Of a DNA stretch of 64,000 nucleotides, positions 1 to 64,000 are shown piece after piece. How positions within the stretch are numbered: position 1 is the first letter of the stretch; every line of letters starts with the position of its first letter. Source of the stretch: Candidatus Gastranaerophilales bacterium (GTDB lineage Bacteria > Cyanobacteriota > Vampirovibrionia > Gastranaerophilales > Gastranaerophilaceae); NCBI GenBank assembly GCA_944324395.1, contig CALUWC010000001.1:62001-126000 (forward strand), given 5' to 3'. The notes beneath the pieces are model-generated. The model was not told the DNA's origin. It saw only the letters and a program-made list of their open reading frames with translations, and did no database searches. The position numbers and the translations under genes are program-made.

Positions 1-158
1 TTTAATACGGTAAGCCAGGACAGACCTGCTTGGAAAGATTCTAATATTAAGAGTTCAAACAGTTCATGATCATCGTATTTTGGTACACCCCATTCTTCGT
101 CATGATATTTTGTATAGATTTCTGATTTTTCATCAACCCAGAAGCATCTTTTTTTCAT
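1..158 (-). CDS. tag: DNA-3-methyladenine glycosylase I (5' end only)
   Basis: The gene runs off the left edge; only the first 52 codons are present. The translation shows the Tag N-terminus: Cys5 and His19 match zinc-ligand positions of the family, followed by YHDEEWGVP (residues 18-26) and QAGLSW (43-48), with Glu40 where the family has its catalytic-pocket acid. Tag removes 3-methyladenine from alkylated DNA in base excision repair. The ATG at 156-158 is the natural start, and the upstream sequence is very AT-rich. It is divergent from the large TPR gene. The identification rests on strong local similarity recalled from the family; the C-terminal half cannot be seen. Confidence 0.85.
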   Translation of the reverse strand, partial: MKKRCFWVDEKSEIYTKYHDEEWGVPKYDDHELFELLILESFQAGLSWLTVL

Positions 159-221
159 ATTTATTATTATAAAATAAATATAAATTTCTTTAAAGAACTT
201 CATTTATTCTGGTTTCTATAG

Positions 222-227
222 TATAAT
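222..227 (+). promoter_or_regulatory. -10 element TATAAT upstream of the large TPR gene
   Basis: A consensus TATAAT lies 40 nt before the preferred ATG at 268. At 17 nt upstream only a weak TTCATT fits as -35. It is a plausible but untested promoter in the divergent region with tag. Confidence 0.4.
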
Positions 228-267
228 ACTGCTGTGATTGATTAGAGATAAGATTTATGGGGTGAGT

Positions 268-3200
268 ATGAATAATAAGAAGAAAGTCTGTATATATATG
301 ATGCTGATGCTTTTAGGTACATACAGTGTATCAAGCGAGGTATGGGCTGCTGAAACTGATGTAAAACAGGAAAATCAGTCTGTTCAGGATACTAAAGCTT
401 CGGAAACAGTTTCTCCGGCTGTTAGTGATGCTGTAAAAGAAGATGATATAAAAGCAAATAAAGAAACGCTGGAAAATGCTGAAGAAGCTATGGTAAAAAA
501 AGATTATAAGTCTGCCATTTCTTTATTGAATGCATATATTGATTCGAAACCTAAAAAATACGAAGCTTATAAGCTCAGAGGGGATTCATATTATGCAATG
601 AGGCAATATAAGCTTGCAAGGGATGATTATCAAAAAGCGATAGAATTAAAAACTTCAGATGATAAATTCTTAACCGGAACTAAGGTTCTCGGTGCATTAG
701 TTCTTGGAGCCGATAAGGATGAACAGTATCAAAATCCTGAACTCGGCGAATTATACGGTCGTTTGATGTATGCTCAAAAAGCTATGAACAGTGCAACTTA
801 TGAATCTTCTTATCAAAAAGCTGTTAGTTATAATTCTCATATATATCTTCCAAAACCAAAGAAGGAAGATATTGCTAAAATTAATTGCCCGCAAAAATAC
901 GGAAAACTTCTTGATCCTCAAGGGGTTGATAAGTATGTTTACGGTGCGATTGAAGATATCGAAAACGGTCATTATAATGAAGCTGTATATAAAGTAAAAT
1001 ATGTAACATCAAATTATCCGCAGTATTATTTGGGATATTATCTTACGGGGGTATCTTTAGCCGGTATGGATAAGACAGATGCTGCTGTTGACGCTTTTAA
1101 ATCCGCATTAAAATATAATCCAAATGATTTTGAGTCATTAGCAAGTTTAGGTCAGATTTATTATAGAGAGGCAGAAAAGACTTTTTCTCCTGAATCCGCT
1201 CAAAAATCTATAGAGTATTTCAAATCTGCAATTAAACTAAATCCTAATTGTTATATTTATTACTATTATACAGGTTTAAACTATTTGCTGCTGGGTGAAT
1301 ATGAGCTTGCCGTAAATAATTTTAATTCCGCCATTAAATTTAAAGCTAATGATTACAACAGCAGATATTATAAATTGATTGCCCAGTATATTTTGGGTGA
1401 TTATTCTTCTGTAATCGATGGAACAACAAGGCTTTTATACAGGCATGTTTCTAATTATAATTCGGTTCTGTATTTAAGAGCATTAGCTGAGTATAAGCAG
1501 GGATATTTTGATGATGCATTAGCAGATATTGAAAAAGTTCATATAAATATGAACGATATCTATAATGCTGATGTTAAAAAGCTTTCTGCTAAAGAAAAAA
1601 CTTTAGATAGTTATTTATATTATTTAAAATCTAAGATTATGTATAAAAAAGGTTTCGGAGTAAAGGCTGATTTCCAAAAAGCTGTTCAAAATCCTATAAT
1701 TGCGAATCTTTCAAGAGTAGAAAAAGCTGTTGCTCAATATACAAAAAATCTTGATGAAAGTTCTGTATCAATTGAAGATTATAATAAATATAGAAATTTC
1801 TATGACAGTCAGGTTGAAAGTTTGCTGGATAAGAATCTTGTGATTACAATAGATGATGTTGATAATCAGTATGATTATATAAGAACTACGTTTGATAATC
1901 TGGGTCTTACTTTTGAATATATTGGTCCTAATTACAAACTTACAACAATAGATAATTATGCTTATAAAAAATACGGTTTAAAGCTTCCGCAAGAAAACAA
2001 GGAATCTGTTTCAGAAGGTATTCAAAGTGGAACCAAGACCAGAGAATCTTCTGAATTGAAACAATCAACGGATCCTTCGGAAACCTTAGCCGGCGATAAA
2101 AGTTCAATAGCACTTATGCTTGCATCTCATTCACTTACAACTGTTCAAGATGATGAAGATGATATACAGGTTAATCAAAATGAGCCTGTTGAAGTTATAA
2201 AAGTTCAGCAAGAAGAGGAAAATATTTCTCCTGCTCAAAATACGGCTAAAGAATCTTCAGAAAAACTTGCACAAAGTGAGCCGTTTCTTCCTGTTTTACG
2301 TCCCGAAGCGAAAGAAGTTTCTGCAGAAGAAATAAGCGAATCGAATGCAAAAGTTAAAGAAAACAATGATACAAATGGTGAAGTTCAAGAAAGTCAAAAT
2401 AATGGAGAAGAGCCTCAGCCGATTATAATTGAAGCTCCTGTTCAAAAACAGACAGACCCTTTTGAAATTATTCATACTCCGGTGTCAGAAACTAAAGAAC
2501 CTGCAGGAAATACAATTTCAGAACCTGTTAAAGATAACAGCGAAGAGTCTGTGAAATCAATAGAACAACAGTCTGTTAATATTCAACAAAAAGAAGAAAA
2601 ACCGGCAGAAGAAGTTTCTTCTGAAAGAACAGAACAGCTTGATGAAGCTGTACCTCCTGAAAAACCTCAAACAGAAGAGCTGCGTATTATTCAGGAAAAT
2701 GAAAAAGAGCTAAATTCTTCAGTGATAGCAAATGAGAATAAATCAGAAGTTTCAAAAGTTGTTGAAAAACATGCTAATGTAAATTTAAATAATTTTGATA
2801 GAGTATCTAAAGTTATTACTCAAATTCCGGATGGAGAAGAGGTTGTTGTGCTAGAGCCTGATAATTTTATTTCTCAGGCTGAAAAGAAAATTTCTCCTGC
2901 AAATACAGGTTTCAAAAATCCGAATAAGGTGACCGATAACTTTGCCGCTGCAAGAAGAAAGGCTGCTAATTCAGCTGATATCCAAAATAATAATTCAGCA
3001 GAGCAAAATTTAAGAACAAAAGAAAATAATAAAAAAGTAAATACTCCATCTATGCTTGCTATTGAAAATACAAAGCAGGCGGATGCAGCTTTAAATCAAA
3101 AAGCTCAGACAACTGCCGCAGCTCAAGAAGTTGAAGAAGATAAAAATCAAGCTGTTTCTGATTCTGTCAAACAAAAACAGGAAGTTTTAGAGAATGTTTC

Positions 3201-4203
3201 CCAAAATCAGGAGCAAAATTTGGAAATCAAGTCAAAGGATTCTACTAAAAAGAAAATAAAAAATGAAGAGTCCGCAGCTCCTGAGAATGTCGAAGTTTCA
3301 ATGGCAGACGAGTTGTCAGATGCTGCTGAAACGACAAAGCAAGAGGAGAAAAAAGGAAACTGGTTTACATCTTTGTTTAAAAAAGAACAAAAAGAAGAAG
3401 ATATTGTAACTTCGGAACCAGAAAATATTTCTAATGCTGAAAATATAATTGATGAAAAAGTTTCTCAAAAAGAACAAGCAGAAGATATCACTCAGCAGCC
3501 GCAGCCTGAACCTATGACAAATGCGGAAAAATCAATTAGTTCGATAGTTCAATCAACTTTCTTGGGTGAAACTTTAGCGTATGATTCTGATGAAGATGCT
3601 GTTTCCAAACCTGAAGAAGCAAATACAGATAAATCTCAGGAAGTTGAAAAAGATACAATGAACTCTGTCGCAGATTTAAAGGAAGAAAATATTTCTTCTG
3701 AAAAAGATGAGGTTGAAGTGAATGAAACTGAATCTCAAGATGCTGCAGTTGAAGAAGAAAATAAAGTACCTTGGTATAAAAGAATCTTCACCCGAAAGAA
3801 TAAAAAAGCGGAAAATGGTATATCTGAAACTAAACCTGAGGAAACAATTCAAGAAGTGAAAGAAGAACCTCTCTCTGAACAATCCGAAATTGATAAGATT
3901 CTTGAAAGTACACTGGTCGATCAATCCATACTTTCAGCAAATATTGATAATAATGCTCCTAAAATCAGAACAGAGAAAGCTGAAATAGAATCTGATGCGG
4001 TTGTTAATATTTCAGATAATAAGGAGAAGAAAAAGTTCACCTGGTGGTGGCAAAAAGATAAAAAAGACAAACAAGTAAAAGAAAAATCTAAATTCAGCTG
4101 GAAGAAGCTGTTTACAAGAAAGAAAAATAAAACTGAAGAATCTGTTGAAACTCAGGTCAAGCAGAAAAAAGTAATAAAAGAATTACAAAAAACTGCTGAA
4201 TAA
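268..4203 (+). CDS. Large secreted or periplasmic TPR-repeat protein with long disordered tail
   Basis: This is a 1311-residue protein with an N-terminal signal peptide (basic MNNKKK, then a hydrophobic stretch, AxA-like site near WAAE). TPR-type helical repeats run from about residue 60 to 450, for example the AIxLLNAYI, ARDDYQKAIEL and AVDAFKSALKYNPN units. From about residue 590 to the end it is low-complexity, rich in Glu, Gln, Lys and Ser, interrupted by four short Trp/Phe-basic motifs near the C-terminus. An in-frame TTG at 238 would extend it, but the ATG at 268 has a GGGGTGAG-like ribosome site and begins a normal signal peptide. It probably acts as an envelope scaffold; no enzymatic domain is visible and I do not recognise the full architecture. 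Confidence 0.8.
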   Translation: MNNKKKVCIYMMLMLLGTYSVSSEVWAAETDVKQENQSVQDTKASETVSPAVSDAVKEDDIKANKETLENAEEAMVKKDYKSAISLLNAYIDSKPKKYEAYKLRGDSYYAMRQYKLARDDYQKAIELKTSDDKFLTGTKVLGALVLGADKDEQYQNPELGELYGRLMYAQKAMNSATYESSYQKAVSYNSHIYLPKPKKEDIAKINCPQKYGKLLDPQGVDKYVYGAIEDIENGHYNEAVYKVKYVTSNYPQYYLGYYLTGVSLAGMDKTDAAVDAFKSALKYNPNDFESLASLGQIYYREAEKTFSPESAQKSIEYFKSAIKLNPNCYIYYYYTGLNYLLLGEYELAVNNFNSAIKFKANDYNSRYYKLIAQYILGDYSSVIDGTTRLLYRHVSNYNSVLYLRALAEYKQGYFDDALADIEKVHINMNDIYNADVKKLSAKEKTLDSYLYYLKSKIMYKKGFGVKADFQKAVQNPIIANLSRVEKAVAQYTKNLDESSVSIEDYNKYRNFYDSQVESLLDKNLVITIDDVDNQYDYIRTTFDNLGLTFEYIGPNYKLTTIDNYAYKKYGLKLPQENKESVSEGIQSGTKTRESSELKQSTDPSETLAGDKSSIALMLASHSLTTVQDDEDDIQVNQNEPVEVIKVQQEEENISPAQNTAKESSEKLAQSEPFLPVLRPEAKEVSAEEISESNAKVKENNDTNGEVQESQNNGEEPQPIIIEAPVQKQTDPFEIIHTPVSETKEPAGNTISEPVKDNSEESVKSIEQQSVNIQQKEEKPAEEVSSERTEQLDEAVPPEKPQTEELRIIQENEKELNSSVIANENKSEVSKVVEKHANVNLNNFDRVSKVITQIPDGEEVVVLEPDNFISQAEKKISPANTGFKNPNKVTDNFAAARRKAANSADIQNNNSAEQNLRTKENNKKVNTPSMLAIENTKQADAALNQKAQTTAAAQEVEEDKNQAVSDSVKQKQEVLENVSQNQEQNLEIKSKDSTKKKIKNEESAAPENVEVSMADELSDAAETTKQEEKKGNWFTSLFKKEQKEEDIVTSEPENISNAENIIDEKVSQKEQAEDITQQPQPEPMTNAEKSISSIVQSTFLGETLAYDSDEDAVSKPEEANTDKSQEVEKDTMNSVADLKEENISSEKDEVEVNETESQDAAVEEENKVPWYKRIFTRKNKKAENGISETKPEETIQEVKEEPLSEQSEIDKILESTLVDQSILSANIDNNAPKIRTEKAEIESDAVVNISDNKEKKKFTWWWQKDKKDKQVKEKSKFSWKKLFTRKKNKTEESVETQVKQKKVIKELQKTAE

Positions 4204-4209
4204 ATTAAA

Positions 4210-4244
4210 AAATAAAGCTCTTGATTATATCAAGAGCTTTATTT
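4210..4244. terminator. Bidirectional terminator between the TPR gene and marR
   Basis: This is a perfect 15-bp inverted repeat (AAATAAAGCTCTTGA and its complement) around a 5-nt loop, with A- and T-rich flanks on both sides, so it can end transcripts from both converging genes. The stop codon of the MarR gene (4239-4241) lies inside the stem. Confidence 0.85.
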
Positions 4245-4718
4245 GAGTTTAACTTCAACCAGAGTTTCAAGAATATTTCTGTATCTTTTAAGATATTCAA
4301 TAAACTGATAAAGTTCATCTTCCGAGAAATTATTTTCCATAGCTTTTTTTACCTTTTCAAATTCTTTGTGTCCTTGTTTGAATATTTTAATCCCCTCAGA
4401 TGTAAGTTCGTTACGCTTAACAATAATGTTTCCTCTTGTATCTGCGGATCTTTTTACAAGTCCTTTTTCTTCCATTTCATTTAGAATTTTCCCGATATGG
4501 GCTTTTCCTTTAAACAATAATGCGGCTAATTCTGACTGCGTAATATCAGGCAGGTAAAAAATTGCATATAGTATTGAAAATTCATCAGGGGTAATTGCAT
4601 TATCAATATGCTTTGCTTGAAATTCCCTTCTAAAAGATTTATTGAAATTAGATGTATAGTCAATTTGATAAGATAAATTTTTTTCAAGATGCTCGAAACG
4701 GTCAAAGTTATTTTTCAT
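4239..4718 (-). CDS. MarR-family transcriptional regulator
   Basis: This 159-residue protein has the MarR layout: an N-terminal dimerisation helix, a winged helix-turn-helix (about residues 50-110, with TQSELAALLFKGKAHIGK as the recognition region and RGNIIVKRNELTSEG as wing and following helix), and a C-terminal dimer helix. MarR proteins usually repress the operon next to them and are released by small phenolic or toxic ligands. It is divergent from the RND efflux operon, and a palindromic site sits on the predicted start of that operon. The inference is that it represses the pump and itself. Its specific ligand cannot be read from sequence. Confidence 0.88.
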   Translation of the reverse strand: MKNNFDRFEHLEKNLSYQIDYTSNFNKSFRREFQAKHIDNAITPDEFSILYAIFYLPDITQSELAALLFKGKAHIGKILNEMEEKGLVKRSADTRGNIIVKRNELTSEGIKIFKQGHKEFEKVKKAMENNFSEDELYQFIEYLKRYRNILETLVEVKLK

Positions 4719-4727
4719 ACCCGTATC

Positions 4728-4740
4728 CTATTCTACCACT
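4728..4740. promoter_or_regulatory. Possible MarR half-site near the marR start
   Basis: TTCTAC, the same arm as in the palindrome at 4819-4832, recurs at 4731-4736 just downstream of the predicted marR -10. It could support autoregulation. Only a half-site is clear. Confidence 0.35.
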
Positions 4741-4748
4741 ACCAGTCA

Positions 4749-4777
4749 ATTATACTCCATATATAGTATTATTGCAA
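4749..4777 (-). promoter_or_regulatory. Promoter of the MarR gene
   Basis: On the minus strand, TTGCAA (4777-4772) is followed after exactly 17 nt by a consensus TATAAT (4754-4749). Spacing and sequence fit a sigma-70 promoter reading into the MarR gene. Confidence 0.65.
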
Positions 4778-4784
4778 GTTTTCA

Positions 4785-4814
4785 TTGACAGTTGAGATTT
4801 AGATAGAGTATCAT
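4785..4814 (+). promoter_or_regulatory. Promoter of the RND efflux operon
   Basis: Consensus -35 TTGACA (4785-4790) and a -10 TATCAT (4809-4814) are separated by 18 nt. The start site would fall near 4820, inside the palindrome at 4819-4832, which is where a repressor would block transcription. Confidence 0.65.
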
Positions 4815-4818
4815 TACT

Positions 4819-4832
4819 GTAGAAAATTCTAC
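4819..4832. promoter_or_regulatory. Palindromic operator candidate (MarR binding site)
   Basis: GTAGAA-AA-TTCTAC is a perfect 6+6 inverted repeat overlapping the predicted transcription start of the efflux operon. Position, symmetry and the adjacent MarR gene suggest this is the regulator's binding site. Binding itself is inferred. Confidence 0.55.
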
Positions 4833-4861
4833 CTTGAATAGCAGGTAATATGGAGAATAAT

Positions 4862-6034
4862 ATGAAATTAAAAATGACAAGAAAACAAATGGCAATAGTA
4901 GTTTTGTTAGTAATTATTGTGCCTATTGTATATAATAAAGTATCAGGAGCAGTGCTGGGGTTTTTGCAAAGACAGGCTATGCTTATGCCTAAAGAAGTTG
5001 TTGTTGATTATCCGCACAAAGAACGGGTTAATATTTCAGCAGAAGCAACAGGCAGGGTTGAAGCAAAGTATTCTGTTGATGTAATAGCAAGGGTTTCCGG
5101 TTTCTTGTTGAAAAAATATTTTAAAGAAGGTGATTTTGTTCATGAAGGTCAATTGTTATTCCAGATTGATCCGAAGGAATATCAGCTTGAGGTTAATAAT
5201 TCGAGAGCATCTGTCAATCAATATAGTGCATTATTGAAGAATGCACAGCAGGAATTGAACAGAGCCAATGCTCTTGTTAAAGAAGATTTAATAAGCCGTT
5301 CAGAAGCAGATCAAAGTTTGGCTACAAGAAATCAAAACAGTGCATTGCTTGATGCGGCAAAACAACAGCTTGAACTTGCAAAAGTTAATTTAAGTTATAC
5401 TACAATTAAATCACCTATAAACGGAAGAATTGGTAAAGTAAATATTACTGAGGGAAACTATGTAACAGCTTCTTCCGGTTCTTTAGTTAATATTTCAAGT
5501 ACAAACCCTGTATATGTTTCGTTTAGTTTAAAGACTGATGATTTTGTTAAATTGTTAAAAGCTAGTGATAAATTTAAAGATGTTGAGGTAAGGGTTCAAT
5601 TTAACAGCGGCGTTTGGTATGACAAAATTGGTAAGATTAATTTTGTAGATAATAAAGTTGACCAGAATTCAGGTTCTGTTCAAATGAGAGCTACTTTTGA
5701 TAATGCAAAAGGATATTTGGTTCCCGGAGATTATATGAAAGTTGCTTTGACCGCACCTAAAAAAGTTTCATATATGACAGTTCCTCAATCCTGTACAAAA
5801 GGTGATGCTATGAGCGGATATTATGTATGGGCAATAGAAGATAATAAATCCGTTAAAAAAGATATTAAAGTTTCTGAGAATATAAATAATAATTGGGTTG
5901 TTGACAGTGGTTTATCCCCTTCTGACAGTGTTGTTATAGCAGGTATTCAAAATATTACAACCGAAGGTCAGAAAGTTAAAATTCTGGATGCAGCAACTTA
6001 TGAAAAAAGATTGAAGGCAGCAGGTAAGAAGTAA
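4862..6034 (+). CDS. RND efflux periplasmic adaptor (membrane fusion protein, AcrA-like)
   Basis: This 390-residue adaptor has an N-terminal membrane anchor (about residues 8-30) and then the AcrA/MexA order: barrel-sandwich lipoyl half ([18 protein letters not shown]), coiled-coil alpha-hairpin (residues about 105-170, Gln/Ala/Glu-rich), second lipoyl half ([16 protein letters not shown]), beta-barrel and membrane-proximal domain. It would link the inner-membrane pump to the outer-membrane channel. An ATG at 4850 is possible, but GGAG at 4852-4855 sits 6 nt before the ATG at 4862, so that start is preferred. The stop overlaps the next gene's ATG by one base, so the two are translationally coupled. 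Confidence 0.9.
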
Positions 6035-9000
6035 TGAAAAAAATATTTGATAAAGATAAATTATTTTTCTTTATAAGAAAACCCAGATTTGCACTTGTAA
6101 TATCAATATGTATTGTCATTATGGGATTAGTTTCTATGCTCACATTAAAGCAGGAAAGTTATCCTGATGTCACACCGCCTCAGGTCAGAGTATCTGCTTC
6201 TTATCAGGGTGCGAGTGCAGAAGTTATAGAATCTTCCGTTGCAACGGTTTTAGAAAATAAATTAAACGGTGTTGAAGATATGTCATATATGGTTTCAACA
6301 TCTTATGACGGCAGTTATTCTTTAACTATTTATTTTAAGGTTGGAACCGATAAAAATATAAACCTGATGAATGTACAAAACAGAATTCAACAGGTTCAAT
6401 CACAATTGCCGGAAGATGTTCAAAGAACAGGTGTTACTGCTATCAGCAGATCTTCCGGATCAGGTGCTGTTATATTAACGCTGTATCCTGAATCAGGAAA
6501 TTGGTCGCAGTTAGATTTAACAAATTACGGTTCTATATATATTAAAGATGAACTGAAACGTGTAGAAGGGGTTGCTGATGTTAACGTATATGGTGCCGGT
6601 GATTATTCTATGCGTATCTGGCTTGATCCTCAGAAAATGGCCGGATTGAATATTTCAACAAGTGAAGTTAAAGCTGCTATTTCTGCTCAAAATACTCAGG
6701 TTACAGCAGGTGCATTGGGGCAGCTTCCTACCGAAGATGATCAGGCCTTACAGTTAACATTGAAAACAAAAGGCAGATTGTCAGATGTTAAAGATTTTGA
6801 AAATATAATTATCCGCTCAAATATGGACGGTTCAAATGTTAAAATTAAGGATATCGGCAGAGTTGAATTGGGTGCTCAATCTTATTCAAGTTTAGGTTTG
6901 GTAAATGGAAAGCCTTCAGCTGTTGTAATGGTTTCTCAATTACCGGATGCTAACGTTATTAACCTGTCAAAAGCTGTTCATAAAAAAGTGGATGAATTGA
7001 ATGCAAGTTTATCGAACGGTATCAAAATCATGACATTGAAAGATGATGCCGATTATATTCATGAATCAATGAAGGAAGTTGAATTTACAATTCTGTTAAC
7101 AGCATTGATTGTAGTATTGATTATTTATCTGTTTTTGGGTGATGGTATGGCGACACTGGTTCCTTGTGCCACAATCCCGGTATCATTAGTTGGTACTTTT
7201 ATAGCTTTGAAAGCTTTAGATATGTCAATCAACTTATTGTCACTATTTGCATTGGTCTTGGCGGTTGGTGTTGTTGTAGATGATGCTATTGTTGTTATTG
7301 AAAACGTAAAACGACATATAGACGAAGGTAAATCCGCAATTATGGCAACGCAGATTACAATGCAGGAAGTTGGTTTTGCGTTGGTGGCAATGGCAATGGT
7401 TTTGATGGCTGTATTTGTCCCGATTGTATTTATGGGCGGTATGACAGGTGTAATGTATAAGCAGTTTGCAGTATGTATTGCTGTATCTATTGCGATTTCT
7501 GCAATTTGTGCATTGACACTTTCTCCTGCTATGTGTTCTCATTTCTTGGGGCATAATAAAGATGTTAATCAGGAACAAGAAAGTTCATCTCCTTTTATAA
7601 GACATATTGAGCATATTAAAAAGAGAATAGGTAAAAAAACTTCCAGGATTGTTGAAGATTTTAATGCTCAGTTTACAAAATTAGAAGATTTTTATATTGA
7701 ATTTGTTGAAAAATTTGTATATGATAAAAAACTTCTTATAATTTTCTATGCAGTAATATTACTTTTAACGTTTGTAGGTTTTAAGACTATATCAACGGGT
7801 TTTATTCCTGATGAAGACCAAGGTGTTCTGCTGGCAAGTATAACCTTGCCTGATGGAGCTTCTTTATCCAGAACAGAAGAGGTTGCAAGACGTTTTGTCG
7901 ATCAGGTAAAGGTTCTTGAGGGTGTAGATGCCGAGAAATTAATGGTTTTTGGCGGGGATGGTGCTACAAATTCAGCAACTGCTATTATTCGTTTAAATGA
8001 TTATAAAGATAGAAAAGTTTGGCCATGGGATTGGGTAATCAGAAAAATTCAGGGTCGACCTACAAGTTTGGCTCATACTGCAATTTTAAGCGAGGTTAGA
8101 GCTATAGCATCAAGCATAAAAGAAGCTCAAATTCAGGCCTTTTCTCCGCCGGCAATTATGGGTATGAGTATGATGGGCGGTTTTGAATTCCAGATGCTGT
8201 CAAAGGGTGAATATACTGCCCAAAATCTTGAATCCTGGGCTAATAAATTGATTACCGAAGCTAATCAGGATCCGACATTATCAAATGTGTATACTTCATT
8301 CCAGGCAAATGTGCCTCAGTATATTGTTGATATTGATTATGCAAAGGCTCTGGCTCAAAATGTGGATTTGCAGGAATTGTATTCAACATTATCTTCAATG
8401 CTCGGTACGTATTATGTAAACGATTTCAATAAATATGGCAGAGTATTTAAAGTTCAATTGCAGGCAGAAAGCAGATTTAGAGATAAAGCTGCAGATTTAT
8501 CAGGAATTTATGTGAAGAATAATAATGGCGTGCAGGTTCCTGTTTTATCAATAATGAAATTAAGACAAACTGTAGGTACGGCTTCAATTACCAGATATAA
8601 TCAGTATGAATCCGTACAAATTCAAGGGCAGCAGGCTCCGGGAAAAAGTTCCGGTGATGCTATGAATGCGATGGAAGCTGTTGCTAAAAGAGTTCTTCCG
8701 GGTGATATGACGTTTGACTGGTCAGGTACATCTGCTCAGGAAAGAGAAGCTTCAGGTCAGACAGCAATGATTATTACTATGGCTTTAATCTTCGTATATT
8801 TATTCCTTGTAGCTCTGTATGAAAGTTATACTATTCCGGTTGCAGTATTGCTGGTATCTCCGATTGCTGCATTAGGAGCTTTAATATTCCAGATGATGAT
8901 TAACCAGTCTTTTGATATATATTCTCAGGTTGGTATGATTACATTGATAGGTTTGGCAGCTAAACAGTCTATTTTGATTGTTGAGTTTGCAAAAGAAGAA

Positions 9001-9297
9001 CACGAAAAAAATGGCTTATCAGTAAAAGATGCAGCTATCAAGGCCGCAAGATTGAGATTTCGTGCAATTATGATGACAGAACTGGCATTTATTATTGGTG
9101 TCTTGCCTATGATATTTGCTTCAGGTGCCGGTGCTAATTCAAGAATTTCAGTCGGTTCAACAGTATTTGGCGGTATGGTTGCTGCAGCTACTTTGGGTGC
9201 TGTTATGACTCCGGGCTTTTATGTTATTGTTCAGGAGTTTGTTGACAGATTTCCAAAGAAAGAAATTACTGATAAAGATTTGGAGATAGATGTATAA
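6034..9297 (+). CDS. RND-family multidrug efflux transporter (AcrB/HAE1-like)
   Basis: This 1087-residue inner-membrane pump has the RND duplicated plan: TM1 (about 15-37), a large periplasmic loop, TM2-6 (about 345-490), TM7 (about 560-580), a second periplasmic loop and TM8-12 (about 910-1070). TM4 carries the proton-relay aspartate pair in [35 protein letters not shown] at the N-terminus is typical of the HAE1 group. It exchanges protons for export of hydrophobic compounds, working with the adaptor upstream and the TolC-like protein downstream. The insert between TM6 and TM7 (about residues 508-555, with [20 protein letters not shown]) is somewhat longer and more charged than usual. Substrate is unknown. 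Confidence 0.95.
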
Positions 9298-10913
9298 TGA
9301 AAAAGATTTTTAATGTATTTTTAATAGCTTCTGTATTGGCTGTAAGTACAACATATTCTATAGCAAAGGATAAAAGTGTTACTCCTGATTTAGACAGACT
9401 TGCTCAAAAAGAAGCAAAGAAGCAGACAAAATTATCTAAAAAAGCTCAAAAAGAAGCTGAAAAGCAAGCTGAGAAACAGGATAAACTTGCTAAAAAAAAT
9501 AAAGATGACAAAGTTCATATAGTTGAACCGGAAGAAGTTAAAGTTAATCATAAGAAAGAAATTAAAAAGCGTATTTTTACTGAAAAATCAAAGGTAAAAT
9601 CTTCAAAAGAAGCAGAAGGTATGTATGAAACGAAATTCCCTGTGATTAACAGTAAGATAGAATATGCAGATATGAACGGTGAGGTTTCGCTTGAAGATTG
9701 TATTAAACTTGCAATAACTCATCACCCGGCAATTATGTCAGCAATCAGTAATGCTGAAATTTACAAATCACGTATCGGGCAGGCCTGGTCAAATTATTTC
9801 CCTACTCTAACAGCCGGAGTCAGTTATTCAAGAAATGATATGTTCAATACTATGGGCACAAATTTCTCAAGAATGATGGCTTCAAAGTATGATATGTATT
9901 ATGTTCCTACGGTTTCTGCCAATATGCTTTTGTTTGACTTTGGAAAAACTAAAGCTTATGCGGATTCTGCAAAAAGGACTTACGAATCAACAAGGTATGA
10001 TGCAGAAACAAGTATTGAAACCGTAATATATAATGTAAAAGTTGCATATTATAATTTAGTTTTTGCCAAAATTCAAAAATCTGTATATGAAGAAACAGTC
10101 CAGGATTTTGAATTGCAATTGAAACAGGCAAGAGCATATTATGATATCGGTAAAAAAGCAAAAATTGATGTTACATATGCAGAATATAACCTGGGTAACG
10201 CTAATTTGAACTTAATCAAAGCAAAAAATACACTGGAACTTGCGTCTGTTGAACTTGCTAACGCTGTCGGTATTCCGGAATTAGCTGATGTAATTTTAAA
10301 AGACAGTTTGAATACAAAATTGTATGATGTTAACTTCCCGGATTTGATAAAAGTTGCGGAATCAACAAGACCGTCTTTGCTTGCAGCAAAGAAAAGAATG
10401 GATGCTGCTGAATTAAATGTAAGAAGTGCTAAAAGATCATTTACTCCGGATATCAGTGCATTTGGATCATACAATTACGGCGGAAGAAAAATAAATGCTG
10501 ATTACGGATACCAATTCGGGGTTCAGCTTCAGTATTCAGCTTTGAATTTAATGTTGCTAAAAAAACAGGTTGACGAAGCTAATGCAACTTACAAAAAATA
10601 TGTAGCTGATTATGAGCAGACAAGGCAAGACGTTTATCTGGAAGTTAAAAGTGCATATATAAATCTTATGAATTCCCAGGATAGTATTGCTGTTGCAAAA
10701 CTTGCTCTGCAACAGGCAAAAGAGCAACATTATCAAGCAACCAGACGTTATCAGGTTGGTTTAGAAGATGCTATTGTATTAAAGGATTCAGAAAATACTT
10801 ATTTGAATGCACAATTGAGTTATTATTCTACAGTATTGCAGTATAATATCAATGCTGCTGAATTGGAACGTGTAATCGGAGCCCCGATAAAGCAAACCGA
10901 TAAAGAATTGTAA
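9297..10913 (+). CDS. TolC-family outer membrane efflux protein
   Basis: This 538-residue protein starts with a signal peptide (residues 1-23) and ends with two outer-membrane-efflux repeats (about 125-330 and 340-530; for example SLEDCIKLAITHHPAIMSAI and VYLEVKSAYINLMNSQDSIA). It forms the trimeric exit duct for the upstream pump. The ATG overlaps the pump's stop by one base, completing a three-gene operon. A roughly 90-residue insertion rich in Lys, Glu and Gln (about residues 30-105) separates the signal peptide from the first OEP repeat; this is unusual for TolC proteins. No terminator is obvious before gtrA. Confidence 0.92.
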   Translation: MKKIFNVFLIASVLAVSTTYSIAKDKSVTPDLDRLAQKEAKKQTKLSKKAQKEAEKQAEKQDKLAKKNKDDKVHIVEPEEVKVNHKKEIKKRIFTEKSKVKSSKEAEGMYETKFPVINSKIEYADMNGEVSLEDCIKLAITHHPAIMSAISNAEIYKSRIGQAWSNYFPTLTAGVSYSRNDMFNTMGTNFSRMMASKYDMYYVPTVSANMLLFDFGKTKAYADSAKRTYESTRYDAETSIETVIYNVKVAYYNLVFAKIQKSVYEETVQDFELQLKQARAYYDIGKKAKIDVTYAEYNLGNANLNLIKAKNTLELASVELANAVGIPELADVILKDSLNTKLYDVNFPDLIKVAESTRPSLLAAKKRMDAAELNVRSAKRSFTPDISAFGSYNYGGRKINADYGYQFGVQLQYSALNLMLLKKQVDEANATYKKYVADYEQTRQDVYLEVKSAYINLMNSQDSIAVAKLALQQAKEQHYQATRRYQVGLEDAIVLKDSENTYLNAQLSYYSTVLQYNINAAELERVIGAPIKQTDKEL

Positions 10914-10926
10914 TAACAATTTAATG

Positions 10927-10935
10927 TGCTAAACT
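10927..10935 (+). promoter_or_regulatory. Extended -10 (TGC-TAAACT) placing the start at the gtrA ATG
   Basis: TG, one base, then TAAACT at 10930-10935 ends exactly 6 nt before the ATG at 10942. No Shine-Dalgarno sequence is present. The predicted start of transcription coincides with the start codon. Confidence 0.45.
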
Positions 10936-10941
10936 TGTTTT

Positions 10942-11364
10942 ATGGAAGTTTTAAAACGTTTATATGAATTATGGTGCAAAATTCCTGATAAAATAAGATT
11001 TTTATTTATCGGCGGAGTGAATGCCGCAATTTCTTATGTAATATTTGCAATAGCAGTTTATTTAATCGGTCAGGAGTATTATCAATTTTGCGTAATTATA
11101 CAGTGGACTCTGTCTTCTGTGTTTTCTTATTTTAATCAGAAATTTTTTGTTTTCTGTACAAAAGGCAACTACTTGAAAGAATACTTGAAATGTTGTTCAA
11201 CCTGGGCTGTAAGCTACTTTATAAATGTTATTATTTTGGAGCTGCTTGTAAGGTTTGCGATTAAGAATGTTTATATTTCACAATTCATATCAATCTTTTT
11301 GGTATCGGTTGTTACCTATGTTTTATTTAAGTACTTTGCGTTTAGAGTTAAAAAAAGTGATTAA
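10942..11364 (+). CDS. GtrA-like membrane protein
   Basis: This 140-residue protein has four predicted membrane helices and the GtrA pattern: FLFIGGVNAAISYVIFA at the start, SYFNQKFFVF after TM2 and FKYFAFR at the C-terminus. Family members are thought to help move lipid-linked sugars across the inner membrane, often for surface glycan decoration. No glycosyltransferase partner is adjacent, so the substrate is unknown. It follows the efflux operon by 28 nt and lacks a Shine-Dalgarno site; a -10-like element lies directly before the ATG. Confidence 0.82.
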   Translation: MEVLKRLYELWCKIPDKIRFLFIGGVNAAISYVIFAIAVYLIGQEYYQFCVIIQWTLSSVFSYFNQKFFVFCTKGNYLKEYLKCCSTWAVSYFINVIILELLVRFAIKNVYISQFISIFLVSVVTYVLFKYFAFRVKKSD

Positions 11365-11366
11365 AT

Positions 11367-12260
11367 TTATCTTATAGTATTCCAAAAGTATCGTTTTAAT
11401 TTATCAAATCCGGACATGTTATCAATATTTTTGTTACCTTTGACTGTGGTAATATTGTATTCTTCCGGCTGAATGGTTCTTGTATATTTTGTATCAGTTG
11501 GTCCAAATAGCATTACATATCCGGGTTTATACCCTTGCGGAATTTCCAAAAATTCACACAAGTCAGGAAATACTTTTAGACAAATTTGAGCAAATCCGCA
11601 CCATAAAGTACCTACACCAAGGCTCTGAGCATACAGTTCAAAATAGCTTAGGGCAATTATGGGGTCTTCATTTGCGCAAGGTGCGTTGATAGGAACCGAC
11701 ACTACAATCATATGTGGTGCTTTTCTAAAGATAACATCATCGCCGTTTAAGAATGCGCTTTTGTATTTTTCAAATTTTTTTGTTATGGCATTAAAAGTTC
11801 TAGTGAGAAATAGTGATTTTATTTTATTGTTTGTTCTGTTTCTAAATCTGTCCATAACTTCAATGTCATCAATAATAGATATATGAAGTTTATGGAAATT
11901 GCAGCCTGTCGGAGAATATTTAAACATATCTTTTAATTTTTGCATTATTTCAGGTGATAAGTTTTCGTGTTTGTAGTGTCTGAAACTTTTTCTAGATTTG
12001 ATAAGATTTAGCATTTTATCAGATTCCGGGAAATTATTGCAATTTTCGGAATTTTCAGGATTTTTTCCAAGGATTGATATTGCTCCGGCCGGGCAAATGG
12101 CTAAACAATGCTGGCATTTTATACAACGAGATTCGTCCTCTTGTGATATTGATGGATGTTTGTCTGAATTTAGATGTATAATTTGTGCAATGCAGTCTTT
12201 TTCGCATAGTCCGCAATGAATGCATTTGTTTTTATCAACCTGAAAATTAATTTCGCTCAT
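11367..12260 (-). CDS. Nitroreductase with N-terminal 2x[4Fe-4S] ferredoxin domain
   Basis: This 297-residue protein joins a bacterial ferredoxin module (CIHCGLCEKDC near residues 12-22 and CIKCQHCLAICP near 42-53) to an FMN nitroreductase fold (SRKSFRHYKHENLS through SLGVGTLWCGF). Such fusions pass electrons from the clusters to FMN to reduce nitro compounds or related substrates in the cytoplasm. The reading frame stays open upstream through the tRNA-Ser gene, but the ATG at 12258-12260 with AAGGAG spaced correctly is the real start. It converges on gtrA with a 2-nt gap. The specific substrate is not predictable. Confidence 0.88.
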   Translation of the reverse strand: MSEINFQVDKNKCIHCGLCEKDCIAQIIHLNSDKHPSISQEDESRCIKCQHCLAICPAGAISILGKNPENSENCNNFPESDKMLNLIKSRKSFRHYKHENLSPEIMQKLKDMFKYSPTGCNFHKLHISIIDDIEVMDRFRNRTNNKIKSLFLTRTFNAITKKFEKYKSAFLNGDDVIFRKAPHMIVVSVPINAPCANEDPIIALSYFELYAQSLGVGTLWCGFAQICLKVFPDLCEFLEIPQGYKPGYVMLFGPTDTKYTRTIQPEEYNITTVKGNKNIDNMSGFDKLKRYFWNTIR

Positions 12261-12346
12261 TTTATTCTCCTTAAGTACCACTGTAGTATAAATAATATCA
12301 TTTAAATTTAAAATTAAAATAGTGAGTGTAAAAACTAAATGTCTAC

Positions 12347-12374
12347 TTGACAATTGATATTGAGTTGATAGAAT
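12347..12374 (+). promoter_or_regulatory. Promoter of tRNA-Ser
   Basis: TTGACA (12347-12352) and TAGAAT (12369-12374) are separated by 16 nt, about 24 nt before the tRNA 5' end. This is a good sigma-70 promoter match. Confidence 0.65.
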
Positions 12375-12397
12375 AAAGATACGACAAACAATTGTCT

Positions 12398-12487
12398 GGA
12401 GGAGTGCCAGAGCGGTTGATTGGAGCGGTCTTGAAAACCGTCGTACGTGCGAGCGTACCGTGGGTTCGAATCCCACCTCCTCCTCCA
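12398..12487 (+). tRNA. tRNA-Ser (anticodon UGA), CCA encoded
   Basis: This is a 90-nt type II tRNA. The acceptor arm GGAGGAG pairs with CTCCTCC, the anticodon stem CGGTC/ACCG carries loop CTTGAAA with anticodon TGA, and a long variable arm (GTACGTGCGAGCGTAC) is present as expected for serine. The T arm is GTGGG-TTCGAAT-CCCAC, and the 3' end includes CCA. The base before CCA reads T in this alignment, whereas serine tRNAs usually carry G there; a different acceptor alignment should be checked. Confidence 0.93.
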
Positions 12488-12490
12488 CTT

Positions 12491-12531
12491 AAAAAGCCCG
12501 AACCATAAAGGTTTCTGGCTTTTGATTTTTT
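12491..12531 (+). terminator. Terminator after tRNA-Ser
   Basis: An imperfect hairpin pairs AAAAGCC/GGCTTTT with inner AACC/GGTT, followed by a T-rich stretch directly after the tRNA. Confidence 0.6.
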
Positions 12532-12747
12532 GAGCTATTGTTGTTATGTTGTTACAATTAAATGTATTAAACCAGACATTTCAATCCTGTACGGTTAAAA
12601 TGATTTAACCCAGTAAAGTGGCTGTATTTTTATGTCCGATTTGCTTGGATGTAAATTTTTAAATTAAATTAAGTAGCAAAAATATTTTTTAGCGGTTTTT
12701 AGTTATGTTAGAATTAGTATGTATTAAATAAGATATAAATTATTAAT

Positions 12748-13479
12748 ATGCTATATATAGATAACAGATTTAATGTATCTGATAAAAATATTAGAACAGT
12801 TTCTTCTTCCGGGAAAATTAAAAAAACTGTTTCTGTTTCGGCTCCGTTAAAATCACTTTCAGAGTCCGGGTATATTGATAATTTGAAATTTAAAGCTCAT
12901 ATAAAGAGTGTATATGATGATATTTGTAATAAAATTGATTTGAATGAGCAAATTAGACCCAAATTGGAATTTGATACCATGGGAGCCGGAGCAGCTGGAG
13001 GATTTGACAATTTAGAGGGTAAAATTTATTTTGATGATAAGTTTTTAAAACAGCTTTCAGACAAGACTATTGTTTTTGCGATAAGACATGAGCTTCAGCA
13101 TGTAAAACAATTTCATAACATGGTAAGAATGCTCGGAATAGAAAAATTTGAGAAACTAATGGCTTGCAAAGATGAAAATTGTACGGAAAATAAATCTCTT
13201 AATTTTGAAAAAATCAATATTGAATACTATAGCAAAGTTGAGCAGGTACTTGGTAAAATAAATAAAGACTCTCCGGAAGGTGTTCTGACTCAAAAATATA
13301 TTGATGCATATAAAAAATATCCTGATTTAATCAAGCTTTGGAAAAGGACAGATATATGTATGCTTAAAAAGATATGCATTTTTGCACATGAAGTGATCTG
13401 TAACTACAAATTTAATTTTTTGGAAATTGATGCTAATAAAGCTGCAAAAATCTTTTTGAAGACTTTTAAAAATTTGTAG
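12748..13479 (+). CDS. Hypothetical protein with HExxH zinc-protease-like motif
   Basis: This 243-residue protein contains RHELQHVKQF around residues 113-122, a HExxH signature, and EIDAN at 226-230, a spacing and form (ExDA) that matches the third zinc ligand of gluzincin-type metallopeptidases. A Gly/Ala-rich segment (GAGAAGGFDN) and a predicted beta hairpin (GKIYFDD) precede the motif helix, as in many minimal zinc peptidases. There is no signal peptide or membrane segment. It is the first gene of a small accessory block after tRNA-Ser. No Shine-Dalgarno is seen; TATAAA or TAAATT lies 6-8 nt before the ATG. Protease activity is an inference; I do not recognise a named family. Confidence 0.6.
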   Translation: MLYIDNRFNVSDKNIRTVSSSGKIKKTVSVSAPLKSLSESGYIDNLKFKAHIKSVYDDICNKIDLNEQIRPKLEFDTMGAGAAGGFDNLEGKIYFDDKFLKQLSDKTIVFAIRHELQHVKQFHNMVRMLGIEKFEKLMACKDENCTENKSLNFEKINIEYYSKVEQVLGKINKDSPEGVLTQKYIDAYKKYPDLIKLWKRTDICMLKKICIFAHEVICNYKFNFLEIDANKAAKIFLKTFKNL

Positions 13480-13702
13480 GGTGTGACCATTGCAGTATTG
13501 ATATCAATTTGTTTTGTTCCCTTTTTACCGCACATTTATATGTAATTTTTGAGCCAAGAGATTATCTTGATCAGGAGTGACTTCCTGAAAATTAAAATAT
13601 GGATTCTGGATTATATTATTTGTGTTTACTGAATTATATCCATTTCTTACTGGCAAAACGTTTTTATCTTTATTTTAGTATATATTGACTTATATATTGA
13701 TA

Positions 13703-14343
13703 TTATAATTTTTGAAAAATTTTTATTTTGTCTTCAATATCTGTGTTTAAAATTTTTAAAATTTTTCTGATGATAGTTTCTCTTCCGAATTTGTTTTCTT
13801 TTGTAAATAGAATTTCTGTACCAGCCCAGTCTATAAATGTTAATTTTTGTATGTTATTGTTTATTCTTTCTGCAATTTCAAGTCCAAAGTTTGAGATTTT
13901 AATTTCTGATTTGTTATTATTGATAACCCCTTCATAGCAATCAATCTTGCTTTCGCAAATAGGTTGATATTCCGCTTTTTTAAGGGAAAACCCTGCATTT
14001 TCTAATAAATCGGGATCTTCAAGAAATTTTTTGTAACTTTCTGCTTCGTTTATTAAAGTTTCGGCATTTTGGGTTAAATCTGAGCCTGCTGACCTTTCCT
14101 GAAATTGATTTCCTTTTAACCGTATGCTGACGCTTTTCAAAGTTTTTCCTGCGATTTCCGGGTGCATTGTAAAATTATCAAAGGGATAGGAGTTTAAAGC
14201 CTGTTTAACTTCAGATGTTTGTGTTTTTTGATTTCTCTTTTTATGTGCAAAATAAACTGTTTACATTTTTCTTCGCCATAAATATTTTGTAATAAATTCT
14301 CATTAGAGCGGAATGAGATTGAGGATATAGAGTAATTTTTCAT
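13703..14343 (-). pseudogene. Hypothetical gene split by one-base frameshift in an A-tract
   Basis: The 154-codon frame at 13703-14167 has no convincing start of its own. Upstream, an ATG at 14341-14343 with a good AGGAG site opens a frame that runs 44 codons and then stops. Adding one A to the six-A run (T6 on the plus strand at 14224-14229) fuses both parts into a 213-residue protein. The product is soluble, with an N-terminal SISFRSNE motif and no recognised domain. Either this is a decayed gene, a sequencing deletion, or a gene relying on slippage at the A-run. The next gene upstream shows the same lesion type. Confidence 0.6.
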
Positions 14344-14405
14344 GTGGCTCCTTTTAAATTCATGTATGTTGATATCTTATTTTAATAATGGTTATTTTTA
14401 TTGTT

Positions 14406-14959
14406 CTACCCGAATAAATTTTTTAATTCTTCAGCTGTTTTTTCAATTTGCATTGCTTTTTGCTGTTTTGTATAAGCTCTGGTAGCCATGGTAGAGTTTT
14501 GTTTATCCAAATTATGTGCAATTTCTCCGGCTAATCGTAGTTTTAATTCATCTCCATAGAATGAAGCTAAATTGTTTGATATGCTGTAAAATTCTTCATT
14601 TGTTACAGAATAGTGAATTTTATAGATATCATCTTGCCCGTTTCTTTTAATATGTGTACATAAAGTTTTTGAATTTTTGCCGTCAATATACGGTGTTAAT
14701 CCGTATTCATTTGTATCCAAAACTTCTATAATATCTTTATTGTTCTCAGATTCTACAAAAACTTGTTTCCCGTCGTATGTTACTTTGCTTTTGAGTTTGT
14801 CTATCGGTTTTGCTATATCGTTCATAAATATTCGTTTGGCTCTATCGGTATCCGAGTATGAATAAATTTTTTCTGCTATTTTTTTGAAGCATTATCTTTT
14901 AATTTTAAAGCCATTCCGAAACTTTGTGTTTTTGTATTTTGGATATTTGTGATATTCAT
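14406..14959 (-). pseudogene. Hypothetical gene split by one-base frameshift in an A-tract
   Basis: The 139-codon frame 14406-14825 continues an upstream start (ATG 14957-14959, AGGAAG ribosome site) only if one A is added to a seven-A run (T7 on the plus strand, 14879-14885). As written, that upstream frame stops right after the run (AAAAAATAG). The restored protein would be 184 residues, beginning MNITNIQNTK and containing SFGMALKLKD, then a beta-rich middle and a C-terminal helix rich in Lys, Gln and Glu. No family is recognised. It sits 62 nt upstream of the other frameshifted gene in the same orientation. Confidence 0.6.
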
Positions 14960-14986
14960 TTATTACTTCCTATGTTTTGTTAATAT

Positions 14987-14995
14987 TGTTATAAT
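14987..14995 (+). promoter_or_regulatory. Extended -10 (TGT-TATAAT) before the kinase-like gene
   Basis: A perfect extended -10 ends 8 nt before the ATG at 15004. No Shine-Dalgarno site is present, so the transcript would have almost no leader. Confidence 0.5.
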
Positions 14996-15003
14996 ACTGA
15001 AAA

Positions 15004-15663
15004 ATGTATTATTTTGTTAGTCCGGTAATAAAATTTTACACAAAATTTGTATATTGGCTGCTAATAGCAAATTTTTCATTTATGTGTTTTATAATTTGTA
15101 TGTATATATCTCATCAAATAATATCTCCTGTTTCTTTTAATGCATCAAAAACTGTTCCGCTTGTAAAGGCTTTACAAAACCTTCAAACAAATCCGGATGA
15201 TACAAAAACTGTTGATATTTTTATAAAAGAACTTTCTAAAAATAAAACACTGTTGCAGCAGCCGGTTAAAAAGTACATAGGGAAGGGCAGTGCGGCTATT
15301 GTTTTTGAAACTCCTGAAGGAAATGTTTTAAAACTTACTCTGGGAAATCATTTCCCTATGAATAGACCAGTTGAAAGTTTCGATGTTCCTGTATATGAGC
15401 ATTCTAAGAGTGGGAAAGTCCACTGTTATATAGAGGAAAAGTTGTATCAACATGGTCTTTGCGACGCTTTTGTTGAAGAAGTTAAAACAAGTATCAGAAA
15501 AAAGGGGTATCGTACTTTTGATATTTATGACGGTGATGTATTTCAGATTGGATTTTCAAAAGAAGGTAAACTTTACCTTTTAGATCCGGAGTGTGCAAAA
15601 TACAAAACAATATTCCATGCTTTTTTTGACAAAATAAAAAGATTGTTTTGGAAGTTAAAGTAA
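15004..15663 (+). CDS. Membrane-anchored mini kinase-like protein
   Basis: This 219-residue protein has one N-terminal membrane segment (about residues 13-38) and a soluble part resembling a compressed protein-kinase fold. GKGSAAIVF (93-101) looks like the glycine-rich loop, with VLKLT (108-112) supplying a VAIK-type lysine. DIYDGDVFQIG (173-183) stands where a catalytic loop with Asp and Asn would be, and LYLLDPE (190-196) resembles the DFG-like metal-binding strand. At this length it may be degenerate or a small-molecule kinase relative. No clear Shine-Dalgarno site is present. The kinase link is a pattern judgement that structure prediction could test. Confidence 0.5.
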   Translation: MYYFVSPVIKFYTKFVYWLLIANFSFMCFIICMYISHQIISPVSFNASKTVPLVKALQNLQTNPDDTKTVDIFIKELSKNKTLLQQPVKKYIGKGSAAIVFETPEGNVLKLTLGNHFPMNRPVESFDVPVYEHSKSGKVHCYIEEKLYQHGLCDAFVEEVKTSIRKKGYRTFDIYDGDVFQIGFSKEGKLYLLDPECAKYKTIFHAFFDKIKRLFWKLK

Positions 15664-15689
15664 AAAGGGCTTTAGATAAAGCCCTTTTT
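15662..15689. terminator. Bidirectional terminator
   Basis: AAAAAGGGCTTTA pairs perfectly with TAAAGCCCTTTTT around a 2-nt core. The A-run and T-run serve both converging genes. Confidence 0.88.
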
Positions 15690-15695
15690 AATGGT

Positions 15696-16811
15696 TTAAA
15701 ATAATTTTGGAATAAATCTGTATTTAACTTTTTCAACGTATTTCTGATATTCAGGGTCTTTAATCAGATGTCGTTCTTCAGTGATTGCTCTCAGATAATA
15801 TATATATACCCAGGCCAGAGTTGCAATTGTTATAATTATTTTGGTAATAATTGAATACTGACTCATTAAGAACAGAGGTATGGTTGTTAAAATAATATAG
15901 CAAATTTGCATTGTGTAATCAGGGTGTCTGATTATATTGTATGGAAATCCTGTTACAATTCCTCTATTTGTCAGGTTTCCAACCTTTGTGCCAAGTCTTA
16001 ATACTGCGATTAAGCTTACAAAATTAACTAAAATAATCAGCAGATTTAATATCGCAAGTATGATTTGATTGTTAACAGGCAATAGAGAATCCGGTGTAAC
16101 TTCTATAAATTTATTTGTCAAAATAGTTATCGGGTAATAGCAGGCAATACAGCTTAAAACCCCAAGCGGAGTTGTATCGGCTGATTTAATTTTATTTTTG
16201 AAAAATTCGGTTTCTGTCAGGTAACTTACTGCATATACAAGCATAGATAGTCCAACTATAAATTTCAGCCACATATCACCTGTGTCAATTATGAATTGTA
16301 CAAATCCGGTTAATAAATTACCGCCGTTTGATGAGTCCTGCAAATATTGAACGAAAAATGTTTTAATAAAATCTATATCATATCCGGGACTTACAAAGTA
16401 TTTGTTAAATATTGCACTCAAACAATTGAACCCGAAAAATGATTTTATAAATAAAATCATAAATGCCTGTTTTTCATGTTCTGTAGGTTCAATATTTTTT
16501 AAAAATTCTTCAGTTGTTTCGTTTTTTCTGAATTGTCTTTTTATATATTCAACTATTGCAAGATTTCTGGATTCTAATATTGATTTAGGTTTGAATATGA
16601 AAAATACAACCGGAGCAATAATTATGTATGCCAGATAGTATATTATGAAAAACGAAATATAATCCATCCAGGATTCCTGAATAGTTTCATAAAACAAAGG
16701 GCTAAGTGATAAAATAGATAATAACACTCCGTAAATTAGTATTGATGAACAGTAATGTTTCAAAATGTCTTTTGTAGTTACTTCTCTTTCATTATTAAAA
16801 TTCTCTTCCAT
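15696..16811 (-). CDS. Integral membrane methyltransferase-like protein (ICMT/PEMT family)
   Basis: This 371-residue protein has about eight to nine membrane helices. Its C-terminus matches the isoprenylcysteine/phospholipid methyltransferase family: PYNIIRHPDYTMQICYII (SAM-site RHP motif), then EERHLIKDPEYQKYVEKV and a final YRFIPKLF. These enzymes methylate lipid or prenyl substrates at the membrane using S-adenosylmethionine. The N-terminal roughly 200 residues, with extra helices and a cytoplasmic KRQFRKNETTEEFLKNIEPT segment, are longer than usual. The ATG has an upstream GAGGAGAATATG context. The substrate is unknown. Confidence 0.75.
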   Translation of the reverse strand: MEENFNNEREVTTKDILKHYCSSILIYGVLLSILSLSPLFYETIQESWMDYISFFIIYYLAYIIIAPVVFFIFKPKSILESRNLAIVEYIKRQFRKNETTEEFLKNIEPTEHEKQAFMILFIKSFFGFNCLSAIFNKYFVSPGYDIDFIKTFFVQYLQDSSNGGNLLTGFVQFIIDTGDMWLKFIVGLSMLVYAVSYLTETEFFKNKIKSADTTPLGVLSCIACYYPITILTNKFIEVTPDSLLPVNNQIILAILNLLIILVNFVSLIAVLRLGTKVGNLTNRGIVTGFPYNIIRHPDYTMQICYIILTTIPLFLMSQYSIITKIIITIATLAWVYIYYLRAITEERHLIKDPEYQKYVEKVKYRFIPKLF

Positions 16812-16860
16812 ATTCTCCTCGCATAAATAAATCTAAAATCCCTGTCTATTATAGCATAGA

Positions 16861-16889
16861 TTGTTTAAATGAACAAATTATGCTATAAT
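16861..16889 (+). promoter_or_regulatory. Promoter of the zinc-ribbon/pseudopilin gene
   Basis: TTGTTT (16861-16866), 17 nt, then an extended TGC-TATAAT (-10 at 16884-16889) lies 34 nt before the preferred ATG. Confidence 0.6.
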
Positions 16890-16923
16890 ATATATGTTTA
16901 AATATTATCAGGAGTTTGTTAGT

Positions 16924-17547
16924 ATGAAATGCTCAAAATGCGGAAGTGAAATAGAGAATAATTCTAAAATTTGTCCTAACTGTAATGCTAAAGTAAATAC
17001 GGATAAATTTCCGGTGTGGGTAATAGTATTACTGATTTTATTTTGCAGCGGATTTTTTGTTATCCCGGTAATCGGCTTAGTTGCAGCATTGACAATTCCA
17101 TCGCTTGTTGTTTCTACTGATAATGCCAAAGCAAGAGCTGTTATAAAAAAAGAATATGCACAGTTTAATCAGGCATTACTGATGGGTAAAGCCATATCAG
17201 ATAAAGAATATATTCAAACGGAAGATATTCTGGAAAAATACCTTCTTGAACATTTGAATTTGAAGAAGGTTGATGGCGATATGTTAATACTGGCAGATGA
17301 TACGGAGTTTAATTTTACAAAAATTTCAGACACCTGTTCTCCAGCTCCAACATCAGGTGAATATTCCTCCAAAACTGCTTGTGCAAAATTTTTGTTTGAC
17401 GTTAACGGTTTTGATAAAGGTTTAAATAAAAAGCCTGTTTCTGTTCGTAAGTTGAACGACAGGTTTGTATTATTGTTATATTCTGATAAAATTGTACCTG
17501 AGTCAGGTTCTATTGAAGATAAAGTATTAAATAATATATCTGATTAG
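16924..17547 (+). CDS. Zinc-ribbon protein with pseudopilin-like segment
   Basis: This 207-residue protein starts with a four-Cys zinc ribbon (C3, C6, C17, C20; KCSKCG and CPNCNAK), then one membrane helix (about 31-58) that ends GLVAALTIPSLVVSTDNAKA, close to the pseudopilin segment AAMTIPALITRY seen in the gene at 34653. The C-terminal domain has CAKFLFDVNGF and a late FVLLLYSD strand, a pattern shared with pseudopilin globular domains in this window. A prepilin cleavage motif is absent; the zinc ribbon replaces it. AGGAG 9 nt before the ATG at 16924 selects this start over one 30 nt upstream. Function is unknown, possibly a membrane relative of the secretion/pilus machinery. Confidence 0.65.
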   Translation: MKCSKCGSEIENNSKICPNCNAKVNTDKFPVWVIVLLILFCSGFFVIPVIGLVAALTIPSLVVSTDNAKARAVIKKEYAQFNQALLMGKAISDKEYIQTEDILEKYLLEHLNLKKVDGDMLILADDTEFNFTKISDTCSPAPTSGEYSSKTACAKFLFDVNGFDKGLNKKPVSVRKLNDRFVLLLYSDKIVPESGSIEDKVLNNISD

Positions 17548-17561
17548 AGAAAGAAGGGAAT

Positions 17562-18053
17562 ATGAAAAAAATAATAAATCTTCTATTTGTTATAATGTTA
17601 TTATGTGGTACGGCTGCAATATCTGCAGATATAAGTTCTTCAGAGCGTATGGTTCGTTCTACTAATTTTTCTATTTCAATGTTTAATAATATTTCAAGTC
17701 AGTTTAATTTAATGTTGACAAAAATTTTTGATGAGCAGCACTCTTCCAGTGTCAGTTATCAGCTGATAAGAACAAAATTTGGCTATAGTAATCTAGAAAA
17801 AGGTACTTATGAGATAGAATATACAAAATTAAAAGATATTTGCACTCCGGTACCATCAGATTTGAAAAAGGTTCCGGCTGGTGCTTGTGCAAAATTGCTA
17901 ATTGATACTAATGGCTTTAAAAACCCGCCTAACAAATTATTTAGTGATACAAAGGTTTTATCAGGTAAAGATCAATTTGTTTTATATATGTATGCTAATG
18001 GAGTAAAACCTTTATACAATTCTCCGGAAGATTTGATTTTGTATTCAAGGTAA
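17562..18053 (+). CDS. Secreted protein with pseudopilin-like C-terminal domain
   Basis: This 163-residue protein has a signal peptide (residues 1-22, cleaved near ISA-D). Its C-terminal half is a clear paralogue of the gene just upstream: ICTPVPSDLKK/ACAKLLIDTNGFKNPPNK/FVLYMYANG aligns with TCSPAPTSG/ACAKFLFDVNGFDKGLNK/FVLLLYSDK. Only 14 nt separate the two genes and GAAGGGA precedes the ATG, so they form an operon and probably arose by duplication with swapping of the N-terminal anchor. It converges on prfB with a 3-nt gap. The role is unknown. Confidence 0.65.
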   Translation: MKKIINLLFVIMLLCGTAAISADISSSERMVRSTNFSISMFNNISSQFNLMLTKIFDEQHSSSVSYQLIRTKFGYSNLEKGTYEIEYTKLKDICTPVPSDLKKVPAGACAKLLIDTNGFKNPPNKLFSDTKVLSGKDQFVLYMYANGVKPLYNSPEDLILYSR

Positions 18054-18056
18054 ATT

Positions 18057-19149
18057 TTAATTTGAAATTTTGCTGCGTAAATAGCTTTGTATAAACTCAT
18101 CAATATCTCCGTCCATAACGGCTTCGACATTAGATGTTTCATAGCCGGTTCTGTGGTCTTTCACCATTTTATACGGGTGAAAAACATAGGATCTTATCTG
18201 AGAACCAAAGTTTATATCGGCATTTTCGCCTTTTAGCTGTGCTAATTTTTTTTCGTATTCTTCTTCTTTGATTGCCAGTAGTTTTGAAACGAGAATTTGC
18301 ATTGCATATTCTTTATTTTGTAATTGTGATCGTTCCTGCTGGCATTTAACAACAATTCCTGAAGGTTTATGAAGAATTCTTACTGCGGTTTCAACTTTGT
18401 TGACATTTTGACCGCCGGCTCCGCCTGATCTCATTGTTGTTATTTCAAGGTCTTCAGGAGGAATGTTTATTGTTTTTTCAAAATCTTCAATGATAGGAGA
18501 AACTTCTACTGATGCAAAACTTGTCTGGCGTTTTCCGTTCGCATTAAACGGAGATATGCGTACTAATCGGTGAACCCCTTTTTCTGCTTTAGAGTAGCCG
18601 AATGCATATTTCCCGGTAATTTTAATAGTAGCAGATTTTATACCGGCCTCTTCTCCGTCAAGTTTATCTAAAAGTTCTGATTTCCAGTCTTGTTTTTCAA
18701 CCCAGCGGGTATACATTCTCAAGAGCATACTTGCCCAATCCTGAGCATCAGTTCCTCCTGCTCCTGAGTTTATTGTCAATATTGCATCTGCACTGTCATA
18801 TTCTCCGGATAACATTTGTTCCAGTTCAAATTTTTCTAGATCTTTATTCAGTGTTTGAATTTGTTTATAACAGTCGTCAATTAATTCAGAGTCAGATAAA
18901 TCCAGTGCGGTTTTACTGTCTTCAATAATGGTATTCCATTGATGCAGTTTTGCTAAAGTCTCTTTTTTTTCTTTTATTTGCTGCCCGATTTTTGCAACTT
19001 TATTTTGATCTGACCAAATATCAGGAGATTGCATTGACTCTTCCAGTTCGGTCAATTCTGTTTTAATTCTTTTCGGGTCAAAGATACTCCTTTATTTTAT
19101 CAAGTCTTGGCTGTAAAAGATTCAATTCCTGTTTTAATTCCGTTTCCAT
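18057..19149 (-). CDS. prfB: Peptide chain release factor 2, with programmed +1 frameshift
   Basis: RF2 recognises UGA and UAA and releases the finished peptide. The start ATG is at 19147-19149; the first frame stops after 23 codons at CTT-TGA-C (TGA at 19080-19078), with an internal AGGAG three bases before it. This is the classic autoregulatory slip site. A +1 shift gives a roughly 355-residue protein. SPF (in [10 protein letters not shown]) is the stop-codon-recognition tripeptide and [10 protein letters not shown] holds the GGQ catalytic motif. Frameshifting is favoured when RF2 is scarce, so RF2 controls its own level. The continuous frame in the database sense begins at 19080. Confidence 0.95.
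19078..19091 (-). promoter_or_regulatory. prfB programmed +1 frameshift site
   Basis: On the minus strand AGGAG-TAT-CTT-TGA-C combines an internal Shine-Dalgarno, a slippery CTT and an in-frame UGA, as in the conserved bacterial prfB recoding signal. Confidence 0.93.
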
Positions 19150-19177
19150 ATTACCATTTTATAATAAAAATACTTGC

Positions 19178-19205
19178 TTGCAATTAGTTCTAATATTGCT
19201 ATAAT
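19178..19205 (+). promoter_or_regulatory. Promoter of the membrane-protein gene at 19225
   Basis: TTGCAA (19178-19183), 16 nt, then an extended TGC-TATAAT (-10 at 19200-19205) faces away from prfB. Confidence 0.6.
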
Positions 19206-19224
19206 TATAGAAGAAAGATTGTTT

Positions 19225-19998
19225 ATGGAAGTTTTTAAATTTATAAAAAATATATATTCGGGAGAGAAAGTATTAGAAAAACATATAACATTATTTTCAT
19301 TAACAGGAATAATGGTTTTATTGTTTTGCTGTTACGGTGCTTCTGTCGGTAATATTTTATTTCCGAATATTTTTATTGCACCTCCTGAAAGTCCTCTGGT
19401 TTCAACTGTTGAATTATTCACCGGATTGTTGATTTTTATTTATTTGACCGGATACAGTTTTTATTTCAGTAATTCAAAATTTGCACATATAGAGCTTGGT
19501 ATTCCAGAATTTGGTTACTTAAAGCCATTTACGGCTTTCATTAAAATTTTGCCGGTATTTTTGGTTTGGTTATTGTATTATACCGCATTTGCAGCGATTG
19601 GAATTATCGCTTTTCTCAATATAGACCAAGTAGGATTAGTTTATATTTTTGGTGCGGTTATGATTTGTGTAATTCCATTTATCTTGTTAATGTTTGTAGA
19701 TTATTCAAAAAATTTTCATTTTAGAAGGAAATTTTTTAATCCATTTTCAGTATTAAAATATATAGATAAAGCACTAGGCGATATTATATATTTGTCAGTT
19801 GAGGTTTTTATATTATTTTCGATAGTTACGGCAGGTATTTTTTATATAACAACATTTAAAATATCATCTGACTCGGTCAGGCTTGCAGTATGGTTGATGA
19901 GTGCATGCATCTGGGTATATTTTGTTCTTATATTTAAATATACATACTATACAGGTCTTGTAAAAATTGTAAATAAATATCCCGAATTAAATTCTTAG
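19225..19998 (+). CDS. Hypothetical multi-pass membrane protein
   Basis: This 257-residue protein has six predicted membrane helices: about residues 26-48, 60-82, 108-132, 138-160, 190-212 and 220-240. An extended promoter ends at 19205 and an AAGAAAG ribosome site precedes the ATG at 19225, so the longer frame from 19174 is not used. The C-terminus (YYTGLVKIVNKYPEL) is cytoplasmic. I do not recognise a family. It converges on the 5'-nucleotidase-like gene, overlapping it by 4 nt. Confidence 0.6.
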   Translation: MEVFKFIKNIYSGEKVLEKHITLFSLTGIMVLLFCCYGASVGNILFPNIFIAPPESPLVSTVELFTGLLIFIYLTGYSFYFSNSKFAHIELGIPEFGYLKPFTAFIKILPVFLVWLLYYTAFAAIGIIAFLNIDQVGLVYIFGAVMICVIPFILLMFVDYSKNFHFRRKFFNPFSVLKYIDKALGDIIYLSVEVFILFSIVTAGIFYITTFKISSDSVRLAVWLMSACIWVYFVLIFKYTYYTGLVKIVNKYPELNS

Positions 19999-21482
19999 TC
20001 AATAATTTTTATTCTTCCGTCATCTTTGATTTCAACGGGTTCTGTTGTTTGTTTCAGAACTTCTTTAAGGCATTTTGTTGCATCAAACGGATATTTTTCA
20101 AGTATATTTTGAGGTTGATTTAATTCTTTAAATCCGTCATTTCCCAGAGCTGTGTAATCATTTAAAACCGTTGTGTAAAATTTATCGGTTCTGGGATTAT
20201 CAATATCTATAGGAATTTCTTTGCCATTTTTATCTATGTATGTCATAGATGTAATATGACCATTTGCAGTAACGGTGTATTTAATCCCTGAAGCATAAAA
20301 TATTCCGGGTTTATTTGCCACATTTGTGAATGATTTTGCAGCTTGTTTGAAAGCATCAACAATATTTTTTTCGCTGTAATTCATTTTATATAATTTATTT
20401 TGGAATGGTAAAAGATCAACAAGTGTTCTTGAGTCAACTTTTCCCTGTTCAAAATATCCTCTAATATTTGGAGAAGGCAGGATTGCAATATCGCAATCCA
20501 AATCTTTTCTTATGCAGTCTGCAATAAAATAGGCATGCGGGTTTGGTTCTGTTAAATCTTTTTTCAATGGCGGAGGGGCAGATTTTATATAACCGTATGT
20601 TTCTTTTACTCCGAAAATTTTGTCAAATATATATTTAACAGGAGCATTACGTTTAAAGTTTCTTGTTAAACCTATATTGTTTTGAACTTTTTTAATCACT
20701 CCGTTTTCATCAAACTCGAGATTAAGTATACCGAAATTTTTACCGTCACGTCCGGCCTGTGTTATTATAACTGGTTCTCCTGTTTTAGAGTAGAATAGAT
20801 TTTCACCTTCCTTAACATCAAAAAGGAGATCATGTGAGTGACCTCCTAATATTACATCTATTCCTTGTGTTTGATTTGCAACTATTTTATCTAAAGTTAA
20901 TCCTAAATGGGAAAGTAAAATAATTTTATTAATTCCTTGTGCTTGAAGTTTATTAACTTCATTTTGGATATCCTGGACGGTTTCCTTAGCTTTATCTACT
21001 TTTATTTCTCTTTGGATTATCCCCTGTTTCGACCTTTTATCTAAATCTATCGGCGAAGTTCCTATAATTCCGTATTTATGACCATTTTTCTCTTCTATTA
21101 CCGAAGATTTAATTTTCTTAGCCCAAGGATTTTTCGGATTTATTTTTACATTGCTTGCCAGTAAATTCATGTGGACTTGCGGAAGAATTGTACTGACTTT
21201 TTCCTGCATATCGTATTCATGATTCCCGACTGCAGAAGCGGTAATTCCAAGTATTCTCTGGAACATAACCGCAATCTGGTTGGTTGCATATTCTTCTCCA
21301 ATCATGATATCACCAGAGGATAATTTTAAAGTATCAACATCTTTTTTATTTTTGTTTCTTGCATCAAATTCATTTGATGCGGTAACGGTTCTTTCCATAT
21401 TGATAGATTTTCCGTGGTAATCATTTATGTAAAAGATGCTGGTTTTTACATTATTGTTTGTCTGGTTGATTGGATTTATCAT
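19995..21482 (-). CDS. 5'-nucleotidase/2',3'-cyclic phosphodiesterase-like metallophosphoesterase
   Basis: This 495-residue protein has the UshA-type two-domain plan: an N-terminal calcineurin-like phosphoesterase with NDYHG (residues 18-22), SGD (about 56-58), GNHEYD (about 87-92), SHLG and GGHSHD metal-ligand motifs, and a C-terminal 5'-nucleotidase substrate domain (from about residue 300, ending with ALGNDGF). Most relatives are exported, but no signal peptide is visible: the protein starts MINPINQTNNNV and enters the first beta strand within 20 residues. It may act in the cytoplasm or be exported by another route. It would dephosphorylate nucleotides or a similar phosphoester. Confidence 0.85.
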   Translation of the reverse strand: MINPINQTNNNVKTSIFYINDYHGKSINMERTVTASNEFDARNKNKKDVDTLKLSSGDIMIGEEYATNQIAVMFQRILGITASAVGNHEYDMQEKVSTILPQVHMNLLASNVKINPKNPWAKKIKSSVIEEKNGHKYGIIGTSPIDLDKRSKQGIIQREIKVDKAKETVQDIQNEVNKLQAQGINKIILLSHLGLTLDKIVANQTQGIDVILGGHSHDLLFDVKEGENLFYSKTGEPVIITQAGRDGKNFGILNLEFDENGVIKKVQNNIGLTRNFKRNAPVKYIFDKIFGVKETYGYIKSAPPPLKKDLTEPNPHAYFIADCIRKDLDCDIAILPSPNIRGYFEQGKVDSRTLVDLLPFQNKLYKMNYSEKNIVDAFKQAAKSFTNVANKPGIFYASGIKYTVTANGHITSMTYIDKNGKEIPIDIDNPRTDKFYTTVLNDYTALGNDGFKELNQPQNILEKYPFDATKCLKEVLKQTTEPVEIKDDGRIKIID

Positions 21483-21580
21483 CTTGAGTCCCTATAGCAT
21501 GTAATCACATCAAGATTATTTTGGGGTAATTGTATATACTTTTTTTTACAATTTTTAACGAGGAAATAATATTTTTATAT

Positions 21581-21617
21581 AAAAATATCCTGTAGATTTT
21601 TAATCTGCAGGATATTT
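21581..21617 (-). terminator. Terminator after the Pro-rich membrane protein gene
   Basis: AAAATATCCTGTAGATT pairs with AATCTGCAGGATATTTT (one G-T pair); the T-tract is on the minus strand, just downstream of the gene at 21634. Confidence 0.8.
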
Positions 21618-21633
21618 TGGTATTCTATTTAAA

Positions 21634-22698
21634 TTAAACTGCGACGCTTAAATTAAATCCGATTGTTTTTAAATATTCAATTACTTGCTGTTCGTTTTGG
21701 CATTTATGGATATTTTCCAATTCTTTGTTTGTCAATGGTCGTTTGTTTTGACAAGCATAAATTGCATCTTCTTTAAATGTTTCCAGTGTAAGTACATGAC
21801 CCGGTCCAGGCATTCTGTTAATCCATACATCAACTAAATCTTTTTCTTTTGTTTGTTCTTCTGTTTTAGCAGGTGCTTTGCCGACTTTAAGTCCTATTCC
21901 GTAGTTATCCTGACCTTTGTGTTGAATCAGTCTTGGATTTTTGTTGTTTTGACCTTCCAGAGTATACTGGTTTTCGGATATGATTGGAGCATCATTCATT
22001 GAAATACATTTGTAAAGAACTTTGCCGTCATCAGTTACACCGATTTTTTTGTATTTATATACGTGGTCGCTGCCTGATGAGTTATCTGTGATAGTAAATT
22101 CTTCCGGATTTTTTTCATATTCTCCGATAATGGTTAATTTACCTTTTATATCTCTGGTTCGTCCGCTTGCATCTTTACATAGCATTTCTTCTCCGTCAAG
22201 CCATGTGCCTTCCTGTTTTTCTCCAGGTAATGCTGGAGGTACAGTTGGTTTTTCCGGCTGTGCTGGTTGGGCCGGCTGAGTTGGTTGAGTTGGTTTTTCC
22301 GGTTGAGTTGGTTGGACCGGCTGTTGCGGTGGAGTTGGCTGAACTTGAGGTCTTGCCGTAGTATTTTTATCATCACAGCCTTTTAATAATGCTCCTGCTC
22401 CAAGTAATAATGCTCCAATACCTGCGGCAATAAGTCCGATTTTACCGCGTTTTGATTTAATAAGTTTTGAACCTATAGCTTTGAGGCTTCCCCCGAGTTT
22501 TCCTGCTTTTGTTTTTATTGTTGAAATAAAGCCTGTTCCTTCTGTAGCCGCTTTTACTACTTTTGTTGCTTGCGGCTCATATTTCAGTTTGCTAAAATCT
22601 AAATTTTCAATAACTTTTGGTTTTTGTACGTATTTCTTTCCTGGTTCGTACATAACGACATTGTGCAGCACAGTGCTGCGAATTGCTTCAGTTCCCAT
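21634..22698 (-). CDS. Membrane protein with Pro/Gln/Thr-rich linker, function unknown
   Basis: In this 354-residue protein the N-terminal 85 residues are basic and soluble (IKTKAGKLGGSLKAIGSKLI). A hydrophobic Gly/Ala/Leu helix (about 87-106) follows, then CDD and a Pro-rich linker with repeated QPTQPEKPTQPTQP-type units (about 118-155). The C-terminal globular domain (160-354) contains GTWLDGEEMLCKD and a final helix-rich part. There is no classic signal peptide. A strong AGGAGG site precedes the ATG. The shape suggests a single-pass anchor with a flexible arm displaying a domain outside the membrane, but the topology is inferred and no family is recognised. Confidence 0.6.
   Translation of the reverse strand: MGTEAIRSTVLHNVVMYEPGKKYVQKPKVIENLDFSKLKYEPQATKVVKAATEGTGFISTIKTKAGKLGGSLKAIGSKLIKSKRGKIGLIAAGIGALLLGAGALLKGCDDKNTTARPQVQPTPPQQPVQPTQPEKPTQPTQPAQPAQPEKPTVPPALPGEKQEGTWLDGEEMLCKDASGRTRDIKGKLTIIGEYEKNPEEFTITDNSSGSDHVYKYKKIGVTDDGKVLYKCISMNDAPIISENQYTLEGQNNKNPRLIQHKGQDNYGIGLKVGKAPAKTEEQTKEKDLVDVWINRMPGPGHVLTLETFKEDAIYACQNKRPLTNKELENIHKCQNEQQVIEYLKTIGFNLSVAV
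22240..22345 (-). repeat. Degenerate Pro-Thr-Gln coding repeats
   Basis: Tandem short units such as GGTTGAGTTGGT on the plus strand encode the Pro/Thr/Gln linker of the gene at 21634-22698. Such repeats can change length by slippage. Confidence 0.6.
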
Positions 22699-22901
22699 AA
22701 TTCCTCCTGTTTAATTCTTCTATCTTTCTATTTATCCCCTATATTTCTTATAACAAATTTTTTATTTTGGAATTGTCACTCTTTATATATGTGATATATA
22801 TTTATTTAACATAAATTAATAAATCTATATGTTAATAAATACTCCGGGATATTTTTGATAAACAGGAAGTGATTTTTATAGAACGAAAACTTTTATGCTT
22901 G

Positions 22902-23132
22902 CTAAAATTTCATTATTTGAACTTTCCAGAATTTGGATAATTCATCATAAATTTCATTGATTTTATCGACAACTTCAATTAAAACTATTCCGTAGTTCAA
23001 ACATTTGTAATCTCCCATATCATGCAGTCCGATTCTGGTTTTTATAAGACACCCGTATTTAGTTAAGATTTCCTGCAGTTTTATTGAATCGTTTGTTCTG
23101 TTGTCTACGGATATTCCTATTATTGCTGTCAT
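22902..23132 (-). CDS. TM1266-type small ACT-like protein (putative hydrogenase-system regulator)
   Basis: This 76-residue protein has the ACT/ferredoxin-like beta-alpha-beta pattern of the TM1266 family: IIGISVDNRTNDSIKLQEIL at the start, IKTRIGLHD in the middle and NYGIVLIEVVDKI near the end. Family members often lie near [FeFe]-hydrogenase genes and are annotated as putative iron-only hydrogenase system regulators, but the actual role is not established. No hydrogenase gene lies in this window. AAAGGAAA precedes the ATG. The gene stands alone with gaps of about 110 to 200 nt on each side. Confidence 0.6.
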   Translation of the reverse strand: MTAIIGISVDNRTNDSIKLQEILTKYGCLIKTRIGLHDMGDYKCLNYGIVLIEVVDKINEIYDELSKFWKVQIMKF

Positions 23133-23183
23133 ATTTTCCTTTCTTTTTATTCTGTTTTATTTTATCAGGATAATATTTACAGC

Positions 23184-23216
23184 AAAAAAAATAATACCCT
23201 TATCGGGTACTATTTT
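23184..23216 (-). terminator. Terminator after the gene at 23242
   Basis: On the minus strand ATAGTACCC-GATA-GGGTATTAT forms a stem followed by eight T. Confidence 0.75.
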
Positions 23217-23241
23217 TGATTGAAAATAGTAATAATCCTGA

Positions 23242-23562
23242 TTATTCTTCAATATCAAGATTATCGTCAGCTTGAAGCTGTTTTTTTCTGATGTTGTGCA
23301 TAACAGCATCGACTAACAACTCATAGGATTTCATTTTTTCTATACTCGGAAATTCCTCTTTGAGTTGGGCTCTGACCATTGCTTCCAGCTCTAAGTCGTC
23401 AGAAATTGATTTCAAATCATTTACACCGCTTATTGCCTCTAAATAATCAGTGGTGCTTTTATCTAATTTATTTTTATTAGAGAATGTGAGCCAGCGTAAT
23501 CTAGGACTAACATTTTCTTTTAGTTTTTGTACAAGTTTAAAATTTTTAAATCGGTCGAACAT
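23242..23562 (-). CDS. Hypothetical small acidic protein
   Basis: This 106-residue soluble, mostly helical protein has a basic N-terminus (MFDRFKNFKLVQKLKENV) and an acidic C-terminus (DDNLDIEE). An AGAGGTGG ribosome site and a terminator downstream support a real, independently transcribed gene. No domain is recognised. It lies downstream of glyS in the same orientation, with a 118-nt gap. Confidence 0.55.
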   Translation of the reverse strand: MFDRFKNFKLVQKLKENVSPRLRWLTFSNKNKLDKSTTDYLEAISGVNDLKSISDDLELEAMVRAQLKEEFPSIEKMKSYELLVDAVMHNIRKKQLQADDNLDIEE

Positions 23563-23680
23563 ACGCCACCTCTAATTCTTTATTTTACCTTCTTGTATCA
23601 TTTTAAAGTATCCTGAAAAAAATAATTGACTTTTTAACATTTTAAAGTTACAAAAATTAACAAATCGCTGAAATTTTAGG

Positions 23681-25669
23681 CTATACTTTGCTAAAATCAG
23701 CCAAAAATTCGTATTTTTTTCTTAAAAGTGTTAATAAAGCAAGTCTGTTTTTCTTAACATTTTCATCTTTATCCATGACAAGTACATCGTCAAAGAATTT
23801 AGTAACAACCGGATTAAGATTTTCCAATTGAGAAAGATATGTTTTATAATCGGTGTTTTCTTTGATATTCATAATTGAATTGAATAAAGTTTTTTCTATT
23901 TCTTCTTTAAAATAGTTTTCGTTGATACTATCTTGAGAATATTCTTTAAGAATTTTTGTTACTCTGTTTGCATTTTCAAGAAGTACCGGAGAATTTAAAT
24001 TCTGAATTATATCTACTCGTTTTACATAATCTGCAATATCGCAGAGCGGATTTTTAACAGCACATGCTTCTAATGCATTTTTGCTGTATTTATCATTTAA
24101 GAAAATAATCATTCTTTGAATAAAGAATTCGTTAACTTCATCAGCACAATCTCTTTGAACGGGCAGCAGTTTGAGAGCTTCTTTGATGTATTTATCTATA
24201 TCAATTTTTAAGTTTGAATCCAAAATTGTTCTGATTACTCCAAGAGCTGCACGACGGACACCTAACGGATCGGATGAGCCTGTAGGCTTTTTCCCTGCTG
24301 CAAATACCGCACAAACGGTATCTATTTTATCCGCAATACCTACAATCTGACCTTCGATGCCTTTAGCGGTTTCACTTTCGGCATTTAGAGGGAAGTAATG
24401 TTCTTTTATGCCTTGAACTACTTTATCATTTTCTTTTGAAACTCTTGCATAATCTGCTCCGATAAAGCCTTGAAGTTCGGTAAATTCAAATACGAGGTTA
24501 GTTGTAAGATCAGCTTTGCATAAAAGTGCTGTTCTTTCTGTATCTGTTGAATTTATGTTTAAATCATTTGAAATATCTTTTGAAAGCTTGATAAGTCTTT
24601 GGGTTTTATCATACATTGACCCCATACCTTTTTGGAAAGTAACTCCTTTAAGAGCTTCAACATAGTCTGCCAGAGGCTTTTTAGTATCTTCGTTGAAGAA
24701 AAATACTGCATCATCAAGTCTTGCTTTTATTACTCTTACATTGCCGGCTTTTATATTTTCGAATTCAGTGCCGATGTAATTTGTCATAGTAATAAATTTA
24801 TTGATAAGCTTACCATCTTTATAAAGTGCAAAATATCTTTGATGAACAGCCATAACAGTAACTGTTACTTCTTCCGGAATACTTAAAAATACCGGATCAA
24901 ATTCGCATATTGCGGGAACAGGATATTCAGTAATAAAAGTTACTTCTTCCAGTAAATCATCTGTATAATAAGGAGTTGCTCCTAATTTTGCCGCTTCTTC
25001 TTTCGCTTTTTTGACTATAAGCTGTTTTCTTTCTTCCTGATCGACAATAACACAGGCATTTCTCATGGTTTCAACATAATCTTTAGGGTCGCCGATGATT
25101 ACTTTTTGCTGAGCAAATCTGTGTCCTCTTGTATAGATAGATGATTCTTTATCTATAATTTTGATTTTGACCTCTTCTTTATCAAGAACAGAAACAATCC
25201 ATTTTATAGGGCGGGAGAATTTTTCGTCATTGTAACCCCATCTCATAAAATGTGAGCCTTGAAGTTTCATAAATATTGACGGAACATTTTCCTGAAGGAG
25301 TTGAGCGATAGGTTTGCCTTTGACTACGATTTTGGCATAAACGTAATTATCTTCAACGTATAAATCGTCTTTTGTAAGATTATTTTTTCTCGCAAACCCT
25401 TCTCCTGCTTTTGTAAGGTTTCCGTTGTCATCAAATGCAACATTTTTAATCGGGCCTTTTACTATTTTTTCTTCATCGGCGGTTTGAGATTCCAGTCCGT
25501 AAATTAAAACGGCAAGCCTTCTTGGAGTTGCATAAACTTTTATATCAGAAAATTTAACTTTATTATCGTTTAAAAAATTTGTAAAACCTGTGTTTAGTTG
25601 TTCAATTGCCTGCGGGATAAATTTGTAAGGCAGTTCTTCTGTTCCTACTTCTAATAAATAAATACTCAT
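23681..25669 (-). CDS. glyS: Glycyl-tRNA synthetase beta subunit
   Basis: This 662-residue protein begins with the family signature YLLEVGTEELPYKFIPQAI and contains the expected beta-subunit blocks: tRNA-binding body (YATPRRLAVLIYGL, FMRWGYNDEKFSRPIKWIVS), HD-like core (LGVRRAALGVIRTILD) and a C-terminal DALR-type anticodon-binding region ending in FFDDVLVMDKDENVKKNRLA. It pairs with the alpha subunit GlyQ to charge tRNA-Gly. GlyQ is normally the gene directly upstream, but here a TPR gene is upstream and no glyQ is in the window. An AAGGAT site precedes the ATG. Confidence 0.95.
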   Translation of the reverse strand: MSIYLLEVGTEELPYKFIPQAIEQLNTGFTNFLNDNKVKFSDIKVYATPRRLAVLIYGLESQTADEEKIVKGPIKNVAFDDNGNLTKAGEGFARKNNLTKDDLYVEDNYVYAKIVVKGKPIAQLLQENVPSIFMKLQGSHFMRWGYNDEKFSRPIKWIVSVLDKEEVKIKIIDKESSIYTRGHRFAQQKVIIGDPKDYVETMRNACVIVDQEERKQLIVKKAKEEAAKLGATPYYTDDLLEEVTFITEYPVPAICEFDPVFLSIPEEVTVTVMAVHQRYFALYKDGKLINKFITMTNYIGTEFENIKAGNVRVIKARLDDAVFFFNEDTKKPLADYVEALKGVTFQKGMGSMYDKTQRLIKLSKDISNDLNINSTDTERTALLCKADLTTNLVFEFTELQGFIGADYARVSKENDKVVQGIKEHYFPLNAESETAKGIEGQIVGIADKIDTVCAVFAAGKKPTGSSDPLGVRRAALGVIRTILDSNLKIDIDKYIKEALKLLPVQRDCADEVNEFFIQRMIIFLNDKYSKNALEACAVKNPLCDIADYVKRVDIIQNLNSPVLLENANRVTKILKEYSQDSINENYFKEEIEKTLFNSIMNIKENTDYKTYLSQLENLNPVVTKFFDDVLVMDKDENVKKNRLALLTLLRKKYEFLADFSKV

Positions 25670-25776
25670 TTGTTATCCTTATATTCTCTAATATCCTTAC
25701 GAAGATTATAGTAAAAGCACACTTTAATGTAAACTGTTATTTAAATATTATTAAACACAGCATTATAAAAATAGAA

Positions 25777-27741
25777 TTATTTAATATTTTTGCTTTTTAG
25801 AAACTTTAATTCTCTTTTAGCTTTTTTTATATCAAAATCAGGTTTCAGTTCAAAAGTTTTTTCATAATCGCCTTTTGATTTTTCTTCGTCTCCGAGATTT
25901 TTGTATATAAGGCTTCTTAAGTAGTATAAATCAGGAAGATCTTCCTTTAGTGCATTTTTAATGGCTGGGGCTGCATTTTGCAGTGCTTTTTCATAATCTT
26001 TGAGCATATAATATAAGGAGGTTTTAAGTTTGTAGCCGTCAGGATTGTTTTTATCAAGTTCTGTAGCCTTATCAAGGTGTTTTAAAGCTTTTTTTAATTT
26101 TCCAATATTCATTTCTATCCAGGCTAAGTTTACAAAAGCTGTTGGGTTTTCAGGTGCAATTTTAACAGTTTTTTGAGCAAGAGTTAATCCTTCTTCAATT
26201 TTATGCATTAAAAATAGCAGACGAGATTTATTTAAGTATGCTAGCGGGTTATCAGGGCAAAGTTCAATTACTTTATCATAATATCTTATTGCCAGTTTAT
26301 ATTTTTTTAATATGTCATAGCAATATGCTTTCCTGGCAAGAGTAAGAGCATAAAATTTTATGTCATCATCGTCTTTGCAGTGACAGTGTTTGAGAATATA
26401 ATTTGTATATTTTATTGCCTGTTGAAATTCTTTCATTTGACATTTTACAAATGTAATCATCTGATATATTCTTAAATCTTTCGGGTATTTTATCAGGTAG
26501 TTATTTAAAAGTTTTTCAAATTTTGGATAATTATTTTCATTTTTGTTTTTTTCAATAATATTTTTAAGCCAATATATCTCAATTGATGACAGTTCTTTTA
26601 TCTCTTTTTCAAAAGTTTCAAAAAATTCATCATAATATTTTATAGCCAGTTTATCTTTTTTTAATAAATCATAGTAGAAGCCTTTTCTAAAAAGAGCATC
26701 AATTTTTATTTCATCGTTGTCTTTGCAGTGTTTTAGAATGTAATTTGTATATTTTATTGCCTGTTGAAATTTTTTCATTTGACCTTTTACATATGCAAGC
26801 ATCTGATATATTCTTAAATCTTTCGGGTATTTTATCAGGTAGCCGTTTAAAAGTTTTTCAAATTTTGGATAATTATTTTCATTAGTGTTCTTTTCAATAA
26901 TATATTTAAGCCAGAATATATCAATTGTCGGCAATTCTTTTATAGCTTTTTCAAAAGGTTCAAAAAATTCATCATACATTTTGTTGTTGAAGTAAAGCAT
27001 TCCTAGCTCTTCAAATGAATCAACATCACCTAATTTTATTGCTTTCTTATAATCTGCTATTGCACCTTTTATATCTTCTATTTCCTCTTTTACTCTTGCC
27101 CTGTAGCTATATAAATATCCTGTATCCGGATCAATACTTATCATTTTGTTATAGATTTCAATGAGTTTTTCCGGATTAATGTTTGGATAATCCAGATAGT
27201 AATAATCGCTAAGCTTAAAATAATTACGAATATTATTCGGTTCGTATTCTATTGCTTTATTTATATATTTAAAAATTTCCTGTTTTGTTTTTTTTAATAA
27301 TTCAGGTTTTTTATGATAGTCAGGACACTTTTCTAATAAAATTTCAGCCATTAATATGTAGTATTTATATGGATTTTTAGGCAGATGAAATTCAAACATT
27401 CTTTCGGAAAAATATAATGCGTTGTCTATATCTTTAATATCAAGTGAGTATTTTGTCATTAAATAGATACTTTCAATACTGTCAGGATTTTTAATAAGTG
27501 TAAGCATACTTAATGACAATGCTAAGAAGTCATATCTCATATTGGCGGCAACAGTTGTTTTGTGCAAAAGCTCTTTTTCAGTGTATTTATCAAGATTATT
27601 ATAAATCTCGGTTACTTCTTTGAGCCAGCTTTCGTATTTCTCATGCTTTTCGGGGTGTTTTGTGTATGATTTTAAATAGCTTTGATAAGCTTTTTCATAA
27701 TTTTTCTCATTAAAGAATTTTTTGAATTTACAATCCAGCAT
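25777..27741 (-). CDS. TPR-repeat protein with a recent internal tandem duplication
   Basis: This 654-residue cytoplasmic protein is made almost entirely of tetratricopeptide repeats (for example AIADYKKAIKLGDVDSFEEL, AIRYYDKVIELCPDNPLAYL, ALKHLDKATELDKNNPDGYK). A 114-residue block around residues 250-370 is repeated directly after itself, nearly identical (NENNYPKFEKLLN, YLIKYPKDLRIYQM, QAIKYTNYILKHC in both copies). There is no signal peptide. It follows the glycoside-hydrolase gene by 64 nt and probably belongs to that operon. TPR proteins act as protein-binding scaffolds; the partner is unknown. Confidence 0.75.
   Translation of the reverse strand: MLDCKFKKFFNEKNYEKAYQSYLKSYTKHPEKHEKYESWLKEVTEIYNNLDKYTEKELLHKTTVAANMRYDFLALSLSMLTLIKNPDSIESIYLMTKYSLDIKDIDNALYFSERMFEFHLPKNPYKYYILMAEILLEKCPDYHKKPELLKKTKQEIFKYINKAIEYEPNNIRNYFKLSDYYYLDYPNINPEKLIEIYNKMISIDPDTGYLYSYRARVKEEIEDIKGAIADYKKAIKLGDVDSFEELGMLYFNNKMYDEFFEPFEKAIKELPTIDIFWLKYIIEKNTNENNYPKFEKLLNGYLIKYPKDLRIYQMLAYVKGQMKKFQQAIKYTNYILKHCKDNDEIKIDALFRKGFYYDLLKKDKLAIKYYDEFFETFEKEIKELSSIEIYWLKNIIEKNKNENNYPKFEKLLNNYLIKYPKDLRIYQMITFVKCQMKEFQQAIKYTNYILKHCHCKDDDDIKFYALTLARKAYCYDILKKYKLAIRYYDKVIELCPDNPLAYLNKSRLLFLMHKIEEGLTLAQKTVKIAPENPTAFVNLAWIEMNIGKLKKALKHLDKATELDKNNPDGYKLKTSLYYMLKDYEKALQNAAPAIKNALKEDLPDLYYLRSLIYKNLGDEEKSKGDYEKTFELKPDFDIKKAKRELKFLKSKNIK
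26365..26992. repeat. Tandem 342-bp duplication inside the TPR gene
   Basis: Two copies offset by exactly 342 bp (114 codons) are nearly identical over long blocks, for example the sequence from 26393 against that from 26735 and the segment ending near 26650 against that near 26992. The offset keeps the reading frame. Confidence 0.8.
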
Positions 27742-27805
27742 AATTTTTTGTTATTCCTCTGCTATTCTTTTGTAAAGACCCAGAATCCTTTGTTGTTAGT
27801 AGTTG

Positions 27806-29686
27806 TTATGACTTTTCGCGGTTTTGATTCTTCTTTTTTTGCCAAGGAAATATCTTCCACTTTTTTTTTTCAGCAATAACATTTTTCTTTGGCTTAGCTT
27901 CGTTAAATACACTTGCCATTAGGGTTGTTGTATAAACAGGTGTTGTATGGGCATAATCAAATATGATAACACCGTTAGCGTTAAGCCTTCTTGTTTGATA
28001 AATCTGTCTGATTAAATCTTCAGATGCTCCGCCCATAAATGTAATAAATAATCCGGCATAAAGTTCGGTGCCTTCTGATTTAACATTCATAACATCACTC
28101 ATCATAGAAGCAAGCATCTTAGGATCGTAGGTTAAAAACAGTGGAGTAAAACCGTCAATGTAGTCATTTTTTGACCATGATCTCCAGTCTTGTTGTTTTG
28201 AAGATAATGCTGAAACTAAATCAGGGAATATAACTGCACTTATATATACTCCTTTTTCTCTTCCGAGTTTACCTACTTTTTTTACAAATTGAGTTACATT
28301 ATTTCTTCGGTAATCATTCCAGTCAAGCCACTGAGCATCAGTGTTTGTTAATGTCAATGGATCAACTCCGTACAGTAATTTAAAATCATTTCTTGCATAT
28401 TCAGTAAAGCCCCAAGCGTAAATATCTCGAGCAAGGCTTGTGTTAGGATATCTTATATAGTCAAGATTTATACCATCCGGTTTATATTCGGTTATAATTT
28501 CATCTAATAGCTCTAAAAGAAAATCTTGGACTTCCGGGTTTGCAGGATCTATAAAGTATCCGTTGTGCTCAGAACCTGAACGAGTTGCTTTTGGAGATTC
28601 TGCATCTCGTTTTATTTTATTCCCCCAATCCGGTCTTACAGATAATATGCTTGACGGATCTGATTCAGGAGTCTGATTTCCAACATAGAATGACTGGAAC
28701 CAAATATGTACTTTTATATCTCGTTTGTGTGCTTCCTTTATCCATATTTCAAGCGGATCAAAACCTTCAAATTTTGGATTTTGTACGGTAAATCCGTATT
28801 TATTCATAGTTTTGCTTGGAAATATTGTTTTTCCATGAAAATAGGTTTCAAGAAATATGTTATTAAAACCGTTTTCTTTAATATTATCAAGTGTAGCTAT
28901 TATTTGTTCTTTTGATGTTTCGGTAGGTCTTATCCAGGTCCCTCTCATTTCGTCTTTTATATATGGCAAAGATGTTTTGATTGCCATATTTGCAGCATCA
29001 ATTGCTTCATGTGTATATTGGCTGAGGATGGAACTGTTCTGTTTTTCATTTTCTGCTATTTTTAAATAGTTTTCAGCAGTCAGAATATGACCCTCCGGAA
29101 GGGTGTAGTTGTAATCTTTGACAGAATTTTTGTAATAATCAATCATTGATTTGGCTTCATTTATTTTAGCCTTAGCTTCATAAGTATAACTTTCAGATGT
29201 TGTGTAGGCTGTTATAGTTTTGTTAAAAATATCGACATATATTTTTGAACCTACTGAAACATTTTTGGTTATCCAGTTTTTGGCTTTACCATGTCCGCTA
29301 ATAACAACTCCATTTCTAGGAATTGTAGAATCGGCTCCGCTTAATGCGGTAACAGTATTTTCTTCAACAATGGCTTCGGTTCCAAATTCGTTTGTCCCTG
29401 TGTGTATTCCGAAATTAGGGGTGTAGATAATCAGTTCGTCAGCACCTCTTCCGCCGGGAAAAATACTTGCATTAAAACTGGGGTCGATTGCTTTTATAGG
29501 AAAGGTACTTTTTTTGAATACTACTTCATTGGGGTTTATTGTATATTTTGAAAATGCTGTTAAATCAGGCTGCTGCTGTTCCTGCGGTGTAAATTTTGAG
29601 AAATCTATTTCTTCAGCTTTTGCAATATTTGAAAAAGTAAATAATAATGCAAGTAATAATATTGATATTATTTTAAAATTTTTCAT
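27806..29686 (-). CDS. Secreted family-10-like glycoside hydrolase (GHL10/DUF187)
   Basis: This 626-residue exported protein has a signal peptide (residues 1-24), an N-terminal domain (about 45-170) with a motif pattern resembling a secreted sugar-binding or phosphodiester-glycosidase-like fold (GVVISGHGKAKNWI), a helical linker, and a GHL10 TIM barrel from RGTWIRPTE (about 245) onward. Motifs are FNNIFLETYFHGKTIFPS, WFQSFYVG, DPANPEVQDFLLELLDEI and DGINLDYIRYP, the last holding the family's conserved acidic residue pair. It likely cleaves an extracellular or peptidoglycan-type polysaccharide. It ends in a basic tail (KKKWKIFPWQKKKNQNREKS). Similar proteins are common in cyanobacteria. Confidence 0.85.
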   Translation of the reverse strand: MKNFKIISILLLALLFTFSNIAKAEEIDFSKFTPQEQQQPDLTAFSKYTINPNEVVFKKSTFPIKAIDPSFNASIFPGGRGADELIIYTPNFGIHTGTNEFGTEAIVEENTVTALSGADSTIPRNGVVISGHGKAKNWITKNVSVGSKIYVDIFNKTITAYTTSESYTYEAKAKINEAKSMIDYYKNSVKDYNYTLPEGHILTAENYLKIAENEKQNSSILSQYTHEAIDAANMAIKTSLPYIKDEMRGTWIRPTETSKEQIIATLDNIKENGFNNIFLETYFHGKTIFPSKTMNKYGFTVQNPKFEGFDPLEIWIKEAHKRDIKVHIWFQSFYVGNQTPESDPSSILSVRPDWGNKIKRDAESPKATRSGSEHNGYFIDPANPEVQDFLLELLDEIITEYKPDGINLDYIRYPNTSLARDIYAWGFTEYARNDFKLLYGVDPLTLTNTDAQWLDWNDYRRNNVTQFVKKVGKLGREKGVYISAVIFPDLVSALSSKQQDWRSWSKNDYIDGFTPLFLTYDPKMLASMMSDVMNVKSEGTELYAGLFITFMGGASEDLIRQIYQTRRLNANGVIIFDYAHTTPVYTTTLMASVFNEAKPKKNVIAEKKKWKIFPWQKKKNQNREKS

Positions 29687-29688
29687 TA

Positions 29689-30381
29689 TTATTTTCCTTT
29701 TCTCTTGTTGTAATATCCTGTGTTTTTATATTTTAAACTTTCAATTTCCCGTATTTTTTCAGGTAATATTGTGTTATTTGGCTGAATTAAAAATGCTTTT
29801 TTGTAATATTGATTTGCTCTCAACAGGTCCCCTAATTTTTCGTACATAACAGCCATTTTTATAAGTACATTGAAGGTTTCCTGATATCCGTTTTCAAATG
29901 CTGTATTGTAATAATATAATGCTCTTGTATAATCTTCTCTGGTGTAATAAAATTCGCCGAAGTAGTAATTTGTAAGTGCATTTTTTTTGTCAATTTTCAA
30001 TGCTCTAAAAAAGTAAGCTTTTGAATAACTGTTTTGTTTTTCGTAATCATATACTCTTGCCAGCTGGACTAAAGGATAAATATTGTCAGGCTCCAGTCTG
30101 GTGAGTATAAAATATTCTCCGCTTGCTTTTTGTAAAAATTCTTTTTTTTGAGAATTATTTTGTGCGGCCAAGGCTTTTTGAAAATAATAATCAGCCAATT
30201 TTTGAGTTGATGCTTTGTCTATTTTCGAATAGTCAATGTATGCATCATTATAATTAACCTCGCCGAATTCAACGGCAACAGCTGCATCATAAACAGAAGT
30301 GCTTCCAATAATCATGAAAGCACTCAGAATTATTAGTAAATTTCTACAAATCTGTGTATGACGGAGTTGTTTTTGTGTCAT
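29689..30381 (-). CDS. Membrane-anchored or secreted TPR protein
   Basis: This 230-residue protein has an N-terminal hydrophobic segment (NLLIILSAFMIIGSTSVYDA, about residues 13-32), then four to five TPR units (YFILTRLEPDNIYPLVQLAR, AYFFRALKIDKKNALTNYYF, YYYNTAFENGYQET, NQYYKKAFLIQPNN). The chosen ATG at 30381 overlaps the upstream gene by 38 nt, and the stop is 2 nt before the next gene's start, so the cluster is tightly coupled. A longer frame exists from 30426 but lies further inside the upstream gene. It may be an envelope partner of the glycoside hydrolase. Confidence 0.65.
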   Translation of the reverse strand: MTQKQLRHTQICRNLLIILSAFMIIGSTSVYDAAVAVEFGEVNYNDAYIDYSKIDKASTQKLADYYFQKALAAQNNSQKKEFLQKASGEYFILTRLEPDNIYPLVQLARVYDYEKQNSYSKAYFFRALKIDKKNALTNYYFGEFYYTREDYTRALYYYNTAFENGYQETFNVLIKMAVMYEKLGDLLRANQYYKKAFLIQPNNTILPEKIREIESLKYKNTGYYNKRKGK

Positions 30382-30664
30382 GATGATACATTGAATAATC
30401 TTCGGCAGCCGGATCAGTGTACACATACAATTTTCTCCAGAATCTTACAAATTTGTTTTGTTTTCTATATGCAGCTTCATCCGGGGTATAGTATTCCTGC
30501 CTTGTAGCTCTCGCTTTGCTGACACTTATCATATCAGCTGTTTGCTCTGAATACCCGTTTAGCTTTAAAACAGCAGGATTAGTTGTTTGATCTACAGAGA
30601 TAGCTGCATTCGATTGTAGCTGGGCTGATACAGCCAATAATGCAATCAATAATACTTTTTTCAT
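30344..30664 (-). CDS. Small secreted protein
   Basis: This 106-residue protein has a clear signal peptide (MKKVLLIALLAVSAQLQS, cleaved near NAA). The mature part carries DEAAYRKQNKFVRFWRKLYV and ends YHHDTKTTPSYTDL. AGAGG before the ATG at 30664 supports this start over the GTG two codons earlier. It is the first gene of a four-gene set with the TPR protein, the family-10 hydrolase and the larger TPR protein. No family is recognised. The basic-aromatic helix (KFVRFWRKLYVY) could contact membranes or glycans. Confidence 0.6.
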   Translation of the reverse strand: MKKVLLIALLAVSAQLQSNAAISVDQTTNPAVLKLNGYSEQTADMISVSKARATRQEYYTPDEAAYRKQNKFVRFWRKLYVYTDPAAEDYSMYHHDTKTTPSYTDL

Positions 30665-30751
30665 AGTCACCTCTTTTTATTATAATATTATATTTCCATT
30701 TTAGAATTGTTGCAATAATATTATAATTTGTTTACATAAAATAGTCATGGA

Positions 30752-31807
30752 TTATTTGTATGATTTCATTATGACTTCTTCTAATTTATCAAGAAGTTCA
30801 TTTTCCGGAACCCGGGCTATTATTTCTCCTTTTTGGAATACATAGCCTTCATTTATTCCGCCTGCAATACCAAAATCAGCGTGTCTGGCTTCTCCGGGGC
30901 CGTTAACCGCACAACCCATTGTGGCAATTGTTATATTAGCATCAAGATTTTTAAAACGCTGTTCAACTTTTTTTGCCAAGCTGATTAAATCTATCTGTGT
31001 TCTTCCGCATGTCGGGCAGGAAATAAAGTTTACCCCTTTATTTCTCAGTTTGAGGCTTTTTAAAATATCAAATCCTGCATAAACTTCTTCAACCGGATCT
31101 TCAGTCAGCGAAACTCTTATTGTGTCTCCGATACCTTCTGCCAATAGTGTTCCCAGTCCTATTGAAGATTTTATTAAGCCGTTTTTCAGTGTTCCAGCTT
31201 CTGTTACTCCAAGATGAAGAGGATATGGAATTTTTTCCGCAATTGAACGATAGGCTTCAATTGTTGTGAGAACATCAGAAGATTTTAAAGAAACTTTTAT
31301 TAAATCAAAATCCAGATCTTCAAGAATTTTTATATGTCTCATGGCACTTTCAACCATTTTTTCAGCCAGCGGAATTTCTTTTTCCTGTAAATCTTTTTCT
31401 AAAGAGCCGGCATTCACCCCGATTCTTATAGGTATATTTTGCTGTTTTGCAAGTTTTACTACCTTTTCTACATTTTCTCTTTTTCCGATATTTCCCGGAT
31501 TTAGTCTAAGAGCAGCTATTCCGTTATTTATACATTGGATAGCCAGTCTGTAGTCAAAATGGATGTCTGCAATCAAAGGAACGGGAGATATTTTAACAAG
31601 TTCTTTTATTGCTTCTGCCGCATCTTTATTTAAAACCGCAAGTCTGACCAGTTCGCAGCCCGCATTTGTCAATTCCTGAATTTGCATTGCAGTTTCCTGA
31701 ATATTGCGGGTGTCTGTGTTGCACATAGATTGAACACTAATCGGATTATTATTACCGATTTTTACATTTCCTATTGAAATTTCTTTTGATTTTCTTCTTT
31801 TTATCAT
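30752..31807 (-). CDS. ispG: 4-hydroxy-3-methylbut-2-enyl-diphosphate synthase
   Basis: IspG carries out the sixth step of the MEP isoprenoid pathway, reducing MEcPP to HMBPP with a [4Fe-4S] cluster. This 351-residue protein has the TIM-barrel start ISIGNVKIGNNNPISVQSM and the C-terminal cluster domain with CPTCGRTQ and MGCAVNGPGEARHAD; conserved Cys residues in these motifs bind the cluster. Length fits the short bacterial form. No Shine-Dalgarno sequence is visible; an extended -10 (TGA-TACAAT, 31822-31814) ends 6 nt before the ATG, suggesting a leaderless mRNA. Confidence 0.96.
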   Translation of the reverse strand: MIKRRKSKEISIGNVKIGNNNPISVQSMCNTDTRNIQETAMQIQELTNAGCELVRLAVLNKDAAEAIKELVKISPVPLIADIHFDYRLAIQCINNGIAALRLNPGNIGKRENVEKVVKLAKQQNIPIRIGVNAGSLEKDLQEKEIPLAEKMVESAMRHIKILEDLDFDLIKVSLKSSDVLTTIEAYRSIAEKIPYPLHLGVTEAGTLKNGLIKSSIGLGTLLAEGIGDTIRVSLTEDPVEEVYAGFDILKSLKLRNKGVNFISCPTCGRTQIDLISLAKKVEQRFKNLDANITIATMGCAVNGPGEARHADFGIAGGINEGYVFQKGEIIARVPENELLDKLEEVIMKSYK

Positions 31808-31813
31808 AGAATA

Positions 31814-31822
31814 ATTGTATCA
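31814..31822 (-). promoter_or_regulatory. Extended -10 (TGA-TACAAT) at the ispG start
   Basis: On the minus strand TG-A-TACAAT ends six nucleotides (TATTCT) before the ispG ATG. It predicts transcription starting at the A of the start codon. Confidence 0.5.
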
Positions 31823-31849
31823 CAATTATTTAAAAGAGAGAGGTATTTT

Positions 31850-32584
31850 ATGAGAATTGCGGTATTATCTGACTTGCATGCCAACGCACAGGCATTAGAA
31901 GCTGTTATGAACGATGTAGTTAACCAAAATTGCGAGCATGTTTTTTGTTTGGGTGATATTGCATTAGCAGGTCCTCAGCCAAAGGAAGTTACTGACTATG
32001 TTATGGCTCAGAATACATGGACTGTTATTCAGGGAAATACGGATAAAATGATAGCCCAGTACGGACCGGAGGTTGTTGAATTTCTTCAGGCTCAGTATCC
32101 TATTATGGCAAATGCAATTGCTGATGATGTTTTAGCTCTAGATGATGCTCATCGTGCTTATTTGGCAGAGCTTCCTCCTCAGTTAAGTTTTGATGTTGAA
32201 GGGTGTAATGTATTGCTTGTTCATGGTTCTCCAAGAGCAAATAATGAAGATATATTGCCTGAAATGCCTCTTGAGGTAGTTGAAGAAATTATAGAAGGCA
32301 CTCAGGAAAAATTGATTCTTTGCGGGCATACTCATGTTCCTTGCGGATATCAGACTAATACCGGTCAAACAGTTGTTAACGTAGGCAGCGTAGGTCGTCC
32401 TATGACTCCTGAACCTAAAGCGTGTTATGCAATTATAGATTTTTCTCAAGGGTCATTTGAAGTTAGACACAGATTTGTTGAATATGATAATGTTTTAGCT
32501 GCTCAAATTATGTCGCAGCGTGGGTTTGTCGGAGCAGACAGATTGGCTGACATTTTATTAAATCCTGTTGAACGTCATATATAA
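31850..32584 (+). CDS. Metallophosphoesterase (YfcE/calcineurin-like, PF12850 type)
   Basis: This 244-residue enzyme has phosphoesterase metal motifs: LSDLHANAQAL (residues 6-16), GDIALAGP (about 37-44), GNTDK (about 64-68), VHGSPR (about 124-129), GHTHVP (about 162-167) and NVGSVGRPM. The GNTD form replaces the usual GNHD, as in several members of this subfamily. AGAGAGGTATTTT precedes the ATG. It probably hydrolyses a phosphodiester in the cytoplasm. It is divergent from ispG and 19 nt ahead of the YkgJ gene. Substrate is unknown. Confidence 0.85.
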   Translation: MRIAVLSDLHANAQALEAVMNDVVNQNCEHVFCLGDIALAGPQPKEVTDYVMAQNTWTVIQGNTDKMIAQYGPEVVEFLQAQYPIMANAIADDVLALDDAHRAYLAELPPQLSFDVEGCNVLLVHGSPRANNEDILPEMPLEVVEEIIEGTQEKLILCGHTHVPCGYQTNTGQTVVNVGSVGRPMTPEPKACYAIIDFSQGSFEVRHRFVEYDNVLAAQIMSQRGFVGADRLADILLNPVERHI

Positions 32585-32588
32585 TATG

Positions 32589-32597
32589 TGCTAAGTT
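32589..32597 (+). promoter_or_regulatory. Extended -10 (TGC-TAAGTT) at the YkgJ-type gene start
   Basis: TG-C-TAAGTT ends 6 nt before the ATG at 32604, with no ribosome site. The layout closely resembles that at the gtrA start. Confidence 0.45.
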
Positions 32598-32603
32598 ATT
32601 GTT

Positions 32604-33284
32604 ATGGACGATTTATCTGAGCATATTGAAAAATTACGCACTGAATACAGAAGAATTTTTATAGAAACTGTCAAATTGTTAGAAGCAGAAGTATTGTCTT
32701 TCAGACCTGAAAATTTTTCCGGTGAAATTTTTGAATATTATGAAAATAATTCTGCGGGTCGAGTTTGGCAAAATTCTGTTTTAAACTATTTAAGGTCAGT
32801 ATACTATCCTCAGATTATAGAATTGCAGGCGGAAATAAATGATATGAGAAAGAAATATTCATGTTCCGGCTGCGGAGCTTGCTGTAAACTTGCGGTTAGT
32901 GAATTTTCACCTGCTGAATTAAAGCAAAAAGCTCAAAATGGTGATAAATTTGCAAAACAGTTTATTCAAATATTTATTCCTTATGAAACTATTGAAGAAG
33001 TAAAAACAATATATCCTGAATATCTGAAACTTTTATCGGAACAAAAAGAAACGGGATATTATTTTTACCATTGTCCAAAGGTTACTGATGATAACAGGTG
33101 TCCTGATTATGAAAACAGACCGCAAATATGCAGAGATTTCCCTGATAATTCTGCAGCATTTTTACCCTTAACCTGCGGTTATTGCGATTGGAAAGAGCGA
33201 ACTGAACTTCTATATCTAAAGTTAACTGCAATGTCTGAAGTTGCGAGTTTTTACCTTGAAAATTTGAATAAATTGCACAAATAA
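32604..33284 (+). CDS. YkgJ-family cysteine cluster protein
   Basis: This 226-residue protein has a helical N-terminus and then the conserved Cys cluster: CSGCGACCKLAV (about residues 90-101), CPKVTDDNRCPDYENRPQIC (about 155-174) and LTCGYCDW. The arrangement suits binding of a metal, probably zinc or an iron-sulfur cluster. The biochemical role of the family is not settled. It sits between a phosphoesterase and rlmN, with a 23-nt gap to rlmN. It lacks a Shine-Dalgarno site and carries a -10-like element at a fixed 6-nt distance from the ATG. Confidence 0.8.
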   Translation: MDDLSEHIEKLRTEYRRIFIETVKLLEAEVLSFRPENFSGEIFEYYENNSAGRVWQNSVLNYLRSVYYPQIIELQAEINDMRKKYSCSGCGACCKLAVSEFSPAELKQKAQNGDKFAKQFIQIFIPYETIEEVKTIYPEYLKLLSEQKETGYYFYHCPKVTDDNRCPDYENRPQICRDFPDNSAAFLPLTCGYCDWKERTELLYLKLTAMSEVASFYLENLNKLHK

Positions 33285-33292
33285 TTTCAGCA

Positions 33293-33301
33293 TGTGATAA
33301 T
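33293..33301 (+). promoter_or_regulatory. Extended -10 (TGT-GATAAT) at the rlmN start
   Basis: TG-T-GATAAT ends 6 nt before the ATG at 33308. No Shine-Dalgarno site is seen. Confidence 0.45.
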
Positions 33302-33307
33302 TGATTT

Positions 33308-34327
33308 ATGGAAACGTTATCAGGACTTACACTAAACGAAATAGAAAAAATTACAGATGAACTCGGAGCTAGCAAGTTCAGAGCAAGGCAGATTCATAAT
33401 TGGATATATCTCAAATCCGTTAAATCTATTGATGAAATGACTGATTTATCCGTAAAATTTCGGGATGAACTTAAAAAGACTGCTATTGTTTCTGATGTGA
33501 AAGTAAAAGTAAAACAGGTAAGCAAAGACGGAACAATAAAATATTTGCTTGAATTTCCCGATGGAGAGTGTGTTGAAACTGTTCTTATGCGTTTTGATAA
33601 TCGTGCGAATTTAACTGCCTGTGTAAGTTCTCAGGTTGGTTGTGCTGTTAATTGCAGTTTTTGTGCAACAGGAAAGCGGGGATTTATAAGAAATCTCTCT
33701 TATAAAGAAATTATAGAGCAGGTTTTGACAATTCAGCGAGATACCGGTTTGAAGGTTACTAATGTCGTTTTTATGGGGCAGGGCGAGCCATTATTGAATT
33801 TGGATAATGTGTTAAAAGCTATGGAGATTTTTAATGAAAGTTTTCAGATTGGTGCCAGAAGATTAACTGTTTCAACTTCAGGTATTATTCCGCAGATTAA
33901 AAAGCTTGCTGAACTTGATATGCAGTCTACATTGGCATTATCTTTGCATGCATCAAATCATGAAACACGCTTAAAGCTTATGCCGATAGAGGCAAAATAT
34001 AATATGAATGATCTTCATAAAGCATTAAAATATTATGTTGAAAAGACCGGACGCCGGATTACTATAGAGTATCTTTTGATAAAAGGTTTGAACGATACTA
34101 TAGAATCTGCAAAACAGCTTGCGGCATATTTGAAGGATATAAAATGCAATATAAACTTAATTCCGTACAACCCGACCGAGCAAAATGATTATAAACGACC
34201 CTCCAATAATTCTATTATGCAATTTAAATCTCTAATGGAGCATTCGGGCAAAAAAGTAACTGTGCGGTTAGAACGTGGTGCTGATATTGATGCTGCCTGC
34301 GGTCAGCTTCGGGGTAAGGTTGATTAA
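33308..34327 (+). CDS. rlmN: 23S rRNA (A2503-C2)/tRNA (A37-C2) methyltransferase
   Basis: RlmN is a radical-SAM enzyme that methylates A2503 of 23S rRNA and A37 of some tRNAs, tuning decoding. This 339-residue protein has the CxxxCxxC cluster motif in CAVNCSFCATGKRG (about residues 110-123), the GQGEPLLN SAM-binding segment, STSGIIPQI and LSLHA motifs, and a late Cys in DIDAACGQLRG required for catalysis. The N-terminal accessory domain (LGASKFRARQIHNWIY) binds the RNA. Its last 4 nt overlap the convergent HTH gene. Confidence 0.96.
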   Translation: METLSGLTLNEIEKITDELGASKFRARQIHNWIYLKSVKSIDEMTDLSVKFRDELKKTAIVSDVKVKVKQVSKDGTIKYLLEFPDGECVETVLMRFDNRANLTACVSSQVGCAVNCSFCATGKRGFIRNLSYKEIIEQVLTIQRDTGLKVTNVVFMGQGEPLLNLDNVLKAMEIFNESFQIGARRLTVSTSGIIPQIKKLAELDMQSTLALSLHASNHETRLKLMPIEAKYNMNDLHKALKYYVEKTGRRITIEYLLIKGLNDTIESAKQLAAYLKDIKCNINLIPYNPTEQNDYKRPSNNSIMQFKSLMEHSGKKVTVRLERGADIDAACGQLRGKVD

Positions 34328-34536
34328 ATTTTTCGCTTTTTTAATTCGATATCATAGCCTAAGATGTCTGCAATAACCTTGAATTCTTCGTATTTAAGGG
34401 TTTTTCTGGCTAATTTGTCGGAGATAACTTTAAGATTGTATGGATATCCCGTTTTTTGCTGCATAAGTTCTGCCAGATGTTTCATTGTGACAGCTTCTTT
34501 TGCGAGTAATAATTTTACATCCTCTTTGACACTCAT
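34324..34536 (-). CDS. Small helix-turn-helix-like protein
   Basis: This 70-residue protein (MSVKEDVKLLLAKEAVTMKH...) consists of helices with an XRE-like order: VTMKHLAELMQQKTG and YNLKVISDKLARKTLKYEE, then FKVIADILGYDIEL. AAGGAG 6 nt before the ATG at 34536 fixes the start; a longer open frame to 34614 runs into untranslated sequence. It may be a DNA-binding regulator, but the N-terminal placement of the helices is unusual and no target is visible. The stop overlaps rlmN by 4 nt on the opposite strand. Confidence 0.65.
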   Translation of the reverse strand: MSVKEDVKLLLAKEAVTMKHLAELMQQKTGYPYNLKVISDKLARKTLKYEEFKVIADILGYDIELKKRKI

Positions 34537-34652
34537 TGTAATCTCCTTATTCAAATATACACATTCGTCTTGATTAATGGGATATGTTGTGTAATAATAG
34601 TTATATATGTACATAAATAGGTACTATAGTGACGATATATTAAGGAGAGTAA

Positions 34653-35435
34653 ATGAGATATAAATATTTTTTATTCCCCGCTGGAATATTTGATTCAAAG
34701 AGGCCGGAAGTTAAACATTTTGCATTTACTCTTTCTGAAGTATTGATAACTTTAGGTATAATTGGTGTTATTGCTGCTATGACTATTCCAGCCTTAATTA
34801 CCCGTTATCAAAAATTCCAAACTGTAACGAAATTGAAAGGTGCATATTCGCAGCTTGCTCAGGCCATACGTTTATCACAAGATGATAACGGCGATGTTGA
34901 GGGGTGGGATTTGGCATCTCCTGATTGGTTTCAAAGATATCTTGCTTCTTATATGAAAGTTACAGCTACTAAGTTAAAAGATTTTAACGAAAAAGATTCT
35001 ATTGAATACAAAGAAACCTCCGGCAAAAGAGAAACTGGACTTGCTATTATAAATAACGCTGTGTACGGGGGTGCTACTTCATATACCCTTTTAAATGGAG
35101 TTCAAGTTATAGTTGCTGATAGTTACAGAGGAACCTCTGAAGATGCAAATCGTAGTGTTGGTTTTGTAATAGATCTAAACGGTCCTTATACCCTGCCAAA
35201 TAAGTTTGGCAGGGATGCATTTATGTTCAGTTTAAATAAGTATCATGGGCTGGTTCCTATGGGTATGTATAAATCATCAGAATGCACACCGCCTGTTGAA
35301 GGAAACCCTGGGAGAGATTATTTAAAAAATACAGGATGTTTTAGATATGCCTGTAACAGACAAAGCAGGGGAATGTTTTGTGCGGCTTTAATTGTTACTG
35401 ACGGCTGGCAGATTTCTCCGGATTACCCCTGGTAG
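34653..35435 (+). CDS. Type IV pilin/type II secretion pseudopilin-like protein
   Basis: This 260-residue protein has a prepilin N-methylation motif FAFTLSEVLITLGIIGVIAA around residues 24-43: Phe, the conserved Glu five residues in, and a hydrophobic helix. The residue before the Phe is Ala, not the common Gly. The 23-residue leader is long. The globular domain contains FVIDLNGPYTLPNKFGRDAF, the D-NG-PN-G-D pattern typical of pseudopilin calcium/loop regions, and Cys residues near the end (CFRYACNRQSRGMFC). It is likely processed by a prepilin peptidase and assembled in a pilus-like structure. No pilus machinery genes are adjacent. Confidence 0.82.
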   Translation: MRYKYFLFPAGIFDSKRPEVKHFAFTLSEVLITLGIIGVIAAMTIPALITRYQKFQTVTKLKGAYSQLAQAIRLSQDDNGDVEGWDLASPDWFQRYLASYMKVTATKLKDFNEKDSIEYKETSGKRETGLAIINNAVYGGATSYTLLNGVQVIVADSYRGTSEDANRSVGFVIDLNGPYTLPNKFGRDAFMFSLNKYHGLVPMGMYKSSECTPPVEGNPGRDYLKNTGCFRYACNRQSRGMFCAALIVTDGWQISPDYPW

Positions 35436-35474
35436 ATCTTATCAGATATTTATATACTTTAAAAGACTTCTTCT

Positions 35475-36146
35475 TTAATTTATAATCGGTATTTTTATTT
35501 CAAATTGAGTCTGCGTTTTGGTTGATTTTGCAAGTTTTAACTCTGCGTTTTGAGCTTCCAGATATTTTTTACAAATAGCAAGTCCGAGTCCGCAGCCGTT
35601 CTTTTTCGTTGTGTATCCGTATGAAAAAATATCATTTTGTTTTTCTTTAGGAATCGGTTTCCCGTTATTAGATATTTTAATTATCCCGAAATTATCTTTA
35701 ATTTCAGCGTAAATTTCAATTTTCCCTTTGATTTCTATAGCTTCAATACCGTTTTTTATAAGGTTGACAAGGCAGGCTATAAATCGGTTTTCGTCAATTA
35801 GAATATTCTCTGTATTTTTTATAAAAATATCAAAATCTATATTTTTGTCTATAACATAAGCTTTTGAAAGTTCAGCACTTTTTGCTATGGTATTTTTGAA
35901 ATCAAAAATTTGCATTTTTCCTGTATTTAGAGATTTTAAATCAAATAAATTTGCACCGATTATTTGAAGTGATTTTTGGATACATTCAATTGCGTTATCA
36001 ATTGCAGGATTTTCGATATTTGATTTTTCCATATTTTTTTTGATTATCTGGGTATACATATCACAGATAGATAAATGATTTCGTATTTCGTGAGATACAC
36101 ATCTTATTTGTTTGTTCAAATCGTCTGTTGTTAATTGTTCTGTCAT
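35475..36146 (-). CDS. Soluble histidine kinase without sensor domain
   Basis: This 223-residue kinase has only HisKA and HATPase parts: the phospho-acceptor box VSHEIRNHLS (residues 17-26), N-box NLIKNGIEAI (about 145-154), NNGKPIPKE and the G2 box GCGLGLAICKKYLE. There is no membrane segment, PAS or GAF. The response-regulator gene is directly upstream (79 nt, with a hairpin between). The kinase probably phosphorylates that regulator and takes its signal from another protein. AAGAGG precedes the ATG. Confidence 0.85.
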   Translation of the reverse strand: MTEQLTTDDLNKQIRCVSHEIRNHLSICDMYTQIIKKNMEKSNIENPAIDNAIECIQKSLQIIGANLFDLKSLNTGKMQIFDFKNTIAKSAELSKAYVIDKNIDFDIFIKNTENILIDENRFIACLVNLIKNGIEAIEIKGKIEIYAEIKDNFGIIKISNNGKPIPKEKQNDIFSYGYTTKKNGCGLGLAICKKYLEAQNAELKLAKSTKTQTQFEIKIPIIN

Positions 36147-36163
36147 ATAGCCTCTTTTGTTTA

Positions 36164-36206
36164 AAAATAAAGGGTCCGGCTAAATATTTAAAGCAGAACC
36201 CTTTTT
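36164..36206 (-). terminator. Hairpin between response regulator and kinase genes
   Basis: AAAGGGTTCTGCT-type arm pairs with AGCCGGACCCTTT, followed on the minus strand by a T-rich run. It would reduce read-through from the regulator into the kinase gene, giving unequal expression. Confidence 0.7.
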
Positions 36207-36225
36207 GTTTATATGTGTCAGATTT

Positions 36226-36927
36226 TTATACTGTAGTCATAGCTGAAGTTTTGCTTGTCTTGAACCCATGGCTTAAGGCATACAAAACAGCATTAGTTCT
36301 GTCGTTAACCTGAAGTTTTTGGAAAATATTATTAACGTGAGTTTTAACAGTAGTTTCTGATATAATTAGTTTTCCTGCAATACTCTTGTAGTTAATACCT
36401 TCGGTTAAAAGTTCAAGAACTTCATTTTCTCTTGTTGTAAGGCTTGATAACAGATTTTCGCCTTCTGAAGCTTTTGCTTCTTCTTTTGCTGTTGTTTGGA
36501 AATATTCGAAAAATCTTGTAGATAATACAGACGGAAGATAAATTTTTCCTGAGGCAACTTCTTCTATTGCATCAATAAGTTTTACGGATGCCATAGTTTT
36601 TAACACATAACCTTTAGCTCCTAATTTCATTGCTCTGTAGATTAAGTCTGAATCATCATAGCCGCTGAGTGCAATTATTTTTGTTGAAAGATTTAACTTG
36701 CTGACTGTTTGGATAGTTTGCAGGCCGTCTTTTTCCGGCATATTGATATCCATCAAGACGATATCAGGGTGATATTTTTTTATTAAATTGATTCCAAGAT
36801 TAGCACTGGTTGTTGTTCCAACTACTTCGTAGCTGCTTTCCAGATTAATCAATTCTTTAATACCTCTTAAATGATTGGCATTGTCATCAATCAATAAAAC
36901 TCTTAGTTTTTTGTTAAAATCTCTCAT
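36226..36927 (-). CDS. NarL/LuxR-type response regulator
   Basis: This 233-residue regulator has a receiver domain (LLIDDNANHLRG with the acidic pair, DIVLMDINMPEKDG carrying the phospho-acceptor Asp near residue 57, IALSGYDD and a late Lys in GAKGYVLKT) and a C-terminal LuxR HTH (LTTRENEVLELLTEGINYKS, IISETTVKTHVNNIFQKLQV). GGAG precedes the ATG at 36925-36927; a GTG one codon earlier is less likely. Together with the kinase downstream it forms a two-component system. Targets are unknown. Confidence 0.92.
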   Translation of the reverse strand: MRDFNKKLRVLLIDDNANHLRGIKELINLESSYEVVGTTTSANLGINLIKKYHPDIVLMDINMPEKDGLQTIQTVSKLNLSTKIIALSGYDDSDLIYRAMKLGAKGYVLKTMASVKLIDAIEEVASGKIYLPSVLSTRFFEYFQTTAKEEAKASEGENLLSSLTTRENEVLELLTEGINYKSIAGKLIISETTVKTHVNNIFQKLQVNDRTNAVLYALSHGFKTSKTSAMTTV

Positions 36928-37172
36928 CACCTTATTCTCCCGTGTTATTAATTTATCTTCTACACTTTATATACTAATCTTTTTAGATGGTTTTTAAATC
37001 CATGCACTGGTTGATTATTGTACGGGTCAAGGTTGATGATTTTATCTACATCTATAGATTTAGAAAATATCTCAATCATGCTCTACATCATGATTTCGCC
37101 GCATGGTTGATTTTTTCTTTGTCAAATTTGTAATAATTTAATTGTTGTATATTTTTCTCTTTATTATCCATA

Positions 37173-37201
37173 GAAAAAAGTAAGGAGTATTTATTACTCC
37201 T
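37173..37201 (-). terminator. Terminator overlapping the end of the glycosyltransferase gene
   Basis: AGGAGTA pairs with TACTCCT around a 5-nt loop and leads into TTTTTT on the minus strand. The stop codon of the glycosyltransferase gene lies in the loop/stem. Confidence 0.75.
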
Positions 37202-38318
37202 GCTTTTCTTTCAAAATTTGTTCGATAAAATGTTTCCAGCTGTATTTTAGTGATGTGTTATAGGCATCTATACTTAAATCTTTATATCTGCCAAAGTCAT
37301 TATAATAAAGCTTAGTCAGGTAAATAATATTTTTTACCAGGTCAGAAAAAGAATTTCTGTTAAAGATAAATCCGTTATTATGGGTAACTATTTCTCGGCT
37401 TCCTGCGGTTTGAGAAACTAATACCGGTTTGCCAAATGACATTGCTTCAAGTACCACTAAACCAAAAGCTTCATTTTTTGATGGTAATACAAGATAATCT
37501 ATATTGGTGTAAAACTTTTCCATATCTTTTTGTTTTGGTAAGATTGTAATTTTGTCTTGTAATTTATATATCCTTACAAGTAATTTCATAAAAATATCTG
37601 TTTCGAATTTAGGAGCAATTATTATAATTTTAAATTTTTTATTCAAAATAGTGTTTGCAATCCCTGCTGCCGCTATAAACAGGTGACCGCCTTTATTGAA
37701 GGCACTGTTGGCCACTATTCCAAATGTTGGAATTTCCTTTTCTATAATTTGCGGCGGTGTTGAGTAAATTCTTTTACAGCCGGGATAAGCAACTTTTATC
37801 TGGGAAGGCGGGATATTAAAATTTTCGGAATAATCATCTTTTATCTTATTCGATACTGCGATAAAGGTATCTTTCGGATTGAGATTTGTGTGTATCTTTT
37901 TGGTATTATAAATTTTCTTTTGTAAAAATATATATTTAAAAATTTTAATTCCGGGTTGTGAATTTTTAATTCGATGCAGCAGGCTGTGAGATTGCAGCAA
38001 TCGACCTCTGAAAATATCTGCAGGGTGTATGGTTATTACATTACTATAGTTTTGAGAATCTATATAATCAATTAGTTTTTGTTTGTCATACGGTGTTATA
38101 AGTTTGTGTATTTCTATGATATTTACGTTAGTCGGTTGAGTAATATTTTTTACCGGAGTGTATGTATATATATCGACAAAAACATTTTGCATTAAGAGAA
38201 GTTCTTTGGATAAGTTTTGATTTACTACGGAGCCTCCGCCTCGTGTAGCTCCGGGATACTCTTCGTATAATTCATTTACGTTTTTCAAAATGAGTGCAAT
38301 TTTTATTTTTTCATTCAT
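37194..38318 (-). CDS. Glycosyltransferase family 4-like protein
   Basis: This 374-residue GT-B enzyme has an N-terminal acceptor domain beginning IKIALILKNVNELYEEYPGA with the glycine-rich GGGSVVNQNLSKEL loop, and a C-terminal nucleotide-sugar domain with PTFGIVANSAFNKGGHLFI and the family EX7E motif EAFGLVVLEAMSFGKPVLVS. It transfers a sugar to a lipid, glycan or other acceptor in the cytoplasm or at the inner membrane. A GGTGG stretch 7 nt before the ATG may serve as ribosome site. It stands alone, divergent from a small XRE gene, so its pathway is not known. Confidence 0.88.
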   Translation of the reverse strand: MNEKIKIALILKNVNELYEEYPGATRGGGSVVNQNLSKELLLMQNVFVDIYTYTPVKNITQPTNVNIIEIHKLITPYDKQKLIDYIDSQNYSNVITIHPADIFRGRLLQSHSLLHRIKNSQPGIKIFKYIFLQKKIYNTKKIHTNLNPKDTFIAVSNKIKDDYSENFNIPPSQIKVAYPGCKRIYSTPPQIIEKEIPTFGIVANSAFNKGGHLFIAAAGIANTILNKKFKIIIIAPKFETDIFMKLLVRIYKLQDKITILPKQKDMEKFYTNIDYLVLPSKNEAFGLVVLEAMSFGKPVLVSQTAGSREIVTHNNGFIFNRNSFSDLVKNIIYLTKLYYNDFGRYKDLSIDAYNTSLKYSWKHFIEQILKEKQE

Positions 38319-38398
38319 GCTTATACCACCGTACTATTTAATATACTTTATGTCTAGTATTAGAATTTTAGTATATCGTATTAACTTTGTCAATTATG

Positions 38399-38404
38399 TA
38401 AAAT
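38399..38404 (+). promoter_or_regulatory. -10 hexamer TAAAAT at the XRE start
   Basis: TAAAAT ends 6 nt before the ATG at 38411. No Shine-Dalgarno sequence is present. Confidence 0.4.
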
Positions 38405-38410
38405 ATACAA

Positions 38411-38629
38411 ATGGACAAGCAATTATTTCTTAGACTAGGGTATAAGATAAAGTACGAACGTGTTAAAAGAAAAATTTCACAACTGGACTTATCTTTGAAA
38501 ACCGGTCTCACAACAAGAACAATAAGCCGTATAGAGTGCGGCACTATAGACCCAAAATACTCTACTCTTGTTAAAATTTCCAAAGCTTTGGACTTGGATA
38601 TAAAAAATCTTTTGGATTTTACGCTATAA
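38411..38629 (+). CDS. XRE-family transcriptional regulator (single HTH)
   Basis: This 72-residue protein is a single Cro/CI-type domain: LGYKIKYERVKRKISQLDLS, then TGLTTRTISRIECGTIDPKY as the recognition helix region and LVKISKALDLDIKNLLDF. Its target is unknown. It is divergent from the glycosyltransferase and convergent with panC (12 nt). No Shine-Dalgarno; a -10-like hexamer ends 6 nt before the start codon, so it may be made from a leaderless mRNA. Confidence 0.85.
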   Translation: MDKQLFLRLGYKIKYERVKRKISQLDLSLKTGLTTRTISRIECGTIDPKYSTLVKISKALDLDIKNLLDFTL

Positions 38630-38641
38630 ATTTTTAATAAA

Positions 38642-39499
38642 TTATTCTCCAAGAAGAATGTTATCAATTAAGCGGACACCGCCGACTTTGCAGGCTATAA
38701 ATACTCTGGTATGATTATCTGCCGTTTTCATTTCTTCAAGGTTTTCTTCGTTCATAAATTCTAAGTATTCAAGATCATGATGTTCGTTCAAAAATTGATA
38801 TGCTGTTTCTTTTAAGGCTTCAACATCTGTGATTCCTTTTTTATAACATTGTTTTATGTTATTTAAAATTTTACTCAATACAAGTGCGTGTTGTTTATCT
38901 TCTTCTGATAAGTACTTGTTTCTTGAACTCAGGGCAAGACCTGATTCTTCTCTAACTATTGGACAGGGGATAATTTCTACCGGTATATTTAGATCTTTAA
39001 CCATTTTTTTTATGATTATCAGTTGTTGAGCATCTTTTTGTCCGAAAAATGCATAATCAGGCTGGACAATGTTGAATAATTTATTAACTACTGTGCAAAC
39101 ACCGTCAAAATGTCCTACTCTGGATTTCCCGCATAGTTTATTTACGTAGAAAAACGGAGGAATAACGTATGTTAAAAAGTCATTTGTTCTCATTTGTCCT
39201 TCTCCGTACATTTCGTTTGGAGTTGGAGCAAAAACTACACTTACTCCTGCGTCATCACATAATTTTTTATCGGCATCAAGAGTTCTGGGATATTTATCCA
39301 AATCTTCTCCTGGACAAAATTGTATAGGGTTTACAAATACTGAAACGACAACTTTATCGCATTTTTCAACAGCTTTTTTTATAAGACTCAAATGTCCTGC
39401 GTGCAATGCTCCCATTGTTGGAACAAGTCCTATTGTCAAGCCTTCTTTTTTCCACTGCTTTATCTGTTCTCTAACTTCTTTAATTGCATGTAATAACAT
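38642..39499 (-). CDS. panC: Pantothenate synthetase
   Basis: PanC joins pantoate and beta-alanine using ATP to give pantothenate, the coenzyme A precursor. This 285-residue enzyme has GLVPTMGALHAGHLSLI (residues about 24-40) with the HxGH nucleotidyl-transfer motif, SVFVNPIQFCPGEDLDKYPR, FGQKDAQQLIIIKKM and REESGLALSSRNKYLS. It overlaps panB by 20 nt in the same operon. panD (aspartate decarboxylase, source of beta-alanine) is not in the window. Confidence 0.97.
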   Translation of the reverse strand: MLLHAIKEVREQIKQWKKEGLTIGLVPTMGALHAGHLSLIKKAVEKCDKVVVSVFVNPIQFCPGEDLDKYPRTLDADKKLCDDAGVSVVFAPTPNEMYGEGQMRTNDFLTYVIPPFFYVNKLCGKSRVGHFDGVCTVVNKLFNIVQPDYAFFGQKDAQQLIIIKKMVKDLNIPVEIIPCPIVREESGLALSSRNKYLSEEDKQHALVLSKILNNIKQCYKKGITDVEALKETAYQFLNEHHDLEYLEFMNEENLEEMKTADNHTRVFIACKVGGVRLIDNILLGE

Positions 39500-40352
39500 T
39501 TTTCTGCTCCTTTATATATTTTTCAAGTTCTCGAGCATCTTCATCGGATAATTTGTATATTTCTTCTGCGTTCGGGAATTTTCCGGTTTTAACGTCTTCA
39601 TTATATTGTTTAGCACAACTTAAAATTAAATCTTTCATATCTCCGTATTTTCTTGCAAATTTAGGTTTGAAACTATCAAATTTTCCGAATAAGTCGTCGC
39701 TTACCACCACTTGGGCATCACAATAGAAACCTGCTCCGCAAGATATCGTAGGAATTGTCAGATTTTCAGTAATATATTTTGCACTTTCTTCCGGAACCAT
39801 TTCGAGGACTATAGAGAAAGCTCCGGCTTCTTCCAGTTTCTTAGCCTGTTTTAATATTTGCAGGGTAGCGTCAAGTGTTTTTCCCTGAATTAAGTGTCCG
39901 CCAATAACGTTTTGCGATTGCGGGGTAAATCCTAAATGACCCATTACTGGTACGCCCATTTGAGTACATCTTTTTACTAATTCTATTATGTAGTCATTAC
40001 AGCCCTCAAGTTTTACCGCATTAGCTCCGAGTTTAATCATATTTCCTATATTTTGTAGGGCTGAAGAAATATCTATAGTGTAACTCATAAATGGCATATC
40101 TGTAACGACCATTGCTCTTTCGACACCTTTGGAAACTGCTTTGGTAAATATTGACATTTCTTCAATGCCAATACAGTTTGTATTATCATATCCCAGAGCT
40201 ACCATTGCAAGACTGTCTCCGATTAAAAGGACATCAATTCCCGCTTCATCTAAGTATTTTGCTGTAGAATAATCATAAGCTGTCAAAACGGAAAATTTTT
40301 CACCTGACTCTTTCATTTTTTTTAGAGTCCTGACTGTAATTTTTTTTGTCAT
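39480..40352 (-). CDS. panB: 3-methyl-2-oxobutanoate hydroxymethyltransferase
   Basis: PanB transfers a hydroxymethyl group from methylene-THF to ketoisovalerate, the first pantothenate step. This 290-residue enzyme has the TIM-barrel motifs VLTAYDYSTAKYLDEAGIDV, LIGDSLAMVALGYDNT, MVVTDMPFMSY and MGHLGFTPQS plus a late catalytic Glu in VLEMVPEE. It is preceded by AAAGGA and sits 23 nt downstream of the YvcK-like gene. Its stop lies inside panC, so translation is coupled. Confidence 0.97.
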   Translation of the reverse strand: MTKKITVRTLKKMKESGEKFSVLTAYDYSTAKYLDEAGIDVLLIGDSLAMVALGYDNTNCIGIEEMSIFTKAVSKGVERAMVVTDMPFMSYTIDISSALQNIGNMIKLGANAVKLEGCNDYIIELVKRCTQMGVPVMGHLGFTPQSQNVIGGHLIQGKTLDATLQILKQAKKLEEAGAFSIVLEMVPEESAKYITENLTIPTISCGAGFYCDAQVVVSDDLFGKFDSFKPKFARKYGDMKDLILSCAKQYNEDVKTGKFPNAEEIYKLSDEDARELEKYIKEQKNVITCN

Positions 40353-40375
40353 AGTGTAAATCCTTTCGGGTTATT

Positions 40376-41689
40376 TTATTTAAAGAAGCCTGATTTTTTT
40401 TGACTTTTTCTGAACCAGTAATATACAGCTCTGGCAACTCTGTTTGAACTGTGTCTGACAAGTCCCTCTTTGCTGTCCTCAATCAATTTTTTTGCGACAA
40501 TTCTTATTCCCAATTTTTTTATTTCAACAGCATCAAGCTTTACCGGATAAGAACCGGCTTTTTGATATTTATCCGCCAGATTTTCAGGTAAATAGTCATT
40601 CACAAGTACAGCATCAACAATTTTGTTGGAGCCGGCATGTTTAATTAACGCTTTTAAATGGTCAGAAACAGTATAATTATCAGTTTCTCCCGGTTGTGTC
40701 ATAATATTGCATACATATATTTTTTTTGCTTTTGATTTTATAATTTCGTCCGAAATTTGTTTAACCAAAAGGTTCGGAATAACACTTGTATATAAACTTC
40801 CGGGGCCTAAAATTATAAGTTCGGCACTTCTTATTGCTTGAATAACATCTTCCAGAGCTTTGCAGTTTGCAGGCTCTGTATATAGTCTTTTAATTTTGCC
40901 ATGTGCTTCAGGAATTGTAGATTCTCCATGGATAATTCTACCGTCTTCCATTTCTGCAACCAGTTTCATATCATCTAATGTGGCAGGTAAAACCCTTCCT
41001 CTGATAGACAGAACACTGGAAGATGCTTTTACCGCAGAGACCATATCTCCGGTAATGGCACAAAGAGCTGTAATGAATAAGTTTCCGAAACTATGACCCT
41101 CAAGCCCTTCACCTGTTTTAAATCTGTATTTAAACAGTTTATTCACAAGGTCTTCATCATCAGCAAGGGCTGTTATGCAGTGTCTAATATCTCCGGGAGG
41201 TAAAATCCCCATAGATTCACGCAGTCTGCCTGAGCTTCCTCCGTCATCACCAACGGTAACAACTGCAGTTAAGTTATTTGTAATATTTTTAACTCCGCTC
41301 AGAAGCATAGATAAACCTGTACCGCCGCCTACAGCAACAATTCTTGGTCCTCTGTTAAGTTTGCGTCTTCTATATAAGTTTTCAAGCAAAATATCATTGC
41401 TTCTGTCATCATCAATATCTAAAATAGAAAGATTTGTTTTCTGCCAGCCTTTGAAAAATATAGCAGCTCCTATCATTACAATACCAAATGCAAGCCATTC
41501 TGTTGAAATTTTATTGGCAATCTGGCTGATGAACTGCATTGTATAATATATTGGTTTGATATCAAATAATATTAATATTCCGACTGTCATTAAGATTGTT
41601 CCGAAAAGAATAAGAGCAAACCATCTTTTGACTTGCAATCCTGGAATCAGCCATCCTGCCTGTTTTGGTATTTTAATTTTCTTTATCAT
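40376..41689 (-). CDS. YvcK/CofD-like protein with N-terminal membrane anchor
   Basis: This 437-residue protein has two N-terminal membrane helices (about 24-46 and 58-80) and a CofD-like Rossmann domain: IVAVGGGTGLSMLLSGVKNI, TVGDDGGSSGRLR, PGDIRHCITAL, GHSFGNLFITAL and LGPGSLYTSVIPNLL. Bacillus YvcK binds UDP-sugars and controls gluconeogenic growth and cell shape. Membrane-anchored versions occur in cyanobacteria and other phyla. It is upstream of panB in a four-gene operon. The exact role here is inferred. Confidence 0.88.
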   Translation of the reverse strand: MIKKIKIPKQAGWLIPGLQVKRWFALILFGTILMTVGILILFDIKPIYYTMQFISQIANKISTEWLAFGIVMIGAAIFFKGWQKTNLSILDIDDDRSNDILLENLYRRRKLNRGPRIVAVGGGTGLSMLLSGVKNITNNLTAVVTVGDDGGSSGRLRESMGILPPGDIRHCITALADDEDLVNKLFKYRFKTGEGLEGHSFGNLFITALCAITGDMVSAVKASSSVLSIRGRVLPATLDDMKLVAEMEDGRIIHGESTIPEAHGKIKRLYTEPANCKALEDVIQAIRSAELIILGPGSLYTSVIPNLLVKQISDEIIKSKAKKIYVCNIMTQPGETDNYTVSDHLKALIKHAGSNKIVDAVLVNDYLPENLADKYQKAGSYPVKLDAVEIKKLGIRIVAKKLIEDSKEGLVRHSSNRVARAVYYWFRKSQKKSGFFK

Positions 41690-41710
41690 ACTAATCCTTT
41701 ATTATATATA

Positions 41711-42505
41711 TTAGTCTACCCAGCCTGATTTTTGAGCGTTTTTGTAATTATAAGGAAGCGGTTCAATAACTTCTCTTGCTTGAATAATTAAATCTTTAGC
41801 ATTGGCCAGCTTATTAGAAAAGTGTATAGAGTCAGCTCTTACGATTGTTTTCCCGCCGACATTATTAGTAACTTGAGAATTTTGCATCAAATCTTTTAAT
41901 CTTTGAATTGAGATTTGTGTATTTTCAAGATCTCGTGCTGAAAAATCAATATTACCCTGTTCATCATATATTTTTTCCAGATGAACTTCGTGTGCAACCT
42001 GAATATTTTCTTCTTCTCCAATCTCTGCAAGATTGTTTCCTGTAGCACCATAGTACACAAGCCATTTTGAACATTTTTTAATTGCTCGGGCAATAGTTCT
42101 GGAAACGTCAATATCTTCTGCAGCCTGACGGTACATTGCTCCATGAGGTCTTACGTGTTCGATTTCCATGTGGTATGATTTAGCGAATGTCATAATTGCA
42201 CCTACTTGGTACATAACAAGAGCTTCAAGCTCGTCACTGTCAAGCTCCATTTGTCTGTATCCGAAGCCTTGAATATCATCGAAGCCTATATGAGCACCTA
42301 CAACAACATTTTTTTCTTTGGCATTGAGCAGGGCCTCTTTAATGGAAAGCGGATCACCTGCATGAAATCCGCAGGCAATATTAACAGAACTGACATAATC
42401 CAGCAGTCTTATTTCTGAACTGTTTTTGTAAATTCCGAAGCTTTGTGCCAAATCACAGTTAAAATCTATATTTTTAATTGATTTTCTCTCTAAAACATTT
42501 TGCAT
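41711..42505 (-). CDS. LamB/YcsF-family protein (5-oxoprolinase subunit A-like)
   Basis: This 264-residue protein has the family start IDFNCDLAQSFGIYKNSSEI and IACGFHAGDPLSI, then VVVGAHIGFDDIQGFGYRQM and HVRPHGAMYRQA. In other bacteria PxpA works with PxpB and PxpC to open 5-oxoproline with ATP. No pxpB or pxpC lies nearby, and it heads an operon with a YvcK-like gene and panBC. The canonical DLGE reads DLAQ here. The role may therefore differ, and I give no gene symbol. Confidence 0.75.
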   Translation of the reverse strand: MQNVLERKSIKNIDFNCDLAQSFGIYKNSSEIRLLDYVSSVNIACGFHAGDPLSIKEALLNAKEKNVVVGAHIGFDDIQGFGYRQMELDSDELEALVMYQVGAIMTFAKSYHMEIEHVRPHGAMYRQAAEDIDVSRTIARAIKKCSKWLVYYGATGNNLAEIGEEENIQVAHEVHLEKIYDEQGNIDFSARDLENTQISIQRLKDLMQNSQVTNNVGGKTIVRADSIHFSNKLANAKDLIIQAREVIEPLPYNYKNAQKSGWVD

Positions 42506-42611
42506 AAATATATCTCACTAATCTATATCCTATATAATTATACAACATAAAGATAATAAATCTATCTCTTTATATAAATTTAACAAGTTAGATAAATTAT
42601 AGGTAATAGTA

Positions 42612-42650
42612 TATTAAAAGCACAGGCTGTGATACCTGTGCTTTAGTTTT
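42612..42650 (-). terminator. Terminator after rpsT
   Basis: AAAGCACAGG pairs with CCTGTGCTTT, followed on the minus strand by TTTTAATA. It lies 16 nt past the rpsT stop. Confidence 0.8.
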
Positions 42651-42665
42651 TTGTTTAATCTTCAA

Positions 42666-42938
42666 TTAAGCATTAGCTGAGATTTTTTTGATAGCAAGAA
42701 CTAATCTAGATTTTTTTCTTGCTGCGGTATTTTTGTGCAGAATACCTTTGACAACAGCTTTATCACATAATTGATAAGCTTTTGAAATAGCTGCATTTAA
42801 AGCTTCTTTATCATCGCTTGATGCTAATTCTAATGCATTTTTAACAGCAGTTTTAATTGAAGTTTTGAATGCTACATTTCTTTGTCTGTTTGCTTCAGCT
42901 ATTAATACTCTTTTTTTAGCAGATTTAATATTTGCCAT
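42666..42938 (-). CDS. rpsT: 30S ribosomal protein S20
   Basis: This 90-residue basic protein starts MANIKSAKKRVLIAEANRQR and continues with the S20 helices ASSDDKEALNAAISKAYQL and GILHKNTAARKKSRLVLAI. It binds 16S rRNA early in 30S assembly. A longer frame reaches 43028, but the ATG at 42938 has AGGAAAGG upstream and gives the family length. It is divergent from rpsB across 295 nt. Confidence 0.97.
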   Translation of the reverse strand: MANIKSAKKRVLIAEANRQRNVAFKTSIKTAVKNALELASSDDKEALNAAISKAYQLCDKAVVKGILHKNTAARKKSRLVLAIKKISANA

Positions 42939-43083
42939 AATTGAATTTACCTTTCCTGTTAACTTTGTGCAAGTAATGACTTTGCACTTTCTCATTACGA
43001 GGATGTGAGTAATTTTATTAAATCTCAAAAAAATATTTTTTGCAAGATTTTCTCATTATGTTTAAGTTTTATTGCTAAATTAT

Positions 43084-43111
43084 TTGCATATTAGTATTTT
43101 TATTATAGAAT
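43084..43111 (+). promoter_or_regulatory. Promoter of rpsB
   Basis: TTGCAT (43084-43089), 16 nt, TAGAAT (43106-43111). The same -10 sequence and spacer occur at tRNA-Ser. About 115 nt of leader follow. Confidence 0.5.
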
Positions 43112-43126
43112 AAAATTGGTTACACC

Positions 43127-43160
43127 AGTCCGATAGGTTTTGCCCTAGTCGATAGGTTTT
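43127..43160 (+). repeat. Duplicated motif in the rpsB leader
   Basis: AGTCCGATAGGTTTT (43127-43141) and AGTCGATAGGTTTT (43147-43160) recur 20 nt apart in the untranslated leader. A role in S2 autoregulation is possible but not shown. Confidence 0.5.
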
Positions 43161-43233
43161 AAATAATTTATTTATTTCCTCGATGGGACGGTATAGCCCG
43201 TAGTACAATACATTTAAGATAAGGAGAAAACCG

Positions 43234-44010
43234 ATGCCAGCAGCATCTATGATTGAACTTTTAGAAGCAGGTGTACATTTCGGACACCAGACTCAAAGAT
43301 GGAACCCTAAAATGAAACCGTATATTTACGGTGCAAGAAACGGTATTTATGTTATTGATTTAAGAAAGACTACTGATTTGTTAGATCAGGCTTATGAACT
43401 GGTAAGAGATTACGCAGCAAAAGGCAGAAATGTACTTTTTGTAGGTACTAAAAAACAGGCTGCTGAAGTTGTAGCTGAGGAAGCTCTTCGTTCAGGTGCA
43501 TACTACATCAACAGAAGATGGTTAGGCGGTATGCTTACTAACTTTGAAACTATCAGAGGCAGAGTTAACAAGTTAAAAGAATTGGAAGAATTTGTTAATA
43601 ACGGATATATTGAAAAACTTCCTAAAAAAGAAGTTGCTCAAATTAACAGACAAATTGCTAAATTAAGCAAAACCTTAGGCGGTATCAAAGATATGCGTGG
43701 TTTGCCGGATGTTATTTTCATCGTAGACCAGGCTAAAGAAGAAATCGCTATTAAAGAAGCTAATAAATTGGGTATTCCTGTTATTTGTTTAGCAGATACG
43801 AATGCTAATCCTGACGGCATTAACTACATTATCCCAGGTAATGATGATGCTATCAGATCTATTAAATTGGTTACTTCAAAACTTGCAGATGCTGTTCTTG
43901 AAGGTAAACAGTTGAGAGAAAATAAAGCTAATGAAACTAAAAAGATTGAAAAAATCTCAGCTGAAGATGCTGGAGTTTCAGAAGAAGTAGTAGAAGAAAA
44001 AGCAGAATAA
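43234..44010 (+). CDS. rpsB: 30S ribosomal protein S2
   Basis: This 258-residue protein has the S2 signatures [52 protein letters not shown] and [20 protein letters not shown]. It carries an acidic C-terminal tail ([15 protein letters not shown]) often seen in low-GC and gut lineages. AAGGAG precedes the ATG. It is followed by tsf, the usual pairing, with a 117-nt gap that can fold into a hairpin. Confidence 0.97.
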
Positions 44011-44026
44011 TTTAGTTTTGTGATAA

Positions 44027-44096
44027 GAAAAGGTGAATTGTAAAAGATTAGTACGGCTAAGAATACTTAGAACTAGTGTTTATAACTCACCTTTTC
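44027..44096 (+). promoter_or_regulatory. Long-loop hairpin between rpsB and tsf
   Basis: GAAAAGGTGA (44027-44036) pairs perfectly with TCACCTTTTC (44087-44096), leaving a loop of about 50 nt. There is no long T-run, so it may be an attenuator or processing signal controlling tsf relative to rpsB. Confidence 0.5.
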
Positions 44097-44127
44097 ATAT
44101 ATCACGTAAGAAGATAAAGGAGATCAA

Positions 44128-44991
44128 ATGAATATTACAGCTCAAATGGTTAAAGAACTTCGTGACAAAACCGGCGCAGGTATGATGGATGCTAAAAAAG
44201 CTCTGGTTGAAGTTGATGGTGATATGGAAAAAGCAGCTGAAGTTTTACGTCAAAAAGGTATTGCTTCTGCTGATAAAAAAATGGGCAGAATTGCTGCAGA
44301 AGGCAGAGTTGAATCTTTTGTTGATGAAAACGGCGGAGCTATGATTGAAGTTAACTGCGAAACCGATTTCGTTGCAAAAAATGATGAATTTAAGGCTTTG
44401 GCTAAAGGTTTAGCTGAAAATGTTGAAGTATTAAAACCTGCAGATGTTGAAGCTTTATTGGCTGCAAAATGTATAAAATGCGATAAAGTTATAGAAGAAG
44501 CTTTAAAAGAAAAAATCGCTTCAATAGGTGAAAAAATTACAGTAAGAAGATTTGTACGTTATGAAGGTGCTGTTGCTACATATATTCACAATGGTAAAAT
44601 CGGTGTATTGTTAAGCACAGACAAAAAAGATGATGAATTAATGAACGATATTTGTTTACATATCGCATCTTCAGCTCCTCATTTTGTATCAAGAGAAGAA
44701 ATACCTCAATCAGTTATTGATGAAGAAACAAGAATTGAAATGGGTAAAGAAGACTTGTTAAAGAAACCTGAAAATATCAGAGCAAAAATTGTTGAAGGTC
44801 GTGTTAACAAAATTATGGCTGAAAGATGTTTGTTGGAACAGCCGTTTGTAAAAGATCCTAATCAGACAATAGCTCAGTTGATTGAAGGTAAATTGACAAT
44901 CAAAGCATTCACAAGATACGAATTAGGTGAAGGTCTTGAAAAACGTCAGGATAACTTTGCTGAAGAAGTTATGAGTCAAATTAAAGGTTAA
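44128..44991 (+). CDS. tsf: Elongation factor Ts
   Basis: EF-Ts recharges EF-Tu with GTP. This 287-residue protein has the UBA-like start AQMVKELRDKTGAGMMDAKK, the core motifs VNCETDFVAKND and ICLHIASSAPHFVSREE, and the C-terminal PFVKDPNQTIAQLI. GGAG precedes the ATG. The insertion between the two core halves (about residues 95-135) fits the longer EF-Ts form. Confidence 0.97.
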   Translation: MNITAQMVKELRDKTGAGMMDAKKALVEVDGDMEKAAEVLRQKGIASADKKMGRIAAEGRVESFVDENGGAMIEVNCETDFVAKNDEFKALAKGLAENVEVLKPADVEALLAAKCIKCDKVIEEALKEKIASIGEKITVRRFVRYEGAVATYIHNGKIGVLLSTDKKDDELMNDICLHIASSAPHFVSREEIPQSVIDEETRIEMGKEDLLKKPENIRAKIVEGRVNKIMAERCLLEQPFVKDPNQTIAQLIEGKLTIKAFTRYELGEGLEKRQDNFAEEVMSQIKG

Positions 44992-45006
44992 TTTGTATAA
45001 ATTTAC

Positions 45007-45050
45007 AAAAAGAGAATCTTCGAATAGCTTTCGGAGATTCTCTTTTTGTT
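45007..45050 (+). terminator. Terminator after tsf
   Basis: AAAAAGAGAATCTTCGAA pairs with TTCGGAGATTCTCTTTTT (small internal mismatch) ending in five T. Confidence 0.88.
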
Positions 45051-45079
45051 CACGTATAAAAATATTTCAATATTGGAAT

Positions 45080-45244
45080 TTAGTTTTCTGCAGGATTATC
45101 TTCTGATTTTGAGATTTTAATAATGTTATTTTCTACTTGAATTTTCAGGTAATCTGTTTCCGGATTTACATTTATTAGTTCAAGCAGTGTTTTAGGCATA
45201 AATAATGCCCAGCCGCTGCCTGATCGTGATAATTTTTTCTTCAT
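45080..45244 (-). CDS. Short AbrB/SpoVT-like DNA-binding protein
   Basis: This is a 54-residue protein, shorter than usual gene-finding cutoffs. MKKKLSRSGSGWALFMPKTL followed by LELINVNPETDYLKIQVENN matches the AbrB/MazE swapped-hairpin pattern (sGxGxxxxxPkxxlexxg). AAAGGT lies upstream of the ATG at 45242-45244. AbrB proteins are transition-state or antitoxin regulators. No toxin partner is visible next to it. It is convergent with tsf and divergent from the pseudopilin at 45367. Confidence 0.65.
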   Translation of the reverse strand: MKKKLSRSGSGWALFMPKTLLELINVNPETDYLKIQVENNIIKISKSEDNPAEN

Positions 45245-45366
45245 TAACTTACCTTTCTATGATTTTATATTTATATATACTTTACAAAATCATAGAAATA
45301 TAATATACTCTTCCTATGTACTTATATTATCATGATATTATAAGTATGATATATTGGAGTAATATT

Positions 45367-46596
45367 ATGAAATCTTTGAAACATGCATTCACACTGACAG
45401 AGGTTTTAATTGCAGTTGCAATAGTAGGAATAATAGCAGGAATGGTTCTACCAAAAGTAGTAAAAAGCTATCAGAAGGAAGCAATGAATTCAGCATTCAA
45501 AAGAGAAGTACAAACTATAGAAGATTCAATAAATTCTTTAGCAGTAAGCGAAAATAAATCAGATTTCTTTTCAACAATGATGTATAAAGATGCAGAACCT
45601 GAAAATTATGAAGACAGTTCAGAACTGTATATGAAAGAGTATTTAAAGACATCAAAGATGTGTGATAATCCTAAAGATTGTTTTGCAGAAACCTATTATG
45701 AATATGAAGCAGGTAAAAAACGAGAGGAATATAAACCTGATTATAAAGGAGCTTGTGCAATATTAAAAAATGGTGTAAGTATCTGTATGACTCCGCAAAT
45801 TGGAGCAGATAATATAAAAGGTATAAGGGACTTAAACGGTAAAAGAGGACCAAATGTATTAGATAGAGATCTAAGAACTTTTGCAATAGCTGCTAAAACA
45901 AGAGTAGGTTTAAATCAAGATACCGAAGGGGTTAAAGTTACGGAATGGAATAACATCTCTGGTGATAACACTCCGTCAGACTCTGGTTCTGATGATGCTT
46001 GTGATATTGATCCTAACAGTTTAGGCTGCTGCCAGACTAAGTCGATTTCTGATCCGTCCGACCCTTGTTGTACGTATGAAGAGATAAAAAAGAATAATCC
46101 TAATTGTATAAACTATGTAACAATAAATGTTATAAAACAAACTGGTGCTTCGGGATGTCTTAGTTCTGGTTACTGTTCATCACTTTCTTATAATGTTTCT
46201 TATAGTGTTCGAGTGAGTAATATTGCTAATGGTTTAGTAAGCAGAGCTAATTTAATGTATGTAATGGACAATATATACTATGATAACTCTAAAATAACAC
46301 ATAGTTATAAAGATATGGAAGGTTCTCCATATGATTCCGTACTCCTTTATAACCATATATCTTGTGCCGCAACTCATAGTTCAAATCTTAGCAGGTGCAA
46401 GCAGAATTTTTCAGGTAGTGTGTGTTTAAATCCCAGGATAAAAATTATTGTAGATAAATATGAGATAGACCTTAAAAATGGGGCACAATTAAAAACTCCA
46501 TCTGCTATATATACTGTAAAAATTTTAGAAGAAAAACCTATTACTATGGATGAAGATGCAATAAATTTTTTTAAGTCTCTTGGTGTTGATTATTAA
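45367..46596 (+). CDS. Large Cys-rich pseudopilin-like protein
   Basis: This 409-residue protein starts MKSLKHAFTLTEVLIAVAIV, a prepilin motif with Ala-Phe at the processing point, the Thr-Leu-x-Glu block and a hydrophobic helix (GIIAGMVLPKVVKSY). The globular part is large and holds many Cys, including CDIDPNSLGCCQTK, DPCCTYEE, GASGCLSSGYCSS and SRCKQNFSGSVC, so several disulfides are likely outside the inner membrane. GGAG before the ATG at 45367 is better than an upstream start 51 nt earlier. The middle and C-terminal domains match no family I know. Confidence 0.75.
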   Translation: MKSLKHAFTLTEVLIAVAIVGIIAGMVLPKVVKSYQKEAMNSAFKREVQTIEDSINSLAVSENKSDFFSTMMYKDAEPENYEDSSELYMKEYLKTSKMCDNPKDCFAETYYEYEAGKKREEYKPDYKGACAILKNGVSICMTPQIGADNIKGIRDLNGKRGPNVLDRDLRTFAIAAKTRVGLNQDTEGVKVTEWNNISGDNTPSDSGSDDACDIDPNSLGCCQTKSISDPSDPCCTYEEIKKNNPNCINYVTINVIKQTGASGCLSSGYCSSLSYNVSYSVRVSNIANGLVSRANLMYVMDNIYYDNSKITHSYKDMEGSPYDSVLLYNHISCAATHSSNLSRCKQNFSGSVCLNPRIKIIVDKYEIDLKNGAQLKTPSAIYTVKILEEKPITMDEDAINFFKSLGVDY

Positions 46597-46604
46597 AAAA
46601 CACA

Positions 46605-46621
46605 AAGTAGGAACAGAAAAT
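46605..46621. repeat. 17-nt dispersed repeat, copy 1
   Basis: AAGTAGGAACAGAAAAT occurs here and again at 50568-50584, both in untranslated gaps just after a coding region. Confidence 0.6.
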
Positions 46622-46681
46622 AAGTTGAGATGTTGCTTCAAACAAAAATTTCTATTTGTTGGTTCCGGCTCTATTTAATAA

Positions 46682-47722
46682 TTAGTATTTTGTGTAACTA
46701 ATCAAAATATCAGGCGGGAATTGTTTAAAATCTTCGAATTGCAGATTTGTACATTGTGAAATTTTATCTGCATTTTTACCGTAAAAGCAAGATTTTCCGG
46801 AATTATCGCCCAGTATTTTGGGTGCAATAAAATGATATAATTTATCAATATATGGAAGAAAACTTTCATTTACCCCGCCGCCTGCTTCAATAAATACACT
46901 CATTATGCCAAGCTCAAAGAGTTCATTCAAAATAAATTGCGGGTCAAGTTTTCCTTCAATAACCGGAGTTTTTATATACGTAATATTATTTGTATTTTTG
47001 GAATTTAAGTTTTTATCGTGGAAAATATATATTTTCCCCTGTTTATAGATTGTAGAATTTAAATCTGTTTTTAAATTTCTGTCAAGTATTATTTTGCATT
47101 TATGCTCCATTGTCGGATTATCCGCAATAACAGTACTTGATGATGTCAGGATTGCATCATAGATGTTTCTCAAGCTTCGGACTTCATTACGGGCGGAATC
47201 AGATGTTATCCATTTTGAATCTCCTGAAGTGGTTGATATTTTTCCGTCTATAGTTGTTGCGGTTTTTATTGCTGCAAAGGTTTTATGCTGAGTTTGGTTT
47301 TTTATGAAAATTTCATTTAGTTTTTTGCATTTATCTTCCAATACAGGGCCTATAACTTCAATTCCTGCATCTTTCAGTTTTTGCAATCCTCTGCCTGAAA
47401 CTATAGGATTAGGGTCTTGCATTCCGTATACTACTGTTTTTATGCCTTTTTCTATTATTAAATCAGCACAGGGCGGGGTTTTACCATAATGAGAGCAAGG
47501 TTCAAGATTGACAATAAGAGTACAACCTTTGGCATTGTCAAGTTTTAACAAGGCATTTCTTTCTGCATGATTTTGTCCGTATTTCTCGTGAAATCCTTCG
47601 GATATTATGTTGCCGTCTTTATCAAGAATTACACATCCCACAAGAGGATTTGGAGAAGTATTACCTTGTGCGGATTTTGCTAGTTCTATGCACCTGTTCA
47701 TATGCGTAATGTATTGTTTCAT
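46682..47722 (-). CDS. ribD: Bifunctional riboflavin-specific deaminase/reductase
   Basis: RibD deaminates and then reduces the pyrimidine intermediate in riboflavin synthesis. This 346-residue protein has the deaminase part (NTSPNPLVGCVILDKDGNII, HAERNALLKL as zinc/catalytic HAE, PCSHYGKTPPCADLII as PCxxxxxxPxC) and the reductase part from about residue 150 (AAIKTATTIDGKISTTSGDS, EAGGGVNESFL). Other rib genes are not in the window. The ATG has no Shine-Dalgarno; TAAAAT ends 6 nt before it. Confidence 0.95.
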   Translation of the reverse strand: MKQYITHMNRCIELAKSAQGNTSPNPLVGCVILDKDGNIISEGFHEKYGQNHAERNALLKLDNAKGCTLIVNLEPCSHYGKTPPCADLIIEKGIKTVVYGMQDPNPIVSGRGLQKLKDAGIEVIGPVLEDKCKKLNEIFIKNQTQHKTFAAIKTATTIDGKISTTSGDSKWITSDSARNEVRSLRNIYDAILTSSSTVIADNPTMEHKCKIILDRNLKTDLNSTIYKQGKIYIFHDKNLNSKNTNNITYIKTPVIEGKLDPQFILNELFELGIMSVFIEAGGGVNESFLPYIDKLYHFIAPKILGDNSGKSCFYGKNADKISQCTNLQFEDFKQFPPDILISYTKY

Positions 47723-47728
47723 ATTTGT

Positions 47729-47734
47729 ATTTTA
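47729..47734 (-). promoter_or_regulatory. -10 hexamer TAAAAT at the ribD start
   Basis: Reading on the minus strand, TAAAAT is followed by ACAAAT and then the ribD ATG. The gap is exactly 6 nt. Confidence 0.4.
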
Positions 47735-47793
47735 TAATAACTTGTGATAAATTAAAATAGTTGAGAGAGTGTAGAAAAAGAAAAGGGGATATT

Positions 47794-48459
47794 ATGGTAG
47801 ATTTAAAGTATATTGGACATAGTGCATTCGAAATCAGAAAAGATGATAAAGCTGTTTTAATTGATCCTTTGGTTTCCGTAAATAATAAATATAATTGGCA
47901 TGAATCACCAATTACGGATATCTTGTTAACTCATGCTCATGGAGATCATTTGGGTGAAGCTATAGAAATAGCTAAGGAAAAAGATATTGAAATAACTGCA
48001 GTTGCGGAACTTGCCGGATATTGTAAGGAGCAAGGAGCAAAGGCAAAGTCTATTGGTCTAGGATCTTGGATTAATTTTTCTTGGGGTAGAGCAGTATTTT
48101 TACCAGCATTCCATTCAAGTTCATTGCCGGACGGTCGTTATGGAGGGTGCGCTGCAAGCATTTTGTTAGATGTTGATGGCGTGAGAATTTATCATGCAGG
48201 AGATACTTGTTTAACCGGTGAAATGAAAACGATTAAAGAATTGTATGCTCCTCAAATAGCATTATTACCAATTGGCGGAAATTATACAATGGATGTTGAA
48301 CATGCTGCAATGGCCGCAAAATGGTTAGGTGTAAGAACTGTTATACCTATGCATTATGGTACGTTCCCAGAAATCACTGCTGATTTGGAAAAATTTGCTA
48401 AACTTATTGCTTTTGGTAATACAGCATGCCAAATTTTAAATCCTGCAGAAATAAAATAA
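47794..48459 (+). CDS. UPF0173 metal-dependent hydrolase (metallo-beta-lactamase fold)
   Basis: This 221-residue hydrolase of the metallo-beta-lactamase superfamily has IGHSAFEIR at the N-terminus, LTHAHGDHLGEA as HxHxDH, AFHSSS and HAGDTCLTGEM, and a terminal IPMHYGTFPEI. The natural substrate is unknown. AAAAGGGGATATT before the ATG at 47794 supports this start; the frame extends upstream to 47761 without good evidence. Gap to gshB is 18 nt, so the two may be cotranscribed. Confidence 0.85.
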   Translation: MVDLKYIGHSAFEIRKDDKAVLIDPLVSVNNKYNWHESPITDILLTHAHGDHLGEAIEIAKEKDIEITAVAELAGYCKEQGAKAKSIGLGSWINFSWGRAVFLPAFHSSSLPDGRYGGCAASILLDVDGVRIYHAGDTCLTGEMKTIKELYAPQIALLPIGGNYTMDVEHAAMAAKWLGVRTVIPMHYGTFPEITADLEKFAKLIAFGNTACQILNPAEIK

Positions 48460-48477
48460 TTATTTAAAAGAGGTATT

Positions 48478-49449
48478 ATGAAAGTTTTATTTGTTATAGA
48501 CCGATTAGAGTTAAAGTATTTCGAGTTTAATGATTTGGTAACAAATTTTTGGATGATAAAATCTTTACTTGAAAGAAATTGTCAGGTTTTTATTACAACT
48601 ATTGATATGCTGAAACTCAAATCGGCTATAGCATATACCTCTTGTTACAAATCTTATTTGAAAGATGAAAATATCTTCTATGATAAAGATAGTTTATCAG
48701 AAATAAAAATAGAAGACTTTAAATTGGTATTGTTCAGACCTGATCCTCCTGTGGATTTGGATTATATCAATGCTACTTATGTGTTTGATTTTGTTGACCG
48801 GTCTAAGACTTTTATAATGAATGATACAACTTCAATTCGTAATTTTAATGAAAAGCTTCATTCGTTATTATTTGAAGAGTTGATGCCTAATAATATTGTA
48901 ACTTCTTCAAAATCGGATATAATAACTTTTTTAAATGAAAATGAAGAAATTATATTAAAACCTTTGAACCAATGTTTTGGTGGTGGAGTAATGTACCTTA
49001 AGAAAGGGGACAAAAATACTGCAGTAATTATAAATTCGATGACAAATAACGGTAAGAATATGATTATGGTGCAAAAGTATATCCCGAAAGCAGTTTATGG
49101 AGATAAACGAGTTCTAATTCTCGGGGATGAAATTTTAGATTATTGCGTTCAAAAAACTGCAAGCAATAATGATTTCAAATTCTGTGAACATAATGACAAT
49201 AATATTCATAAAGCGGTTTTAACAGATGATGAAAAAATAAAGTTTGCGAAAGTTGCACAAAAATTAAATTCTATGGGGATATATATGGCGGGATTAGATG
49301 TAATAGACGGGCAGATTATTGAAGTTAATGTAACAAGTCCCTGCTATTTTATAAAAGAAATAAACAATCATTTCGGCTGTCGTCTGGAAGATACAATAAC
49401 AGACTATATATTAACTAAAACCGGACAATTTTTATCAATTCAGGTTTAG
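48478..49449 (+). CDS. gshB: Glutathione synthetase
   Basis: This 323-residue ATP-grasp enzyme matches GshB along its length: RPDPPVDLDYINATYVFDFV (as the usual RxDPPxDxxYxxATYxLD), FNEKLHSLLFEELMP, ILKPLNQCFGGGVMYLKKG, VQKYIPKAVYGDKRVLI and GLDVIDGQIIEVNVTSPCYF. It adds Gly to gamma-glutamylcysteine. gshA is not in the window. AAGAGG precedes the ATG. Some residues of the glycine-rich loop (NQCFGGG versus DGMGG) differ from the E. coli enzyme, so activity should be checked. Confidence 0.85.
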   Translation: MKVLFVIDRLELKYFEFNDLVTNFWMIKSLLERNCQVFITTIDMLKLKSAIAYTSCYKSYLKDENIFYDKDSLSEIKIEDFKLVLFRPDPPVDLDYINATYVFDFVDRSKTFIMNDTTSIRNFNEKLHSLLFEELMPNNIVTSSKSDIITFLNENEEIILKPLNQCFGGGVMYLKKGDKNTAVIINSMTNNGKNMIMVQKYIPKAVYGDKRVLILGDEILDYCVQKTASNNDFKFCEHNDNNIHKAVLTDDEKIKFAKVAQKLNSMGIYMAGLDVIDGQIIEVNVTSPCYFIKEINNHFGCRLEDTITDYILTKTGQFLSIQV

Positions 49450-49480
49450 TTTTGGTGTTTCAAAATTTACCCCTTTGTAG

Positions 49481-49486
49481 TATTAT
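49481..49486 (+). promoter_or_regulatory. -10 hexamer TATTAT at the tsaD start
   Basis: TATTAT ends 6 nt (GAAAGT) before the ATG at 49493. Confidence 0.4.
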
Positions 49487-49492
49487 GAAAGT

Positions 49493-50527
49493 ATGGAAAA
49501 GAAAACTTTATTCAGTGAAAAAACAGTAAAAATAGGTCCTGATTCAGGATATGATAATTATATTATGGCAATTGAATCAAGTTGTGACGAGACAGCCTGT
49601 GCAATTGTTAAAAACGGCAGGGAAGTTATTGCAAATATTGTAGCTTCCCAGATAAAGACACACGAGAAATTCGGAGGTGTTATTCCGGAGATTGCGGCAA
49701 GAGAACACCTTGATTCAATAAATATAGTTGTGCAGGAGGCTTTTGAGCAATCAGGTCTAAAGCCTGAGGATATAACTGCATTTGCCGGTACTGTAGGTCC
49801 GGGGCTTGTCGGCTGTCTATTGGTCGGATTAAATGCCGCAAAGACTCTGGCTCTGGTGCATGACAAGCCGTTTATCGGTGTTAATCACTTGAATGCTCAT
49901 CTTTGTGCAAATTATATTGATACAGATTTAAAACCTCCGTTTATGGCTTTATTAATAAGCGGAGGACACACACAGATTATTGATGTCGAATCATATTCAA
50001 AACAGACAATCTTAGGTGAAACAATTGATGATGCAGTAGGCGAAGCCTATGATAAAGTAGCAAGGCTTATTGGTTTGCCTTACCCGGGCGGCCCTCGATT
50101 GGATAAACTTGCTCAAGAAGGTAATCCGCACGCTTTTGATCTTCCGGAAGGTAAAGTTGACGGCTATAATTTTAGTTTCAGCGGACTTAAAACAGCAGTT
50201 TTAAGACTTGTTAAGTCATTTGACGGAAAAGAACTTCCTGTCAATGATATATGCTCAAGTTTTCAAGAATGTGTTTCCAGTACTCTTGTCAAGAAATTAA
50301 AAAAAGCTGTAGAAGAAAGAGGGTATAAACAAGTTGTTATTGCCGGCGGAGTTGCTGCAAATTCCGAAATTCGCAAAAAAATATTTAATCTTGAAAATGA
50401 AGGTTATAGAGTTAATGCCCCTGCGATGAAATACTGTACGGATAATGCTTCCATGGTTGCATCCTGTGCTTATTTTAATACTAATACCTTTGATGATATA
50501 GATGTAGAAGTCTTTTCAAGAGCCTAA
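49493..50527 (+). CDS. tsaD: tRNA N6-threonylcarbamoyladenosine synthase subunit
   Basis: TsaD, with TsaB and TsaE, transfers threonylcarbamoyl to A37 of ANN-decoding tRNAs. This 344-residue protein has an N-terminal extension of about 20 residues, then IMAIESSCDETACAIVKNGR, PEIAAREHL, GPGLVGCLLVGLNAAKTLAL, NHLNAHL (metal-binding HxxxH), LLISGGHTQII and VAGGVAAN-like IAGGVAANSEIRKK. It has no clear Shine-Dalgarno site, only a GAAAG stretch in the -10 to ATG interval. Confidence 0.96.
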   Translation: MEKKTLFSEKTVKIGPDSGYDNYIMAIESSCDETACAIVKNGREVIANIVASQIKTHEKFGGVIPEIAAREHLDSINIVVQEAFEQSGLKPEDITAFAGTVGPGLVGCLLVGLNAAKTLALVHDKPFIGVNHLNAHLCANYIDTDLKPPFMALLISGGHTQIIDVESYSKQTILGETIDDAVGEAYDKVARLIGLPYPGGPRLDKLAQEGNPHAFDLPEGKVDGYNFSFSGLKTAVLRLVKSFDGKELPVNDICSSFQECVSSTLVKKLKKAVEERGYKQVVIAGGVAANSEIRKKIFNLENEGYRVNAPAMKYCTDNASMVASCAYFNTNTFDDIDVEVFSRA

Positions 50528-50567
50528 ATTATTTCAGAAGCTCTTGCCATTTAGATCCCGAAACCCC

Positions 50568-50584
50568 AAGTAGGAACAGAAAAT
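50568..50584. repeat. 17-nt dispersed repeat, copy 2
   Basis: This is identical to 46605-46621. It overlaps the hairpin arm AGAAAATTA that pairs with TAATTTTCT at 50607-50615. Confidence 0.6.
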
Positions 50585-50644
50585 TACGTTTCGAATATTT
50601 CTCAACTAATTTTCTAGTCAGTTCGGGACGACATTTACTTACTC

Positions 50645-50716
50645 TGTCACTCTGAACTAGTTTCAGAGTCTCATTACTAAACCCGTCATTCTGAGCTGAG
50701 CGAAGAAGCTCATTAC
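50645..50716. repeat. Two diverged direct repeats resembling a common interspersed sequence
   Basis: TGTCACTCTGAACTAG... (50645-50677) and CGTCATTCTGAGCTGAG... (50684-50716) both end in CTCATTAC and are offset by 39 nt. From memory, the GTCATTCTGAGC...GAAGAA pattern resembles an interspersed sequence found in many bacterial genomes; I could not search for it. Confidence 0.55.
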
Positions 50717-51144
50717 TTGTCAGATTTGCATAGTCATGCAGAACACCTCAAACCCTCACCCCTTCCCCCTCTCCCGTAAACGGGCGATGAGAAAATATTT
50801 ACTCCTGCCCAGTCCGGCCGAGGACCAAAAAAAAACCCTTTCTTTTGGAAAGAGTTTGGAATCTTTTTCAATTCCTCGTGTGTAGAAGGTTAGTGTGTAG
50901 TAGGTAGTGTATAATTTATGTCTCGTGTTTATTTAATCTGATTTATTGTTTGCTTATCGCTTACATATTAATAAAGTATTTTTAAAGTATATAATTGCTA
51001 TATCTTCTTTATAAATTTACAAAACTTAATATGTTTTTGTCTGTTTTCAAAAACTTAACTTTTTCTTAACTATTTGGCGGATATCCTTTTGTATAATGCT
51101 ATTCAGCCTCATGGACATTGTTTTTACCCTCTTGATTAGTTTTT

Positions 51145-51174
51145 TTGTTAATGTTAATATCTGCATGTTATAGT
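51145..51174 (+). promoter_or_regulatory. Promoter of gap
   Basis: TTGTTA (51145-51150), 18 nt, TATAGT (51169-51174), 29 nt before the gap ATG. Confidence 0.5.
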
Positions 51175-51188
51175 AAGTTACACAATAA

Positions 51189-52208
<1,020 letters not shown>

Positions 52209-52226
52209 TTTTTAACTTAAATATTG

Positions 52227-52262
52227 AGACAGACCTTGTCAATTTGGCAGGGTCTGTTTTTT
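52227..52262 (+). terminator. Terminator after gap
   Basis: ACAGACCTTGTC pairs with GGCAGGGTCTGT and is followed by six T. Confidence 0.82.
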
Positions 52263-52347
52263 CGTATTACACTTTGTAAATTTTTTCGACTTTTATTAAC
52301 AAAAAATTTTTTCAAGTGGTTTAGAATTTGTCAAAGGAGGTATTTTA

Positions 52348-52983
52348 ATGAACATAAATACTAATTATTCAGTTCAAAATCCCGTCAATAACGGTTCTAA
52401 AGTGGCATTTCAAGCTCGTTTTATCTCAGATTTACCTGTTAAAAATCTTGAAAAGTTTGCAAAAGTACAAGATATGTTTGCTCAAAAAACTCAGCATTAT
52501 GCAAATGATGTTTTAACTCTTACATTGAGCAAAGATCCAATATTCAAAGATTATGCGGTATTAACGACAGGCAAAATTGAGGGTGTAGATTATAAATTTG
52601 CTCATATCGTTGAAAATTTTGATGAAATGCTTGAATCTTTGCCGGAAAATAAGCTTGTTAAAAAATTAGTAAGTTATTTCAAAATGCTTAAAAAAGAAGA
52701 AGCATTAAGTGAATATAATTCAAAAATGGATAAAAACATTGAGCATATAAGAACAGTATTACTTACAAATGCAAAACGTGCTAAATATTGTGAAGATGCC
52801 GGAGATAAAACTTTAGCATCAAGATTTAGTGCATTGGCTGAAAATAACCAAAGAAAATTAACTTCACTTCAGGAAGAAAAACAAAAAGGTTCTGATAAAA
52901 TTCTTGACAATATGGATAAAATTGCTAAAAATGAACCTGAACTGCAATATATTCCTGATATTTTGCGAGAAGATCGTATATAA
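52348..52983 (+). CDS. Hypothetical helical protein with FQAR N-terminal motif
   Basis: This 211-residue soluble protein starts MNINTNYSVQNPVNNGSKVA and then has FQARF (residues 23-27). A beta-rich segment (residues 60-90) and a long Lys/Glu-rich helical C-terminus (about 105-200) follow. AAAGGAGG gives strong translation. There is no signal peptide or membrane segment. The N-terminal style resembles several other hypotheticals in the window (62082, 13703, 14406), suggesting a lineage-specific group. No domain is recognised. Confidence 0.6.
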   Translation: MNINTNYSVQNPVNNGSKVAFQARFISDLPVKNLEKFAKVQDMFAQKTQHYANDVLTLTLSKDPIFKDYAVLTTGKIEGVDYKFAHIVENFDEMLESLPENKLVKKLVSYFKMLKKEEALSEYNSKMDKNIEHIRTVLLTNAKRAKYCEDAGDKTLASRFSALAENNQRKLTSLQEEKQKGSDKILDNMDKIAKNEPELQYIPDILREDRI

Positions 52984-52994
52984 ATTTAAATAAT

Positions 52995-54068
52995 TTATTT
53001 TACAACTTTATTAAGTCCATGCGGTTTATCAACGTTGCGATGGAGTTTGAGTGCTGTTTCAAGTGCAAGTAACTGAATAATTACAGCAAGGCAGAATGTT
53101 TTAATAATCGGCTTATCGCATTCAATGTTAATATTGTAGGTTGATTTTACCTGATTTGTTCTGTTTCCGATAAGGAAAATCGGAGGGTTGTAATTTTCTT
53201 TTATAGTGTTCAGGTTTTTAATTGCAGTGTACGTAAGATTACCGTTTAATACATATATAAGCAAGGAATGTTTATTATTTAATATGGCAACATGTCCATG
53301 CATAAATTCACCTAAGATATAAGATGCGGTTTGAATATAAGACGTTTCTTTAATTTTTAAAGAAGCTTCTTTTGCAAGAGCGTAAGATTGTCCGTCTGCG
53401 GTTACGACAATATTTTTATATTTTGACAGAAACCTTGCCATATGTTTTATTTTGGGCTGTAAACTGTAGGTGTTTTCTATAAAAGAAGGAATTGTTTTTA
53501 AATCAAGCAAATAATCATAGATATCAATTCCTCTATTCTGTGCGAATTTTAAAACCAGAAGAGTAGAACATAAAAGCTGCGACGTAAAAGATTTTGTAGC
53601 TGCGATACTTTTTTCTTCTCCTGCGTGACAGGCTATTTTGTAATCTGAAGCATTCCAGATTGTAGAATCTTCTTTATTTGTTATACAAAGAGTTTTAACT
53701 CCAAAGTCTTTGGCTTTTTCAAGTGCACTTGTTGTATCAGTTGTTTCTCCTGATTGTGTAATAAAAATGTATAAAATATTTTCGCTGTGAGCGATGGTTT
53801 CTTCCAGTAAAAATTCACTTGAATATACTGCACTTGCTTCAATTTTTGCAATAGAGCCGAATAAATCTGCCGCATATCTTGCGCAATGATATGAAGAGCC
53901 GCTTGCAACAAGAATAATTCTTGTAATATCTGATGGTATTTCAATATTTATATTGCCGTCTTTCTGAATATAAGAATCAAGAATTATTTGTGCAATTTTA
54001 CTTTGCTCAAATATTTCGTTTTCCATACAGGTATTTTTTCTTTTTCCAACAAATAAGTCAAACAGCAT
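52995..54068 (-). CDS. SIS-domain sugar-phosphate isomerase, GlmS-like without glutaminase
   Basis: This 357-residue protein holds two SIS domains similar to the isomerase half of GlmS: LVASGSSYHCARYAADLFGS, FITQSGETTDTTSALEKAKD, EKSIAATKSFTSQLLC and EASLKIKETSYIQTASYILG, with a final DKPHGLNKVVK like the GlmS tail. The N-terminal glutaminase domain is absent, as in AgaS/FrlB-type deglycases or GlmS-related isomerases. It would act on a ketose- or amino-sugar phosphate in the cytoplasm. GGGAG before the ATG supports the start at 54068. The true substrate is unknown. Confidence 0.8.
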   Translation of the reverse strand: MLFDLFVGKRKNTCMENEIFEQSKIAQIILDSYIQKDGNINIEIPSDITRIILVASGSSYHCARYAADLFGSIAKIEASAVYSSEFLLEETIAHSENILYIFITQSGETTDTTSALEKAKDFGVKTLCITNKEDSTIWNASDYKIACHAGEEKSIAATKSFTSQLLCSTLLVLKFAQNRGIDIYDYLLDLKTIPSFIENTYSLQPKIKHMARFLSKYKNIVVTADGQSYALAKEASLKIKETSYIQTASYILGEFMHGHVAILNNKHSLLIYVLNGNLTYTAIKNLNTIKENYNPPIFLIGNRTNQVKSTYNINIECDKPIIKTFCLAVIIQLLALETALKLHRNVDKPHGLNKVVK

Positions 54069-54085
54069 TGAATCTCCCTTGTTTA

Positions 54086-54126
54086 TTAAAAAGAGGTCAT
54101 AGCAGATATATACTATGACCTTTTAT
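54086..54126 (-). terminator. Terminator after gatB
   Basis: AGGTCATAG pairs with CTATGACCT, with T- and A-runs on both sides, directly after the gatB stop and before the SIS gene. Confidence 0.82.
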
Positions 54127-54127
54127 A

Positions 54128-55576
54128 TTAGCCGATAATTTCTTTTAATAATTCATTAACGGTTTTTGGATTTGCTCTGCCTTTGGTTTCTTTCATAACT
54201 TGACCGACAAAGAAGCCTAACAGATTTGTTTTACCGTTTTTGTATGCTTCAACTTCAGATGGGTGAGCATCAACAACTTTTTGTACAATTTCTTTAATTG
54301 CTCCTTCATCCGTAATCTGGCTTAATCCTTTCTTTTCTACTATTACAGAAGCTTTTGTACCGTCTTTGAGCATTTCTATAAGAATTTGTTTTCCTATATT
54401 ATTAGAAATTGTTCCTTTTTCAATAAGGCTGATAAGTTCTGCCAAGTTTTCCGGAGTTAATTTTGTATCCGTAATTTCAATATGATCTTCTTTTAAGTAT
54501 GCTGCAATTTCACCCATTATGAAATTAACTGCAATTTTAGGTGTAGCCCCAAGTTCAAGAACTTTATCAAAGAACAATGCCAAACCCATTTGTTCAACGA
54601 TAACATTTGCATCATATTCACTAAGTCCAAGGCTTTTATATCGTGCACGTTTCTGGTTTGGAAGTTCAGGCATAGAATCTTTTATTCTTTGAACCCATTC
54701 TCTTGAAATTTCTAAAGGCATTAAATCAGGTTCAGGAAAGTATCTGTAATCATGAGCATCTTCTTTTCCTCTCATAGATTTAGTTTCTCTTGCATTGTCA
54801 TCCCATAATCTTGTTTCTTGAACAACTTGTCCGCCTTCTTCAACAATTTCAATTTGTCTGTCGATTTCATATTCAATGGCTCTTTGCAGTGCTGAAAAAG
54901 AGTTTACATTTTTGATTTCAGCACGAGTTCCGAATTCTTTTGAGCCTTTTGGCATAATTGAGATATTAGCATCACATCTCATAGAGCCTTCCTCTAAGTT
55001 CCCGTCACAAACTCCAATATATCGAACAATGTTTCTTAATTCTTCCATATAGTTACGGGCTTCTTCAGAGCTTCTCATATCAGGTTCTGATACTATTTCT
55101 AATAGCGGAGTGCCTGCTCTGTTTAAATCGACCAAGGAATAGCTTGAACCTGCTAATCCGTCAGCACCGGCATGAACAAGTTTTCCAGCATCTTCTTCCA
55201 GGTGGGCTCTTGTGATACCTATTTTTTTACCATTAATTTCAATATGTCCATTTACACAAATCGGTTCATCATATTGAGAAATCTGGTAACCCTTTGGTAA
55301 ATCAGGATAAAAATATTGTTTTCTGTCAAATTTGCAGCGTGCCGGAATTTCACAGTTTAAAGCTAAACCTGTTAAAATTCCCATATTAACAGCTTCTTTA
55401 TTTAAAACAGGTAAAACTCCAGGCATCCCTAAAGTAACAGGGCTTGTTAAACTGTTTGGCTCCTGCCCGAATTCGTTTGTATCCGGTGCAAATATTTTTG
55501 ATTTTGTTTTCAATTGAGCGTGTACTTCTAAACCTATAACAACTTCATATTTGTCTCTTAATTCTTGATCAACCAT
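54128..55576 (-). CDS. gatB: Asp-tRNA(Asn)/Glu-tRNA(Gln) amidotransferase subunit B
   Basis: GatB is the kinase/tRNA-binding subunit of GatCAB, which corrects mischarged Glu-tRNA-Gln (and Asp-tRNA-Asn). This 482-residue protein has YEVVIGLEVHAQLKTKSKIF, the YPDLPKGYQISQYDEPIC signature, DLNRAGTPLLEIVSEPDMRS, EIKNVNSFSALQRAIEYEID and a YqeY-like tail (KGRANPKTVNELLKEI). gatA and gatC are not in the window. An AAGGAG lies about 10 nt before the ATG. Confidence 0.97.
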   Translation of the reverse strand: MVDQELRDKYEVVIGLEVHAQLKTKSKIFAPDTNEFGQEPNSLTSPVTLGMPGVLPVLNKEAVNMGILTGLALNCEIPARCKFDRKQYFYPDLPKGYQISQYDEPICVNGHIEINGKKIGITRAHLEEDAGKLVHAGADGLAGSSYSLVDLNRAGTPLLEIVSEPDMRSSEEARNYMEELRNIVRYIGVCDGNLEEGSMRCDANISIMPKGSKEFGTRAEIKNVNSFSALQRAIEYEIDRQIEIVEEGGQVVQETRLWDDNARETKSMRGKEDAHDYRYFPEPDLMPLEISREWVQRIKDSMPELPNQKRARYKSLGLSEYDANVIVEQMGLALFFDKVLELGATPKIAVNFIMGEIAAYLKEDHIEITDTKLTPENLAELISLIEKGTISNNIGKQILIEMLKDGTKASVIVEKKGLSQITDEGAIKEIVQKVVDAHPSEVEAYKNGKTNLLGFFVGQVMKETKGRANPKTVNELLKEIIG

Positions 55577-55728
55577 TTATTATTATCTCCTTATTTAACT
55601 AAATTATACCATAAACAATAACTTCAGGGATAAATAATATATAAATTTTTTGATTTGTGATAGAAGCATAACAAACTCCGAAAGAATAAAAAAATCTGTC
55701 ATTTTGAGGATATTCACTGATAATACAT

Positions 55729-56328
55729 TTACCCTCTTGAATAAATTTCAAGTTTAGACGGTACCCGTTCCGGTTCTTTATATGTATTTATATATTCAAT
55801 GGCATCATTTGGCGTTTTTGCAACATAGAATAAATCTTTTGTTATTTTATTTGCAAATTTTTCCTCAATCATTGTGTTAAAAAATTCAATCAGTTTGTCA
55901 TAGAAGCCGTTAGTATTTAAAATTACTATAGGTTTTTTATTATAGCCAAGTTGTTTTTGAACAATCATTTCCGCAAGTTCTTCAAGAGTTCCGAAACCTC
56001 CTGCCAGAGCTATAACAGCATCAGAGATTTCATCCATTTTTCCTTTTCTGTCTCTCATACCTTCAGCCATAAAAAATTCATCGCAATTATCTGTTTTACA
56101 GCCCATATCGGCAAGTTTTTGCGGCATAACTCCTATTATTTTTCCGCCGAAAATTTTTACCTGAGATGCACATGCCCACATCATACCTAATGTACTTCCG
56201 CCGTATACAATATTATATCCGCACTGTCCAATAAGCCTGCCGAGTTCTTCTGCATCTTTGTAGTAAATATCTGAAAGATAATTGGATGATGATGCGAATA
56301 CACATATATTTTTTATTTTTTCATTCAT
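55729..56328 (-). CDS. LOG-family protein (TIGR00730 cytokinin-riboside phosphoribohydrolase type)
   Basis: This 199-residue Rossmann protein starts NICVFASSSNYLSDIYYKDA, has IVYGGSTLGMM, GVMPQKLAD and the LOG catalytic region RDRKGKM and AGGFGTLEELAEMI (usual PGGxGTxxE, with Ala replacing Pro here). Family members cleave nucleoside monophosphates such as AMP into base and ribose 5-phosphate. It sits 52 nt downstream of the pseudopilin-like gene, perhaps part of the rny operon. Confidence 0.85.
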   Translation of the reverse strand: MNEKIKNICVFASSSNYLSDIYYKDAEELGRLIGQCGYNIVYGGSTLGMMWACASQVKIFGGKIIGVMPQKLADMGCKTDNCDEFFMAEGMRDRKGKMDEISDAVIALAGGFGTLEELAEMIVQKQLGYNKKPIVILNTNGFYDKLIEFFNTMIEEKFANKITKDLFYVAKTPNDAIEYINTYKEPERVPSKLEIYSRG

Positions 56329-56380
56329 TATTATTAAATTCTCCGGTGTATGATTTTATTATTAATAAATATTAATTATC

Positions 56381-57019
56381 TTATTCTTTAAACTCTCCCC
56401 CGATTCTGTAGTAGTGAGAACAAGAAATTCCTGTTCCGTTTTGCGAACAGTCCTGTTTAAGTTTTTCTATATCCCAACCGGTTCCTATAGGAGTGATTTT
56501 TCCGTCAACAAAAATATTTATTCCATAGATATCTTTTCCCCAGGTATTAGGAGCTTTTGTTCCGTTCATATCAAACATCATAAGAAATCCGGGGTGGAAT
56601 ATATCACTGTCTTTTATATCCTTTAGACCGACTATAATATTGTTTTCTGCAAGGTAAACTTTATCAAAATAGTATTCGTCTTTTGAATTAACTTTTGCTC
56701 CATTCATATAATGCGGAGTGTATTTTTTCGTTAATTCATCTTGTTCGTTTATCCTCATATAAGGTTTGACAAGCTTAATCATAAGTTCTTCTCGTTGTTC
56801 ATTTGTTTTTGCGTGTTTGAAACTTTTAACGATATCAGCATCAGCCTGAGCATTCATTGCAGTAAATATATATTCCATTTTGTTAAATGTTTCATTCCAT
56901 TTTGAAATATAATTTGCTTCTTTAGATGCAATGAAGTTTGACGGAATAAGCAATAATACTATTGCAAAGATTACAAAGATTGTAATAGAATATTCAATTT
57001 TCCAGAATCTTTTTCTCAT
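56381..57019 (-). CDS. Membrane-anchored pseudopilin-like protein lacking a prepilin motif
   Basis: This 212-residue protein has a basic start (MRKRFWKIEY) and one membrane helix (SITIFVIFAIVLLLIPSNFI, about residues 11-30). The C-terminal part shows the pseudopilin loop pattern seen elsewhere in the window: MMFDMNGTKAPNTWGKDIYG, then CSQNGTGISCSHYYRIGG with two Cys. The FTLxE motif is absent, so it is not a standard prepilin. It lies 8 nt after the PHP gene in the same direction and has GAGAGG upstream. Confidence 0.7.
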   Translation of the reverse strand: MRKRFWKIEYSITIFVIFAIVLLLIPSNFIASKEANYISKWNETFNKMEYIFTAMNAQADADIVKSFKHAKTNEQREELMIKLVKPYMRINEQDELTKKYTPHYMNGAKVNSKDEYYFDKVYLAENNIIVGLKDIKDSDIFHPGFLMMFDMNGTKAPNTWGKDIYGINIFVDGKITPIGTGWDIEKLKQDCSQNGTGISCSHYYRIGGEFKE

Positions 57020-57027
57020 AATCCTCT

Positions 57028-57900
57028 CTATGTTCGAGCCATATCGACTCTTTTCTTTTCTGCAAGAAGTTTTTCATATACCCATTCAGGAACAAAGTTT
57101 TTGCCTAAAATAATTTGCCCGTTCATTATATTCGGGGTATGAAAATCTGAACCACCTGTAACAATAAGTCCTAATTCTTCTGCCATTGATGAAAAATATT
57201 CTACACAAGCCGGAGAATGTTTTCTATGGTACGCTTCAATTCCAAGCAGTCCATAATTCATAAGGTCTTTTATTAAAGGTTCTGCGATATCTAAATCATG
57301 CGGATGTGCAATAACAGGAATTCCGCCGGCATCATAGATTATTTCAACAGCATCATGAGGAGATACTGTTTTTCTTTGTACATAAACAGGAGAATCATCA
57401 TGGATATATTTTGCGTAAGCGTCCATAATATTGTTTGTTCCGCCTGCACTGGTTATAGCTTTTGCAATGTGCGGACGACCGATACTACCGCCTTCCGCAA
57501 CCAGCTTTTTTATATCTTCAAATTTAATTTTTATACCTTCTTTTTTCGCAAGAAGTGTGATAATTTCCTTTGTTTGCTTAATTCTTGCCTGCTGTTGGGT
57601 TTTTATCAAATCAAGAAAATTTTTATCTTTAGGATTCATAAAGTAACCGAGAATATGAACTTCGTAATTTTTATATAAAGTATTTACTTCAATACCTCTT
57701 ATAACTTCAATTTTATCTTCAAGATGTTTTTCTTTAATGTGATTTTGGGCAACGTCATAGGCAAGAATATTATCATGGTCGGTAATAGCTATGACTTCAA
57801 GTCCGACATCTACAGCGGTATCCACGATTCTTTCAGGCGAAAAAACACCGTCCGAATAATACGTGTGGATATGTAAATCAGCCTTCTTTTTCACTTCCAC
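57028..57900 (-). CDS. PHP-domain phosphoesterase (YciV/RNase AM-like)
   Basis: This 290-residue PHP-family enzyme has metal-ligand motifs DLHIHTYYSDGVFSPERIVD, ITDHDNILAYD, RGIEVNTLYKN, IAHPHDLD and GGSDFHTPN. Characterised relatives hydrolyse 3',5'-nucleoside bisphosphates or trim RNA 5' ends. It overlaps ymdB by 23 nt and follows rny-ymdB in one operon, which suits an RNA-decay role. Confidence 0.88.
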   Translation of the reverse strand: MEVKKKADLHIHTYYSDGVFSPERIVDTAVDVGLEVIAITDHDNILAYDVAQNHIKEKHLEDKIEVIRGIEVNTLYKNYEVHILGYFMNPKDKNFLDLIKTQQQARIKQTKEIITLLAKKEGIKIKFEDIKKLVAEGGSIGRPHIAKAITSAGGTNNIMDAYAKYIHDDSPVYVQRKTVSPHDAVEIIYDAGGIPVIAHPHDLDIAEPLIKDLMNYGLLGIEAYHRKHSPACVEYFSSMAEELGLIVTGGSDFHTPNIMNGQIILGKNFVPEWVYEKLLAEKKRVDMART

Positions 57901-58711
57901 TTTCCTCTTCTAAATTATTTCTACTACAAAAAACTCTTTTTATTGCTACGGCATTTCCTGAAATACAATTAATATCAACTTCAACAGCGTTTATTTGTGT
58001 TGTTTCGCCTTTAGCAACTTCATAACGTTCGGGTATTCCGGTCAGAAATCTTGATAAAGAGGTAGTGTATTCCATTCCTATAACCCCGTCAGAGGCTCCG
58101 CAAAAGCCTGCATCTGTTATATATGCCATATTATTTATAATACAATCGTCTGCGGTTTGAACGTGGGTATGGGTTCCGAAAAATGCACTCAGTCCTAAAT
58201 CTGAACAATACCTTCCAAAACAAATTTTTTCTGCGGTTGCTTCTGCGTGAAAATCTAAAATAATTATTGGGGTAATTGCTTTAATCCGTTTGATTTCATC
58301 AGCAACCATTTCCCATTGAGAATCTACAAGGTTCATAAAAACTCTGCCGAGAACATTTATAACCCCTATTTTAAATTCTCCAATATCAAAAATTCTGCTT
58401 CCGACACCTCTTGTACCTTTAGGATAATTGATTGGTCTTATAAGGCAGTCTGAATTATCTATATAATTATAAACATCTTTTTTATCCCAAATATGGTTTC
58501 CGCAAGTCATACAGTTGATACCGTATTCTTTAAATTCGTTATAATTTTTTTCTGTTAATCCAAATCCATGAGATGCATTTTCTACATTAGCAATAATAAA
58601 GTCATATTTATCAGAGATATTGTTTTGAGCTAAGAAATCCCTGACTGCAAACCTTCCCGGTTTTCCTACAATATCTCCGAAAAATATAACTTTTATTATT
58701 TTATCTGACAT
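57878..58711 (-). CDS. ymdB: YmdB-family metallophosphoesterase (TIGR00282)
   Basis: This 277-residue phosphodiesterase has IKVIFFGDIVGKPGRFAVRD, IIANVENASHGFGLT, CGNHIWDKKDV, ILDFHAEATAEK and GTHTHVQTAD. Bacillus YmdB hydrolyses 2',3'-cyclic nucleotides and affects multicellular behaviour. It lies 75 nt downstream of rny and overlaps the PHP gene. AGGAA precedes the ATG. A C-terminal tail (RNNLEEESGSEKEG) is added by the overlap region. Confidence 0.93.
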   Translation of the reverse strand: MSDKIIKVIFFGDIVGKPGRFAVRDFLAQNNISDKYDFIIANVENASHGFGLTEKNYNEFKEYGINCMTCGNHIWDKKDVYNYIDNSDCLIRPINYPKGTRGVGSRIFDIGEFKIGVINVLGRVFMNLVDSQWEMVADEIKRIKAITPIIILDFHAEATAEKICFGRYCSDLGLSAFFGTHTHVQTADDCIINNMAYITDAGFCGASDGVIGMEYTTSLSRFLTGIPERYEVAKGETTQINAVEVDINCISGNAVAIKRVFCSRNNLEEESGSEKEG

Positions 58712-58786
58712 AAATATATTCCTGTTCTAAGTATTTATCAAACAGGGAAGTTGAAAATTTCAGCCTCCCTGCTCAATATTATATTC

Positions 58787-60313
58787 TTATTTTGCAATTT
58801 CCGTAGTTCTGAATTCTCTAACTACAGTCACTCTTATTTGTCCCGGATAATCCAGTTCATTTTCAATCCGTTTTGCAACATCTCTTGCTAATTTTCCGGA
58901 AGCTAAATCATCAAACATTTCAGCTTGAACAATAATTCTGACTTCACGTCCGGCCTGTACTGCAAAGGATTGTTTAATTCCTTCGTAACTGTTGACGATT
59001 TCTTCGATTTTTTGTAAACGTTTGATATATATTTCAAGAGTATCACGTCTTGCTCCGGGTCTTCCTGCTGAAATTGCATCTGCAACTTTAACTAGAACTG
59101 CCTCTATTGTGTTCGCAACAACATCATCATGGTGGGCTTCAATTGCATGAATTACTTCAGGTTTTTCTCCGTAGCGGGAAGCAAGTTCAACCCCCAGTTG
59201 AATATGAGTGCCTTCTTGAGTTTGGTCAACAGCTTTTCCTATATCATGTAAAAGACCTGCTCTTTTGGCAATTTTTTCGTTTGCACCGAGTTCTGCAGCA
59301 AGCATTCCTGCGATATGACCTACTTCAAGAGAGTGTTTTAAAACATTCTGACCGTAACTTGTTCTGTAGTATAAGCGGCCCAGAGTTTTTATAAGTTCTT
59401 TGTGCAGACCCATTACTCCCATTTCAAGAGCTGCATTTTCACCTTCTGACCAGATTTTTTTATCGATTTCTTCTCTTGCTTTTTCAACCATTTCTTCAAT
59501 TCTTACAGGGTGAATACGTCCGTCTACAATAAGTTTTTCGAGTGCTAATTTTGCAATTTCACGTCTGACAGGATCAAAGCTTGATAAAACAACTGCTTCC
59601 GGCGTGTCATCAATGATTAAATCTACACCGGTTAAAGTTTCTAAAGCTCTAATATTCCTTCCTTCCCGTCCGATTATACGGCCTTTCATTTCATCATTGG
59701 GCAAAGCTACAACAGAAACGGTTGTTTCTACAACTTGTTCTATCATACATCTTTGCATTGTTGTTGATAATATTTCTTTTGATTTTTCAAGAGAAATTTC
59801 TTTAATTTTAGCTTCGTTTTCTCTGATTAATTGCATTTGTTCTTGGGCTAAATCATTTTTTAACTGTTCTAAAAGAGTTCTCTTTGCATCTTCGCAGGAC
59901 ATGCCTGAGATTCTTTCAAGTTCTTCAGTCTGTTTTTGAACCAGTTCTGCAAGATAGTCTTCTTTTTCTAATAGCTGATCCATTTTCTTTTGAACTTGAA
60001 TATCCTTTTCGGTATATTCTTGAATTTTATCTTCAAGCATATCCTCTCTTTTGGCTAATTTTTGTTCCTGTCTTGCAAGTTCCTGCCTGCGTTCTCTTTC
60101 TTCTTCATTTAATTGTTCTCTGTCTTCCTGTAATTCTTCTACGGCTTTAATTTTAGCTTCTTTGTAGAGAATTTTTTCTTTTTCTTCGAGTGCTTTTTTA
60201 TCCTTTTCAACGGATTCTATAGCACTTTTAACTTTGTTTTTTTGAATAATAAGCATTGCAACTAAGACTATTACCGCAATAGCCGCAATAACTAATAACA
60301 AGGTTGTTGCCAT
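58787..60313 (-). CDS. rny: Ribonuclease Y
   Basis: RNase Y is a membrane-bound endonuclease that starts mRNA decay. This 508-residue protein has an N-terminal membrane helix (about 3-23), a long Glu/Lys/Gln-rich coiled coil (about 30-190), a KH domain ([20 protein letters not shown]) and an HD domain with [12 protein letters not shown] and [13 protein letters not shown], ending [30 protein letters not shown] lies upstream of the ATG. It leads an operon with ymdB and a PHP phosphoesterase. Confidence 0.97.
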
Positions 60314-60531
60314 AAAGTAATACCTTATCCTTTTCTATTTTTTTATAATACACGCAATGCCGGGTACATATATCCTACCCGATCGTTTATTTAATTTTTA
60401 ATTTAAATAAAATTCATTGCATATATTTCAAAAAATATTTCCTACTACATCTAGCTATATGATACCATATAAATAGATTTTTGCATAGAGGGGTAAATAT
60501 ATTAATATCTTTTATTGTTTTCAAGATTATA

Positions 60532-61854
60532 TTACTTTTTTACAACAAGTCCCGGGTCAGAATATGAGCCTGTTGTAAGTTTTACAAATTTATATGTTAA
60601 TACAGGTAGTACTCCGGCAAGTAAGAAGCTTGAAATTCCTACATTGGCTAATATATTACCGCATTTTATAAATTTGGCTTTTCTTGCGAATTTTTCAATG
60701 TTTTTAGATTTTTTTGCACTTTGAATAAATTTTTCAAATTCGTCTTTGAATTTTCCTAACTTTTTGATATCAACATATTTTCTCGGATCTCTTATTCCGT
60801 CTTTCAGATAAGAAATTTCTCCGGCTTTTTGTGCAAATTTTGAGAAAAATGCATCCGGTTTTGAATCTATAAATTCAAGCAGATCTTTGGCGGAATTTGA
60901 TTTCGGCAATTCAATTTTATTTGCTTTTATTGCGTCAATAAAGGCTTTATTTTCCATTATTAATGGGTCTAAATTTACGTTAACTTTAAATAATTTATTG
61001 GCAAGTTTGTCTAAGCCTTTTGCTATATAGACAGGAGTTACAAAATTCAAAATCATAGAGCCTATCATTCTAAATGCATTCATATAGCCTTCTTCTTTGT
61101 TTCTAGAAGTTGATACTCTGCCTACTGTCAATCCGCCGTCTGAAATTGCCATTTTATCTATAGTTCGGAGATTTGCAATTCCTGCTGTGAGACTTCCTGT
61201 AAAGTTTATATTTTTAGAATTTTGTTTGTTTGCGAAATCGTTAAATACTTTTTTATCAAACGATGTGAATGCTGTTGTTTGCAGTTGCGGAGTATTGTTT
61301 TGCACTAATTTATTTTCAGCTTTTCTTTGTCTGATTTTTCTTGTGAGTGCAAAATTTAATTTCGGCAATACAAATCCCATAATCACTGTTGGGATAATAG
61401 TTGCAGCTGCAAATTTTTTAGTTAAAAGTTTTTCGTAAGCGGATTTGTTTTCTTTTACTTTAATAAGATCAGCAATAGCTTTTTGCACTTCTTCTGATTT
61501 TATATTTTTGAATTTGTTTATATTATATTCTATACCCTGAAGAGCATCTTTTCCTAATGTTTGTTCTTCTTTAAACAGTTTAAGATTTACCCCGGGATTA
61601 AATCCTTTTTTTGTAATATATTTATCTGCAAATTTTTCAGTCAACGGAATTCCGCCGAGCCAAATTGCAGATGTAATATATTCATCTATGGTTTTTTCTC
61701 TTGTTGCATCGTTTGCAATTTCTCGAGATTCTTTTAGGTTTTCTTTTCTTGCTATGAGAATTTTGGAAGGGGCTTCAATACATAAATCCCTTACCATAAG
61801 CGGGTAAATGCTGCTGTTATTTCCTATAGCGGATATTATATTAGTTATTGTCAT
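60532..61854 (-). CDS. Hypothetical membrane-associated protein
   Basis: This 440-residue protein begins MTITNIISAIGNNSSIYPLM (start fixed by GAGG about 8 nt upstream; an earlier ATG at 61869 lacks a site). Hydrophobic stretches occur near residues 148-166 (FAAATIIPTVIMGFVLPKLN), 262-280 and 405-425 (CGNILANVGISSFLLAGVLP). KNINFTGSL in the middle resembles the short aromatic motif of other hypotheticals here. I do not recognise a family. It is followed downstream by a 218-nt AT-rich gap before rny in the same orientation. Confidence 0.6.
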   Translation of the reverse strand: MTITNIISAIGNNSSIYPLMVRDLCIEAPSKILIARKENLKESREIANDATREKTIDEYITSAIWLGGIPLTEKFADKYITKKGFNPGVNLKLFKEEQTLGKDALQGIEYNINKFKNIKSEEVQKAIADLIKVKENKSAYEKLLTKKFAAATIIPTVIMGFVLPKLNFALTRKIRQRKAENKLVQNNTPQLQTTAFTSFDKKVFNDFANKQNSKNINFTGSLTAGIANLRTIDKMAISDGGLTVGRVSTSRNKEEGYMNAFRMIGSMILNFVTPVYIAKGLDKLANKLFKVNVNLDPLIMENKAFIDAIKANKIELPKSNSAKDLLEFIDSKPDAFFSKFAQKAGEISYLKDGIRDPRKYVDIKKLGKFKDEFEKFIQSAKKSKNIEKFARKAKFIKCGNILANVGISSFLLAGVLPVLTYKFVKLTTGSYSDPGLVVKK

Positions 61855-61878
61855 TATGATTAACCTCAATTCTTTTAC

Positions 61879-61922
61879 TAAAAAACAACTTCTCGCTTAA
61901 ATATCCTGAAGAAGTTGTTCTT
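61879..61922 (-). terminator. Terminator after the gene at 62082
   Basis: ACAACTTCT pairs with AGAAGTTGT around a loop of about 16 nt, with TTTTTT on the minus strand next. Confidence 0.75.
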
Positions 61923-62081
61923 TATAAGAATTGAAAATTTTATTGTTTTACAAGCGCATCATCAATCTTACAACCTCTTCAGGTCGATATGATGATTATG
62001 ATGTTTTTGTAAAAAGTTTTGAATCATTTAAGTGTTTCCTTTTGTATTATTATACATGATTAGTTAAAAAAGTAAAGAGGT

Positions 62082-62435
62082 TTAAGCCTCGGCTTTAAGA
62101 TCTGCTTTTCTGGCTCGATTTGCGTTAATTTTATTATCTATATATCTGCCGATACCGTAAGCAAAAGCTATGTCAATTACGTAACCGAATATGTTTAGCG
62201 GAGTTTTTAATTTAGGGCTGATATTTTTATTGAAGGTTTTTAACAAATCAAACAATGTGTCGTTGGCTGTAGACAGTAATTTTGCAACAATATTATTTTT
62301 CCATATCTTGGGACTGAGGTCGATTGCGGCAGCACTAACAAGCCCTATAGAAGTTGCAATATTTGATTTTTGGTAAGTGTTGCCTTTTTCGGTTTTTGCC
62401 TGATAACCAATGGGATTTAATGTTTCGATTCTCAT
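62082..62435 (-). CDS. Small hypothetical protein with YQAK N-terminal motif
   Basis: This 117-residue protein has an N-terminus MRIETLNPIGYQAKTEKGNT and a central amphipathic to hydrophobic segment (IATSIGLVSAAAIDLS, then NIFGYVIDIAFAYGIGRYI) that could insert in or lie on a membrane. The C-terminus is basic (NANRARKADLKAEA). AAAGGAAA precedes the ATG, and a terminator follows. No family is recognised. It is upstream of the 440-residue hypothetical. Confidence 0.6.
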   Translation of the reverse strand: MRIETLNPIGYQAKTEKGNTYQKSNIATSIGLVSAAAIDLSPKIWKNNIVAKLLSTANDTLFDLLKTFNKNISPKLKTPLNIFGYVIDIAFAYGIGRYIDNKINANRARKADLKAEA

Positions 62436-62493
62436 ATTATTTCCTTTATAATTACTTTCAATTTTAAAAAGCTGCTGAATAAAAAATATTGCG

Positions 62494-62778
62494 CTATTCG
62501 AAAGCTTTATTAAGTAAATTTAACTTTTCCGAATTATTGGTAATAAAAAGAATAGTTTTTTCTTTAGAGGTTTCTCCTTTAAGAATTTTTATTGAAGTTT
62601 TGGGAATTTTAAATGTCTTAGATAGAAATTCAATCAAAGCTTTGTTTGCTTTTCCTTCAATCGGCTGGGCAGTAATTTTAATTTTAAAAATTTCCCCGTC
62701 TTTAATAATTTCATTTTTAGATGAGTTAGGAGAAATTTTAATATTTACAATCAATCCTTCATTAGTTTGCTTAATCAT
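62494..62778 (-). CDS. DUF167/UPF0235 family protein
   Basis: This 94-residue alpha/beta protein of the YggU family has VNIKISPNSSKNEIIKDGE, then FKIKITAQPIEGKANKALIE and FLSKTFKIPKTSIKILKGET, which are the conserved family blocks. Its role is not known. No Shine-Dalgarno is seen; an extended -10 (TGT-TATATT) ends 6 nt before the ATG. Confidence 0.85.
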   Translation of the reverse strand: MIKQTNEGLIVNIKISPNSSKNEIIKDGEIFKIKITAQPIEGKANKALIEFLSKTFKIPKTSIKILKGETSKEKTILFITNNSEKLNLLNKAFE

Positions 62779-62784
62779 AACTCA

Positions 62785-62793
62785 AATATAACA
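62785..62793 (-). promoter_or_regulatory. Extended -10 (TGT-TATATT) at the DUF167 gene start
   Basis: On the minus strand TG-T-TATATT, then TGAGTT, then the ATG. The gap is 6 nt. Confidence 0.45.
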
Positions 62794-62832
62794 TAAATTT
62801 ATATATAATATTAAATTATTAGAAAATATAAT

Positions 62833-62920
62833 TAGCGTCAGTTAATGAAACAGCATTAAGCCGGGTTTTGTTTGAGCTATGGCGAGTTAACCCGGCATAG
62901 GTTGAATTTTACTGACGCTA
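62833..62920. repeat. Nested inverted-repeat element of 88 bp
   Basis: The ends TAGCGTCAGT and ACTGACGCTA are perfect 10-bp inverted repeats. Inside, GCCGGGTT (62860-62867) and AACCCGGC (62889-62896) form a second perfect 8-bp pair. This looks like a small palindromic mobile or structural RNA element. Confidence 0.6.
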
Positions 62921-62951
62921 TTTGGTCGATAGTTTTTCTTTCTTTGCTTAG

Positions 62952-62985
62952 TTTCTTTCTTTTTGCTTATCCAAAAAGAAAGAAA
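62952..62985. repeat. 14-bp inverted repeat hairpin
   Basis: TTTCTTTCTTTTTG pairs perfectly with CAAAAAGAAAGAAA around a 6-nt loop. Confidence 0.7.
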
Positions 62986-63078
62986 TTAAGTGCGGGTTTG
63001 GGTACGCATAGTACCCAATTGTATTTAATTTTTTAATTTAAAAAATATTGATTTTTTTACTTAATTTTTTTATTCTTC

Positions 63079-63117
63079 ATTTCTTTCTCTTTGTTTGCCA
63101 GGCAAAGAGAAAGAAAT
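63079..63117. repeat. 15-bp inverted repeat hairpin
   Basis: ATTTCTTTCTCTTTG pairs perfectly with CAAAGAGAAAGAAAT around a 9-nt loop. It resembles the hairpin at 62952 in base pattern. Confidence 0.7.
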
Positions 63118-63418
63118 AGAAGCAAAGAAAGAGAAACAGGCTTAAGCTCGTTAATCAATTGTATAAGCTCAACTTAAAGCGGGTAAACTCACTTAATTGC
63201 TTATTCTAAATTTATTTTAGTATCTATTTTTTGACGTTCAAACAATACCCGCTTTTGTTGTTATTTCGCTCACATTGATTACTCGCTTTTATTTTAATTT
63301 AATTATTATTTTCTGATAATAAATATTATGTTATTTATAAAATTTCTCTAATCTTTTTATATGAAATTTGTCGGATTTGATTGAAAATCTTTTATCAAAT
63401 TTATATCATTATTGTATT

Positions 63419-64000
63419 ATGTCAGACATAGAAACATTTAAAGAGATAAAAGAGTTATTGGTTTCACAGAAGCATTCGCCTGAAGACATTGCACTGGTTG
63501 AAAAAGCTTATAAATTTGCCAAAAAGCTTCATGACGGTCAATTTAGGGTGTCGGGAGAGCCATATATTATACACCCTTGCGAAGTTGCAAAAATCTTAGC
63601 CGGACTTGAAGTTGATACCCATACATTGATAGCGGCATTTTTACACGATGTTCTTGAAGATACCGATACAAAACCTGAAATTATAGAACAAATGTTTGGT
63701 TCTGATGTTTTGTCTTTGGTTCAGGGGGTTACAAAACTAAGCAAATTAAAGTTTAAATCAAAAGAAGAACGCCAAGCTGAGAATTTCCGACGTTTGTTTA
63801 TAGCAATGGCAAATGATATCAGGGTTATATTTTTGAAGCTTGCAGACAGACTGCATAATATGAGAACCCTTAATTTTATGGAGGAGACAAAGCAGAAAAA
63901 AATAGCACAGGAAACATTGGATATTTTTGCTCCTCTTGCAAACAGATTAGGTATTTATAAGATAAAAGCCGAATTAGAAGATTTAGCATTGCGATATCTT
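63419..64000 (+). CDS. RelA/SpoT homologue, (p)ppGpp synthetase/hydrolase (5' end)
   Basis: The gene runs off the right edge; 194 codons are present. They cover the N-terminal HD hydrolase domain: AYKFAKKLHDGQFRVSGEPY, IIHPCEVAKILAGLEVD, AAFLHDVLEDTDT (HD-type metal site), NFRRLFIAMANDIRVIFLKL, ADRLHNMRTL and APLANRLGIYKIKAELEDLA. In Rsh proteins this domain degrades (p)ppGpp and is followed by the synthetase and regulatory domains. The first is HDVLED rather than the common HDTVED. A near-leaderless promoter may serve it. Bifunctionality cannot be judged from this part. Confidence 0.93.
   Translation, partial: MSDIETFKEIKELLVSQKHSPEDIALVEKAYKFAKKLHDGQFRVSGEPYIIHPCEVAKILAGLEVDTHTLIAAFLHDVLEDTDTKPEIIEQMFGSDVLSLVQGVTKLSKLKFKSKEERQAENFRRLFIAMANDIRVIFLKLADRLHNMRTLNFMEETKQKKIAQETLDIFAPLANRLGIYKIKAELEDLALRYL

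Follow-up and report, generated by a model that had tools for sequence, protein, structure and literature searches.

Two adjacent accessory genes of a Gastranaerophilales bacterium, each broken by a single missing base, probably reflect young gene loss

We identified two neighbouring genes in a Candidatus Gastranaerophilales bacterium, each of which is split into two overlapping reading frames that one added base would join. At a probability of roughly 0.6, our preferred reading is that the lineage acquired both genes not long ago, could do without them, and lost one base from each by slippage. What we observed directly are the two frame breaks, homologues that are intact, the mark of earlier purifying selection, a patchy distribution and a short version of the same locus in congeners. 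Taken this way the case is one of ordinary young gene loss, and it carries a caution: junctions at runs of six or seven A in a genome of 33% G+C are no evidence of switching. The window analysed here is a stretch of 64,000 nucleotides (positions 62001-126000 of contig C1) from a genome of 1.89 Mb in 25 contigs.

Two split genes and their relatives

Gene 1 occupies positions 14406-14959 on the minus strand. Its ATG (14959), preceded by the Shine-Dalgarno (SD)-like motif AGGA, opens a frame of 27 codons that ends at a TAG (14878-14876), while a distal frame of 161 codons opens at 14891 and closes with the stop at 14406. The protein reads through, to a length of 184 aa, only with a -1 frame change. 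By codon statistics trained on this genome, the ATG frame scores best up to the break (+6.4) and the -1 frame beyond it (+46.9); the distal frame has no SD-bearing start of its own within 60 bases of the gene 1 stop. Given that the stretch shared by the two frames is just 16 bases long (14891-14876), the break must lie within the A7 run at 14879-14885 on the minus strand, or adjoin it. This run is read in phase as A_AAA_AAA followed directly by UAG and is homologous to the AKKLA codons of the relatives.

Gene 2 lies at 13703-14343, also on the minus strand, and reads through to a 213-aa product only with a -1 frame change. Here the ATG (14343), with an upstream AAGGAG, is followed by 49 codons up to the stop at 14196-14194, and the distal frame of 185 codons opens at 14260 and closes with the stop at 13703. 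The ATG frame scores best before the break (+2.7) and the -1 frame after it (+43.5). The preliminary description of this DNA had reported both ATGs with their SD-like motifs, the two A-runs and distal frames that one added base would restore, and all of these were confirmed, codon statistics and homologues agreeing for both genes. It had also placed both breaks in A-runs, which holds for gene 1 and is not established for gene 2. The 67-base overlap of the gene 2 frames (14194-14260, minus strand), which holds the missing base, contains an A5 (14242-14238) besides the A6 (14229-14224), and the sole relative carries CCGCAAACC opposite the A6 and has no A-run there; placing the lost base in the A6 is therefore a guess, one option among several.

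When the joined gene 1 protein is searched against 287 other genomes of the family, 23 of them contain relatives, at 26 places in total, and 25 of the 26 places lack an internal stop. Many of these relatives align from residue 1 across the break site, so the two frames represent one ancestral protein. Those with a name come mostly from Candidatus Gastranaerophilales or Melainabacteria metagenome-assembled genomes, and gene 1 is a member of an undescribed Gastranaerophilales protein family with the N-terminal motif 'QSFGMAxKLK'. For the joined gene 2 protein, a single intact relative was found among the 287 other genomes, in another genus, with 59% identity over all 213 residues; since it covers both frames, these too derive from one ancestral protein. 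A second draw, of 383 genomes of the order with the own genome counted in, yielded no further gene 2 relative; in this order sample gene 2 thus occurs in 1 of 382 other genomes.

Both genes appear to have been under purifying selection until recently. Nineteen positions are conserved in at least 80% of the gene 1 family, and the four that differ here all lie at or just before the break; from the break onward all 13 strongly conserved positions are kept. For gene 2, comparing its final 173 codons with those of the relative gives a dN of 0.28 and a dS of 1.29 (NG86). Since the remainder of each gene is clean, we consider the breaks to be young.

The distribution of the genes is patchy. Among the 45 other genomes of the genus, gene 2 was not found, and neither was gene 1, apart from weak matches in 10 of the 45 (E 0.01-0.09, with the search extended to E 0.1); two of these weakly matching proteins (L003, L009) join the gene 1 family by profile. 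An intact distant member of the family is encoded elsewhere in the same genome (C1:16579-17130, profile E 5e-4). One gene 1 relative, in genome G240 (contig C70, L218), has decayed by different mutations: its ATG is lost through a Met to Ile change, a nonsense codon interrupts the frame and an internal segment is deleted. This supports the reading as young gene loss. Unrelated inactivating mutations in relatives, named beforehand as grounds for abandoning a special role of the A-runs, thus occur in this 1 of the 26 places only.

A variable slot next to a tRNA gene

Genes 1 and 2 sit in a slot of variable gene content at 12490-15690, which reaches from a tRNA-Ser (TGA) on the plus strand (12398-12487) to a methyltransferase-like gene and comprises 3.2 kb with four genes. 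The other two, both on the plus strand, are intact, so the slot is not decayed throughout. One is metallopeptidase-like, with an HELQH motif (12748-13479); its full-length relatives in G041 and G042 share approximately 60% identity with it, and its top Pfam match stays under the cut-off. The other (15004-15663) is divergent from gene 1 and encodes 219 aa with an N-terminal hydrophobic stretch; it has partial relatives in L122, L039 and L142, and no family assignment was found for it. The conserved flank (15696-16811, minus strand), whose product by our own reading would be a methyltransferase-like protein, was matched in 36 of the 45 other genomes of the genus. In two congeners (G043 and G045) the tRNA-Ser stands only about 0.4 kb from this same gene, and in G043 the short slot holds a single 95-aa ORF. 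In the sister species, different genes adjoin the methyltransferase-like gene. On the other side of the slot, the ORF at 11367-12488 (minus strand) has a GTG start that falls within the opposite-strand tRNA-Ser (12398-12487); translation probably begins instead at the ATG of MSEINFQVDKNKC.

How might the two genes have arrived at their present state? We propose that this Gastranaerophilales lineage gained both accessory genes fairly recently, presumably by horizontal transfer, in the slot beside the tRNA-Ser. Each would then have lost one base, most likely through replication slippage in an A-rich stretch. As a result, gene 1 would now yield only a truncated peptide of 27 aa and gene 2 one of 49 aa, with loss of function in both, which are presumably dispensable. 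The picture is much like that of young pseudogenes formed from frameshifted accessory genes, in which a single-base break and a clean remainder go together with absence from close relatives and a location in a variable slot by a tRNA, and indeed the orthologous frame is intact in relatives and carries a single break here. Unlike in such cases, two neighbours share one kind of break, and two such breaks within 0.7 kb are a coincidence that counts against independent decay. Homopolymer phase variation, slippage-dependent expression and shared decay had been put forward as readings; of the three, shared decay fits best, given the accessory nature of the genes and their variable slot, and the other two fare poorly, as set out below.

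Could the missing bases be assembly errors?

The main rival of young gene loss is an error in the assembly consensus, caused by low local coverage or a mixture of strains, with both genes intact in the organism. We regard this as unlikely, though it deserves serious consideration. Both events consist of a single missing base in a gene that is otherwise clean, and a local assembly problem would account for two neighbours at once. Spurious frameshifts introduced by assembly are on record, chiefly where coverage is low (PMC11017572). Indeed, a very young single-base loss looks the same as an assembly error, or as one state of a polymorphism in the population. The preliminary description argued that sequencing error would need to have occurred twice within 700 bp; this is a fair point, though not a decisive one when the species is represented by one genome, and that as an assembly only. 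The reality and the age of both deletions, as read from this single assembly, are accordingly not proven.

A homology control nonetheless indicates that frame errors are rare in this genome. The ORFs of all fetched relatives were compared with 361 kb of own sequence (C1 plus 120 kb of C2; 19% of the genome). A strong match was obtained for 178 of the 323 own ORFs there, and gene 2 itself was the one place that showed a split. None of the 109 ORFs matched to the sister species G042 (plus a stretch of G041) was split, and none of the 83 matched to G038. Gene 1 falls under the detection limit of this control, so breaks near a gene start can be missed; moreover, the control covers the 178 ORFs with relatives and not the other 145, and conserved genes might be poor stand-ins for accessory ones. 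An error restricted to this one place therefore keeps a minor probability. The runs concerned are, however, just six and seven bases long, and the ORFs of the sample contain 834 sense-strand A6 or A7 runs. When frame breaks were sought ab initio, with codon or hexamer statistics, 24 candidates emerged in the own genome, 30 in G038 and 22 in G042 and G041, mostly resembling ordinary overlapping genes. This search recovered gene 1 and missed gene 2, and we did not rely on its counts.

Could slippage restore the proteins?

Alternatively, the full-length proteins could still be made, either through ribosomal -1 frameshifting at the A_AAA_AAA of gene 1 or through RNA polymerase adding an extra A. 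Bacterial programmed -1 frameshifting of the dnaX type is the obvious comparison for the former. The likeness lies in the in-phase A_AAA_AAA of gene 1, with its UAG directly after. The differences are that the heptamer is missing from gene 2, where only C_AAA_AAA is found, that no stimulatory RNA structure is seen downstream of either junction (z +0.75 and +0.48), and that the junction is not conserved: the relatives read in one frame without slippage, and that of gene 2 has no A-run to slip on. Nor is the motif itself rare: 98 of the 274 ordinary genes in the sample contain A_AAA_AAR in phase. In these 274 genes, from C1 and 120 kb of C2, A_AAA_AAA is nevertheless found in phase less often than codon shuffles predict, with 115 occurrences against an expected 232. 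What a genuine site looks like in this genome can be seen in the window itself, at 18057-19150 on the minus strand, where AGGAG TAT CTT TGA C is found near position 19085; we take this gene to be prfB with the classical RF2 +1 frameshift site.

For transcriptional slippage, insertions in A-runs that would mend the frame in a share of the transcripts do occur, and their frequency rises exponentially with run length (PMC5574713). Rescue of this kind has been proposed for Blochmannia genes that carry tract frameshifts, in a study that counts tracts of nine or more as long (PMC3017870). The poly(A)-tract frameshifts of Blochmannia and Buchnera (PMC3017870) resemble the present case in the AT-rich genome, the break at an A-run and the otherwise intact gene, and the intact remainder here likewise bears the mark of past purifying selection. 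They differ from it in that the runs here are six and seven bases long and not nine or more, the genes are accessory and not core, and the frameshift is found in no relative. Overall, we consider either kind of rescue improbable.

Homopolymer switching and poly-G tracts

A further reading takes both genes for the OFF states of contingency loci, in which reversible changes in the length of an A-run would restore the frame. As in the contingency loci of Neisseria, Campylobacter and Helicobacter, a homopolymer is located near the gene start; unlike there, short A-runs take the place of long G/C tracts, and no tract is kept in relatives. The A6 and A7 runs, for their part, are ordinary in this genome: ORFs of at least 100 aa in approximately 361 kb contain 181 sense-strand A7, 653 A6 and 39 runs of eight or more, so the tracts at the breaks are no longer than the usual run of the genome. 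A comparison of run lengths across strains or metagenome-assembled genomes had been suggested. At the gene 1 site, the longest A-run in 31 relatives ranges from 0 to 7 bases (0 denoting a relative missed by the site pattern), with A7 in four, A6 in six and A8 or more in none, and shows no sign of a kept tract; since the 31 were chosen as open frames, broken relatives are under-represented among them. Together with the gene 2 relative, which lacks an A-run, and the missing stimulatory structure, these short tracts argue against both the phase variation and the slippage that had been proposed. We therefore hold OFF states set by A-run length to be very improbable.

G-tracts, in turn, suggest that on/off switching is likely elsewhere in the lineage. 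The genome under study (G000) has six G tracts of eight or more. Three of these lie in pilin-like leaders of the FTLAEVLITLGI type (C1:198920, L056; C5:22280, L221; C12:39195, L223) and one in a signal-peptide-like leader of another protein (C6:12321, L222), none of the four being in frame in the assembly; the remaining two are of another kind. In 420 kb of G038 we found nine poly-G leaders with an SD-bearing start, one of them in frame (those on its contig C1 are L064, L071-L073, L075 and L079). Throughout, a tract of 8-11 G follows soon after an SD-bearing start, and the G count sets the frame of the FTLAEVLITLGI sequence or of its signal-peptide-like counterpart on C6, with 12 of 13 out of frame. 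This looks like phase variation. Of the 46 genomes of the genus, 20 contain the pattern TTTCG8, and 4 contain the reversed pattern used as a control. Among the matches listed in a literature search, as far as their entries go, there was no report on phase variation in Gastranaerophilales, Melainabacteria or Vampirovibrionia.

The gene 1 family is touched by such tracts as well. In five of the 31 relatives (L030, L038, L155, L156, L162), a G8-G10 tract stands 58-66 bases upstream of the start, and in L030 and L155 its flanks (TTTC-Gn-CAACTTT) resemble those of the pilin-leader tracts. One could thus imagine that expression of the family is switched by homopolymers in general, by upstream poly-G in some species and by the coding A-run here, the two neighbours being OFF states of a switchable pair. 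If true, this would be a switchable, perhaps host-facing, gene pair in a gut relative of the cyanobacteria. Neither gene 1 nor gene 2 of the window has an upstream G-tract, however, and we give this broader version even less credit. Young loss of accessory genes remains our preferred reading of the window, and the poly-G leads may matter more than the two breaks: an undescribed protein family with upstream tracts, and pilin-like leaders, the present genome included.

The gene 1 family and its N-terminus

Searches of the gene 1 and gene 2 proteins against Pfam, PHROGs and NCBIfam gave nothing above cut-off (best PHROGs E 0.03, in a collection with no curated cut-off), and viral, phage and plasmid collections contained no match. 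For an intact relative of gene 1, an AlphaFold2 model built with 22 sequences reached a mean pLDDT of 80, and a Foldseek search with it returned no match at E 0.001 or better. In a second look, the best rows were ribosome hibernation factors (HPF/YfiA), with Z scores of 4.5 and lower, which we judged too weak to propose this fold for the model.

Unrelated proteins in these genomes share a common start resembling M-x-[IV]...[ST]F[GTK], for example C1:16579-17130 and C1:216497-216853. The motif '[ST]F[GTK]' is present in 12/323, 7/389 and 11/413 N-termini, against 14/1776, 20/1820 and 13/1806 internal-Met controls; it is approximately four times commoner at starts than at internal Met in the own genome and G038, and less so in G042/G041. 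Given that the pattern was picked after inspection and takes in ordinary signal peptides, a lineage-wide N-terminal signal is a lead that these counts might point to.

A last observation concerns strand bias: the sequence TTTCGGGGGGGG has 23 matches in G038, all 23 on the plus strand of the contigs, and mixed orientations in the other genomes with several matches.
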